Source: Branchiostoma lanceolatum (Eukaryota; Chordata; Leptocardii; Amphioxiformes; Branchiostomatidae). From it: DNA of 64,000 nt. Within the stretch, counting starts at the first letter, position 1. The number at the start of each line of letters is the position of its first letter. The stretch lies in the NCBI RefSeq assembly GCF_035083965.1, contig NC_089739.1:11210001-11274000 (forward strand), written 5' to 3'. The notes under the pieces are model-generated. The model had not been told where the DNA came from, did not search any database, and saw only the letters and a program-made list of their open reading frames with translations. Both the position numbers and the translations under genes were made by a program. Of the stretch, positions 1-64,000 are shown in pieces.

Positions 1-55
1 GGTATCATGCAAGATTCCCATTCTTGCGACCCGGGTTCGATTCCCGGGCGGCGCA
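1..55 (+). tRNA. tRNA-Gly(CCC), 5' end cut by window edge
   Basis: Decodes glycine GGG codons. The anticodon stem pairs 10-14 with 22-26 around the seven-base loop 15-21, with anticodon CCC at 17-19. A four-base variable loop follows (27-30), then a T-stem 31-35/43-47 with loop TTCGATT, the acceptor strand 48-54 and discriminator A at 55. A run of seven T at 59-65 is a good Pol III terminator. The sequence matches what I know of animal tRNA-Gly(CCC). About 17 bases (5' acceptor strand and most of the D-stem) lie outside the window, so integrity of the A box cannot be judged. It is antisense to the oxidase gene and lies downstream of the last oxidase exon visible here. Confidence 0.9.
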
Positions 56-58
56 ATA

Positions 59-65
59 TTTTTTT
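59..65 (+). terminator. Pol III terminator of the tRNA-Gly gene
   Basis: Seven consecutive T begin four bases after the tRNA discriminator base, the usual place for an RNA polymerase III stop. Confidence 0.8.
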
Positions 66-431
66 CCAAATGTTGGACATCTTCCATTGCCTTCCGAAGT
101 GAACATCGCAATAGCTTTAAAAAACAGATATAGATCTAGAATCAGTTGCTAAGAAACTGTCTGTATTTCATTTTACTCTCTGTCAGCGTTGGTTTTAATG
201 ACAATTAGCCATAGGGCATAGATTTTCAATAGATCTATTCTTCATTTTTTAAATATTTCTTAAATTTATTTTACCAGGGTAAGATCATACTCGGGCATGC
301 GGCCTGTTTTTAGGTGTCCCTGGACAAATACAATACTCATAGAACATACACACATTACATAGGTAAAAATAGCAATCTAGGCCAACTAGCCAACAATAGA
401 ACTTTAAATGTGTGACTGAAACTATACTCAC

Positions 432-3147
432 ATGTATTTCTCGGACAGATCCACCCCCTTCCTGTGACACATGTTGATGAGTTCTGTCCATTTTGGAGCC
501 CCGCCCATCTCCTGTCTGATGGGGTTGATCCGTTCATTCAGCCTCTTGCAGCATTCAAGTACTCCCTGCATGAATGTAAGCAATTATTGTAACCAAATTA
601 ACAGCTAAAATAAACATTGTATCAGGCAGCATTGAAGAGCTCTCTATAGCAAAGACGCAGTCAAGTGCTTCAGGAGTGACGGTCACTGACTTTCTAGATC
701 AGTGCTAACTGTCTCCTTACCAAAAGGGAGTCAGATGACTGGCAACCGGGAATAGAATAAAGATTGACATTGCAAGGTTAGTCCCCATTAACGCTAATCC
801 ACCGGGTTACATAAATCCGCCACTTTGAAAAGCAGTGGGTTTGAGAGATCTCAGCACCACCCTGTCCCAGGTATGTGCACAGGAGTGTGTTATACTTGGG
901 TAAGTTAGGTTGGAGATCTATTTGGACGTATCTTTTCAGGGTGGTGGAATTATGTACCCAGGTAGAATTGTGTTAATAGAATTCAAGTTAGAAATATTTT
1001 CTGCTATGATTGAAAGTCTATTTCTAAAAAAATTAAAAGATCGGAATCTTTACAGGCGCGTCTTTACAGATGTTACGCATTCATGTGCATATTGCGTGAA
1101 GACTTGAGAAGTACTACAGGTGTGTACCTGACAGTTGAGCTCGCTGGTGACGCTGCCTCCGGTATCCGTACTGTTGGGACTGGTCAGAGAGTTGGTGGAC
1201 ATGACGTGGACCGTCTCCATGGGAACGCCAAGGGTTGCCGCTGCTACCTGCGTCACCTGGAGTCGTGACGTCATAAAGGGTTCTATACAATTGTTCAGTA
1301 TTCTTAGGAACGCAACAATTTCCTGTTTCAACCAAAGAGCAGTACTCGTGCGCCAAAAATCGTTTAATTGTGTTAACAGTCGTAAAGTTGGAACCTCGCA
1401 TGTTGTGATATTGTTTATGCTGACATATGCATTTTTAAATCGTATGACCTGCTTTTGTATCGCAAATCACGATTCTCGCCCCAAGAAGATCATTTGTATA
1501 GATCTTCTGTCTCAGCTCCATCCCACAAAAGCCATATACAGTTCTATAAAATTTACCCTTTTGTATCGGTCCCCTGTCCCATCTTCATCCCCAAAAAGAT
1601 GACAGCTCCTTTTATAAACTTTGCACCTTTATATCGACCCATGTTCCCTCTCCACCCCATAAAGATGACATCTAATTTTATCAACTTTGCACCTTTGTAT
1701 CGACGTCGACCCCCTGTCCCATCTCCACCCCCATATAGCTCATTTTACCAACTTTGCACCTTTGCACCGATCCCTTGTTCCATCTCCACCTCATAAAGCT
1801 CATTCTACAACTTCACACCTTTTGTATCGATCCCGTCCCATGCCACAAAGATGAGAGCTTCTTTTACAAACTTTGCACCTTTGTATCGATCCCTTGTCCC
1901 ATCTCCGTCCCACCATGTGTGATGACCACGGAGCCATCCGAGTGGTAGATCGCCACAAACACCGTGAAGCGGAAGAAGCCGGAGTGGACGGCGAACCGAC
2001 ATGGAACCACCGATAGGCCTCTCTTCTTCCAACGATTTTTCTGTGAAAGGATGTAATGTATTTCTTATCTTGTAAATGGAAGCTGGTTCGAATTCCAGCG
2101 TTCTTTTTCTCTGATTCATATTTTTGAAGTCGTCTGTCTACAGAGCGGTTTCACTTACTTTCCATATCAATAAAGTGGGCAGCCATGTTGGTGTCCTTGA
2201 TTTGCATTTCAATGGACAGTAGCTCAAGCATACACAGCGTTTTTATAGATTTCATCTTCAATTTTATAGGTCTTCTTTGGGTATTCCTATTTGTAAGCTA
2301 TACTTACTTCATAGATGTTATTTTAGAGGGCTGAAAAAGATGCCCAAGCACGATTGAATTCCGATTGACATGTCTACTGAAATGCAAATAGTTGCGTCAG
2401 GCTCCATGTTTGTGCCCCTATGACGTCACGTGAAGGCACTCTATGACGAGTCACTTTCAAAGGTAATCGGCAGAACTAAGTTTTAAGCTTAAAAAAAAAC
2501 TTAAAGGAGACAAGTTGATTCCAGGCCTCACCTTATTGAAGACATCTATCTCCTGCTTTCGTTGTTTCACTTGTGCTGATGTCACAAGAGCTATAGAATA
2601 AAACACATCGTCCAAACGTCAATCTTGGCTTTGCGTTTACTTGAAGAGCTAGCGATGAATTGTTTTTCAAAAATCGGCTGGTTTTATTTGCCTGAAGATG
2701 TAAAATGTATCATAACGATTAACGCAATCTATACATATAATCTGATACCTACAAACCACTTGCGGTATGTTTTGATCAAACAAATCATTATCACACTGTC
2801 ATACTAAGAATGAGTTAAATCTTGGTGTCCCCTTTACAACCAAATTGGAAGAAATCTTATCAACCCACTTAGTTAGAAATATAATGTAGACGTGTTTTTG
2901 TCGCAGATTTTTATGAATATGTTTTAGAAATTTTAAAAAAAAGTTTATAATGGAGAAGAATGATCACGATGATAGACCCTACCGTCCCACAGTTGTGTTA
3001 TGCTGCAGTCTGCCAGAGTGAGTCCAGACAGAGTGGTCTGTCCGTTTTTGAACATGTTGACCCTGCGGATGTCTGTTGGGTCCATGTTCAGAGCCTTCCC
3101 CACGTGTTCCATGATGTGTTCCGTGAAGAAATGAACTGCACTAATAC
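432..3147 (-). CDS. Oxidase exons for the second half of the molybdopterin domain (truncated by window)
   Basis: Exons are 2983-3147, 2532-2590, 1879-2040, 1128-1256 and 432-565. They read through IMEHVGKALNMDPTDIRR, QVKQRKQEIDVFNK, KNRWKKRGLSVVPCRF, DGSVVITHGGTEMGQG (a cofactor-binding motif), VTQVAAATLGVPMETVHV and ELINMCHRKGVDLSEKYM, all collinear with the family. The last exon ends two bases into a codon at donor GTGAGT (431-426), so the gene continues left of the window. The joins across the 29.4-kb intron (TRAP|G) and across 2532-2590 keep frame. Confidence 0.9.
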
Positions 3148-6100
3148 CTAGATTACAAACGTATGATGCGTTGTATTCGTTGGTGTAGTAAACCGTAAGG
3201 CAATTAGAACAAAAAAGACATGTGAAGGCCTTCAGTACATGTACTTTTGTCACAGTTGTACATATGTATTCTTCAAGCAGAGGTTTCGATTGGGGGCTAT
3301 AGATAGAAGTGGCCAGGATTTTTAGCCCCCCACCCTAGATCGAAAGCAGCTTGGAGGATAACTTTTACACAGTCACTCTAACGCTGCAGTCTAGTCATGT
3401 TATTTAAAGTGTTACAGTAAGTGATGATCATGATTAATCACGATGGTTTCTTTGTAAAGTCAAGAAACTAAACAGATATAGTTGAACTTCACAGTCTTCC
3501 AATACACCCTAGCTCTACTAATTATTCGGCTAATGTAAAGTTGGCGGTCTAACAAGTGCTTTTTTCGGTTCGATAACAAGGCTGCACGGCGATGGGTCAA
3601 AAGTCGAGTCGATGTCATTGGCACGACGGCGTTTGGATTTCGACCGCAATTTAGCTGTCGTTAACGACAACACTTACCTTACATCGCAACCGATCATTAC
3701 ACTGCAACCGACATCGTTATCTTTACATATCGCAGCAATCGAGTCTTTACATCGCAATCAAGTCCTTACATCACATTCGAGTCGCTACATCGCAACCGAG
3801 GCCTTGACGCCGCAATCGAGTTCTTAAATCGCAATCGACTTTTTAAAACAGCAACCGAGTCTTTAAAACAGCAGTCGAGTATTTAAAACAACAGTCGAGT
3901 TTTTAAAACAGCAACCGAACCTTTAAAAAGCGGTCGAGGATTAACTCCACGGGAGCCTCATTAGCACCTCGTTCACTTCACACCTTCTTAACACCTAATG
4001 GTTATAGGCCACCGGAGGGCGCAAATAATCGACTAGTTAGGCACATCTCCGTTAATTGGATAGCCTCTACCAGGCTCCGCGAGATGGCTGGGAAAATAGT
4101 AGGAATCGGCAAATAAAGGGAGTTAGCTACGGAGAGAGGGTCCAATCTGGAGAGAGGGTATATCTGCCATCCACCCTCTCTCCAGATTGGACCCTCTCTC
4201 CGTAGCTAACGCCCTTTATTTGCCGATTACTACTATTTTCCCAGCCATCTCGCGGAGCCTGGTAGAGGCTAAATTGGACACATTAGCCTTTTTTTAATGT
4301 TAAAGTAAGAACACAAAGTAGAATCAAACAACTCATGGGACTTAAGTTAGGAGGGGACAGGATGGGGTTAACTATGTTAACATGGATGAAATTTAAACTA
4401 CGTACGTCGGAACTTAACCTGCGTCGGAACTGAAACTTCGTTGGGGCTTTACACTGCGTCGGGCTTTTAACCTGCGAGGATTAACTCCTTATCTGAAACT
4501 GCGTAGAGGATTAACTCAACGGGGACCTCTTTCACACCTACATACAGAGATGTGTATTGCTACCAATGATACACTGGACGTGTCGTGTCTACTAGACTTC
4601 ACAAGGTGACCTGACTTTTGCTTACAAAAGTTAGGTCACCTTGAATATCAACCTATCGGGCCGAGCGGGGGAAGGGCATTTTGTATTTATACAACTTAAA
4701 ACGACTAACCGTTGTCTATCCCAAGCTTTGAAGTATGTTTGCCCGTATCTAGTTACTAAAGTGAGAATCAAGGAAATGCAGCAAGAGACTCATTCAATCA
4801 GAAATAGACCTTTCAATAAATACAAAGCACATCAGATGACATACAAATCTTTGAAACACATATATACACATACATACTGTATATTTCACAACCTCTGTAG
4901 GGATAAACAACGCATCACTTGTTTCCATTTCCACGCATCAACAATAACAACACAAAACTGATTACAGTCGTACTGATTTAATTTATTTGTTCTTAGACTA
5001 TTTAGAAAAACAAACGAAGTTAAACGTACATACAACTGGGAGAAACTGGTAAGACAAAATAAGAAAACAGTTTGTTTATTCATTTATTTATCTATTTATT
5101 TCATCTTGAGACTCCTGGGTAGTCCAAACAGCTAGGATACCTGATTTCCATTGGGCCCAGTATAATATATACACAGACAATAATCACAATACGTGTTACA
5201 GTTGGCAGTAGAACTTCTTTATTTGTATATGGACTCCAGGAAGAATAGTGCATATTGTATATCACTAATGGAGATCTAAATAAAACAAACAAACAAAACG
5301 GAAGCGGACAACATACAATGGGTACAAATAAAATCTGGTGCGTCAAAATCAAAAATCCATAAATCAAAGTTTGATAGAGTCATTTACGACCACATCAAAT
5401 ATATCATTGCTATGGACAACACATTTTGGGAAACTGTAGCAACTAGGAAGACAAGAACATTATGCAATTGAAAAGCAATGGAGTGAGCAAATTTTTGAAG
5501 GAAAAAAACAACAAATTGTTGTGTCTTAATATACAAACACTTTGATGAATAAAGTACATAAGAGTTATGCCAGAGATTGCTTTATGAGGTACTTTTGGGC
5601 CTTTTCCATATTTCTCTAGTACATGTCTTTGTGTTTGTGCACCAATGTTCAGCAGTGATTCATTTATAATTTTTCTGAATGTTTGGCAAATCCTGTCATA
5701 AAGCTTCTGAACCCATTCATTGGAAAGCCTTGATGGGCACAGATTAGAGGAATTGGTATGTCATATGAACATCAGACACTGGAAAATGATCTTGTGATTT
5801 GATTAATAAACAAAACCATTAGCTTGTAGTGAAATATGTGTTCCATTAGAATCTTCCACATAAAATACAGATCTGTCGCTTAATCTTATCTCATTACATT
5901 TAGACTTCAAGCTTCACATTTGCGGCATGCTAAAAGTGTAACTACATTACTGGCAGCACTCTTCTCAACTCCTTCAAAGGTCTGGATTAGATTGGTAGTT
6001 GATAGACTTTTAATCTGCAGTTGGTCTCCTTTGGTTTTCAACTAAAGGCCTGATTATACCTTCTTGTGATTGGAACCTGTAAACAGGAGAATATAACATT

Positions 6101-9100
6101 TCCCCCCTCCAACCTCTACTTGGAAAGTAGTCTTGAGTTAAGTCATGATCTCCCTTACAACCTCTGCTTGAAGAGTAGTCTTCTCAGGCTCACATCCCAA
6201 CAGGAAATCCCTCAGCTTAGGTCCTTCATACCACTGACACTGCAAACACAAGCGTAAAATACATAAATGAATGTGCTTTAAAAAAGGATTAATTTCTTAT
6301 GAATCTAGAATCAGAAATCTTAATTTGCATGTTGATTAAGATACTACTCAGTTCCGTATCTGTATCTGTATCTGTACAGCCCAGTATAACCACCCGTAAG
6401 CGTAACACACCAGCTTCGCAGGTACATGCTGGGCATCAGCTATAGATATACAGTACAGACAGATACATATACAGACAGATACATGTAGTTAAAGGCATAT
6501 AGGCAACCCCAGAAAAAAACAGAAGCAGTTGTTATTTGTAATAGACCACATCTTTATAAATACAAAATCAACCAAGTTGGTCAAATTTATTCACAGGTGA
6601 ACATTAAATGAACCATTCATAATCCAGGAATTGAGTAGTGCCCCTTCATGCAGACCCATGGGGTGTGATGTATGATGGGAATCATCCCTTAAGTACTGGT
6701 TCTTATGGGATAATTGCTGAAGTTCCAGGTCAATTTTTGGGCCAACGCAATAGAAGACTTTAGTTGTTAAAGGGTGGAAATTGATGAATAAATATTCACA
6801 CAAACACTATAACATTATTTTCAACATCAGACTAGATATCCTAAGAGCGCATTTTTGGAAGGGCCTTTTTTTTCAAGTCTTTAAAAGTATGGGTATCAAT
6901 GGTCATGTTTGACTAAGATGAAAGTCTAATTTTGACCCAAATCAAGTGGAGAAAACATTTACCAAGGCTATAATTTGACGAACAAGTATCCAGAAACACA
7001 TTGAAAATGTTATTTTTAATTCAAGTCAAGTCGCCAAGCTGAAGTTTGTCCAATGGTTGTTCACGATATAACAGGTAGCACCTGGTTAGAGCTGTGTACC
7101 TAAACAAATTCTAGGTACAGGTACACAGGTTTAGGTACAGGTCTGGCCCTGAACTACTAATGTCTAAATAATGGTTGATTAAAGGAAAAAAGCAACCGAT
7201 AACAACATAATGTTTAATTCTGCTAGACACGGGCCTACTACATGGCATCTATAATGACCATCACCCTCACCAACAGTCAGCTATGACTCCAGTATTGAAA
7301 TAAAGATGAAAATTTGACTCTGGCATTTTTAAAGCTCAATCTGTGCTACAGGAGTCATGGTGATTCTATCTGTCAAAGTTGCCTTCCACTGATCTGTAAT
7401 CCTCAGGCTTGACCTGATTTAGTACCGTACAGCACAGGTACACCAGGATGGCTACCAGGCAAAACTATAAATATACAATTCATTTCATTTTTGAGGGAAT
7501 TTGAGGGTAAAGGAGCTTTCTTTAGTGCTCGTAGTTTGTAACTCAAACAATTTTTCAGGTAATTTGTTAGTTTGAACCTTTATTTATTCATGAAAAGCTC
7601 AAATAGGCCTGCAGACTGCAATTACAAAACACAATTATTCGCAGGGTCATGATTTTGCCAACTGCAGGAATTTGAAGATTTACTGTTAGTAAGTTACCTA
7701 CACTGGACAGACTGCTGACATCTGAGCTGCTGTCTCTGCCATGGCTCCTCTTCTTCTTCACATGTCCTACACACAAGAAATTCAACAATAATACAGAATT
7801 ATACACATGTACACATATATTCTTCATTCAGTTGTCAATCTATCAATTCAATACTGTACTGTACTCCCAAACAATTGTGAAACATGCTTTACGAAAGGTG
7901 CATTAACCCATTGATCTGAACAAACTGCATGGATGGTGTGCTTCTAAATACAAACCATGCCTTCGTCAGTATTACCTGATGCTGTCAATATCCTCTCCAA
8001 GCCTCTCACGATGAAGACTCTCCTTGTTGGTGGTTCACCCTGGTCACAGACACATGGACGTTATCAAGGTCTCATTCATGAGTTTTTTCGCCCCATAGCT
8101 ATAAAACATGTTTTACATATGGGCGCATTCGTAATGAAGCTATAGGAAATGCACCAAGGTCATTCATTCTCTGTTGAGCACATTTACCCTACATAATGTA
8201 ATAAAATTGGCAACAGTTTCACTACATACAATCTCTTTTTATAGCAATTAGACACTGCACTTAGCTACACCCCCAATAAGGCACTTTCCAGCTGAAAGCG
8301 CACGACCGCATCCCCGACAATGCCTGGCTGTGGACGTTCAACCTCGCGCGCGGCTGCCAAACTTTACCTGCTAATTTCTTCAGTTACAAACAAGCTTTCA
8401 TCAGTTTGATACTTGAGGTCAGTCGGGCTGGCTAAAAGGGAATTTGCCCATCGAGCTAAACACACGTTCATGCAGTCGTGAATTTTTTGGGGTACAGATT
8501 CTTTTAGGGTACCCACTCGGAGTAATACAGGAATGAGACCTTAATGTCCAATGAGAAAGGGTGTACACCAACCATCTATCCGACAGTGCTGTCGCTGTGT
8601 CATTGTCCCCTTATGTCGTTTGGCTGGCAAAAAAAAAATACATTAGCAAAAGAACCAGAGAATCTGCACAGTTGACAAAAAAATTATTCATTACAATGTG
8701 CAATTCGCTTGTACCTGCTAAAAGGGAAAAATCATTCCTCAAAACAATAGAAGCCAAATACCCATGTCTTCTTGGAGGGGGAAAAATCATGAATTAGGAC
8801 AATATAAACCAAAAACCAAAAAAACATTCATGACAATAATAGAAGCAAAGTACCTGTGTCTGCTAAGAGGGAAAAAAATCCTTTATCAGCACATGCAGCC
8901 AAACACGTGTGTAACCGTGTGTCTGCTTTAATACAGTAAATAAATCATTCATCAGTAGAACAGAAATAAAACACCTATGTCTGCTAAGAGGAAGACAATC
9001 ATTCATCAGAATAATAGAAGCCAAACACCTGTGTCTGCTGAGAGGGAAAAATCATTCATCAGAATAATAGAAGCAACACACTTGTATCTGATGAGAGGGA

Positions 9101-12100
9101 AAAAAATCATTCATCAGTATAATAGAAGCCAAACACCTGTGTCTGCTAAGAGGAAAAAATCATTCATCAGAATAATAGAAGCCAAACACCTGTGTCTGCT
9201 GAGAGGGAAAAAGTCATTCATCGGTATAATAGAAGCCAAACACCTGTATCTGCTGAGAGGGAAAAATCATCTATCAGAACAATAGAAGCCAAACACCTGT
9301 ATCTGCTGAGAGGGAAAATCATTCATCAGTATAATAGAAGCCAAACACCTGTGTCTGCTAAGAGGAAAAAATCATTCATCAGAATAATAGAAGCCAAACA
9401 CCTGTATCTGCTGAGAGGGAAAAAGTCATTCATCAGTATAATAGAAGCCAAACACCTGTGTCTGCTGAGAGGGAAAAAATCATTCATCAGTATAATAGAA
9501 GCCAAACACCTGTGTCTGCTGAGAGGGAAAAAGTCATTCATCAGAATAATAGAAGCCACACGCCTGTGTCTGCTGAGAGGGAAAAAGTCATTCATCAGAA
9601 TAATAGAAGCCAAACACCTGTGTCTGCTGAGAGGGAAAAAGTCATTCATCAGAATAATAGAAGCCAAACACCTGTATCTGCTGAGAGGGAAAAAGTCATT
9701 CATCAGTATAATAGAAGCCAAACACCTGTATCTGCTGAGAGGGAAAAATCATTCATCAGTATAATAGAAGCCAAACACCTGTGTCTGCTGAGAGGGAAAA
9801 AGTCATTCATCGGTATAATAGAAGCCAAACACCTGTATCTGCTGAGAGGGAAAAATCATCTATCAGAATAATAGAAGCCAAACACCTGTATCTGCTGAGA
9901 GGGAAAAAGTCATTCATCAGTATAATAGAAGCCAAACACCTGTGTCTGCTGAGAGGGAAAAAGTCATTCATCGGTATAATAGAAGCCAAACACCTGTATC
10001 TGCTGAGAGGGAAAAATCATCTATCAGAATAATAGAAGCCAAACACCTGTATCTGCTGAGAGGGAAAAAGTCATTCATCAGTATAATAGAAGCCAAACAC
10101 CTGTGTCTGCTGAGAGGGAAAAAGTCATTCATCAGAATAATAGAAGCCAAACACCTGTGTCTGCTGAGAGGGAAAAAGTCATTCATCAGAATAATAGAAG
10201 CCAAACACCTGTATCTGCTGAGAGGGAAAAAGTCATTCATCAGTATAATAGAAGCCAAACACCTGTATCTGCTGAGAGGGAAAAATCATTCATCAGTATA
10301 ATAGAAGCCAAACACCTGTGTCTGCTGAGAGGGAAAAAGTCATTCATCGGTATAATAGAAGCCAAACACCTGTATCTGCTGAGAGGGAAAAATCATCTAT
10401 CAGAATAATAGAAGCCAAACACCTGTATCTGCTGAGAGGGAAAAAGTCATTCATCAGTATAATAGAAGCCAAACACCTGTGTCTGCTGAGAGGGAAAAAG
10501 TCATTCATCGGTATAATAGAAGCCAAACACCTGTATCTGCTGAGAGGGAAAAATCATCTATCAGAATAATAGAAGCCAAACACCTGTATCTGCTGAGAGG
10601 GAAAAAGTCATTCATCAGTATAATAGAAGCCAAACACCTGTGTCTGCTGAGAGGGAAAAAGTCATTCATCGGTATAATAGAAGCCAAACACCTGTATCTG
10701 CTGAGAGGGAAAAATCATCTATCAGAATAATAGAAGCCAAACACCTGTATCTGCTGAGAGGGAAAAAGTCATTCATCAGTATAATAGAAGCCAAACACCT
10801 GTGTCTGCTGAGAGGGAAAAAGTCATTCATCAGTATAATAGAAGCCAAATACCTGTATCTGCTGAGAGGGAAAAATCATTTATCAGAACAATAGAAGCCA
10901 AACACCTGTATCTGCTGAGAGGGAAAAAGTCATTCATCAGTATAATAGAAGCCAAACACCTGTATCTGCTGAGAGGGAAAAATCATTTATCAGTATAATA
11001 GAAGCCAAATACCTGTATCTGCTGAGAGGGAAAAATCATTTATCAGAACAATAGAAGCCAAACACCTGTATCTGCTGAGAGGGAAAAAGTCATTCATCAG
11101 TATAAAAGGAGCCAAATACCTGTATCTGCTGAGAGGGAAAAATCATTTATCAGAATAATAGAAGCCAAACACCTGTATGTGCTGAGAGGGAAAAAGTCAT
11201 TCATCAGTATAATAGAAGCCAAATACCTGTATCTGCTGAGAGGGAAAAATCATTTATCAGAACAATAGAAGCCAAACACCTGTATCTGCTGAGAGGGAAA
11301 AAGTCATTCATCAGTATAAAAGGAGCCAAATACCTGTATCTGCTGAGAGGGAAAAATCATTTATCAGAATAATAGAAGCCAAACACCTGTATGTGCTGAG
11401 AGGGAAAAATCATTCATCAGAATAATAGAAGCCAAACACCTGTATCTGCTGAGAGGGAAAAATCATTCATCAGAATAATAGAAGCCAAACACCTGTGTCT
11501 GCTGAGAGGGAAAAAGTCATTCATCAGTATAATAGAAGCCAAACACCTGTATCTGCTGAGAGGGAAAAAGTCTTTCATCAGTATAATAGAAGCCAAACAC
11601 CTGTATCTGCTGAGAGGGAAAAATCATTTATCAGAACAATAGAAGCCAAACACCTGTATCTGCTGAGAGGGAAAAATCATTCATCAGAATAATAGAAGCC
11701 AAACACCTGTGTCTGCTGAGAGGGAAAAAATCATTCATCAGTATAATAGAAGCCAAACAGCTTTGTCAGCTAAGAGGAAAAAAACATTCATTAGAATAAT
11801 AGAAGCCACACACCTGTATCTGCTGAGAGGGAAAAAGTCATTCATCAGTATAATAGAAGCCAAACACCTGTGTCTGCTGAGAGGGAAAAAGTCATTCATC
11901 AGTATAATAGAAGCCAAACACCTGTATCTGCTGAGAGGGAAAAATCATTCATCAGAATAATAGAAGCCAAACACCTGTGTCTGCTGAGAGGGAAAAATCA
12001 TTCATCAGTATAATAGAAGCCAAACACCTGTGTCTGCTGAGAGGGAAAAAGTCATTCATCAGAATAATAGAAGCCAAACACCTGTATCTGCTGAGAGGGA

Positions 12101-15100
12101 AAAATCATTCATCAGAATAATAGAAGCCACACACCTGTGTCTGCTGAGAGGGAAAAAGTCATTCATCGGTATAATAGAAGCCAAACACCTGTATCTGCTG
12201 AGAGGGAAAAATCATCTATCAGAATAATAGAAGCAAAACACTTGTGTCTACTGAGAGGGAAAAAGTCATTTGATGCATCCAAAGACCCATGAAATCAGAA
12301 CAGCCAGAGTGTAGTGAGTTTGAATTGCTAAAGTGCTTAGGAGTACGTATACATAGCATGATACAAGTGAGTAAGAGGTGCTAAGATTGGCCAGGGTGCA
12401 GTCAGAGGTGCTTAGAATGGCTGAGCGCATTGAGTTACAAGTGTTTGGAATGGCTAGAGTGACTTACAGGTGCTTAGAGTGGCTGGAGTGACTTACAGGT
12501 GCTTAGAATGACTGGAGTGACAGGTGCTTAGAGTGACTGGTGTGGATTACAGGTGCCTAGAGTGGCTGGAGTGACTTACATGTGCTAAGAATGGCTGGAG
12601 TGACTTACAGGTGCTTAGAGTGGCTGGAGTGGAGTGCCTTACAGGTGCTTAGAGTGGCTGGAGTGAAGTGACTTATAGATGCTTAGAGTGGCTGGAGTGG
12701 CGTTGTAAAGAAAATGTACATTTTCACTGAACTTTAACTTCACAGAATGGATGTGTGAAGAAATCATTAATAATCACAACAGGTTTTCCATAATCATTAT
12801 AAGTTCACAATACAGAGGTGACAGTGATAACAGTGAACATAAAGTTACAGTGAAAGAAACAAAATCACAGTAGTTTGAAGTAAATCACAAATGATAAACA
12901 GTTTTCAGTAAATCCTGAGAAAGGGGTTCATTGAGGGAAAAGTGTCACTTTACTTAAGGAATGCCATATTCTTAGGCCCAGTTTTGTGTGAGGAAAATGC
13001 TAAGTTGCTGCATTTGAGAATTTCCCATGTTGGTATCCCTTCTGTTGATAGGCAAGCTAGCAGTCTCTTCTCCTGGAGTGGCTCCGCTGCTTTTCCTCTA
13101 GAATGCAATGTAAATGCTAGATAAATGTAAGGAAATGGATAAATCTAACTTCTAGACCAGATTGTAAAAGACACAGGATTCAGCTCACCCGCAGCAAACG
13201 CTATGGTTATGGACCATGTAACTTGTAGAAATCATTCATCAAAAAATCATTCATCAGAATGATAGAAGCCAAATACCTGTATCTGCTCAAAGAAACAAAA
13301 CATTCATCAGAATAATAGAGGCCTAATACCTGTATCTGCTAAAAAAAAAACATTCATCAGAATAATAGAAGCCAAACACCTGTGTCTGCTAAGAGGGAAA
13401 AACTCATTCATCAGAATAATAGAAGCCAGACACCTGTGTCTGCTGAGAGGGAAAATATCATTCATCAGAATAATAGATTAGCCAAATACCTGTATCTGCT
13501 TGGAGGATAAAAAAATCAATATCATAATTACATGTAGCCAAACATATGTTTCTGCTTGGAGGGAAAAAATATCGTTCATCAGAAGAACAATAGAAACTAA
13601 ATACCTGTGTCTGGTAAGAGGGGAAAAAATAATTAATTAGAACATTAGAAACCAAAAACCCATTACTGCTCAGAGTAAAAACATCATTGAACAGAATAAT
13701 AGAAGCCAAACACCTGTGTCTGCTTGGAGGAAAGATCATGATCATTTGTCAGAACATGCAGACAAACACCTACATCTGCTCAAGGGGTAACAAATCATTT
13801 ATTCGATCATGCATCCAAACACCCAAGTAATCAGAACAGCCAGAGTGTAGTGAGTTTGAATAGCTTAAGTGCTTAGAATGGCCAGAGTACATAGGATGCA
13901 AGTGAGTAAGAGGTGCTAAGATTGGCCTGGGTGCAGTCAGAGGTGCTTAGAATGGCTGGGCGCATTGAGTTACAAGTGCTTGGAATGGCTAGAGTGACTT
14001 ACAGGTGCTTAGAGTGGCTGGAGTGACTTACAGGTGCTTAGAATGACTGGAGTGACAGGTGCTTAGAGTGACTGGTGTGGTTTACAGGTGCTTAGAGTGG
14101 TTGGAGCGACTTACAGGTGCTTAGAATGGCTGGAGTGACTTACAGGTGCTTAGAGTGGCTGGAGTGGAGTGACTTACAGGTGTCAAAAGAGTAGAGGCAT
14201 GCCCTGGTGTGCGATGGTCCAAATCCTTCTGTCTGGAGTTGGTGATTTACTACAAATCACCCAGATGGAGGCCTGGCGAAACCCCGTCTCATATCAGCCA
14301 TACAGTGATTAACACCATTCACCCGGAAGGGCTCCCTTGGAAATCAGTTACATAGTCAACTGAAGGGACCACCCTAAAGATTAATGATACAGGTGCTTAA
14401 AGTGACTGGAGTGCAGTGACGTACATGTGCTTAGAGTGGCTGAGGGACTTACATGTGCTTAGAGTGGCTGTATCGACTTACAGGTGCTTACAATGGCTGG
14501 AGTGACTTACAGGTGCTTACAATGGCTGGGGTGACTTACAGGTGCTTAGAGTGGCTGATGTGATTTACATGTGCTTAGACTGCTGGAGTGTAGGGACTTA
14601 CAGGTGCTTAGAATGGCTTGAGTGCAGTGAGTTGGAAGTGCTCAGTATGGTAAGAGTGCAGTTACTGTAATTCACTTTATCTTCACGGTAGCTTAATTTC
14701 AGGGTGTAAGGAAAATGGACATTTTCACTGAACTTTAACTTTACAGAACGGACATGTGAAGAAATCATTAATAATCACAACAGGTTTTCCATAATTCCAA
14801 AGTTCACAATACAGAGGTGACAGTGATAACAGTGAACATAAAGTTACAGTGAAAGAAACAAAATTACAGTAGTTTTAAGTTTACTACAAATGATAAAACG
14901 TCCTGAGAAAGGGGTTCATTGAGGGAAAAGTGTCACTTAACTTAAGGAATGCCATATTCTTGGGCCCAGTCTTGTGTCAGGAAAATGCTAAGTTGCTGCA
15001 TTTGAGAATTTCCCATGTTGGTATCCCTTCTGTTGATAGGCAAGCTAGCAGTCTCTTCTCCTGGAGTGGCTCCGCTGCTTTTCCTCTAGAATGCAATGTA

Positions 15101-18100
15101 AATGCTAGATAAATGTAAGGAAATGGATAAATCTAACTTCTAGACCAGATTGTAAAAGACACAGGATTCAGCTCACCCGCAGCAAACGCTATGGTTATGG
15201 ACCATGTAACTTGTAGAAACCAGACAGAGCTGAGAGAAGCAAGGGGCCAGCCTCTGGTCTAGTTACGTAGGAAGGTAGACAATTTTGTTTATTTATTTAG
15301 CTTCTATTCCTATCATGTACCACTAAGGATGTACCACATGTACCACCTACCCCAATAATAGCATATTATCATGCAAACAAGCTCCTCATTTTCAAAATAT
15401 ATACATTTGTATATGTTAGTTATCTCCTTCACCCAAATTTCATTACATACTGTTGCAGCTGCTACTACAGGTGGGTCAAGTCGTCCATCCCCATCACCGG
15501 AGATGATGTCCGCCTGGTGGACTTGGACAATAACTGCAGGGCCGCGCTGCAGGCTGCCTCTCCTCTCTGTATCTATAGTAAAACAAGATGGGTTGGCAAA
15601 TATTGAATCTTTCAGACATCTGAAAAATATGAGGAAAAAAAAATTTATACAATCACGTCATATCACCGTCATATGTGCAGTTAGTTTAAGCATCAGTGCA
15701 ATGGCATCTGCCCACAGTAAATACTGCAGAGTAGGTTACTGTGGTAGTGCCATATTAGTAACACCAGACATAGCAGCTAGTACACACTGTGTCATGTCTA
15801 TGTCAAAGTAGAGATGGCGATTCAGGACAATCGGCGATTGTCCTAGGACAATGATGTCAGTGCACTGTTGATAGTGACCTGTAAGTTCCTGAGTTGTGTG
15901 TCTTATGTTTAGTACCTACCCCAAGCCCAGGGCATGAGGGACCCCTCCACCAATGCTTGCCTGTGTTAGTACCTACCCCAAGCCCAGGGACAGAGGGACC
16001 CCTCCACCAAATTGACCAATGCTTGCCTGTGTTAGTACCTACCCCAAGCCCAGGGACTGTGGGGCCCCTCCACCAATGCTAATGCCTGTGTTAGTATGCC
16101 CCAAGCCCTGGGACAGAGGGACCCCTCCACCATGAATGCTTGCCTGTGTTAGTAACCCCAAGCCCTGGGACAGAGGGACCCCTCCACCATGAATGCTTGC
16201 CTGTGTTAGTACCTACCCCAAGCCCTGGGACAGAGGGACCCCTCCACCATGAATGCTTGCCTGTGTTAGTACCTACCCCAAGCCCCGACCCCTCCACCAA
16301 TGCTTGCCTGTGTTAGTACCTACCCCAAGCCCAGGGACTCCTCCACCAATGCTTGCCTGTGTTAGTACTAGTACCTACCCCAAGCCCAGGGACTGAGGGA
16401 CCCCTCCACCAAGGCTTGCCTGTGTTAGTACCTACCCCTGATAAATTAAAGCCCAGGGACTGAGGGACCCCTCCACCAATGCTTGCCTGCGTTAGTACCT
16501 ACCCTAAGCCCAGGGACTGAGGGACCCCTCCACCATTGCTTGCCTGTGTTAGTACCTACCCCAAGCCTAGTCTCCAACCAGACCCAATAGATTGCAAAGA
16601 CCGTATCCAACTGGAAGAAGGAGCTTATAGTGTATGAGACTTGGGTTGGCTATGAAAACTCCTTCTGCCTGTTGGATACGGTCTTTGCCAACCCGTAGGT
16701 CTGCTTGGAGACTACCCCAAGCCCAGGGACAGAGGGACCCCTCCACCATTGCTTGTCTGTGTTAGTACCTACCCCAAGCCCAGGGACTGAGGGACCCCTC
16801 CACTAATGCTTGTCTATGTTAGTTGTGAGTGGCTGGAATTATTTTTTCTGCTTAAGTAGAATATTCCTTAACTTATGCAGACTGACCAAACAAGCCTCAT
16901 TTAAACACCCACGTCCCAGCTGGAGCCTCTCCTCTCCTTGGAGAGTACTGTTACAGTAGTTCATAGAGTTGTTCCATGGTTTGATCGAAATTTCTGGGAT
17001 AGACTATTTGAGTAGGGGACAATTCAATTCACAAATCTGTGACAATTTTGAGACAATTGGAAAATTTTGTCTGTACCATCATTGTAGAACTTCATCCAGC
17101 ATGTTTTCTAAGAACTTTGGAGTAGCTCAAGATAGCCATATGTTGATACTCAAGTCATATTTATATATAGCCTTTTTTTCTCGGGAAACTTCTGGGCCTG
17201 GCATGGGGGCTTCAAAGTCATAAATGATAAAATCCAGTGGGGTGATGTTGGAATACTTAGGCGCACTTTAGACCTACAATGTTATAAGGTCGTACGATCA
17301 TCGTCGTAGGCGACGGTTTTCTTTAGACACACGGTCAGGAAATATCATGGGACCCCCGCGGCGCAGAATTCCATTGATGTGCGCGTGTGACTCAAAGTGA
17401 ACTCTTGCGCTCAAATTCAAAATGGCGGGGGCACCGCTTGTTTTCGTCAAAAGATGAAGCTTTTACTGACTTTGCAACAACTGTTGCCCTGCAGATGAGA
17501 CGTTGAGAACGGTGCTCAACAAAGAAAGAGATTGAGGCTGGTACAGAGACGGACGGGATTTAACCCGAGTTCGTGGCCGCCGCCGGGGATGTCCCGGGGA
17601 TCGAGGAATAGGGGCATACTAGAGAAGTAGCCACTGGTAGCAGCTCGTCGCGCCGGAATAACCGGTTTCGGATGAGAAAAATATGTTTCCATTGCTGACT
17701 GCATGCATATTTACAAAGAAAACGATAGAAAATTTCCTTCCCGGACAGGAAACAGCACGCTGTAGGCTTATTAGCGTATCACCCACTTCCGTCGCCGGCG
17801 ACGATTCTTCTTTAGACGAGAAAAAAACAGCCACAGGCCCCCCCGCTGAACGTCGTGCGACTGGGTCCGAGGTGGTCGCACGACATTTCGAGGATTTCCC
17901 GTTTATTGCCGTCGTACGATTGTTTTGATCGTCTTTAGACGGCCAAAAAATACCGTCGCCAGCGACGTCGCCCACGGCGATGATCGCACGACTCTAAAAT
18001 GTCGTAGGTGTAAAGAGGCCCTTAGTTGTCGGCTGTCCCTTTGTGGGTAGAAGTTACATTTGGATGTTTCATTTCTAGTAAACATTCGATATAAAAGTAA

Positions 18101-21100
18101 AACAGTCCCTTTATAGCAATATAGGAAGGGTGATGGATTGCAGTATTTGCTGTCAAATGTGGTTTCTCTAGTTTGTCTGCTGAACAGAAACACAACACAA
18201 TGGGTGGTCATGTCAGTGGGTGTGAAAACTGTCCTAACTCCAGATGCAAGGTTTCCTTTTGTTTGGTAAGGTTTATGACTCTGATACTTGACACAAGCGT
18301 TGACTTGTTTGGCTGTTTTCTGTATTTTCCCTACAAAATTTCTCATCAACAACAGGGCATTAACCTTACATTAACCAACGGTTCACATCAAAGATAACAA
18401 ACAAGTGGCTGTGAACAAAATTACTCAGAATATACAACAACAACAACAGAATAGAGACTCTGAGATGCTCATTTTGTTCTTGTCAAGATCCCCCACAGCC
18501 TCTACTAGTTTAGCACAAGGAGGAAGATTACTTTATACGCCTTTTTTCAACATGGCCAGGAGGTTTCAGAGAATAGTATCTGAAGAGCCATGACATACAT
18601 TTCTTTATTGATTCTTTTTTTCCTTCAGATATCTTTTCAAAGCAGGGTATTTACAAGCTGAGCCATCAACTTGTTAGATAAAAACTAATAGTATATCTTT
18701 GTAGCTGATATCGTAGATGGGACCATTATTTTGGCGCAACACAACAACCTCAAAATATGGGGTTTTATCATACATCTGAATGCGGTTTTGATCATACTGT
18801 GCATTTTGAAATATCAGTTTTGTACATACCTGTAAACAGCTGTCACAGAAGTCTGGCTGTGAGTCTAGAACATTCCAACCGTTCCGTTTCAACCCCACAA
18901 ATTATCTGGAGATTATTATTAAAGTGGCGCTTGTGACCTGTACAAGACAGAAGATGTAAAGTTACACATTCAGGTTCTCCCTAAACAAAAACTTCAAGGT
19001 TTGGAACAGGTTTTATATCCGGCTAAGATAATGCATGCTGTCTGTGTGATGTGAGGTCTAACGGACAAATATCTCTTTGTTTGTCTGTTTTATGACCTAC
19101 TAGTATGCAAGGCAGCAGTTGTATCATCAGTACTATGATTCAAAAATCCTTGCTTTGGTCTAATTTTCGTCTCATAATGCGACATGGCGCTAGCCGCAGC
19201 GACTTAGCCTCTACCAGGCTCCGCGGATGGCTGGGAAAATAGTAGAAATCGGCCAAATAGAGTCAAAAGTATGCCAAGGGTACTCCGCTATATACTGGGA
19301 AGCTCCGTGGGTCTCCTATTGAGCTTCCCATGGCATACTTTTCACTCTATTTGCCGATTTCTACTATTTTCCCAGCGATCCGCGGAGCCTGGTAGAGGCT
19401 AAGCGGCGACTGTTGGAGGGCTTCTTCTAGTAGAGTAGAGTAGAGTAGAGTCTTGCAGTCTTATACATTAGCAGTAAAAAAAAGCCCCCCAATAGTCGCC
19501 GCGGCTATCATGTCGCCATGTTTATTTGACTTGAATAACAGTTCACAGTTACAGTTAGTTACCCCTCAGCGATACCCCTCCTCTAGGGGTTGTTAGAGGG
19601 TATCACAAAGAAAGAAAGAAAGAAGATCAAAGAAAGTTAAGAGCAAACATAAACATAAACTTACCGTCAGATAGGAGCTGTGGCGATACAACGTGCATTC
19701 CCCTGTCGCGTCGGTTCCTAACATGCCACGACATGTGCTTGTGTGCATGTTTGTGTGACGAACGGTTTCACACCTCGCGCCAGTGGACATGAAAGGTCGG
19801 GGGTCACCCTCGTTCCCAGGACTCCACGTAACCAGGGAGCTGGAGTAACCTCAGTTTAGCGTCAGATATTAGACATATGGTCTGAATAGAGTATATAGAG
19901 TCTTCATGGGGGATCTTGACGACGCTTTAACATTAAATTCACCATGATGGAAACATTTAACTCAGTATTAAATGGTAATAAAAATCTGTGAGAGTTTCGA
20001 GATCTTTCGAGAACGAGTTCATCGGATTGTTCCATGTATTCATGGGGAGTCAATCAAAACTAATCAGCAAAGAACCTGATCCGGACGCTAAAGTTGTTGC
20101 CTTGTAATATTTTGGCACTCTCCAAGCAGAAGTTAATGGGGGGAAGATTGTTACCTTCTTGTCTTGTACCCCAAAGGGGGCTGCGGACGCAAAATGGGGC
20201 ATATGAAAAAAGGTATAAGTTATAATCTTCCCCACCAACATCTGCTTGGAAAGGAAGTTTTTGGCTATCTGCCTAGCCGTGGCGACTAACGAAGGGAGTT
20301 TTTGCTTGATATTACATATACTATCCCTTATATGTAATATCAAGCAAAAACTCCCTTCGTTAGTCGCCACGGCTAGCTATCTGCCCTGCTTTCGAGACCT
20401 AACGTAGCACAAGGTACCACTCCAGTTATGGTGCGCTACCAATTGTGGTCCACTTTGGGTCTTGTCGATGTGTATTTTGCTAAAGGTAGTTTTTATAAGC
20501 AATAAAGAACGTCATAAATATGATCCTTAGTCATGCCTCTCCTTATACAAAGCAATGAATTAGGTTTACGCCCAGCGACAAAACAGAATAAACTCCTGAA
20601 CCTGTAACAGCAAGTTACCAAGAACCGTCGCGGTGGCGCAGTCCTGGGTTCAAATCCGGGGTCCCCTGATTTGTCTCGTTGACGTTGTGCCCTTGGGAAA
20701 GGCACTTTACACGACTTTCCCCACTTTACACGACTTTCCCCACTCAGGTGAAAATTAGTACCCTAAGTTAAGCCCCGGTTACACATAGCCGAACATTAGC
20801 CTCCGTTGCAGTCCTTCCCACTAGCAATTTTTTAGCGATTTTTTAAGCGATTTTATTGGGGGGGGGGGGGGGGGGGGGCTCACAGCGGTAACAGGATCCC
20901 AAGCAGATACGGGGACTCAAGCAGATACGCCCCCCCCCAATAAAATGGCAAAAAAAATCGCTAGAAATCGCTAGTGGGAAGGACTGCAACGGAGGCTAGC
21001 CGAACATGGCCTCCCGACTCTCTCCCGACCATGGTTAGAGTTATTCGGTGGCTAGGTGGGCTGGTGTTCAGCTGAGTCGGCTGGTGTTCGGCTGGTGTTC

Positions 21101-24100
21101 GGCTGAGTCGGCTGGTGTTCGGCTGCGCCAGCCGAATGTTTTGAAAATTTCAAAACATTCGGCTCTGCAGCTGGACGGAGCCGGAGGGTCTGGAATGGGT
21201 TGGCGGTGTTCGGCACGGTCGGCTAGTGTTCGGCTGGTCACGGTTCGGGAGTAATTCAGCAGTAAAATTGGAATCTTAACCACGCTATAACTACTGCTGA
21301 ATAACTCTCAACAAGGTCGTAGATAAATTTCTGCTAACTCATTCCCAACCAAACTGACTACTACCAGAACATGGGCGAATCACCCCCGACCTTCACACGA
21401 CCATGAATAGAGACGAAAGCTAAAAGCCTTTTTTAAGCCGAACGTGATCCGAATTTGATGTTAACAACATAGAAGAATGGATTATTTTGATTAAAAAGGA
21501 AAATCACCCCTCTTTTGAAAGTCGCTGAATATGTCTATTTCAATTCGTGAGAGGGTTAGCAACCGGCCGGGAGGTAGTCAGGAAAGATTCGGCTAGAGGT
21601 CGGGTTGGTTGGGAGTACGGGTTAGAAAGCCTTCGGGGCTCAGTCTGTTACTGGTTAGGAGATGGTTGCTCGGCGTATGTTCGGCTCAAGTTCGGCGCCA
21701 AAAATAGGCGTGGCCTAAAAACTGGTCAGACAACTCCCGAACTACCGCCGACCTGGGTCGGCTAGCGTTCGGGAGCCATGTTCGGCTATGTGTAATGCTT
21801 GGGTCACATTTCCTATCCGGGGCCCGGCCGGGCAGTCTTTGAGCGCGTTAATTATGATATAAAAGACAACGAAAGGCACAAAACGTACCAAAAATTATTT
21901 GAGTGCATATCTTGTGCATATTCATTGAGATCCACTTTGATTTTTTGCTTCCGCAAACAGCCCGGCCAGGCCCCGGCTGGGAAATGTGAACCTAGCATAA
22001 ACCGGGGCTTCAAGCTTCTATTAAAGGACGTCCCTCGGATAGGACGTTAAATGGAGGTCCCGTGTTTGAGGATTTCTTTGAGGAGAGCTGACAAAGTAGC
22101 TGACATTAAATCTTTCTTTCACATTCAAGCTATGGCGAGTCGAGATTTGAAAGTCTTTAAGCCCTTCTCTCACTGAGCTGCGGCACTGTGGCGGTAGCGT
22201 GCGAATGGCTGCCGCCGCACTGCCGTGCACAAACCTCGGCGTACCGTCCTAGTGACGTCCCAGTGCCGTTCCAGTGCCGGTCCACTACCGCCAGCGTGCC
22301 AGTTAAAATAGCGATTTTTTTTTTTAAATTTAAAAAAAGAACCGCAAATGGCAAAGTGCCGCGCGCACGCCGAAATTAAAGCTTGCCGGGAGCTTACCGG
22401 GAGCTCACCGCGACCACAAGTGTGTAAAAAGTGATATGTCAGTTTCAAGGTAATAAGTATATTCTATAACATGTTACCTTTGTTGCACCAAGTGTCATAA
22501 GTGAAAGTCCATTTATCCTTTGAAATCAATTTGTGATGCACTTGTATGACTTTACATTGTATTTTGATTCATTGACAGCACTGCGATTTCTGATTAATTG
22601 ACTACCATCAAACTACAATCGGTCTATCTCCCTAGCTATTGATCTGTTTAAGAGTTTGGTTCAACCCATTTTACTGCGTTGTAGTGAGGTTGAGGATTGT
22701 AGCTGTAAATGTTCTCATCTTTTCATTGGAATATTGCTTAATCCCACTGAAAATTAGATCTCTGCATTGTACATTTATTCCAGTACGGAAGTTGATAGAA
22801 TGCGAGTTAGTCGCTTAAGAAAGAAATCAGACCCCTCGTCTACCTGTACTCGACCTGATCTTTTGCCATTCAAAAAAATACAGCGATAAACTGAACTTGA
22901 TATACCAGTAAGACACTCAGTGACTGTATCGCAAATTGTACTCAATGTCTCGCCGTAAGGGATGAATAAGGAGAATTCCTATTGATCGTTGACAGTCAAA
23001 CACAGTTGATTAGATACTCTCGCTAAGATTGTATAAGTTACCTACTGACAGGATTATTTTTTAAAAAACACGACACTTCAGTCGAAGAAGAACATTACTG
23101 GGTTATTCACGTTCAGGATATACTATGTAGACATGTTTGACTTAACCCCGCAGTTAATGCCAACCGTTTTGGAAATACATTTAAAGAACGTCTGGAAGAC
23201 ACGATTCTCCCTGGCTGGAGGGAACCACTTAGAAATATCAGTGGGCTCTCACTGGGATGCGGCACCGCGGTGGCACTGCGGCGGCACTACGGCGGCACTG
23301 CGGCGGCAGCTCATGACGGCACCGTCGCGAATTTTTCACCAATTTTCATTTGCACTCTCACTGACGTGCGGCGCATTTGAAGCCCAGATGAGCAAGTTAT
23401 TGAATTTATTGAATGAACTTTATTGCTAGACATAAACGTACATGGTACAATGTAGGGTAGTAAACAATCATTACATCATCATCTCACAGCAATAATCACA
23501 TTCATCACATTCAAGCCTTTGATACTGTACATAGAGGAAATATGTTGAAGATTAAGGCATATGGTATTCCTGATCAACTGATGGAAGCCATAGCCAGCAT
23601 GTACCAGGGCACAAAGACAAAAGTCATCTCCCCTGATGGTGAAACTGAACTCTTTGACTTGTATGCAGGGGTGCTACAGGGGGACACACTAGCTCCATAT
23701 CAGGCTGTTTATGATTGTTGTTGATCTGCAATGGATGTCACTTGAATACAGAAGAACAACGTCCAGACTTTGCATGATGTACAAAATGACTAATAAACCT
23801 GTAGACGTACAGACTGATAAGTATCTAATGGCAGCTCAGAAGAGGACTTGAAATCGCCATGCTTTTAATTACCAGAGTTATCAGCCAAGGATTGATGTGT
23901 TAAAAAATTCGCATTTTTCGAGAACCATATTAGAATGGAACTCGTTGTCATCAAGTACTGTAGGAGCATCTTCACTAAGTAGCTTTAAAGAACGGTTGCA
24001 GTCTGATATGCAAAGACTATGTGTAACAGACCGTTCGGTGTAACATAACCAGCTGCTGTCGCGCCGCGTGCCTGCGAAGCTGGTGTGTTGCGCCTAATGG

Positions 24101-27100
24101 CGGTTGTACCGGCTATATAGATACAGATACAGACTATGCACTTAGGATGGCTATTGACGGTAGAGAGGAGGAACTTTGTCTGCAGATAGAGAAGAGGAGG
24201 AGCAGAAGAGTTGGCCCTAAGACAGTGACTGATTTGGATTTCGCTGATGATATGCGTTAATATCAGAGGCAATTCAACAAGCTCAGGAACTGCTTGGGTG
24301 TGTGGAGAGCTCAGTGGGCAAGGTTGGTCTCTGCATGAACGCTGGCAAAACAAAGTTTATGCCCTTTAACATTCCAACCCCTTACTGCCTCAAGACAAGC
24401 GATGGTACTGCCTTGGAGGAGGTAAATGACTTTAAGTACCTGGGGTCCAGAATGGAAAGTACAGCAAGGGACATAGCAGCAAGATAAGCAGCAGCCTGGC
24501 AGGCTTGTAACAAGATGAAGAAGGTTTGGAGGTTAACTCTCTCACGCAAGTTGAAAGTGAGGCTCTTCCTGGGGGAGCTTCGGGCGTAAGCCTCAAGCGT
24601 CAAACCTCTGCACGTAAAAGAACTCAACACACTTATCGAGATAAGTAGGGGTGACCCGGTGTGCTTGGCCCAAAAACCGCGAGCCGTAGCGAAGCCACAT
24701 TGCACTACCACTAGCTACTTGAAAAAGCAAGTAAGCACATCAACATTATCATTACATCATCACCATTACATAATTATCATCATTACATCATTTAGAGCAA
24801 GGCTAATCTATTTTACAACTAGAGTTCGGCGATCCCATACCTTCGCCGAATGGTTTTAACTTGTATGAAAGATGTGTTTGAAAGGTGTGTTATGGATTGC
24901 ATACTTAATGTATGATGAGTACTACAGATAGAATTAGCCATGAGCTTTCTGGAAAGCGTCCTGCTAGACCACACTGTGTTCATTCGTCTAGAGACCGCCG
25001 CTGCTTTGCCAAGGCGGGAGTGTATGTTTGTGTCAGAGTCCCCATCGGCAGTGATAACACTGCCAAGGTATGTGAGCTGGGTGACAAAGTAAGTTTTCCG
25101 TTGGTTCACCATTAATTTGCACCTGTGGGGGGGGGGGGGGAGGTTGCTCTCCAACCTGCATTGCTTTGGTTTTGTTGCCGCTAATTCTCAGACCTACTTT
25201 AGCTGAATTTGTCTCTGTGTTAATGGTCATATCTTGGAGAATTTTATGGGACTCGGCTGTTAAGGCAATGTCGTCTGCAAAGTCAAGATCGGTGAGACGA
25301 CTACTTCCTTTCCAGACTAGGCCAAAGTTTGGGTTGTCCATGGCTTAACACATACCATAATCTATGGTGACAACAGATGGGATAGAACACACCCCTGTCT
25401 TACTGCAGTGACTTTATCAAAGCTGTCAGTATAGCTGAGCCGACCTTCACACAACTTGATCCCTCGTAAGATGTCTGTGAACCTTTCATGTGTACCATAT
25501 GTTCTGAGTACTGATTCTGAGTACTGATTCTCAGTATTGATTCTCTGTGCTTTTTTAAAGTCAATAAAGTTTAAGGATACTGGTCTTTGGAACTTAAGAC
25601 ACCGTTCAATAATGTTTCGTAATGTGAATATTTGATCACTGCAGGACCTGTTGGGTCGGAATCCAGCCTGTTCCTCCCTGAGTCTGTTGCACTTCTCAGT
25701 CTGTTTAGCGGGACAGTACAGAACACTTTGCCTAGTATCAAAAGAACTAATACGCAAATACAACTGTAGTGACAAAACCATATGACACAGAAAAACTGAA
25801 CAACATGGAGACTTGTCAAAAGTACAAGATTGAAGTACAAAACGTATTAAACAAATCATGTCCATATTTACGTAATCGATATATCAATCGGTTTTCCTCT
25901 CTATTTCACAGTTCTCAGTTCATATGTCTTGAAGCGCCTTTGACATTGTGAAAAACACTGCCTACATGTTGACCCAAAGCCTGTCACTGTCCATATGTGT
26001 CCTCGTATATAGGTCGTCATCCAAAAAATAGCACATTGAAAGGGAATTTCAACTGATCCTCATTAATCATGTGAAAGAAGGACCTGATTTGCACAGAATA
26101 CTTTCGTGAAGTATGATGAAATTGACCTTTGTATGCGGTATAGGAGTTGGACATGACAGCAATACATGAAAAAACATCGTTCTGTGTACGGGAAAGGGTT
26201 AAATTTGTCTTAGTAGTGATAGTCTGTAACAGCGCATCTATCTCTTTATCATAAGTAAGACAGGTCATCGCAAAATGAAATTCATCTTCAATATTTTCAT
26301 TACATGATGGACACAACCTGGGGCGCATGTTTCGTGTAAGACATCACGAAATCGCCGGAAGGGGCAGCCAAGGGTGCGGGTTGTTTCAAGCTTTGCACCC
26401 GAGTGCCACAACCTGGTGTGAGCGCCAAAGACTCGCTTTCATGTAAGACATCACGAAATCGCCGGCAGGGGCAGCCAGAGGTGCGGGCTGTTTCAAGCTT
26501 TGCACCCGAGTGCCACAACCTGGTGTGAGCGCCAAAAACTCGCTTTCATGTAAGGCATCACGAAATAACCGGCAGGCGCAGCCAGGGGTGCCGGCTTTTT
26601 CAGGTCCTGTACCCGAGTGCCCGTCCTTGTGTGAGCGCATGGGACGGGGTAAGACATCACGAAATCGCCGGCAGTGTGACAAGACAGACCTTTGAATGGA
26701 CTGTAGTTAGCTGTAGTAGCGTAGTTGTGTAGTCAATCTTGTCGTTGGGAGGCTAGCGGATGAGGAACTGCTTGTACTCGGACCGACATGACCTACCTGC
26801 CGTGGGACCATTTTAACGCCCGTGCAGACGGGTCTATGACAAGACAGACCTTTGAATGGGCTGTAGTTCGCTGTAGTAGCGTAGTTGGGTAGTCGGTCTT
26901 GCCGTTGGGAGGCTAGCGGATGGGGAACTGCTTGTACTCGGTCCAAGATGTCCTTCCTGCCATGGAAACATTTGTAGACGACCGTGCGGACGGCTCTATG
27001 AAAAAAAAAACGACCTTTAAATGAGCTGTAGTTCGCTGTAGTTGCGTAGTTGGGTAGTCGGTCTTGCCGTTGGGAGGCAAGCGGATGGGGAACTGCTTGT

Positions 27101-30100
27101 ACTCGGTCCGACATGTCCTACCTGCCGTGGAAACAACCTGTGAGTGCCTGGTGTGTTGTGGTGCCGAGCCTTCAATTTCTAGACAATGTTTGTTTGTTTG
27201 TATTGCATACCCGGTAAACCGCCTCAAGGCGTAACACACCAGGTTAGTACTGAAGAGTACAAGCTGCATGTCCGGACAGTTGAGTTCATCACTGAATCGT
27301 CTCGGAATGGCCGTGGAGTTCATCACTAAATAGCTGAATTCCACGTTGAATCGCCGCTATTAGTAACGGCATTGCCTTCAATATAGCCAGTTAATTTCTA
27401 CGAATTCAGTCTATTGGAAATCAGTTTTAAGGCAGGCATCCCCAAATTTATGGGATAGGACTTGGAATTCAGAAAAAAGTATAGAAATATTTGTAAATCT
27501 TTTCATGAAAAAAAGCAAAGCTGTGTGAATCCTAGCAAAATACAACATTCTTGGGAAGAACACTTCAACACAACCGTAAATTTGTTTTTATATATGATGT
27601 GTTTTATTTGCCCTAGTTATTTAAAGTTGCCGCTGGTTGTTTTGTTTTATGTGCCAGAGGGTATCCGCATAATTGAAACAAGTACACAGGTTTGGTAGTG
27701 TACCCATTTGTTGTTTGACCACCAGCTGTTGGGACGTGGGGAATACTTGTTCTAGATAAGAGACCAACAGATGTGACAGGTGCGACCTCAAAGCACATAC
27801 CTATAATGGAGGAGTAGATATTCCTCATTACTTATGCAAGTTCAGTCCCAATTTGCATAATTTGCACTTCAGTGTGTACATTTCTGTCCAACCTACCTGC
27901 ATATCAAATAACATGAAAATCTGTCGTTCCTTTCTTCAGTTATTCTCGTTGGAAGATTTTTACAAATACGCCTTTGCAGTTCCAATGACATATACCAAGG
28001 GGCCCAAAATTGACCTTGACCTTTCTCCTCCTTCCAGCACCTACCCACATACCAAATATCATTACAATCCATCCACACGTTCTTCAGTTATGCTGATTTT
28101 AAGCGTCCGGTGACACATACACACATGATAACACACACGCAAACGCACGCAAAACAATATCCCCATGAAAAGGTATTTTTCATTGAGATAACCATATCAT
28201 TAACATGGTCGGTGGTATGTTGGTTTGTGTTGCTGAGTGGATTGATATCAAAATCACCGGTAATGTAACAAGGTGCTATTGATAGTGCTCATGGGTTCCT
28301 TCATACATTCATTGAGTTCTCTGCTGATGTCAGTATATTTGATTATACGTTCTTGGGTTCAGAAAAATATTATCAGCCGAACCAGAACACTCTCCTCTGG
28401 TCTTATGTATGACTTTAAGGCCCCCATTCTACTTGTCGGCGCTATAGCCCCTGTCACACTTGTGCGTATATACAAGCCCGCATGAGTTGCGTATTAACAT
28501 GGTGTTGGTTTAGGTTAAGTTTGCAGCCGAAGAAGTAATTTATTTGGTTTGATAACCAGACTGCTCAACGGTGGGTCAAAGTAAAAAACAACTTCCTCCC
28601 TGCAAAATTTACCTAGATAAAAAAAATGTTACTGTGGAACTCATGCGCACTTGAATACACGCACAAGTGTGACAGGGCCCTATCGTCGCGCTCAAGCTGA
28701 GACCTAAAGCCCTGTCACACTTGTGCGTATAAGCAATTCCGCGTGAGCTCCGCATGAAATTTTGACAATACGCAGTTGTACGCTCAAAATATCAAATTTC
28801 TTGAGTTATGCGCGGCGCTCATATAGCGCATGAGTAACGAATTCAGCGTATGAGACACGTATATGATTTGCATATAAGGCGCGCAATACTGTTATCCTTC
28901 CAGCGAATAGCTGCGTATCAGGTGTGTATGCTGAGCGTATTCCGGACGTACACAACGTCTGCCGACCGCATGCCTGACGCACTTCCCACTGATGCTAATC
29001 AAATTATGAGCGTATTTGGTTGCATTGATATTAGTGTTTACTTGAACTGTTATGGGAAGACGCCTCCACAACTGACGACAAGTAGGACCTTTTGTATATT
29101 TGTGTAACAGGGACACCAATTTTATTTTTGGAACACTCCATGACATTTGGAGTCATTATTTACCCTGTGAATTTGATTGCGTTGATATCAGTAGTTATGA
29201 AAACTGTTATTAGAAGACGCCTTCACAAGTAACGACAAGTAAAACTTGTGTATGTAACAGGGATGTATGTGTGTGGGGCATTTCAATAATTGTTTAAATC
29301 AAAAGTTATGCACACTTTGCTGGTTGTGTTTGTTTCCTCTCTGCCCTTAAACTAAATCAAATACCCGAACAATGATTTACCAAATCTGGAATGTACCCCG
29401 GATGTTCGTCGAGTACGCTATATGTTCGCTATCCGTTCGTTATCTGTGCGTTTGTCATACGTCACTGATACGTACAATGAGCTGCCCGATCGCAGGACGA
29501 ACGGCACTAATTCGTGACGTATATTATTATTCGCTATACGTTCGATCATCATGCGTTGTATCTGCACTGCAAGTACGCTATGTGTACGCTGCGCAGAGAT
29601 CGTGCCACAAGAGAGCGTATTATCGCGTATGAAGCGCGAACACAAAGCGCGCTCGTACCGCACTCGACCGATGTCGGACGTATGCACTGCGTATTTATAA
29701 CGTCTGAGCTGCGTAACAGCGTTTGCACGAAAGTTTTCGGTAGTTTCAAAAATATTAGGCGTACTGGGCCGTACCTTGCGTGTGCCTGCGTACGTAAAAC
29801 TTTCACAAAACGATTGAGATACGCATTAGGTGCGTATTGTGCGCACGCCTGCGTTTGACAAAAATGTTGATACGCAACGGACACGGACATGATATACGCA
29901 CAAATGTGATAGGGCCCTTAAAGCCCCTGTCACACTTCTGCGTACATACAAGTCCGCAGAAGTTGCGTATTAACATATTTTTGGTTTAGGTTAAATTTGC
30001 AGCCGATGACGTCATGTCTTTGGTTCGATAAGCAGGCTGTACAACGGTAGGTCAAAGTGAAAAAAAATCATTCCTCTCAAACTTTACTTAAACCAAAGAA

Positions 30101-33100
30101 ATGTTGATGCGCAACTCATACGCACTTGAATATACGCACAAGTGTGACAGGGCCCTAACGGTGCTCACTGCGCTCGCTGCGCGCTCTCAAGTCGCTCTCG
30201 TGCTGATTGTTTTACATGTAGTATGTTTGGTATAGTATGTTTGTTATAGTATGTTTGTGCTTCCTTCTTCCTTTCCTTCCGGATGTTTGTTGTCAGCATT
30301 AGTCAATTGATTGTAATGATATTTGATATGTGGGTCGGTGTTTGGAATACGAAGGTCAATGTTGATTTTAGGCCCCCTGGTGTGTGAGCTTGGTACTGCA
30401 TCACAACTTTCTTTTTTTAAATCATTTGACTTGAACATGCTGTGGTCTTTATTTTTTGGTGGCAGATAGCTTGTGATGTAACGAAGAAGTGCTGTACGTT
30501 TGGACCCCCTAGCGGCTTGCTCTGGAACCGCAGTCAGAATCTTTCAAGGAGGATTACTGAACAAAGGATTAAACGATTTCCATGATATTTAGTATGCAGG
30601 TAGCTTAGACAGAAATGTACATAATGAAGTAAAGTATGCAAATAGGGACTTAATTTGCATAACTAATGCGGAAAATCTGTATTTACAGTGTTATCCATTA
30701 TTGGACTCAGGCATGTTGTGGCGAACCTGTTAGTTGCGTAACTGGGTCAAATATTCCCCAGGGGCCCGACAGCTAGTGGTCAAACCACAAAGGGATATAC
30801 AACCAAACCTGTATACTTGTTTTATTATGAGGATAGCTTAAGTGTTACTTGATATAATGAAATGGTAATTAGAATCAAATTTGCATAATGAATGGCACAA
30901 TTTTATAAACCCATTGCATTCAATTTTAAGATGGTTAAAAATGCAATAATAAATAAAGGAACATTAATAAAAGTTATTAAAATGAATACCAAATGTGTAT
31001 AATTGATGAGAAAATGCTGTAATTCCATATTGGTAGATAACCGGAATTTCACACTTGTGGCATTTGGGAGTTACGATGACGGTGAACATGGTTGAATACA
31101 AATTATTCAAATGAGGGCATAGTTTGCAATATATATGTATATTTCATGGAGATATGAGGCCTCCGTTTTGATATGTGATGTCCAGTAAACCTGTAGAAGT
31201 GTGCGATAACAGTTCATCTCAAACGCGTTGATTCACTATGGCTGCGTTGAGTGCCCATGACTCAGCGCCATATGCCAACTAGTCAATTATTCGTGCGCTC
31301 CAATAGCCAATACATATCCTAGTTTTGAATGGGTAAAAATTGTGTGAAGTATTATTGCAAAGTTACTGATGAACTACTGGTAAAATACGAGTATTCTATA
31401 TAGCTATTTGGGGTAAGATGTATGTATCCTGCATAAACCCCATTGTCTGAGTAATATAACCACTAATATGACGGGAAGATTTTATGTTAACTCCTTAAGA
31501 ACATGCAGGTGAGGTGTTAATGTGTGTTGTTTCTGATGACGCCCCACAAATTATTCCAATCATCCATGGGCGTGCCAGGTGCAGATGATAATAACAATGT
31601 CAGTGTTAATCTGTGATGAAAGTTTAGGAAATTTAGTACAGTCAAACCTTGTCGGGCAACAACCTGGCACAGGGAACCACCTCCAGTCACAAGCCATAAC
31701 AAACAGTTCATCCATTTTTTTCATAGCCCGTCCTCAGCAATCTCCTGTCCTCAGCAACCATTTCCCCCAGTCCTTTGAGTGGTTTGACTCAAGTTTGCGT
31801 TCATGAGATTAAATTAGATCTCATGAGAAACATAAACAGATCAGGATAATGTTTCCAATCAACGGAGACCAATGCCATATGCCTAACTAGTCGATTATTT
31901 GCGCCCTCCGGTGGCCTATAACCATTAGGTGTTAAGAAGGTGTGAAGTGAACGAGGTGCTAATGAGGCTCCCGTGGAGTTAATCCTCGACCGCTTTTTAA
32001 AGGTTCGGTTGCTGTTTTAAAAACTCGACTGTTGTTTTAAATACTCGACTGCTGTTTTAAAGACTCGGTTGCTGTTTTAAAAAGTCGATTGCGATTTAAG
32101 AACTCGATTGCGGCGTCAAGGCCTCGGTTGCGATGTAGCGACTCGAATGTGATGTAAGGACTCGATTGCGATGTAAAGACTCGATTGCTGCGATATGTAA
32201 AGATAACGATGTCGGTTGCAGTGTAATGATCGGTTGCGATGTAAGGTAAGTGTTGTCGTTAACGACAGCTAAATTGCGGTCGAAATCCAAACGCCGTCGT
32301 GCCAATGACATCGACTCGACTTTTGACCCATCGCCGTGCAGCCTTGTTATCGAACCGAAAAAAGCACTTGTTAGACCGCCAACTTTACATTAGCCAATTA
32401 TTCAATAAATTAACAAGTCAGGCAATTTTAATGAACAGTGCCATCAATTCATCTACTTGCCCGTGAGGTCGTAAACGTATATAATATTATGTAAAGTTCG
32501 GAGTAGATCAGTCATCTGACTACTGTCGTTTTATATATTCTATTGTTACTGAAATAAGGTGAACAGTAGAAGCAGAAGTCATACCTGGAGCCCTTGTCAT
32601 TGTTGTTGGAACAGTGTGAGTTTTACATGTTTGTCCGGTGAACTGCCAATTCGGACAGTAGTACACTGAAATAAAGGGCAGAATGTTTAAACCATTAACG
32701 AAGAATTTCAAACGTTTGATGATTTCAAACTCTACACCTACCGTATATCTTAATGGACATAGTTATTCTTAAAAACATCCTTCGTTATTATGTACTCATA
32801 GTTACCATTGTCAGCAAATGCCGGTAGAATAGGGATGAAAGAACACTGAGCGGAACTGCCGTTATCTTCGTACAGATTGTACACCACTGCTAGCAGCCTT
32901 CCCTCATCGTCAAAACCAACCTGTAAGTATAAGACTTAGTCAATATCCTTACAACTGATTTATCTACAGACACATATGAACTAAACGTGCTTGTCAAATA
33001 AAATCATCATAACTCTCAGCCAATCACAGTGCCTTATTCTGGAAATAAGCAAGTTCATTGGTCAGATATGGTCTTATTGTAAGATATAATAGTCAGCTTA

Positions 33101-36100
33101 GGTGAATGACTCATAATCTATTAATGCTTAGAAAAAAATTTAACTTATGATGAATTGATAGATTGATGGAATGATTGATGGATTGATTGATTGATTGACT
33201 GATTGATTGATGAAGTGATTGACGAAAATCTACGACCAGAATCATTGAGGAGAATCTAAAAAAAGGAATAACCCGAACATGTAGTATCAATAAGGTTTTC
33301 GTCAATCTTTCACAGACTGACATTGTTGGTTATGGTCATTGTTGATTGCGGTCACAGTAAGGTAACCTACCTCATATTTCAAGACATACGGGGCTCTCTT
33401 CGTTATAGCTTCCATATTGGTGCCGAGGTTTAGGCACAGACGCACAGGCCTAGAAAAGGGGATACATCTTTACTTTCCACTAATACAATGTGCAAGTGAT
33501 ACGTTTGATATAATTCAAAGATAAACATATACTTTCTGCTGAAGAATCTATCAGCAGAAACAGAAATCATTTATCACCCAAAACATGGCGTACTTTGTCT
33601 TTATACTATAGATGAGCACTTCATAACAATGTATTTATTGTACAGGCATTGAGTTTTATACCAAGCAAAAGACCGCTACAAATTGAAAAAGTGATAAAAA
33701 GTAATGCAATCAAATGAAATCAAATTACTCAGTAAGTTCACATTCTTCAATCTGCTTTTGTAGATTATCCTCGTCATTTGTCGTTAATCAATAGATATGT
33801 ACTCTAATTAAGCGATTATGTCAAGACGAAAAGTTAGGACACTGTTGATTACTCGGGTACCTGTTGATGTTTTGAGCGGCTACAGCGCAGGCAGCAGCAG
33901 GCAGTAGGGAGCCAAAGGTCTTCCCTCCAAAGGCTCCGCCCACTCTCTTGACAGACACGTAAAGTCTGTGAAAAATGGCATAAAATACATCTTATTTCAA
34001 ATTCATATTCATGTCATACTATGTGTGGGATCCGAAACGTGAGTCATCAGTGTAAGATACAATACAAAAGTAGGTACGATGTCATTGGTTTTTTCATGAA
34101 TTCAATCAACAGTAGGGCGGGGTAACATTGATAATGTTTCTGTCTTAAGTTTTCTAACCTGTGAGCAGGAATGCCAGTCGCCTGTGCTACAGATGTCTGA
34201 ACCATGTCTGTAGACTGGGTAGCAGACTGCACTTCCATCCCATCCTCCAAGGGGGTGCACCTGCACACCTGTGTCTCCATGTAGAAGTGATGCTGTGCAT
34301 TACACGAGACCTCGCCTGAGATTCGATGAGATGCTTCTGCCAGGGCGCCTGGTGGCACAGATTATGGCAGACTTCATGATCAAAGGCAAAAGCATTGTAC
34401 ATTTGGTCTAAGGTTCTAAAAGTTCAGACTTCTTAAAGATTGTTTCCCTCAACACGTAGGTATTGTAATTTGTTTGTTTGTTTGTTTGTTTGTTTGTTTG
34501 TTTGTTTCTTTTGGTGTGTGTTCAAATTTGTTCGCGCTGGCCCGACTTTAGGTTTGTGCCCGAGCTGAGATGTTTAAAACCGGAGACTAAGAGGATACAA
34601 AGGTTAGCTGGCCTGTGTTTAAACTTTTTCATCAGGCTGGTGGGAAGTGAACGTTGGCACATGGCCCAAATCAGGAACCCGAGGATCGCTGGATGGCATG
34701 TACTTGAGAGTTGAGCATATTATGTGCGAAATGGACATGGTTGGTTTATATTTTACCAGTGGCGTTGGACTCATAAGCAATAGGCCCCGGGTTCGATACT
34801 TATCATGTATAGACGATATTCCTACCTTGACGGCGGATTGGCACCCACCGAGCCTCTTTGGCTAGTCTGTCTAAAAGTGCGCCAAAAAAACAGTACGGAT
34901 TTTGTTGCCGATGTGCCAACATCTAGCACATATGCCACTAAGAGCCGTTAATTCTTTTGATATTTTGCAAAGATGTTGGAAAATGATTCAGTACATATTT
35001 CACAAAGGTATGGGATCTAGGATTTCTTGCTACATATTACTTCACTTTTATATTATGTTGTGGTAGGCACTGTTGGCATATATCTACAAAGATGTTTGCT
35101 TCATGTTGTGCAGACACATATACGCTGTAGAATAGCCATTTAACGCCAAACACACGAAACCTGTAATGTCATGTACCCACCTGGGCAATCATGCAGTATT
35201 GTGGTCCTCAAAATCACTTGATGTGAATGTGGCAAAGCAGTATATAAATCGCCCACACAAAGGAACAGATCAAAAGATGAAAGATAGACAAAGAAATACC
35301 ATAGGGATCTCCCTTGACCACTTTGAAGGCAGGATAGTGGAAGGACTGGGCAGCTATGGCGTCTTGGATGGTGAGGATGGGGGGTTTCAGGTCAGTGTAG
35401 GTCACCTTCACAGCCTTAGCCATGGCGTCAGCATGAGTCTGTGTGTCTGGAATAAACATAAATCTGTTAAGAGCCATTTGGTCATTTACCTGTACAATGA
35501 ATTGAGTCACAAAAGTAAAAGTTCATGGTGTGTCTTTTCCTACGTTTGTAACCGTATAAAATATGACCTGTACCTGCAATGACAATAGCCAATGGTTGAC
35601 CAGCATGTAGCACTTCACCACTGGAGAGAAGCTGCAATGAAATCAGAGATCATGTTCATCTACAAAATATACATAATTTTGTTCAAGCTGTCAATGAATT
35701 TGTAGCTTCATAGAAGATAGAATTGAATCAATCACCTAAGGATTTTTTCCCGCTGAAACTGGGATCTGTTCTTTGACTGTTAGAAATCATGTTTTTCTCA
35801 TCTAGAATATTAGTCTTATGTCATTGATATAAAATGGGTTCACAAATGTTTCCTAATTTTGGTCTGAAGTTGCCATCTAATATGCTTTATAAAATGTTTT
35901 TACGTATCAATGGTATCGATTTCATTACAAAGTTTTGTGTGAAGAATATGAGCCATAGACACCTCAATTTTGGGAGTGACTGGAGCCAAGAACGGCACGT
36001 TACAGTTGTTTTCCCCTTTGATATCCTTCGCTGTTAGACAGGTAACCGCTCCTGGCAGCTCCTAAAAGTAACAATCGAAAAGTCACTTTTGTAGAATCAT

Positions 36101-39100
36101 ACAATATATTTTTGCCACAACGATGCCTTTGATATTATTATTCATTACCTATAAACGAGAATAGTTTGCTATCTTCGAAAAAAAAAGATCACACACGTGT
36201 ATTGCTTAGAGACAAAATTTGGCCAAAATTCACACAGTGCAAAACACCCTTGAACAGGTTATAACTAAATATCACACCTCTGGCTATTGAGCAATGCCCA
36301 AGAGACTGAGACTTAAAAATCTATGTGTTCTCGTTGTATTCATGCAGTTTAATGTTCAAGCGGTGCAGTAAAGTTTTTCATTGTATATATTGTTTTGTCA
36401 CCATGGCGTGTGAAAAGTCCAGGGTTCCCAGTTTACAGTTGGCCACGGTGGAAGTCACGAGAGCGGCACAAACTTCATCATCGGTACGAGGCAGGTCGTT
36501 TGTGTACATGGCCTCTCCAGATGCCTGGGATGCAGGAAAAAATCCAGTTACTAAATAACTTGGAAGGGAACGAAATTATCCTTGATACATTATGAAGAAG
36601 GACTCAACTCGATTCCAAGACAAGAAATTGCTCATAAACGTCACCGTCCGGATGTGTGAAGTGATCACCGAGTCAAAGGTCATTGGAAGTCGGTACCGGC
36701 TCATTGATCCAGTTATATTTTATAACTGGATCAATATTTTGATAGGGACAAAAATGACTTCCAGGTGAGGTATTATATTCTCTGAGGTTATTTTCTCCCC
36801 ACAAAAAGAAAATAATTACAAAATCGTACATATCATGTTGCACACACCAGTTCTTTGACCTTGAAATATCTGGAATCAGCTAAAAATGACTTCCAAATGA
36901 GGCATTATATTCTCTGAGGTTATTTTCTCCCCACAAAAGAAAATAATTACAAAGTCGTGCATATCATCTTGCACACACTAGTTCTTTGACCTTGAAATAT
37001 CTAGAATCAGCTATGAAGTTGAAATTTTCTTCAAGGTTGGTGCAGCAACATGAACAGTAACTTAAAACCAGACACAAAATTAACAACACAATTTCTCCAC
37101 ACAATAATGTCACAATGGAGCATAATGATTCGCCCATCTCACCTGTGCTCTGGCTGACGTTTTCGGCATTGGTTTCCTGACAGGCCACTCGGACTCCTTA
37201 GTCTGGAAATGCTGCTCCCCGCGGGACACCGGCCGTACCAGGGGTTCCAGGGCGGAACGGACCGGCTCACTCAGACTCTCACTCCCAACAGCATACAGGT
37301 AGAACTGAAGGGACAAGTAGTCTAGTCAAGGCCTTTATTTGATCTCGATAGCTTGTTCGGCCGTTATGACTGCTTGTAAGCAAGGTCGAGTGGAGGGAGG
37401 GGTCACGGATAGTAATCAAACAAGCGTACACGTAACGTTGGGTAACATAAATTCGGGATTTTTCCGATAATGATTGACTGAAATCAATCTAGCAGAACAA
37501 TAAACCATCCTTTTTTTCTATTATTCTGTCAGTATCATGTACTATCTTTGGACTAATCATATATATGGTAGATTTTGTCTCTAGTCGTGCTGACACCATA
37601 ATATTTTAACTTGAAACTACCGTCCGCCGCACGCACAATGACGGTGCTGTCGGACAGGGGTGAACATTAATTCGGGAGAGAAGATTTGTCTTGAATATCT
37701 TACCGCTAATTACATTTTATACAGCAGCTATTCGTTCCATCCTTGGCTTGAGGAGAGTGCTACGGATATAGACGTGTCCAAGTAAAAAAAATACACGAAA
37801 AAACGGCCGTACCGCATACATCAGGCCTACGGGAACAACCCGTGTGTTGAGTTGGTAGCTATAGAACGTCAAAGTCGACATCCACCGTCATGGCAACGTG
37901 TACATTATTCATGGGAAGTTAGCCGGATTCCGTAGCATTGATAATACTACTATGTCCATGTATTCCTTGTTGTGTTAGGAGCAAAATTTGAGGAAAATAT
38001 CGTCCTCAGTCCACAATCACACGCAACATTTAGACAAAAAAGTGTTCCTCACAAACCTTTGTCGTCTGCTTGACAACAGGATTCTGGGTAATGATATGGC
38101 GGCGGGAAAATACACGTGCCGTAGGTTGTAGCAACAAAGAGGGGTTTTGATGATTGATCACACTTAGAGTCCAATTGCAGGTCAGCAATTTTAAGAAAAT
38201 AAGTTGTCTTGTAAATGATTGTGTTTAGCAGGAAGCGGATGTGACATTTGTCTTATAAACCAGCCGACAACGATGTAGTGTGATTCTCCTACGAAGCCCT
38301 TAGACTGTTCCAATAAGGGACGGAGAGTTTTTGTCCTCGTCGCCTTCTAATGCATGCTTATCGAAGCTTTTCAGACAGTGTTCTGAATACGTTAGTCTGT
38401 CAAGTTTGCATTTCTAGTGGTATTACTGATGTTGCATCTAGCACATATCCCTAAATACCCCGTTTTCGAAAAATCCCGAATTTAAGTACCCCACGAATTG
38501 ATGTTACCCAACGTTACATTACAATGCAGTAATAGATAAATAAATATCGTTCGTAACCATGTACATATTTATGGCTGGTCCATACATGTCTTGAAACTAC
38601 GGATAGACGTGGCCGCTCTAATGTGACGTCTGGTGGTATTCCACACAACAAGGAGGTTAAAATCAGTCTCCTTGCACGCAACAAGTTTTACTTTTACTTG
38701 ATATAAGTTCTTCAAAATGTAGACGTGAAAGTGTGTAACTGTTAGTAATAAAGACCATATTAATTGATAAACATTTGTAATATAGAGATGAGACGTAAGA
38801 AACTGTGATCATGGTAACTGTTTGGAACACAAGGAATGAAAATTTTCTTAAACATTTTGAATATACTTTGCTATCAAAATATAGGGTATATAATAACCTT
38901 GTAGAACAGTCCCATTGCCAGCTGTTTGGTGTACTGTACAGACTGGAGGGCAGAGTTGTCCGGCTGCAGTTCAGCTTCTAACTTGGCGAGGGCTCCTTGT
39001 GTGGAAAAATGTCAACTTCAGCAAAGTCTTTATAATGATCCATATGGTTATCTATAATGATATATTTCTGACACAAATCATGAATAATCAATAAGATGAT

Positions 39101-42100
39101 TAAAGTTTCAATGTTGATAATTAGCAATTTATGAAAAAAGGTTATTACATTATGTACACTTTGGTTACATGCAGGTTTTTTTTTTTACTTTTACCTCTCA
39201 GTGTTTCAGAATCTGTGATCTTTCTTCCAACTAGGAAGTCTTCAGTTGCAGAGGCATGTACCTGAAAAATGAGATCATTGTTTAAGTACATTTACTGTGT
39301 AAAAATTAACTATATCATGAAATTTTTTATGCAAAAGCATTGTGCATTGTTATGTAAAGATGTTACCAATTCCTTGCTGACCCCTCCGAACACGATAGAT
39401 GGTTTTGTGACCACTGTGACGTCATTCTGACGGTCAACGGACATCCTGAAGCCAGCATTGACATAGGCATGGGCGTTCTGTAAGGGGACAGACATCATTC
39501 AACGTTTAAGTCTGAGAATTCAGAATCTATAAAGATGAATCTTCAAAGGTTGTCATACCACACGATTATTCAACAATACTTTACAACACAAGGCAATAGG
39601 CTAGTTCATAGTTTAAACCGCGCATGCACAGGGTTAAAGGTGAAGGCCCTAATTGTAAACGATTATTGTCTAGACCATGTTTTATAAACTTCAAGGAATG
39701 TTTTGTGTATGTCTCAGGGACAACTTTGACATAATTCCATCAATGCATCAGACTGCTTGTGCGTAGTTTAAAACATCAACCCAGTTTATTAAAGACCATC
39801 CCTCCAAAGACTTTTACAACTTTAAGACGAACTAACCTGTGATCGAGGAGCGACCTTGTAAGTTTGAAAGATTTCATCAGGAGATCCAGGTGGAATTTCA
39901 AGGGAATGAATCACCTAGAGAAAATATCTAACGTCAGGAATACAATTTGAATTGTAAAGGTTCAAACATTTCGCAATAACGAATTTACTGCATTTACCAG
40001 CAAGCAGCATTCTATTCATTTTAGCTTCTAAAACACAAGATTTGATTCTTTTGAAAGGTAGTTGACATTGTTTACCTTGCCACTCATGGTAGTTTCCAGA
40101 AAGTCATTGAGGGCCATTGTCTGGGAGTCATTCCTCCGAGCTTTTACAACAAAAAAAGATACGTTAGAACTTGATGAAAAGACATGACTTTATGACGTCC
40201 AATGCAATGTAAAGCAACAATGTCAACTAAACACAAACTTGTGGATTGATAATTCATAGAACAGTCATCTATGCTATGATGTAAAGGTGGTTCAACTTTC
40301 CCAATGTTGACTGAAATGACCTTACATGCTACGACATTCTGCAATTAGCTTTTTGTATTCTTTGGCTGACAAAAATGGGGCGGTGAAGACCTAACAACTT
40401 TATCATGATATCATGTACTCAGGTTTGATCGGCACAGCTTCAGGAAAACAAAGACGTGGTGTCCAGGTTAGTGTTTTGAGTACCTCAGCATGGGAAGAGA
40501 AAGCCAGGAAGGCAGCCTCTCACCTACATTGATGTACTACATAAGGACACCGGCCCACCCTCTGAGTCATTGGAGAAGGCAATGGAGGACAGACGATTCT
40601 GGGCTGACAGAGTGGTTCGAGTGGAGGAGGACTGACACTCGACATAAGTCACGTCAAGAGATGTACTAAATGAACTTTGTTGTAGTCATGGCAACAGAAG
40701 CAACATTAACATGTCTAACCTAACGTGACCTTTGCCCCCGCAGCCTCCATGATGGTGAAGACATCAGAAGGGAATTCTGGGTGAGCGTGTTTCATCATCA
40801 GGTTACCTGCCCAGCTGCCAACCTGGGATTCATGAGGGAAAAAGCAATCAAAAACAAGTGTTGCCCTTGCATAAAAAAAAAAAAAAACAGAACGCTCAAT
40901 CTCTAGCAATCAGTTTGGGTATCTTTCTTCAAACATCTGATTTGATTTGATTTATTCGTACATATCTAAATCAGTTTGTAGTGCATAATTGAAAAGAATA
41001 GAACAACAAAATACACGTGCTGGGGGAAGCGGTCTTCCCCCATCTAGATTAACAAGAAATAACATAAATCTAACAATTCATAACATAATTATAGTAGTAA
41101 GTGATAAAAATAACAATAGGACAACAAATCAGACAATATTGATGGTAACAAAATGCTGACAAAATAGTAATTAGTTGCATATAGAAAGTATATATCAAAT
41201 CATAGCATAACTCGATACTGAAGTAATAGAGATTAACACAAGTCCATCGCAGTTAACAAAAATATAAGCAAAATATAACATAAATCTAACAATTCATAAC
41301 ATAATTGTAGTAATAAGTTCGATAACCAATGATGGGTAAAGGGGTAATGGTAGCGGACAAAAACGTCCTGTTACTTTTGACCAGTCGTTGATTCTACGTC
41401 ATTGTAAGATCACGTGTTCAAAGTAACTGGTCATTTGCACCTGGTGAAGGATGCAGCCTCATGTATGTACAGAGATGCAGTATGTAATGAGACTTCTTTG
41501 TAATTATCATGAAAGCTCATCTGTGTTGGTAGTTATCAAAGTATAATGTTTAACTTTCTTGCAACACAAGGTATTCACGGATCAAATTGTCAACGACCAC
41601 TGTCGTCTTCTTCAGGATCAATAATGACCAATCACTTCCTAACGTACTTTTAGCATTGTATTTGAGTGTTAATGCAGTTTAAATGTTAAAACAAAGTCAC
41701 AAGCTAAGCAACTAGGTAAATTTTGTAACGGTTCACTAGACTGTATTTTGTCTAATCCAAATGCACAATACATTCAATTTGATACTCTACAGTATTCACA
41801 ATACTTACGTTCCTGACTGACACATTGGCGACCTTACGCAGATGTTCCGCCAGCACGCTGTAGAATGGAGACCGGTCTGAACCGGTTTTTAGCAGATCCA
41901 ACAGGGCGGACAGGCTCACAGCAGAACCGACAACCAATGGGGGACCGGCCTGATGAGGTGAACATAGTTTTCATCAATTGGTTCCTGATATTATATCCAA
42001 AATTAAAAGCATCCCACCGAAAACTATAGCGAATTGCCATGAGAAACAAAATTATTGATGATTTGAAATGCTTGGAGGGCCGGCATCTTAGGTCTCTGCA

Positions 42101-44044
42101 GAAGTTTCTTAAAAACACAAATCCCTTACCTTACAGGTGTGCAGGTCGGGAACAGCTTTGATCTCAATCAGGCAGGTGTAAGGTCCGTCATCCTTGTACA
42201 CACCTGGAGGATAAATTTTTTGCATTGATTTTTCAATTTGTTTACGCAATAATTGGTTACATTTGTCAATGGTCACTAGTTTGTAAATGTAAAAAGAATC
42301 TAATTTACATAAACTTTATCATCGGAAACATTTCCATTACAAAACATTAGATTTCATATCATCACCTGCAGCAGTGTTCCCACAGACCAGTTTGTACCGG
42401 TCCTGACTGGAACTGTGCTGTTCCAACAGGCTGTACAGTTGCTACATGGTGGTTGCGCAGTACCAGATCAGTTTTGGCTACACCTCAGGGGTGGACCAGA
42501 ATATTTTGAAACAAGCACATTCCTCACCTGCAGCAGAGTTCCCACAGACCAGTTTGTACCGGTCCTGACTGGTACTGTGTTGTTCCAACAGGCTGTACAG
42601 CTGCTCCAAGGTGGTTGGGCTGTACCAGGTCACTCCATTTTGGCTACACCTCAGGGAGCGTGTGCCGTTCACTCCGTTGACAGTGGCACCGTTACAAACA
42701 TCTCCAGTAGTGGGGCAGAGATGTTTGCACAGATCCTGTGAACAGAAATGTAACACACGATAATTCTGGCTCACCAACATCTTTAATTTGCCACCTTTTA
42801 CTCAATACCAGAGACGGTATCTAATTGTACTACGAGAAGCAATGCAAAAAATAACAGCCATATGAAAAGTAGTTCCCAGATGAAAATTGAGATAATGTGT
42901 CTAGTATTTCAAAAAGAGTGAGAGAGTTATTCTATCAAATATCATTAAGATGTATTTTGTCAATGATAAAACTTTGTCTTGAATACAGTTTCCACCGTCG
43001 TGACCGAGACCATGGCCATGAAGGTACCTCAATATCGATGCAGCCACCCTTTTCTGGATCCGCATCAGCTGCAAATGACTTCATGGCATCCAGGATAGGT
43101 CTGTAACCTGTAGGGGATACACATGCCCGAGTTTAATAACGTTATACATCCAAGTTAACTATCAAATGATTTTTAGCATTATCTCTATATATCATACAAT
43201 GTTATGTAGCAAATGTTTGTTCAAAGGACATATAACCCTACGAGATAATCAGATTTTTTTTTCTTTGTCTTCAATACATCTCACACCGTGACCCAGAATG
43301 TATCTTCTGTACTCCTGACCTGTACACCTGCAGATGTGTCCATCAAAGTGATTCTCCACCTCCTGTCGGCTGGGCTGTGGGTTCGCACTCAGCAGTCTGG
43401 AGGAAGGACAACAAAACTGTCTAATTTTGTGATTCTTTCCTTTTGAACCAAAATATGTAATGAAATAATTGTGTGATCATATATAGGGCAATGCCTCCTT
43501 TCGTACTGAAATATGACATTTTAAGCTTCAGAGGATGATTTTACTAAAATGTGTCCTTTTGACTTCATAAGATAAACCGAAAAGATGCTACATACTGACC
43601 CGTACATGTTGACCACCATCCCAGGGCTGCAGTACCCACACTGACTTCCGTTAAAGTCCGCCAGGCGGCGCTGGATGGGGTGGAAGCCGGCCTTCTGTCC
43701 CCCCAGCCCCTCCACTGTGGTGATGGTCCAGCCGTCCATACTGCACAGGGGGCACAGGCACTGGGGGAGGGGGGCGTATTGGATTGTTAGCTCAGAAACA
43801 CTTGGTTTATTTTTTCTGTCCCTTTCTTGCAATAAAAGATATTGAAGTAAAGGTTTAGCGTTTAGTTCCATACTTACTGAGTTCACTGTATAAGAAAGTG
43901 TTCCTCCATTGGTTGGGTCGGGATGTGTCACCATGACAACACAGCAGCCACACCCTCCTTCCCCACACATGACCTTTGTCCGCGTCAGTCCGCGCTGTGA
44001 CCTCAGCCATTCGTTCAAGGTCATCAAGGGGTCAGGGTTTGGAA
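432..44044 (-). CDS. Aldehyde oxidase / xanthine dehydrogenase-like molybdo-flavoenzyme, 28 exons, both ends missing
   Basis: Family enzymes hydroxylate aldehydes, purines or N-heterocycles at a molybdenum cofactor and pass electrons through two 2Fe-2S clusters and FAD. The placed exons total 3,238 coding bases (about 1,079 residues; the family is near 1,330), and every exon joins its neighbour in a compatible phase with GT..AG borders. Domain order is canonical. Residues point to the aldehyde-oxidase type: the loop that reads GGFGGKE in xanthine dehydrogenase reads GGAFGGKT here, so the purine-binding Glu is Thr, and the FRGFGG motif is replaced by TRAPG as in insect and plant aldehyde oxidases. 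The catalytic Gln region (AQHHFYMET) is kept. The C-terminal catalytic Glu lies beyond the left edge. The start-codon exon was not found upstream of 44044. A xanthine dehydrogenase paralogue with altered specificity is the alternative. Confidence 0.93.
566..1127. other. Oxidase intron, no feature seen
   Basis: AT-rich intron between the last two visible oxidase exons. I see no repeat, RNA gene or coding signal in it. Confidence 0.6.
1485..1900 (-). repeat. ~62-bp minisatellite derived from the 3' end of an oxidase exon
   Basis: About six units of 59-68 bp run from 1548 into the coding exon at 1879, with a more decayed unit near 1485. On the minus strand each unit repeats the exon end (GGGATCGATACAAAG) plus the donor GTGCAAAG and about 25 bases of intron. 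The exon-proximal copy is the real one. Units at about 1616, 1682, 1748 and 1808 keep AAAG followed by GTG, and the unit near 1548 reads AAAAGGGTAAAT. It is therefore an array of decoy 5' splice sites directly downstream of the genuine donor. Confidence 0.88.
3528..4043 (+). mobile_element. ~515-bp repeat element, left copy
   Basis: Nearly identical to 31880-32397 in opposite orientation. It starts near GGCTAATGTAAAGTTGG, contains a stretch of irregular ~18-19-bp repeats (ACATCGCAACCGAGTC, then TTTAAAACAGCAACCGAG), and ends near GACTAGTTAGGCA. A short open frame inside is repeat-derived. No transposase or RT is visible, so the class is unknown. Confidence 0.75.
4061..4271. mobile_element. Palindromic MITE (TAGCC...GGCTA)
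   Basis: Two arms of roughly 90 bases are near-perfect reverse complements, from TAGCCTCTACCAGGCTCC to its complement. AATTGGA flanks both sides (4054-4060 and 4272-4278), a likely target duplication. The same family is at 19205-19401. There is no coding capacity. Confidence 0.85.
6352..6450 (-). mobile_element. 3' tail of a non-LTR retrotransposon
   Basis: Reads on the minus strand as a conserved 3' UTR (AAGCTGGTGTGTTACGC, GGGTGGTTATACTGG) ending in a TACAGA-type hexamer tail. The same tail occurs at 24030-24126 and 63182-63300, so it is a dispersed LINE 3' end, 5'-truncated. Confidence 0.7.
7698..7766 (-). CDS. Candidate orphan exon of an unknown gene
   Basis: The 69-base open segment lies between an acceptor (TTTCTTGTGTGTAG) and a donor (GTAACT) on the minus strand. 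In one frame it encodes a basic then Ser-rich stretch, KKKRSHGRDSSSDVSSLSS, which looks like real low-complexity protein. It does not belong to the oxidase. No neighbouring exon could be tied to it, so it may be part of an intron-nested gene or chance. Confidence 0.3.
8700..12275. repeat. 53/54-bp minisatellite array, ~60 clean units, with 161-bp higher-order repeats
   Basis: Clean units run from about 8970, with degenerate units from 8700. The consensus core is ATAGAAGCCAAACACCTG plus TCTGCTGAGAGGGAAAAA. Units of 53 and 54 bp alternate. Sub-types distinguished by TCGGTATAAT, CTATCAGAAT and CATCAGTATAAT recur as triplets of 161 bp (for example starts at 9807 and 9968, and at 10344, 10505 and 10666). 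Open reading frames on both strands (18-residue peptide repeats) come from this period and are not genes. On the minus strand every unit reads like a 3' splice site: CTGATGAATGA, then TTTTTCCCTCTCAGCAG. Confidence 0.97.
12290..12720. repeat. ~29-bp minisatellite, copy 1
   Basis: Imperfect units of TTACAGGTGCTTAGAGTGGC plus TGGAGTGAC are repeated over 400 bases directly beside the 54-bp array. On the minus strand each intact unit contains CTGTAAGTCACTCCAG, a consensus-quality donor-like GTAAGT followed by a CAG. Confidence 0.9.
13230..13790. repeat. Degenerate second array of the 54-bp minisatellite
   Basis: About ten diverged units (CATTCATCAGAATAATAGAA, ACCTGTGTCTGCT) follow the first duplicated block. 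They are more degenerate than the main array, like its left edge. Confidence 0.9.
13830..14640. repeat. ~29-bp minisatellite, copy 2, interrupted at 14179-14390
   Basis: Same units as at 12290-12720. A ~210-bp segment (14179-14390) absent from copy 1 splits the array. It has no palindrome, no Pol III boxes and no coding signal that I recognise. Confidence 0.85.
15459..15568. CDS. Candidate orphan coding exon, strand ambiguous
   Basis: This GC-rich island in AT-rich intron is open in a protein-like way on both strands. Plus strand: acceptor CATACTGTTGCAG at 15458, 36 codons including RWVKSSIPITGDDVRLVDLD, donor GTATCT at 15569. Minus strand: acceptor after 15578 (ACTATAG), reading GEAACSALQLLSKSTRR, weaker donor GTAGTAG. 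The plus reading has the better acceptor and composition. I recognise no family for either. Confidence 0.35.
15890..16830. repeat. ~59-bp minisatellite array interrupted by a MITE
   Basis: About fourteen units of CAATGCTTGCCTGTGTTAGT plus ACCTACCCCAAGCCCAGGGA and CCCCTCCAC. On the minus strand each unit holds GGGTAGGTACTAACACAGGC, which combines a donor-like GTAGGT, the branch-point consensus TACTAAC and an acceptor-like CAG within 20 bases. A MITE at 16568-16714 sits inside one unit. Confidence 0.95.
16568..16714. mobile_element. Palindromic MITE (TAGTCTCCAA...) inside the 59-bp array
   Basis: Ends TAGTCTCCAA and TTGGAGACTA are inverted, and inner arms pair (AAGACCGTATCCAAC with GTTGGATACGGTCTT). 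CCCCAAGCC occurs directly on both sides (16559-16567, 16715-16723). This is a 9-bp direct repeat of array sequence, consistent with a 9-bp target duplication. Confidence 0.85.
16831..17257. other. Intronic DNA, nothing recognised
   Basis: Short AT-rich spacer between the 59-bp array and the next TIR element. A small open frame here has no similarity I can name. Confidence 0.5.
17258..18024. mobile_element. ~770-bp TIR element (non-autonomous)
   Basis: The left end TTTAGACCTACAATGTTATA through GATCATCGTCGTAGGCGACG is the imperfect inverse of the right end ACGTCGCCCACGGCGATGAT through CGACTCTAAAATGTCGTAGG. The interior is CpG-rich with extra subterminal copies of CGTCGTACGAT. No transposase is encoded. 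Confidence 0.75.
18025..19178. other. Intronic DNA, nothing recognised
   Basis: No exon with usable borders, no RNA gene and no strong repeat seen. Confidence 0.5.
19179..19518. mobile_element. Outer palindromic element with a nested MITE
   Basis: Outer arms 19179-19204 (GCGACATGGCGCTAGCC...) and 19493-19518 (...GCGGCTATCATGTCGCCA) are inverted copies. The MITE at 19205-19401 (TAGCCTCTACCAGGCTCCGC and complement) sits immediately inside the left arm. The outer ends share TAGCCGYGGCGACT with the hairpin at 20274-20375. Confidence 0.75.
19205..19401. mobile_element. Palindromic MITE, same family as 4061-4271
   Basis: Terminal 20 bases and the motif GGCTGGGAAAATAGTAG are shared with 4061-4271, but the centre differs (AAGTATGCCA arms). 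GCAGCGAC on the left and GCGGCGAC on the right may be a diverged target duplication. Confidence 0.85.
20118..20252. mobile_element. Short TIR element (CTCCAAGCAGA ends)
   Basis: TCTCCAAGCAGAAGTTAATG at the left is inverted at the right as CACCAACATCTGCTTGGAAA. The ends are related to those of the MITE at 16568. A further candidate lies at about 49668-49793. Confidence 0.6.
20274..20375. mobile_element. Perfect 47-bp-arm hairpin MITE with 10-bp direct flanks
   Basis: Arms 20274-20320 and 20329-20375 are exact reverse complements with an 8-base loop (CTATCCCT). GCTATCTGCC is duplicated exactly at 20264-20273 and 20376-20385. The absence of any arm mismatch indicates a young insertion or arm homogenisation. 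Confidence 0.92.
20634..20745 (+). mobile_element. tRNA-derived SINE fragment
   Basis: An A-box-like TGGCGCAGT (20634-20642) and a perfect B box GGTTCAAATCC (20647-20657) are too close together, so the body between them is deleted. A SINE body follows (GTGCCCTTGGGAAAGGCACT), with TTTACACGACTTTCCCCAC duplicated in tandem. Confidence 0.65.
20781..21793. mobile_element. TIR element A, inserted in B
   Basis: Ends ACACATAGCCGAACAT and ATGTTCGGCTATGTGT are inverted. The interior is rich in GTTCGGCT motifs. The left TIR is itself interrupted by element C; without C it continues into GGCCTCCCG, matching the right end CGGGAGCC. Confidence 0.8.
20797..20998. mobile_element. Palindromic MITE C, inserted in A
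   Basis: TAGCCTCCGTTGCAGTCC and its inverse bound a 202-bp palindrome. GCCGAACAT is duplicated exactly at 20788-20796 and 20999-21007 (9 bp). It carries a run of 21 G at 20858-20878. Confidence 0.9.
22012..23500. other. Intronic DNA with GC-rich CTCACTG repeats
   Basis: Two CpG-rich islands (about 22170-22300 and 23245-23385) share TCTCACTGNNNTGCGGCAC-type motifs and GCGGCACTGC repeats, probably ends of one more repeat. There is AT-rich DNA between them and no gene seen. Confidence 0.5.
23505..24580 (+). pseudogene. Non-LTR retrotransposon reverse transcriptase fragment, interrupted
   Basis: The first part reads MLKIKAYGIPDQLMEAIASM and GVLQGDTLAPY, RT palm motifs. The second part, from about 24127, reads MAIDGREEELCLQIEKR, DLDFADD (the catalytic FADD box), VGLCMNAGKTKFMP and FKYLGSRM. 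Frameshifts and stops break it. The two parts are separated by another LINE 3' end (23705-24126). Confidence 0.85.
23705..24126 (+). mobile_element. 5'-truncated LINE 3' end inserted inside the RT fragment
   Basis: Encodes an RT C-terminus (YRRTTSRLCMMYKM, ILEWNSLSSSTVGASSLSSF, one internal stop), then a stop, then the 3' UTR found also at 63182-63300 and 6352-6450, ending in a TAGATACAGATACAGA tail. It lies between GDTLAPY and MAIDGRE of the host element. Confidence 0.8.
24581..24830 (+). mobile_element. LINE 3' UTR remnant and simple repeat
   Basis: GTAAAAGAACTCAACACACT and GGGGTGACCCGG resemble the 3' UTRs of CR1/L2-type elements. An (ATCATC/ATTACATC) simple repeat follows. Confidence 0.45.
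24830..25740 (-). pseudogene. Non-LTR retrotransposon reverse transcriptase fragment
   Basis: Reading the minus strand from 25.74 kb: LREEQAGFRPNRSCSDQIFT, LNFIDFKKA, AVRQGCVLSHLLSP, then after a frame break LTDLDFADDIALTAES, KVGLRISGNKTKAM and YLGSVITADG. These are consecutive RT blocks 1-7. Frame breaks and a C/G homopolymer at about 25127-25140 disable it. It runs opposite to the neighbouring RT at 23.5-24.6 kb. Confidence 0.88.
26017..26328 (-). pseudogene. Retrotransposon C-terminal zinc-finger fragment
   Basis: The motif RLCPSCNENIEDEFHFAMTC (C-x2-C-x8-H-x4-C type with DE-HF) is typical of the C-terminal domain of several non-LTR retrotransposons. The rest of the element is missing. 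Confidence 0.6.
26330..27120. repeat. Two adjacent tandem repeats, ~117 bp x3 and ~160 bp x3
   Basis: The first array (about 26330-26680) repeats TAAGACATCACGAAATCGCC and GTGCCACAACCTGGTGTGAG. The second (about 26680-27120) repeats GACCTTTGAATGGACTGTAG and GGGAACTGCTTGTACTCGG. Parallel open frames on the minus strand reflect the period. Confidence 0.85.
27121..27700. other. Intronic DNA, nothing recognised
   Basis: It contains a short motif CGGTAAACCGCCTCAAGGCG with CGTAACACACCAGG near 27210-27245, reminiscent of a LINE 3' end. Otherwise nothing seen. Confidence 0.45.
27700..28140 (+). mobile_element. Dispersed repeat, copy 1 (plus)
   Basis: Shares GGGGCCCAAAATTGACCTTG and CCACATACCAAATATCATTA with 45420-45995 (plus) and 30240-30820 (minus), and ends in an ACACAC-rich tail. 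Probably the 3' region of a retrotransposon; class not determined. Confidence 0.7.
28446..28681. mobile_element. Short TIR element, family R, copy 1
   Basis: AGCCCCTGTCACACTTGTGC at the left is inverted as GCACAAGTGTGACAGGGCCC at the right. The interior contains GGTTTGATAACCAGACTGC and GGTGGGTCAAAGT, shared with copy 2 at 29919-30156. Confidence 0.85.
28706..29920. mobile_element. ~1.2-kb TIR element sharing the ends of family R
   Basis: Its ends AAAGCCCTGTCACACTTGTG and CGCACAAATGTGATAGGGCC match the two flanking short elements, but the interior is different and full of CGTATGCGC / GTACGCT motifs on both strands. No transposase is recognisable. Confidence 0.8.
29919..30156. mobile_element. 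Short TIR element, family R, copy 2
   Basis: Same family and orientation as 28446-28681 (TTGCGTATTAACAT..., GGTTCGATAAGCAGGCTG). It abuts the 1.2-kb element directly. Confidence 0.85.
30240..30820 (-). mobile_element. Dispersed repeat, copy 2 (minus)
   Basis: Inverted relative of 27700-28140 and 45420-45995 (TGATATTTGATATGTGGGT, AGGCCCCCTGG, ATGCAAATAGGGACTTAATT). With copy 1 it brackets the three TIR elements in between. Confidence 0.7.
30821..31879. other. Intronic DNA, mostly unrecognised
   Basis: AT-rich. A fragment near 31266-31310 (CATATGCCAACTAGTCAATT) resembles the end of the 515-bp element that follows. No exon identified. Confidence 0.45.
31880..32397 (-). mobile_element. ~515-bp repeat element, right copy (inverted)
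   Basis: Reverse complement of 3528-4043 with very few differences over its whole length. It lies ~190 bp from the oxidase exon 32585-32665, while the left copy lies ~380 bp from the next exon downstream in the transcript. Confidence 0.75.
32585..36524 (-). CDS. Oxidase exons for the first half of the molybdopterin domain
   Basis: Exons are 36402-36524, 35963-36061, 35574-35631, 35300-35446, 34159-34348, 33861-33965, 33371-33449, 32806-32920 and 32585-32665. ASGEAMYTNDLPR opens the domain. GEVSCNAQHHFYMET holds the Gln that contacts the Mo oxo group in relatives. KRVGGAFGGKT is the substrate-pocket loop with Thr where xanthine dehydrogenase has Glu. ITKRAPYVLKYE keeps an Arg where xanthine dehydrogenase has the second substrate Arg. 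TMTRAPG ends the block, right before the 29.4-kb intron. All junction codons are intact and no frameshift or stop was seen. Confidence 0.92.
34471..34506. repeat. (GTTT)n microsatellite
   Basis: About nine TTTG units in an oxidase intron. Confidence 0.9.
34753..34865 (+). mobile_element. Possible tRNA-derived SINE
   Basis: AGTGGCGTTGGACTC (A-box-like) and GGTTCGATAC (34790-34799, B-box-like) are spaced about 35 bases apart, followed by a non-tRNA tail (GGATTGGCACCCACCGAGCC). It lies in an oxidase intron, antisense to the gene. Confidence 0.45.
36703..37014. repeat. Hairpin and ~135-bp tandem duplication in an oxidase intron
   Basis: Perfect hairpin 36703-36735 (ATTGATCCAGTTATA, TTT, complement). 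Then AAAAATGACTTCCAGGTGAG through TTGAAATATCTGGAATCAGC is repeated once (about 36747-36882 and 36883-37014). Confidence 0.85.
37143..43107 (-). CDS. Oxidase exons for the linker, FAD-binding and flavoprotein C-terminal domains
   Basis: Exons are 43028-43107, 42528-42735, 42130-42203, 41809-41949, 40720-40822, 40076-40140, 39837-39914, 39367-39477, 39195-39261, 38898-38995 and 37143-37304. Recognisable stretches include KLVCGNSAAG, VGSWAGNLMMKH (the FAD pyrophosphate-binding region, GGNI-like in relatives), EAAGAKVTL, SLEIPPGSPDEIFQTYK and the linker FYLYAVGSESLSEP that leads into the molybdenum domain. Several introns carry insertions: a LINE fragment at 40.5 kb, a LINE tail near 41 kb and a TIR element at 37.4-38.5 kb. 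Confidence 0.9.
37431..38518. mobile_element. ~1.09-kb TIR element in an oxidase intron
   Basis: GTAACGTTGGGTAACAT and ATTCGGGATTTTTCC at the left are inverted near 38463-38518. An internal copy of AACATTAATTCGGGA lies near 37665. No coding capacity seen. Confidence 0.75.
40505..40635 (+). pseudogene. Non-LTR retrotransposon C-terminal fragment
   Basis: RQPLTYIDVLHKDTG, then LEKAMEDRRFWADRVVRVEE and a stop: the characteristic last residues of many RT polyproteins. It is 5'-truncated and sits inside an oxidase intron in antisense orientation. Confidence 0.75.
40930..41640 (-). mobile_element. LINE 3' tail and diverged repeats in an oxidase intron
   Basis: GAATAAATCAAATCAAATCA (minus strand of 40935-40955) looks like a LINE tail, preceded by a GGGGGAAGACCGCTTCCCCC inverted motif. 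AACATAAATCTAACAATTCATA occurs at about 41060 and 41280. A GTCGTCTTCTTCAGGATC motif lies near 41605. Confidence 0.45.
42361..42491 (-). pseudogene. Truncated extra copy of an oxidase exon 3' end
   Basis: This 131-bp segment matches the last ~131 coding bases and the donor start of the exon 42528-42735 (RYKLVCGN, then an A for S change, then AAG). It has no acceptor, carries an in-frame TGA and a small length change, and lies in the intron just downstream of the real exon. It keeps a donor-like GCTGCAG/GTGATG. Confidence 0.88.
43320..44044 (-). CDS. Oxidase exons for the two N-terminal 2Fe-2S domains
   Basis: Exons are 43878-44044, 43600-43760 and 43320-43396. The first carries the plant-ferredoxin-like cluster motif CGEGGCGCC (C-x4-C-x2-C), with its fourth Cys in CLCPLCS at the start of the second exon. 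The all-helical second domain supplies GSQCGYCSPG at the end of the second exon and HICRCTG at the end of the third, the four ligands of the second cluster. All eight expected cysteines are present. The first exon starts two bases into a codon, so a short upstream exon with the initiator Met and about 30 residues must exist; I could not identify it in 44045-49000. Confidence 0.93.
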
Positions 44045-45110
44045 CTGCATTAGCAACCATTAGCGATAGAAGGTTGAATATTGATCTATAACCATCTAAG
44101 AAAATGTTAGGAGCTCCTAAATATGAAAGGAGCATATGACATATACATATACAGATATATATTCTCATACATGTGCAATATCAGCATTCTACGATAAAAG
44201 AAATTTAAAGTAGCGATTGCTATTATTAAAAAAAAACTAATATGGACCGACTAAACAGAGAAATGTACAGGAAATAACGAAATATAAAGAAATATAGCGT
44301 CCAGAATACAGTATGTTTTGCGGTGAATTTAAGAGCGCTGTGCCAGCATTTTACGTTGGACAACTTAATTGTTTCTAAATCGAATATGCTGGAATACCAC
44401 AAAACGTTTAATTTTTTTGTTTTCGGCGCTTACATTGCAAAACCTTAAGATGATGTTCGCATGGGTTGCCGTTGTGTCTATCGTTGTGTTTTGGCATTTC
44501 CTTTTATTTCTCTATCTAGTCGGACCCCTACTGATCATTACGTACCAACATGGCATCTCCCATTGACCCAAAAGGTCAGATCTTCTTGGAAGGTCCCTGG
44601 TTGGAGAGACATCGTCTCTTTTGTATGTCAGGGTGCAGAGTTCAAAATTCCAGCTTTGTCTCTCCTGTAATTAATATCCCGAGTAAGAATAATATCGAAA
44701 TTCACGCTGTCGACATTAAAACTCAGTATGTAGCTTAACATTCGAAGTCTTTATTTTGTCCGTAAGGCCGCAGCAAGTAAATTCATGGATGACGTCCTCT
44801 GCAGACTCCAAATTCAATTCGAGAGGGCGAAAAAAATAAGATGGGCAAACAAAACAAGATGGCTAAATTTTCAAAATAGACAACATAAACGTTGTAACGA
44901 GAATTTAAGGTATTGTTGAAGGGTGGAACTTTGGGATGTTTTTGAAAAAAGCCTTTCTTAAGCTTTATAAACCTTCCTCAACCTTAATTTCTTTCAGGTA
45001 GTACCTTATAACAAGGTTGTAATTTATGCAAATTAATGATGATATGATAACGTCATCAACATTTATAAGGCCACGCCCTCTTTAAAAAAAAACGCTCTCC
45101 TTGGCTTGTG
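44045..45110. other. Region upstream of the first visible oxidase exon
   Basis: The oxidase needs an upstream exon with the start codon. I searched the minus strand for a short exon encoding a TVNG-type ferredoxin start and found none with a good donor. Small plus-strand open frames at 44.4-44.7 kb have no recognisable features. Confidence 0.4.
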
Positions 45111-45113
45111 CTT

Positions 45114-45325
45114 CGATGTTCATCAACATAACTTTGCAGGAATGTACATGATAGTAATATCTAAAGAATGATGCGTGTCAACGCGAATATTTTGAAATAT
45201 CGATTTTTTATCAAACAAAAAAAAAATCACCAAAAATCGATTTTTCAAAATATTCGCGTTGACGCCCGTCATTCTGTAAGTATTACTATCATGTATATTC
45301 CTGCAAAGTTACATTGACGAACATT
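45114..45325. mobile_element. Palindromic MITE
   Basis: CATAACTTTGCAGGAATGTA, ATAGTAATA and GCGAATATTTTGAAA on the left are inverted on the right around an A-rich centre at about 45210-45230. Confidence 0.85.
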
Positions 45326-45419
45326 GACATCATATATACTTGGTCATGAACGCCCTAACTAACTTACACATGTCGCAATATTGACAGTCATATCATTTTC
45401 CACGCTTTTGCATTAATCA

Positions 45420-45920
45420 TGAAAATTAGGAATTTATTTGCATAATTGGTACCTGTTGATGCTCCACTTGACATAAACTACATGTTACATTTATTAGAGT
45501 CTTATAATGGAAAACACTGCAAATAGATTTTCCCAATTAGTTATGCAAATTAAGTCCTACATAATTTGCACTTCATCTATGTCTAAGCTACATGCATACT
45601 AAATATCTTGGAAATCCGTCGTACCTTTGTTCAGTTATTCTCACAATAATGCCCCTGCAGTTCCAGAGCAAGCTGCTAGGGGGACCCAAACCTACACCAG
45701 TTCTTCATTACATCACAAGTTGTCTGCCACCAAAAAATCAAGACCATAGTATGTCAAGGTAAAAAGATACTAAAACAGAAGTTCTGTTGCAGTGCCAAGG
45801 TCACATACCAGAGGGCCCAAAATCTACCTTAAATATCGGCTTCCCAACACCTACCCACATACCAAATATCATTGTAATCCATCAAGAGGTTCTTGAGTTA
45901 TGCTGACTACAGTAGTCCGG

Positions 45921-45995
<75 letters not shown>
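45420..45995 (+). mobile_element. Dispersed repeat, copy 3, ending in a (CA)n tract
   Basis: Collinear with the copies at 27.7 and 30.2 kb, and ends at GTCCGGAAACACACAC. A pure (AC)n microsatellite of about 35 units (45923-45993) forms the tail. Confidence 0.75.
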
Positions 45996-45996
<1 letters not shown>

Positions 45997-46170
45997 CTAT
46001 ATCTCAATTTTTCATGGAAGTAACAAGTCTTATTTGGCTACTTGTTAGCACAAACATGTGGACATCGTGGGATTGTCTGAGATAACATTAGGCTGACCTA
46101 GATTTAACGTGATTTTTAGCCCAAACGCTACAAACCACATATGTGATCCATTACATCCAGCTGTTGTGTA

Positions 46171-47856
46171 ATGCTTAGGTCACAATTGCGCCGGTGCCCG
46201 TCGGGGATGCAGCCCCGGCCGGGCTCTGATGTTTGGGGGGCACCGGCTGTCGTGGTCACAATTAAAAGTGTCCTTCACGCTGCCCTGCAGGGGTCCCGGG
46301 GTGCTCCGGCGGGCACTCGGTGGCATTTTTGTAAAATTTTCATTGTCGGTCTCCGGCAGGTACCCGTCAGTTGCTCTGACGGTGTCTTGTAGTGACCCCT
46401 GTGGGGTCCGACAGGGTACCGCGTGCTTATCACATCCAGGTGGGGCAGGTGTAGGGACCCTGCCGAATGCCCCGCGAACGACGGTCGGGCATCAGGCAGG
46501 CTCCTCGTGGGCACTCTCGGGGGTATATAAAACTGCACTGGAGCTAAATAAAAAACAAGATATACGAAGTTTACGCCTTAGTTCTACTCATCTGATCTGT
46601 AACGTCACACACTTGACCCGGTCTTAAGAAGTACACACACTTGCTCTGTGCACTTGGTTTGTTTCAAAACAATAGTTAATTCTATACTCTTTGGCGATGG
46701 CACCAACATATCCCTTTCCCACAAAACTTTGATTCTCAGATACAACTGGCTAATTAAGATATGTGGAAAGTACATGGTTTGAAGCAAATAATTTCCCAAC
46801 AAAGTCTACAAAGACAGATTGCCTTATTTTATGAAGTAAAAATCAAAGTTATGATATCATTAAGGCCAAAATGTTCCTAATAGACAAAAGAAACAGACCA
46901 ACGTTTTGGGGGTAATAATAGATGAAAAATTAAACTCAAACGCCCAATCTCTGCTATAAGTAAAAATCAATTTGCTGAAAGAATTGAAGTTATTGTGAAA
47001 ATCGAATACATCATCCCTCAAAAGATTCTCACAACTATATCATATGCAACAGTCTTATATACCGATATTTAACTTACTGTAACATTGTTTGGGGATGCGC
47101 CTACCATGCAATTCTACATCCTCTTACAACTCTCCAAAAGAAATTCACAAGGATAGCAACTGCTTCTGACTTTTGCTGAGACAAAAAATAGATATCCACG
47201 ATATCAATAAATATGCAAACAATCACATTTTTCTGGCGTTTGAAAGTGCCATTAAAACCCATTATAGCCCACTGTTGTAGTAAGGAAAGGAAAGGAACAT
47301 GTAGTAGTCAAATGTTCAGTTATTATCTAACTTTAATCTATAACATTAATTATTTGCTTATCATTATCTATAGTTATCGTATTCTATGTATAGTTTTGCT
47401 AGATTATTTATAATTCATAATCAAGTATAGACCAGGAGGGCCTAGTATAAGCAAGGACTATATAATGTGCTTGGTATAAGCTATATACGCTTTTTCCTCC
47501 TCCCAAACCTGTTTTTATCTATTGTTTATCGTATTACGTATTATAAACTTTATCATTGTGCAAATTAATAAACAAACAAACAAACAAACAAGCAAACAGA
47601 CACATAATTACTTGTCCCGGTGGACTGCCGGCACCCGTAGGGGTACCTCGCGGTGTTCTCACGGCGACGTTTTGTCCGCGGGGCCCGGGTTGAATTTAAG
47701 TCAGAGTTAAATTTGTGTCGGGTCCCCGCCGGGCCCCAAAATGGCCCGGTACCCGCAGGGTGCCCCACGGGGCCACGCAGGGGTCACGCCAGGAAGTGAC
47801 AAAAACGGCCCGGGAACTACCCGGCAGGGCCCCTTTTTCCAATTGTGACCTAAGCA
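46171..47856. mobile_element. ~1.7-kb TIR element with GC-rich arms
   Basis: ATGCTTAGGTCACAATTG at 46171 is exactly inverted as CAATTGTGACCTAAGCAT ending at 47856. GC-rich subterminal regions (GGTGCCCG, GGGTACC, GGCCCGG motifs) flank an AT-rich centre that is a separate LINE remnant. The end sequence is related to element B at 20770-22011. Confidence 0.8.
46860..47605 (+). pseudogene. Decayed LINE fragment inside the TIR element
   Basis: Broken frames read VIIDEKLN and NLTYCNIVWGCAYHAILHPL, the C-terminal part of a non-LTR RT, followed by AT-rich 3' sequence and an (AAAC)n tail at about 47567-47600. Confidence 0.65.
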
Positions 47857-48615
47857 TAAGCGGGCCGATCTAAATCCTTACGTGTATCTCAGGTACTGTA
47901 TCTCTAACGACGACATTGGTGGGACGTAAAGGCTAGATCAAGCAGAATAAAGAAATGTACCGAGTTTCCATCCAATAAACATTAACTACATCAGTTTATA
48001 GGCTTGCTACATAGTGTTGTTGAATGATTCATACTAGCTCTGTTGTCATGCTAATTAGCATATGTCTTCTTCGATAGTCAAGAATTGCTAGAATGGTACT
48101 CTGACTACTGACCCAAAAAAAAGGAAAAAGAACTTACGCCAAATAGCAGTTACTCAGTTTACGGTAAACCGTTGAAGAGTTCAGTGACCTGATACTCTAA
48201 AATAATTTTAGACTGTGGTCTGTCGGAACCCCGGCTTTCCCTTAGTGCAGCAGTGTTGCCTAAATATACTGTAGATACACAGATATAGTGGTGTGCGTTG
48301 TACAGTTGTCACGCGATAAAGTGTACTTCAAACAAGTGCCTGAACCATAAAATGCCGAAAGGACCACTACCTGAGTACCGCCGGCAGAAATCGTCGTCGT
48401 AGAATCTGACCTATATCAAGAAGGCGCCGTTTTCCCAGTACCAGTCCTGTGGTTGTGGACCTGTTTAACCAAACTTAGGTCCAAGGGTCAACAAGAGAGT
48501 TCAGGAGGCTATTAAAGGGGTCTTTGCCTGACATGAGCTGTAAAAAATCGAACGTCCTTGTGCAAAGTCCGATGTGCTGATCGCGGCCAGGTGTAGAGCA
48601 AATCCTTGAGCTGCT

Positions 48616-48969
48616 AAATACGTGAGAGGTCAGCTACTGCTCCTGAGCACGACACTTTGGGGGGGGGGGGGGAGGGATTCCATTAAACGTGAGAAGAGCA
48701 CCTGTGCTAGGGCTGGGGTCGATGGGGGCAGGGCAAGATTTACAGGTAGGATTAGGATTAAGATTAGGGCTAGGGTTATGATTAGTATTAGGGAAGGAGT
48801 TTGGGGCTAGAGTAAGAGTTATATGGTTAGGGTTAGGGTTAGACTTATGCTTGAAAATTACCACGTTCCACGAATGTTTTCCACTTAGAGTACTCCTGTC
48901 ACGTATACTGGAATACCCCCCCCCCCAAAGTGTCGTGCTCATGTGCAGTAGCTGACCTCTCACGTATTT
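48616..48969. mobile_element. Inverted-repeat element containing telomere-like repeats
   Basis: Arms AAATACGTGAGAGGTCAGCT through CACGACACTTTGGGGGG are inverted at 48908-48969. The interior, 48740-48842, is a degenerate run of GGATTA, GGGTTA and TTAGGG units ending in GGTTAGGGTTAGGGTTAG. Confidence 0.8.
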
Positions 48970-49660
48970 GGCAAGCGCAGAAAGTTGGCTTGACACTGGG
49001 GCTCTGGTTCTGGGGTAACGGACTGACGTCACGGAAGCGTTGCGCAGTGGAGACTTCGAGTTCATGACTACTTAACATTCTTGAAATACTCCTTTCCTTT
49101 AAAAAAAATGCGGTCAAATTGAAAGACCCTTTTGTCTGGATTTAGACATGCATTTCCAGGCACACTCGGAGTACAGTCAGCCGAAGTCCGACTCAAGTGC
49201 GGTCTGTTTACACACAGGGCCGCGAAGTGACTTGGAACGCCCAGCTACGCCGACGGTGTTACGATTGCAGTGTTGTCTCGCTTTGAATCATAACCAACTT
49301 GCACCACAGAGTGCACAAAATTATGACATAGATACCACACACCAAAAAAATCATGATTAGACACTTGTCATCTCTGTGTTTCGAAAAGTGTATGAAGAAA
49401 TGTCGGAATGCCCAGAACCTTAGTCTCTGAGTCGCAGAAATCGCCACATCTTCACGTCTGTCGAAGCCCACCTCTCTCTCAGATCACGAAGACGCCATTT
49501 GCATGTTATTAGTACCGACTGTAGCCACCGTCACACACTCGTGACCTTCACCCAACCTTGCCACTGATCGACCTTGTCGTATCAGTCTACCCAACCGATT
49601 TAGGCGGTGGGTTGGGAACAGTCTGATCAGTTTTGGGCCACGGGATATTCACTTTACATA
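48970..49660. other. Intergenic DNA, nothing recognised
   Basis: No exon pair, RNA gene or clear repeat seen. Confidence 0.4.
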
Positions 49661-50214
49661 CCTCTCCGTATTCTCCAAGCAGATAGGTACGGCTTGGCGA
49701 CATAAAGAAAACGGGACAAAAAAAGAAGCCCGGCAAAAAGGGATAAAAACACGCCCAAAACAAGCCAGGGCCATTCCTCTGCTTGTAGAGTACTTCTCCG
49801 GATGTTGATGAACACGTGTTTTTGTGGGATTCTCGCGTAAGGCTGGCCAAATCCAGAAGGTCGGGTGGCCTTCAAAGTTTGCCGACGAGGCACCTGTATA
49901 ATGAGGGCCTGTATGGGGAGGTCCCGACAACGCTCTACGCTAAATTCGGACGGCCAACTACGTATTACGCTAAATTCAGGATGCCTCTCTACGCTCTACG
50001 CTAAATTCTGAAGCTTCCCAATGCATTATGCAGGACTGAAATACGGCCTAACTGTACTACGTCGTGGTGACACACTGGTACGATGTAGTTCTCTTCAACT
50101 GCGACGTGCTTTTGGACGGAGTATGACATGTCTGAAATACGGCGTGGCAAAATCCGCAGGCCTGGTGAGGGGACACCTGGGGACCTGCTTAAGAGCAAGA
50201 GATTTGTGGAAATT

Positions 50215-50895
50215 GGTTGGTCAAGAGCAACCTATATAGAAAGTAGCTAAAGATAACATCGTTTCAGTAGATTCTTTCAAGATCCTTTGTTCTTTAAAAA
50301 GCGTAAATATGGCCTACTATGAGGGCCGTCATTCCACTTATAACATGTCCTGGTACTGGAGAGAACTGTAGCTGGAGAAAAAACAAACTTTTATGCAATT
50401 GAAGCAGGATCTGAATCTAAATCGGTCAAGCGATATAAACGCCATTTGGCGAAACACACCCTGACACCCTGAAACATGGTATAAATTGTCAAAATTAGGG
50501 GGGATATTAATTTCGCGCTGAAAGGTCACCGCGAAAACCGCGAACATAAAACCACCGTGAACATTTCTATATTTTGCAGTATTTGGGTCACCCTGATACC
50601 TGCGTCAAAACGATATGATTTACCGCTCCGGCTGTCCATTACTGAGAAATTGGCCGTCCAACGCCCGAGGCAAATGCTGACATGTGGGCCACCATATATG
50701 GTAACCAGAGGTAATGATAGCTGGAGCTACTATTATGTCCCATATGGATGAATACAACCTAAATTTCTCCATTTCCAGATGAAATGTACCACCAAGATAA
50801 ACATCTTTCGTTTTAAAACGTGGGAATCGATTGGTCAAGGGTAACCTTTATAGATAGTGACTAAAACATAACTTGTTTAGTCCCGGCTGATGGCC

Positions 50896-50981
<86 letters not shown>

Positions 50982-51215
50982 AAACATAACACCGTTTCAG
51001 TAGTTTCTTTCAAGATCCTTAGCGTACATGTCTGGCCTCCCGTGGGGGCCGTCCTTCTACTTATAAAATGTCCTGCTTCTGGAGAAAACAACGTAGATAG
51101 AAAAATTGAAATATTTGAAGCAGAATCTGAATTTAAATGGGTCACGCAGTATAAGCACCATTCGGCGTAACATACCAGGACTGAAAATGGTAGAAATTGT
51201 CCAAAAAAGGGGGAA
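50215..51215. repeat. Diverged ~615-bp tandem duplication with a (GATA)n tract
   Basis: TTTCTTTCAAGATCCTT, GGCCGTC, ACTTATAA and GAAGCAGGATCTGAATCT recur in order at 50215-50500 and 50828-51215. The second copy holds about 21 GATA units at 50895-50981. Confidence 0.8.
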
Positions 51216-52480
51216 TATTTCATCAGAGCATGTGGAGAGCCATTGTAGTACAGCTTTGGTTACAAATGACAAATCTGTCCAACCCTTGTCAAATTATTCA
51301 ACCTTTTTAGCAACTTACGGAAGCGAGAATAGACAACAATTCTTCCCCATCAAACCTTTGAAAAACTTTTCATCCTGTCCATCGTCGATTAATGAAAGAA
51401 CAACAAAAAATCTCAGAACCTACTTCTTTCCTGTTGAAGAGGAACAACAGTTGTCGACACGGGCGGATCTCAGGACGTTTCAGGAGCGTTCTGGTCTTTG
51501 ATCAGGATTAATAGCGGAGGGGAAAGAACGCGGTCCTTCCAGTCAGCAAGAGAACTACATTTATGGCCCATTGGCTCCGGGGCATTATATGTTGTATGAT
51601 AACTTCTATCAACAACTTTATTCTAGAAGAAGGTTCAATTCATACATTGACTGAACACCCTTACTACATGTTGGTCTGCAGCTAGCCATCTACTACCATT
51701 ATTATCATCATAAGGCTTAAATCCCTTGCTCTTAAGGAGTCCCCCCAGGCCGGTCTCCATTTTTTTAGCCAAGTGGCTCTTCCGCGCACCAGCAAAAGTG
51801 TCAAACTTCAAATACAAGATTTTGGGAACGAGTTCGGTGGATTGTTCCATTGTATAAAAGGGGGCATGGCAAAACAAAACAGACTGCGCACTCGTTTGTG
51901 ACTTTGAGCAAGGTTAGAAAAGTTTGACAACGCTTTACGCACAATTCATCAAGTACGTTTTACGCTAAATTCAAGGTAGCTACTACGCATTACGTAGAAT
52001 GAAAGAATTGCTTTGGTCCTCTGTTACCACGTGATCTCCACCCCGTGACCTTTGCGCACCGGGCACGTTCATTTCAGTGTTTCTCATTTTCACAAGAGTA
52101 GTCAGTTCTTTTCTCCTTCCTGGCGTTTAAGTATAGTTTGTAGTGGTTTGTTTACACCTTGATTCAGGTGTTCTCTTTCGGAAAAGTGCTTAAATATTTT
52201 TTTCCCTTCTCATGCCAATCATCTATCGAATATTGATAATTGACCCGATGCTCAGTGCCGTGTGACGTTCACTGAGACAAACATAGACAAAACGTCCGAC
52301 ATTATTCCTTTGTTAAACAGAGTTAAACTTAGAGGTGAAAGAAGCTATTGGCAATTGTTCTGAAAAATCAACGTGATCCGTATACATGAAACTAACATTT
52401 AAACTTAAACTGAAGCAAAGCAAATATCAAATAAGGACATTTGAATGTAACGTTCATAGTAATCAGGTACTAATAATTAC
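51216..52480. other. Intergenic DNA with CTACGCTAAATTC motifs
   Basis: Sequences of the type TACGCTAAATTC recur at about 49930-50010 and 51930-52000, and inverted at 54390-54450; they look like fragments of one repeat family. A 131-codon open frame (51106-51501) has no recognisable domain. Confidence 0.4.
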
Positions 52481-52839
52481 CTTTAATGCTTTTACATCAA
52501 GGTCAAAACGATGAAGATCGTAAGGCGAAAATATTGAAAGTATTTGTGCTACATGTTCTTCAAGTTTGCTATGTTATTTTAGCGATTACGGGGTCTTTTT
52601 GAAAATATGAATTGGTATTGATTTTTTTTCTTTTTGTTCGAGTTGAATGTGTGATGGTTGTGTGCTGATTTGTTAAAAATAGAGAGAACGCTAGCGACCC
52701 CCCAAAACACCCCTCCCAATGAAATGGTATGGCTACCATGCGACGTCACAAAGTCAAGATGGCGGCTACCACACATGCCAACGGATCCAACAAAGGTTTT
52801 GCTACGCAAACCTGTGTTATTGTTCCTAATTAGCTAAGG

Positions 52840-53455
52840 AGGCGTTGCCAAAATGGAAGTCACGCAGATTTGGCGTTAAAGTTATTTGCGGACACAGCAA
52901 CTTTAACAGGCCAAAGATCACAAAGTCCTGCGTAGTCAGACAAAGTCTTGATTACAGACAGGTTGATATCACGGGATAACAAATATTCACTAGTTCAAAG
53001 GTAGGCTCAACGTCGACATTCAGTAAAACTCCGCTATGTCATCATTCTGTGACCAAGCAACTGGGGTTTGGGCGAGTGAGTTTGGCACATGATTAAGACT
53101 TTAGACGTTTCCGCGAAGCCCACAGCTGCCTGCGTAACTGAAAACATAACCTCATCGGCGAAGGTTATTACCTTTCCAACGCTTCTTACATCAAGGTCAA
53201 AACGATGAAGATAAGGCGAAAATATCGAAAAATGTATTGTTGCTAAGGAGGCGTTGCCAAAAAAAAAGGTCATACAGCTTTGGCGTGAAAGTTATTTGCG
53301 GACACAGTACCTTAAACAGCAAATATTGACGAGATCATGGGTGGACCAAAAGTCGACATTCAGTTAAACTCCGCTATGTAATCATACCGTGACCAAGCAA
53401 CTGGGGTTTGGGTGAGTGAGTATGCCACATGATTATGAAGACGTTTGCGCGATGC
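52840..53455. repeat. Left arm of the large inverted repeat flanking the peptide gene
   Basis: Inverted copy of about 55850-56480. It contains about 1.5 units of a ~410-bp repeat (GCGGACACAG..., CAACTGGGGTTTGGG..., AAGGTTATTACCTTTCCAAC). A further fragment lies at 52480-52560. Confidence 0.85.
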
Positions 53456-53673
53456 CGATCCTGTGACCTGAAAGTGACGACAGGATGGTACTTCATATTT
53501 CCTTATCTTAACTGCCAGATATGTGTATTGTTCTTTGTTAAAAGTTAAAAAAGTCGCATGCCCAGTCAACTCGTGTTCTTATAGGTTGACATCAATTTCT
53601 GTCCACCAATCACGTGCTCTCGTGTTGTTGATTTGCATACATTGTCGCTCATTAACGTGTGTTTTGCCGTATA

Positions 53674-53680
53674 GATATAA
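53674..53680 (+). promoter_or_regulatory. TATA-like box of the secreted-peptide gene
   Basis: GATATAA lies about 30 bp before the likely start of a non-coding first exon (about 53705-53781) that ends at donor GTAAGTTG (53782). Confidence 0.45.
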
Positions 53681-53939
53681 CCAGCCAACCTAGAAACTTA
53701 TGATACTCAGACTTGAAGTCCGCATACCAAGTTGGACGACTTCTCCTTTCGTAAAAAGACAAACATCCTACTTATATAAGGGTAAGTTGTTTGCTTTTTA
53801 TTGAACTTTTTCATGCAAAAGAAAGCACTGGCGGCCTAGTAGTAGGTGTTGATAGCTTTATCTTACCATATATCTTCTGGACAATACCAGCAAAAAGCGT
53901 CTTCCTGCCATACAGTGGCAATGGGCTACTTTGAAAATT

Positions 53940-54487
53940 TAGGGGCCTGCATGCCCTTTTCCTTTGAGCGTAATCAGCCCTTTTAATTCTACGCCATGCG
54001 TGGCCAGGCCGCTTTAATGCAGACGTAGGGCGTAATCGGTACATTTTTCGTAGAGCGTAATTGACCCATTTGAGTTTACGAAGTGTGCAGTAGATTTAGT
54101 TACGAACGATTCTAGCGAAGAGTCGCGTTTTTTTTTTTTCTTCTTCTCGCTATACCTTCTACAATGTAGCAATCCAGTAAACTAGTGCACGGAATCTTGT
54201 GCAAGAGCAAGGCAACACAACACAAGGAAATGACCCCGCAGTGCGCTGGGCACGAGGTTGTCTTATCATTTTCAATGTTCAAGACGATGTTTTTGTCACC
54301 TCCAAACCTCAGAAAATCAATGACTTTTACACCGACGTTTAGCGCCGCTGGCGTTTGACTTCTAACTTGAAGAATGCGTTCGGAAGCTTCTATTTAGCGT
54401 AAAGCGGAGAGAGGTTACTAGATTTAGCGTTGTTCCTGTAGATTTAGCGTAGTGTCCGGACTTTCCCTCCCCATGCATGCAGGCCCC
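53940..54487. mobile_element. ~550-bp TIR element in the 5' UTR intron
   Basis: GGGGCCTGCATGCCC near 53940 is inverted as GCATGCAGGCCCCC ending at 54487. Subterminal GAGCGTAAT / TTTAGCGTA motifs recur. It fills most of the first intron of the peptide gene. Confidence 0.65.
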
Positions 54488-54564
54488 CAATGCTGCATCT
54501 TATACAATTGCATGGTTGGCAATAACGTCATTATTGTTGATGATGTTCTCACTTAGGAGAAAAG

Positions 54565-55064
54565 ATGAGGGGATACTTGGGGATGCTGTTGTTCCTGGTG
54601 GTTCTGGCGACCATCATGCCAGACGACGGTAGCGCTGAGTGCCGAGGGAATGACTGTGGAGACTGTCGTCGTGGTGGAAGTGGCTGCATTGACAACGCCG
54701 CTGAGCGCAATCCACGGGCTCTGGCAGCAGGTACTAGAGTATGCAACTGCTAGATATTCATGTGAAAGAACAACAACTGTATCTTGGATTTAAAATACAT
54801 GTTATCGTACACAGTTCACCATTGTGTGACTATCAGTCAATGTCTCGAATCCTGGCATTCCTAGCTTTACATGCTTTTCAGTGACGTCATTATAATTTGA
54901 ATTAATAATCATAATATGAATCCCCAGCAAAACTAAGTCAAAATTATCTCATCCTTGAAATGTCCGATCATAGGTGTGAGTGTAATGTCATTTTTGCAGA
55001 TATTTCTGAGACCAAGGAGGCAAAGGAAAGTTTGTTCCTCGCTAAGCTTGGCAAAGGAGTGTAG
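54565..55064 (+). CDS. Secreted cysteine-containing peptide precursor, 76 residues, two coding exons
   Basis: Coding exons are 54565-54730 and 55000-55064. The exon containing the start opens at 54557 after acceptor TTCTCACTTAG; its donor is GTACTAG and the next acceptor TCATTTTTGCAG, and the split codon (G|AT) keeps the frame. Residues 1-24 form a signal peptide (MRGYLGMLLFLVVLATIM, SA at the cut). A compact four-cysteine segment follows (C-x4-C-x2-C-x6-C, residues 26-41), then a charged tail ending KESLFLAKLGKGV. A 3' UTR continues into exons after 55094 and 55354, and AATAAA is at 55741. No dibasic processing site or known family was recognised. It could be a host-defence, signalling or structural peptide; function unknown. 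Confidence 0.75.
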
Positions 55065-55354
55065 TCCAAGACGGACCAACCCAGCCGAAGAATGGTAAGT
55101 TTTATTTACGTGCCGTTCAATATCAGTAGCCCGTTCCTAATGCTTTGTCTATTTCATTCTTCTACCGAGGTCTATGAATCTGCATGCATTTGTATGTCAA
55201 CCTTTTGGATGCCTTTCTGTTGACGTCGTCGACAGGATAAACTAACTAAGGGTCGAAAACGTTTTCAAAGACGTTTTCCGCTACACTGAGTCAATTCATC
55301 AACCATTTACGCATTTAGCCTTACTACACATTTATCCAATACTTATCTTTCCAG

Positions 55355-55765
55355 CAGGCACCAGAAAACGCCACATACTTCTGGCTACAACGACGACCCA
55401 ACCTTCATCAGAGTTCTACAATCATTAACTGAGTAACCGTGCTTCAACTTGGATGAGACTTAATTTTAACGGAACTTTTACCATTGTTATTGCTATTGCT
55501 TGATCATGATTAAGAAAAGGGATACACTGTTTGGCTTCTTTTTGAAAGTTGTTATTATATATAATTATACTTATCGGAATTTTAGTGGTAGGAAAATCTT
55601 AGATAGACTTATCAGAAATGCTCTACACCTTAATCCGAACGCTTCATTTGGCCATCATTTTGACGATGAGAACCACATGTCAATAGAGGAATGTTGTGAC
55701 AGCTAATTGTAAGCAACAATCGCCAATAGCCAGGTTGAGAAATAAAGGATAATTGTCTAAACTGA
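55355..55765 (+). other. 3' UTR exon and poly(A) signal of the peptide gene
   Basis: The stop-containing exon ends at donor GTAAGTTT (55095). A pyrimidine-rich acceptor (ATCTTTCCAG) opens this exon at 55355. AATAAA at 55741-55746 is the likely polyadenylation signal. Confidence 0.6.
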
Positions 55766-55849
55766 CTTTGTTGCCTTCAAGTCTAGTCAAATTCTAACTG
55801 TTTGGTCCCATGTATATAGGAAATCGTAGGTTATATAGGTTACGTAATA

Positions 55850-56480
55850 TTTAGTCTTGTGACTTTTGGTCCACCCATGAACTAGTCAATATTTGTTGTA
55901 CCGTGATATCAACCTGTCTGTAATCAATACTTTATCTGACCACGTACGTAGGCCTTTGTGATCTTTGGCCTGTTAAAGTTACTGTGTCTGCAAATAACTT
56001 TAACCCCAAAGCTACATGACATCCATTTTGGCAACGCCTCCTTAGCAACAATACATTTTTCGATATTTTCGCCTTATTACGATCTTCATCGTTTTGACCT
56101 TGATGTAAGAAGCGTTAGAAAGGTAATAACCTTCGCCGAGAAGGTTATGTTTTCAGTTACACCGGCAGCTGTGGGCTTCGCACAAACGTCTAAAGTCTTT
56201 ATCATGTGCCAAATTCACTCACCCAACCCCCAGTTGGTAATTAGTCACGGCACGATTACATAGCGGAGTTTTACTGAATGTCGGCTTTAGCCTACCCATG
56301 AACTAGTCAATATTTGTTGTACCGTGATAACCACGTACCTGTCTGTAATTAAGACTTTGTCTGACCACGTAGGCCTTTGTGAACTTTGGAATGTTAAAGT
56401 TACTGTGTCCGCAAATAACTTTAACGCCAAAGTTGCATGACATCCTATTTTGGCAACAATACTTTTTTCGATATTTACAT
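55850..56480. repeat. Right arm of the large inverted repeat flanking the peptide gene
   Basis: Inverted relative of 52840-53455, also with about 1.5 units: CATGAACTAGTCAATATTTG begins units at 55876 and 56298. Frames conserved between arms reflect homology, not a gene, because they are interrupted differently in each unit. Confidence 0.85.
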
Positions 56481-56584
56481 CCTCCCAGCAGACCCGATAT
56501 GTTCGGCTCGCTACCTCCCGTAGCGGCCCTGCTCTTCCGAGCCCCTGAACACACTTCTGGCACCGTCACCACAAAAACGGCTTC

Positions 56585-56660
56585 AGCCAATCAGAGGGTT
56601 TGCTCAAGCCCATCTCGAGCAAAGCCGCAAAGGACGCTGGGAAGCTATTAGCCAATCAGC
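56585..56660 (+). promoter_or_regulatory. Possible CCAAT-type promoter region
   Basis: Two AGCCAATCAG boxes (about 56587 and 56650) lie in a GC-richer patch 290-360 bp upstream of the candidate start codon at 56943. A ~52-bp duplication (CAAATAAGGCTAGCTCATTA) lies between. Confidence 0.35.
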
Positions 56661-56942
56661 TTGCGTCTTACATCGCTACTTTGTGTTCAGAACAAGATAA
56701 CGAATCTTTGAACCAAATAAGGCTAGCTCATTAATTATTCATGAGCAACTAACGACTGTTTGTGCCAAATAAGGCTAGCTCATTAATCATTTATGATCAG
56801 CTGTCAGTGACGCCTCCAGAAGCCAAAATCTCCGTCCAAAAGATCAGGGCTGACACCGGGAGGGTTTGCCGAGCATTTCCCGAGCGGGTTTCAGCGCTGA
56901 TAAAGGACGGTGATATTTCACAGACGTAAACAGTAATCCAAT

Positions 56943-56985
56943 ATGGCGGAGATGACATCAAACGAAAAGTCTGCATTAGCCGGAG
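56943..56985 (+). CDS. Candidate first coding exon of an unknown gene
   Basis: ATGGCGGAGATGACATCAAA opens a 14-codon exon (MAEMTSNEKSALAG plus one base) that ends at a donor GTAAAAG. The start context and CCAAT boxes upstream support it. No second exon was found in the AT-rich 2.4 kb that follows, so it may splice beyond, or be chance. Confidence 0.35.
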
Positions 56986-59463
56986 GTAAAAGAAAACAAA
57001 TATGACAACTGAACACGGCTTGAGCATGTATTACCTTCATGAGAGGCACTGCTACAATCTTAACATCTGAAAAACAACTAACATTGGCACTGCTTAGACA
57101 TCAGAAAACACATTCGTAAACAATTCCTATCAAATTTTCTTATCCGTACAAAATGTGCTTAACAGAACTTAAGCTACACACTACAACTCTTTAAAATAAA
57201 CTAATCAAAAGCGTGCTAGAAATATCACGTTTGTGCATGTGCATGGGAACATATCTTCAGTTTTTCTACAGCTCTTAAAACAATGCAGTTTTTTTTACAC
57301 AGAAAAATAATGTAACATACCAAAAGATGTCTAGTTTTTTTGTTAAAATATACATACAAGTAACAGCGTTCAATGCTCATTTCCCTTTTGAAAATGTAAT
57401 AATCTTATTACTACATAACCACAAAAATAATCTTCACTTTCTACTTTTATCTAGTAGAGCTTTGGTGCAAACGTGTGAACAAGCAACACACTGAAATACA
57501 ACACTTTTGTGTTTGGTGCAATTTTTCTTCAACTGTGAAAAGTATATGCAATAACCCGACCCCCCCCCCATAAATATGCTAAAGGCCTTTTCAGTTTTGT
57601 CCAAAGAAGGCTACCTAAAAACATTTCTTTAGGGAATACATTTGTGAAATATTTCAGATCAACTGTAATGCTGTAAGAAATGCCTCCACCCCTGAGGCGC
57701 TGCCAAAAAGCACACAATGTAGATGTGTCAGAAACGGGCAGTAATTGAGTAAGGAAAACATGACGATTTTGGCTCCTAAAATCTGCTTGGATTATACTTG
57801 TACATGTTTAAAACTGTATTTCTTAATCTCATTCTTAAAGTTAAACCTTCTTCTTAAGGAAAAGCACTGAAACCATTGCACGCATTTCTATTAAAATGAC
57901 CAGCAGGGGTCTCAGTTTCTTCTTAAATTTTTCCTCAGATCCCAAAGTAGTGATTTGGAAATATTCCAGTTTCTACCTTTTGCATTTTCAATCATACATG
58001 TATGTATGAAACTAAAAGACACATAAAATGGTTTCCGTAATTTTTTAAAAATAAAGACAGAGTATTGCATGTTTTTATCATTGACAAAACATAACTTTAT
58101 ACTTACTTCAACAAAATATAGTCATCATGCATTTACATCATCATCATATACTGTTTACAAGAAAAACTGGGTACAAACTTTACGTGAACTTTTCATGTAT
58201 CATTGAATCTTTCATATTTCATATCTAAGAATTAGTAAGTGCCATTTTTTGTCATAATCACCTAAAACATCAAAATAAGACAATTCTATATTTTGTGACA
58301 AGTTCATGATTTTCCTTCACAAGCAATATAACGTTACATGTCATGTATAACTTAAAAATTCAGATAAAATTCTGAAGCTTACTATCAATCTATATCTCAT
58401 AGTGCGACAATAGTTTTCGGCAGATCTTGCATTACCAAGTTTATACACTAGGGGGCTCTCCTTTACAGCTGGAACCTGTTTACACTGTACAATATCTAAA
58501 TCAAGGCACCTAACATGGTGTCCCTGAATATACCACATACATATAGGCACCGTTTTATTACAATACAGTAACACACCAACAATGAAAATTGTTGCGTATA
58601 GTTCTAATAAAAGCATGACTACAGTTGTTTCCGTTGCACAATACAATGACGTTTTTGTATCAATGTACATTGTGCAGATGTACATGTACTAGACGACCGA
58701 TTGAAACTTTTTTAAAACCTCCTCAGATATTTTGCATACTAGTATAAATGTAGTTGTAAAAGCACTTGTGCTGTGCTAAGCAAATACCTGTAAAACCAGG
58801 TAGCATACATTTTTAATCTGTGGTTGTGTCTTGCATGTGTGCATTTACATGTGTGTAGATCTATGTGTGTGGGTGTGAGCACATGTGTGTGTATACCTTG
58901 TGTTTCTTTGAAAATTTATACATTGGGGAAAAGATAATATCCCCAAATAACTTTTAAGTATTAACAAAAAGCATATTTGAAGAGACCTCTATCAAAAGCA
59001 ACTGACACTATACAGTTAAGTTTATTACAGAGTGCTGTCTTTCTTTGGGAAAATTCTGGGCCAGCCATTCTATTGTTAATAAAAACACTAGTTTAATAGT
59101 ATGCGTTGTTCCTGCTTGCTTGAACAATCTGTGTGCCTGTTCTCTCATCTTGAAAAAAACTTCATTGCAACACCACAGCTAAGACTGTTTTTTTATTACC
59201 CTTTCAAAATTGGCCCAATTGCTAGATGATTTGTAATTGTGAAACTGAGTGTAGTACAAATACATTGTGTATGTTTCATAATAACTGTGTCAATAACGTC
59301 ACAGTTTTAACCCAACCTATATGTTTTCAAACATGTACAGTTACAGTACTACATGTACATGTAGTATGTACATGTATGCCCATTGTATTTATGAACATAG
59401 AAACACTTCTTCCATCAATGTACATGTATTACAGTGTAGTGCCAAACAACTACAACAGGAAGT
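56986..59463. other. AT-rich region, possibly the long 3' UTR of the mucin-like gene
   Basis: No exon, RNA gene or strong repeat is visible. Several AATAAA-type signals occur on the minus strand (for example near 59019 and 59190), compatible with 3' ends of the minus-strand gene that stops at 59464. Confidence 0.4.
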
Positions 59464-62231
59464 TTAAAGCCTTGTGCTGACTGTGTTAGATTCGTCGGTG
59501 TAGCCATAGTTAGTGAAGGCTGCAGGTGCGGGGTCGTCTGTCTCTCCTTCTAACGACTTCATCTCCTCGCCCTGCTCCTGTAGTAAACAACAACAACGTC
59601 ATTAACAACAACAATAACTAAAAGATGTTAGGTACAAAAGCAATCAGGATCATGTGGTCAGGAGTTTGAGTCACACACATGCTACTTGAAGGGACTACAG
59701 TAACAGTTCTTTGGAGAATTTTTCGTAGTTCTTGGGAAAATGACAGCGATGAGACTGGTTTCGACTTTATTCGTCTTCTTCAAGAATCAAATTTGGAGAA
59801 TTGTTCTTGACTCTGACAACAGCCACATGTCGATCACAGTGAAGAACTCACCATACTTCTAAAGAAATATCAAGCATTGTAATAAGTTAAACAGTTTTTT
59901 GACACCCTATCTTTCAATTCTAAAAAAATCCTCTAATCTGCCACATAAAAGAACACATGAGAAGAGTGATTCATGCAGTGTCCTTAGATAAAAATGCAAG
60001 CTGTAGCTAAATTGAACTACATGTACTAGCTATCAAAAAGCGTCAAGCCTGGTCCTCAGTCAGAGGTTGGCGGCTTTATCATCAGTTTATGGTACCTTAC
60101 CATATAGATGATAGACCTTAACAATTGAAAGCAAGACTTGAATGTTCAGTTATATCACTTATAAGACAATGCTACTACACAGCATACCTTGGGTAGTTCA
60201 ATATGGCTGTTGATATAGCTGAGAGTCACACCGTCGTCCCACAGACCACCATTAGCAGGGCTGGGTTTCTTAGAACCAGCTCCGTAAGCACCCCCTCTCT
60301 TAAAGCACAGTAGGATCATCACAACAACTGGGAAAGAAGACATGGAGGGAAAATGTGTAAAATCTTTGCAGATGTTGCTCAGGAGAGCCATTGAAATTGA
60401 ATGTGGAATGTACTGTCTTGCATTGTACCTTTCGTATCTTCATTTTTGCTGATAAGGAAATTTATCCACTGTATTTTTGGGTGAATAAAGTTAACTGTAA
60501 GCAATATGCTGCACTTGGTTTAAATATACATTGTAAGTTTTCTGCAGTAACCGGATTTTTAAAGAAATGTGCTGAACAATGTTGTGGATTTTGTGATCTA
60601 GATCCTAGTCTTGAGCAAACATTATCAATTGCCAAGGTGTGTCAAACATTACCCATCGTCAGAAAGATTCATGCATATCAACTATAAACAAGAAAATCAT
60701 ACAGCTCACAAAGAACGCAATCTTTAATATGGTGGCCTTAGACTGTGCAAATAAGCACTTGTTGACAATCTGTTACCTTTTTGTGTGTATGTAGGACTTG
60801 TATGTAAACAAACAAACAAAAACAAGAAACAGCCGAACTCACCACATATAGTGACAAAGACACAGCAGGCGATGACAATCCCCACCAACACTGCCAGGGG
60901 CAGGCCACCTGAACCTGCAGGGGCCTGGACACCTCCTCCTGTACCGTTAGGACTCACGCTACTCGTCATCGCTATGGCAACACTGCTCGTCACCACGGCA
61001 ACCGAGGACGGTCTTAACACCGCACTGCTCGTCGCCGACGTCATGTCAGTTGTCATGGCAACGGGTATAGTCGGGGATGGCGTTGGTACGAAAGTTACCT
61101 CTGATGACGACAGTCTACTTGTAAAAGGACTTGGCACTACTTGTGTACTGATCGGTACTGCGGTTGAAGAAAGCTGGTGTAACGTCGAAGTTGATCCAAC
61201 GGTAGAAGTGAACGTCGGCGAAGATGATAGCAAAACTGTATCGGACGCATTTAACAAGGCTATCGTGCTCGAACTTGGCGGTATTGTCGAGGACAGTGAC
61301 ACAGTGGGCTCTATAGAATATTCTCTCGAACTTGACATCAGTTCCGTACTAGATGCATTTGCAAATCTGAACTCATCGGAGGGCAGTAGAGCACTGGAAC
61401 TGGTCATCATTGCGGTGGGAAACAAACTGGAATTAGAACTTTCTACAAGTCTTACGGAACTTGGGAGAACCTCTGTGCTGAGAGGTGGGCTTACACTTGT
61501 GCTTAACGGTGTAAACGCCACACTCGACGATGGCGAAGGATACAGAAATGATTCAGACATGGAAGTTCTTAGAGCGCTCCGTGCCGTAGAGCTGATAGTT
61601 GGAGTCGGCCGTATGAAAGCAGAAGTTTGCTCCACGGAGGAGATTGTATTAGACTCTGCTGTAAAGAATGCAGAGGCACTGCTTTCTAAAGCGCCTGCTT
61701 TTGGCATCACTGCAGTTTGATTTAAAAGTGCAGAAGCAGAACTGTAGGGTGAGACTGAACTCTGGAGAGAGACTGCACTCTGGGTAGAGACTGCACTCTG
61801 GGTAGAGACTGCACTCTGGGTAGAGACCAAACTTTGGGTAGAGACTGAACTTTGGTGAGAGAACAAACTTTGGTGAGAGACTGAACTGCGGTAGGAGACT
61901 GATTGTTCTGATGGAAAGATTGTTGAACTGCGAAATACAGATGCCACCATCGATTGAGATATCTGTTGCACACTTGAAGATTGTACTGTGTTGCTTGAGA
62001 TTGTCTTAAACTTTAAGTCACTCGTGCTTGCTTCTATCTGTAGATTACTTGAACTTGAGTACACTAAGGAAAGTGAAGACACGGTCCTTTCTGAAGGTGG
62101 GGTGCTGTAAGTGTTAACTGTGGCGGTGGGACTTGGCTGTAGGAGCTCTGATGAGGTGGCAACAGCTTGTTGGGGCACTGAAGGAGAGAGGGTCACCTGT
62201 GCACAGCTCCATCTTGTGGTCAGCAGCAGTA
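59464..62231 (-). CDS. Mucin-like Ser/Thr-rich type I membrane protein, 5' incomplete
   Basis: Exons are 60843-62231, 60188-60327 and 59464-59577; phases match and the stop is at 59464-59466. The first visible exon follows acceptor TTTTTCTCTTCCTGCAG, so the in-frame Met just upstream is intronic and the real signal peptide start is elsewhere; LLLTTRWSCAQ is its second half. Then come about 430 residues rich in Ser, Thr, Val and Pro, including a six-residue repeat (STQSAV, TQSSVS types) near 61750-61850. The membrane span LPLAVLVGIVIACCVFVTIC continues over the splice into VVVMILLC. The ~70-residue cytoplasmic tail has a basic anchor (FKRGGAYG), acidic KSLEGETDDP and Tyr motifs (YGYTD). Probably a heavily O-glycosylated surface protein; no named family recognised. 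Confidence 0.82.
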
Positions 62232-62409
62232 CTGCAGGAAGAGAAAAATTGCACATTAGCTAAAAATTACAAATCAGTGGACTAGGCTACTATAGCTGCG
62301 ATATATATTCACGTTTAGTGAACATGATAGTAAGTGTATTGGTAAGAATGGACTGTAAGAACACATTATTCTAATCATGAAGACAATACATTAGTCACAT
62401 GTACAAATG

Positions 62410-62822
62410 CAGGGCTCGAAATTCATTTTTGGAAATGTAGGTGCACTGGTGCACCCAACCAAAAAATTAGGTGCACAGAAAGAATTTTGGGTGTATCATA
62501 AGAAATAAAGTTGAATGTCGGCAAAACATAATTACAAAGTTCAATGCTACTGCCTTTCTTAAGAACTTCAATCTGTAACTTAACAGGCTAAGCTAAGTTC
62601 TATTTGAAACAAGTGATACATCAAATAAAGTATGACAAAGGGTTATATTGCTTTTCTGATACTTACACTACATTTCAAGAATATCCTATAGACAACACTA
62701 CCTTTACCTATAGCCTACAAAAAATATCTAGGTGCACTGGTGCACCCACAGTTAAAAATTAGGTGCACAGCTCCAATTTTGGGTGCATACAGGTGCATAT
62801 GCACCCACCATTTCGTGCCCTG
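62410..62822. mobile_element. hAT-like non-autonomous element
   Basis: Ends CAGGGCTCGAAAT and ATTTCGTGCCCTG are inverted and begin/end with CAGGG/CCCTG as hAT elements do. Internal GGTGCACTGGTGCACCCA palindromes occur twice. AAATG is present at both flanks, but no clean 8-bp duplication is visible. Confidence 0.65.
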
Positions 62823-63181
62823 AAATGTATACCTAAACATTGTGTATAGGCATGGAGTGAAGGACACATGATTATCATAAATAAAACATGTGGCAAAGCT
62901 CTTAAGCACATCATTAGAACCCTCTCACTCTCAGCCCTAATGGAACCACACCCCAGAACATGAGAACCATAATATTAATAACATCCATCATTCTCACTTA
63001 TCAAAGGACAGGCTTTTAACATAGACAGGTACATTGCCTGCAAATTAGGACTGTTCCATTGGTATGATTTGGGCGGGGATAGGGTGGAGTTTTAATTTCA
63101 AGATAAGTCAGTGTGAAGGCAAATGAAGGCTGGCAGTCAGGAATTAATATTGGACATGACGCACTGGAAAATACAGTAAAT

Positions 63182-63300
63182 TCTGTATCTGTATCTGTAT
63201 AGCCGGTATAACCGCCCTTCGGCGTAACACACCAGCTTTGCAGGCACGCAGTGTGGCAGCAGCTGGTTATATTACACTGAACGGTCTGGTCTACGTTCGC
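63182..63300 (-). mobile_element. LINE 3' tail
   Basis: Reverse complement of the 3' UTR and ATACAG tail seen at 24030-24126 (CAGCTGCTGCCACACTGCG, AAAGCTGGTGTGTTACGCCG). Confidence 0.75.
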
Positions 63301-64000
63301 AGGGAGTTAATTTTGTGGTAGGACTGAGGGGGATAGAAGGCGTTCACAGTTTCTTATGTTCCCTGTGAAACACCATGGTAACGCAATGCAATTCAACAGA
63401 GCATGTGTTCATGGCGTGATGAGTTTCCGGTTAGACATTACAGCGAAAACTGTGAACATGAAACCACAGAGACTATGTATGTTATGTCTCCTGACACTAT
63501 TATTCTAAACATTTTAATCTTATTACTTTTCTATTGATACAGGGATCTCCCTAAAGAATGGAACAGTGGCGCTCCTCCATCCTGTTCTAATCCCAGCTCC
63601 ATCCTGTTGATTTTCAAAGCTAGGATGTTCTTCCAATATTTCCCCAGTAGTTTTGCCCAAAACTCAAGATTTCATTAATTGTAGACAAGATGTAAAGCTG
63701 AAGCTGCATTTGTGTCTGGAAAAGGCAAAATGCAACAGACCTAAAGCCACGCATCTTACATGCTTGGCACCCTCCCCCCATCCTGCTCTATATTTCTGGG
63801 GAGATCCCTGTGATATATATATCATGCTACATGTAAGTTTCATAGGTTCAGGTACATGTACCATAATGATTAATTTTTGTACCGTTTTCATACACTGTTA
63901 AATATTTTATATCTAATTTCAGTCAATCCATCAACTGTTGCACTAAATGTCAATATTGTGCTTCAAGTGCAATAAATAGTTATGATTCAGCATTCAGCTC
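63301..64000. other. No feature recognised
   Basis: The missing first exon of the mucin-like gene should lie on this side, here or beyond the window. I found no short minus-strand exon with a start codon, hydrophobic codons and donor that I would defend. Confidence 0.4.

Follow-up and report, generated by a model that had tools for sequence, protein, structure and literature searches.

Amphioxus genes are known to carry minisatellites, termed "mirages", in which tandem repeats run across an exon-intron border. The sections of PMC3087553 dealing with globin genes describe such arrays in BflGb6 and BflGb9 and cite Adh3 and two other loci as further mirages. According to these sections, AG/GT is kept in many, though not all, of the globin units, mirage haplotypes vary in unit number, and RT-PCR suggested that splicing is undisturbed; intron gain from mirages was also proposed. 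A comparable arrangement appears in the part of PMC3902484 concerned with lancelet PGBD5, where imperfect repeats of 60 bp and 108 bp lie over splice sites and a predicted exon is situated within the repeats.

The present analysis concerns an array overlapping the 3' end of a coding exon in a 64-kb stretch of amphioxus DNA (hereafter the window). A preliminary description of this locus had mentioned mirage minisatellites as described in amphioxus, and they have indeed been published (PMC3087553, PMC3902484, as far as the relevant sections go). For this particular locus, the single library searched yielded no literature. The array is real, non-random and derived from the exon, and it very likely represents an old minisatellite of the mirage type, with decoy donors that do no harm or carry at most a slight cost. 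The array is probably neutral.

The host gene and its surroundings

Judged from its conceptual translation, the gene with the array is a molybdenum hydroxylase of the aldehyde oxidase/xanthine dehydrogenase (AO/XDH) type, encoded on the minus strand. The translation of exon C (KNRWKKRGLSVVPCRFAVHSGFFRFTVFVAIYHSDGSVVITHGGTEMGQGIDTK, with TEMGQGIDTK as its C-terminal residues) matches Pfam family MoCoBD_2 with an E value of 4.3e-11, and its PDB matches are aldehyde and xanthine oxidases, the top one being 7px0 (E 2.3e-12), which we take to be an insect-type enzyme. The oxidase identity proposed in the preliminary description is thus borne out. A six-frame Pfam scan in which stops were read as X placed MoCoBD_1 and MoCoBD_2 in the interval 1-15 kb (E up to 0.01), while Fer2_2, FAD_binding_5, CO_deh_flav_C, Ald_Xan_dh_C and MoCoBD_1 were found on the minus strand between 15 and 58.6 kb (E up to 0.001). 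All three domains of an AO/XDH gene (molybdopterin-binding, FAD and 2Fe-2S) are therefore present on the minus strand, and no Pfam families other than those of AO/XDH were detected in the six frames of the window. When exons B-E are joined, Aldehyde oxidase 1 (7px0) leads the PDB matches and xanthine dehydrogenases come close behind, an order of matches rather than a tree.

The gene model comprises 17 donors and 16 acceptors, placed by eye and with the help of two bacterial xanthine dehydrogenases (L016 and L017, used as the bacterial references, with loci L001-L015 left out). The model is partial: some exons of the FAD region and the first exon are missing from it, and the 3' end of the gene lies beyond the left edge of the window. 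Coordinates of the features around the array are collected in Table 1.

Table 1. Features of the array and of the neighboring exons, in positions of the window
Feature	Coordinates	Strand	Description and basis
Exon B, precedes exon C	2532..2590	-	Exon edges and joined-exon alignment
Exon C	1879..2040	-	54 codons with phase-0 edges; translation (KNRWKKRG...THGGTEMGQGIDTK), Pfam, PDB
Exon D, follows exon C	1128..1256	-	43 codons, VTQVAAATLG..., phase 0
Intron with array, between exons C and D	1257..1878	-	622 nt; exon edges
U1, exonic part	1879..1914	-	36 nt, 12 codons; 20-mers; nhmmer to 1917, Tandem Repeats Finder to 1906
U1, intronic part	1856..1878	-	Inferred true donor AAG/GTGCAA at 1879/1878; protein join 1879/1256
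U2	1797..1855	-	Donor-like AAG/GTGTGA after 1819; exon-like part 8 nt short; nhmmer E 5.2e-12
U3	1737..1796	-	Donor-like AAG/GTGCAA after 1760; nhmmer E 3.6e-16
U4	1670..1736	-	Donor-like AAG/GTGCAA after 1693; 6-nt insertion; nhmmer E 1.4e-13
U5	1604..1669	-	Donor-like AAG/GTGCAA after 1627; nhmmer E 1.2e-17
U6	1538..1603	-	Donor moved, AGG/GTAAAT after 1557; nhmmer E 3.2e-16
U7	about 1491..1537	-	Decayed, donor lost; nhmmer 1530-1491, E 0.0011; 0/500 shuffles as good
In-frame TAA, fifth codon past the end of exon C	1864..1866	-	Common to the extensions to all 5 downstream donors

The window contains a number of other repeats. Two copies of a 527-nt sequence, 99.2% identical, lie in inverted orientation at 3520-4046 and 31877-32402, with the 8 bases AATTATTC flanking both outer sides of the pair (3520-3527 and 32396-32403). 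The interval 3528-32395 resembles a terminal-inverted-repeat element of about 28.9 kb, located within the intron between the exons ending at 32585 and starting at 3147; no transposon protein was found in the six frames of the window at the Pfam thresholds used. Subterminal tandem repeats of 19-20 bp occupy 3735-3918 and 31996-32188 within the two inverted repeats. Just inside the left one is a near-perfect palindrome of 211 nt (4061-4271, 93.8% self-complementarity), to which a second palindrome at 19203-19403 is related. Also within the putative element, a 54-bp unit is repeated in tandem about 62 times (8942-12270); a diverged second block of this array (13241-13823) and interleaved 29-bp arrays (12406-12699 and 13911-14666) lie there too. 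Outside it, an inverted pair of about 490 nt with 86.7% identity (52844-53319 and 55970-56457) perhaps marks a smaller mobile element. A tRNA-Thr called by ARAGORN at 21051-21138 is probably false; it coincides with an 11/31-bp tandem repeat (21059-21125) and is absent from the Rfam results. An Rfam tRNA match at positions 1-55, truncated by the left edge of the window, scores 32.3 bits against a gathering threshold of 29.

Structure and exonic descent of the repeat

The last 36 nt of exon C, together with about 23 nt of the adjoining intron, are repeated as six intronic units down to approximately position 1491, giving seven units in minus-strand order when the exon end is included (about 1914 to 1491). 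Tandem Repeats Finder reported the array as three overlapping intervals (1545-1704, 1675-1830 and 1675-1906) with a period of 60-67, entering the exon by 28 nt. The borders of U1-U7 were drawn by hand; the units measure 59-71 bp (59-67 bp for the intronic ones) and are 58-85% identical in pairwise comparisons. This anatomy upholds most of the preliminary description, which held that the terminal codons of the exon and its donor recur about six times in the intron (U2-U7), that the true exon is simply the first unit (U1), and that the repeated codons belong to the TEMGQG motif. It had also stated that in most units GTG comes directly after an exon-like end, and AAG/GTG is in register in four of the six intronic units (U2-U5); in U6 the GT is displaced by two bases, and U7 has no donor. 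The near-identity ascribed to the competing sites holds for the donor 9-mer, which is the same in U1, U3, U4 and U5 (four of seven units), but not for the units as a whole. As raw percentages, the exon-derived part is 75% identical among U2-U6 and the intron-derived part 67%. A candidate eighth unit near 1492-1452 is not supported: it falls outside the nhmmer matches, and 20 of 500 shuffles were equally good.

Homology between exon and repeat was supported by several searches. An nhmmer profile built from U2-U6 alone recovered the exon end with the adjacent intron (1917-1856) at an E value of 9.5e-15; its seven matches were the exon end, U7 and the five source units. No further copy of the unit was found elsewhere in the window at E values up to 10, and a dispersed family or transposon was accordingly set aside as the nature of the repeat. 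Smith-Waterman alignment with lax gap costs did not discriminate (exon versus array 130, shuffles up to 149), and stricter costs were used instead; whole exon C then scored 44 against the array (1485-1878), a value reached by none of 1000 dinucleotide shuffles, the best of which scored 28. Ungapped 20-mers make the homology certain for the 12 codons at 1914-1879 (0/200 shuffles at each of five steps). By eye, a GTCATC common to the exon and to the unit starts had suggested a unit reaching deeper into the exon; the similarity is not significant upstream of 1914, where 13 of 200 shuffles were equally good for the 20-mer at 1930-1911 and 81 of 200 for that at 1926-1907. The donor edge of exon C is duplicated (score 70, 0/300 shuffles) and stands alone in this among the 33 edges of the gene that were compared; the other 32 have no nearby copies, with scores of 14-20 that 22 to 284 of 300 shuffles equaled. 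Targets in this comparison extended up to 800 nt, some of them running past the next exon or being cut at the window edge, and the exons of the FAD region were partly absent.

The motif encoded by the exonic unit is common to mammalian, insect-type and bacterial oxidases. Since it is conserved so widely, the repeat must have grown from the exon, not the exon from the repeat. Scored against the exon by codon position, the intronic copies show 16/68 differences at the first, 19/70 at the second and 11/69 at the third. The lack of an excess at third positions argues that these copies are free of coding constraint and drift as non-coding DNA.

Donor choice and the predicted fate of extended transcripts

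Joining exon C to exon D (1879 to 1256) retains phase 0. In the comparison of joined exons B-E with PDB oxidases (26 sequences matched), the junction is gapless in all three alignments listed, and the exon C and exon D matches of two bacterial XdhB proteins abut at the same residue. Among the matches listed, coverage of the joined peptide against bacterial proteins is up to 100%, with approximately 41% identity. Because the protein is continuous across this junction, the first donor appears to be the one used; for a working enzyme, we infer, the first unit must supply the donor.

Donor strength was calculated as pairing with the 5' end of U1 snRNA. By this measure the true donor, AAG/GTGCAA, is weak (-5.3 kcal/mol, rank 14 of the 17 donors placed). 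The sites in U3, U4 and U5 equal it, that in U2 pairs at -5.2 with one extra consensus match, and that in U6 at -6.2. Competition among the donors, as predicted from this pairing, is plausible on paper. U1 pairing gives the true site no edge over its copies, so donor strength leaves any exclusive use of the first donor unexplained; if that donor is the sole one used, the choice must lie with exon context or position. Runs of three or more G residues are concentrated in the array (14 in 1485-1878 versus 1 in 1257-1484); such runs downstream of weak donors can strengthen them.

The preliminary description had also held that each copy would add coding sequence if used, and on this point it fails. 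Splicing at the donors of U2-U6 would extend the exon by 60, 119, 186, 252 and 322 nt, respectively. In all five, the reading frame is first interrupted at the fifth added codon, by the TAA in GTG CAA AGT TTG TAA (1866-1864). This stop precedes every downstream donor and leaves four extra residues. No copy adds useful coding sequence. Stops upstream of later exon junctions usually trigger nonsense-mediated decay and, with exons D and E lying downstream of the TAA, extended transcripts are expected to be targets of this pathway.

One could imagine that alternative donors serve to lengthen the protein, use of a downstream unit adding residues beside the cofactor site. The donor-like 9-mers in U1-U5 would suit such a role, as would the spacing of U2, U4 and U5, which lie at multiples of 3 nt (60, 186 and 252). 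This spacing could be read as a hint of frame-keeping; given five donors, it is not remarkable. The shared TAA contradicts the idea for this allele, and we give it virtually no credence.

The copies might instead act as a regulatory decoy array, in which donors compete for U1 snRNP, nonsense-mediated decay removes the share of transcripts retaining the TAA, and enzyme dose depends on how many units there are. Such a scheme would draw on the predicted U1 snRNA pairing of U3-U6, equal to or slightly better than that of the weak true donor, on the stop being identical in all five extensions, and on the exon junctions downstream (those of D and E), the usual setting for stop-triggered decay. The copies, however, bear no sign of selection, with the register lost in U6, the donor lost in U7 and unit identity at 58-85%, and published mirages are reported, in the relevant passages of PMC3087553 and PMC3902484, as not interfering with regular splicing. 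We regard this reading as unlikely. Its fullest form, in which decoy donors divert transcripts to decay and the length of an exon-born minisatellite works as a dial on the dose of a detoxifying oxidase, perhaps individual by individual or cell by cell, seems very unlikely.

Two further possibilities bear on how the array came about. Under the Rogers model, the intron itself would have come from an exonic AGGT segment duplicated in tandem, and the array would be what remains of that event. Each kept unit has an AAG/GTG proto-splice site, and a route from mirage to new intron has been put forward in PMC3087553, in the sections cited above. The model places both intron borders in copies of one segment, but here the acceptor of exon D has no copy of it (257 of 300 shuffles were equally good) and about 230 nt of unrelated intron separate the array from exon D; this origin is very unlikely. 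An assembly artefact, with haplotypes collapsed or stacked at the exon edge, comes to mind because misassembly of mirage loci has occurred earlier (legend to an additional file of PMC3087553). Divergence between the units nevertheless amounts to 15-42% plus several indels, more than allelic copies or stacked reads would show, making an artefact highly improbable.

What we favor is a neutral mirage-type minisatellite with the following history. The repeat would have begun where a coding exon ends, with the tandem duplication, presumably through slippage or unequal exchange, of a segment comprising 36 nt or more of exon and some 23 nt of intron, and would have expanded to six further copies, all within the intron. 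The exonic copy would be held fixed by the conserved TEMGQG cofactor-site motif that it encodes, whereas the intronic copies drift, as their divergence pattern shows. Splicing would proceed from the first donor, as the continuity of the protein suggests, and the remaining copies would stand by as decoys, with donors predicted to be about as strong as the first. Splicing at one of them brings in a stop five codons past the exon end and would, in all likelihood, yield no working enzyme. The array would then be of the same kind as the mirages of amphioxus, in advanced decay.

Comparison with described mirages

On anatomical grounds, the oxidase array is probably an additional mirage minisatellite. 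Its unit runs across the exon-intron border, and the true exon edge is itself one unit; a splice signal recurs in many units; and the unit length falls within the published span of 10-160 bp (as cited in PMC3087553). As described in the globin sections of that paper, the BflGb6 and BflGb9 mirages are similarly built of intronic tandem copies of a border, with splice signals in many units and the authentic exon as one terminal unit; in BflGb9 it is likewise the 3' exon border that is duplicated. The globin units are longer (150-160 bp in BflGb6 and 157 bp in BflGb9), and those of BflGb6 are more alike (81-100% identity versus 58-85% here). Normal splicing is deduced from RT-PCR in the globin genes and from protein continuity in the oxidase gene.

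Border-spanning repeats also make up the mirage at Adh3, present in both B. floridae and B. lanceolatum (Canestro et al. 2002, cited by PMC3087553 and PMC3902484), with a unit length cited as 10-72 bp; length and somatic instability have been reported for it, according to these citations, whereas the oxidase array is known from one allele. PGBD5, as presented in the relevant part of PMC3902484, shares imperfect tandem repeats that overlap splice sites and a 60-bp unit; it is a different gene, and its copy number varies between two assemblies, as against the one allele here. Because of repeats of this sort, gene prediction may wrongly add an exon, and the PGBD5 precedent (PMC3902484) calls for caution on the part of gene predictors at the oxidase locus as well. 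In the troponin C mirage (Yuasa et al. 1998, as cited in PMC3902484), splice sites are likewise duplicated, reportedly without giving rise to aberrant mRNAs; its repeats are cited as perfect, in contrast to the imperfect ones of the oxidase array.

The locus offers a natural experiment on splice-site choice, with one weak donor 9-mer present four times (U1, U3, U4 and U5) in its native, exon-like context. To judge by the continuity of the protein, the first of these four identical donors would be the only one to give a working enzyme. With this array, a molybdenum hydroxylase gene would join the short list of those with mirages (globins, Adh, TnC, PGBD5 and the two further loci cited in PMC3087553), among which it would illustrate the old state of a mirage.
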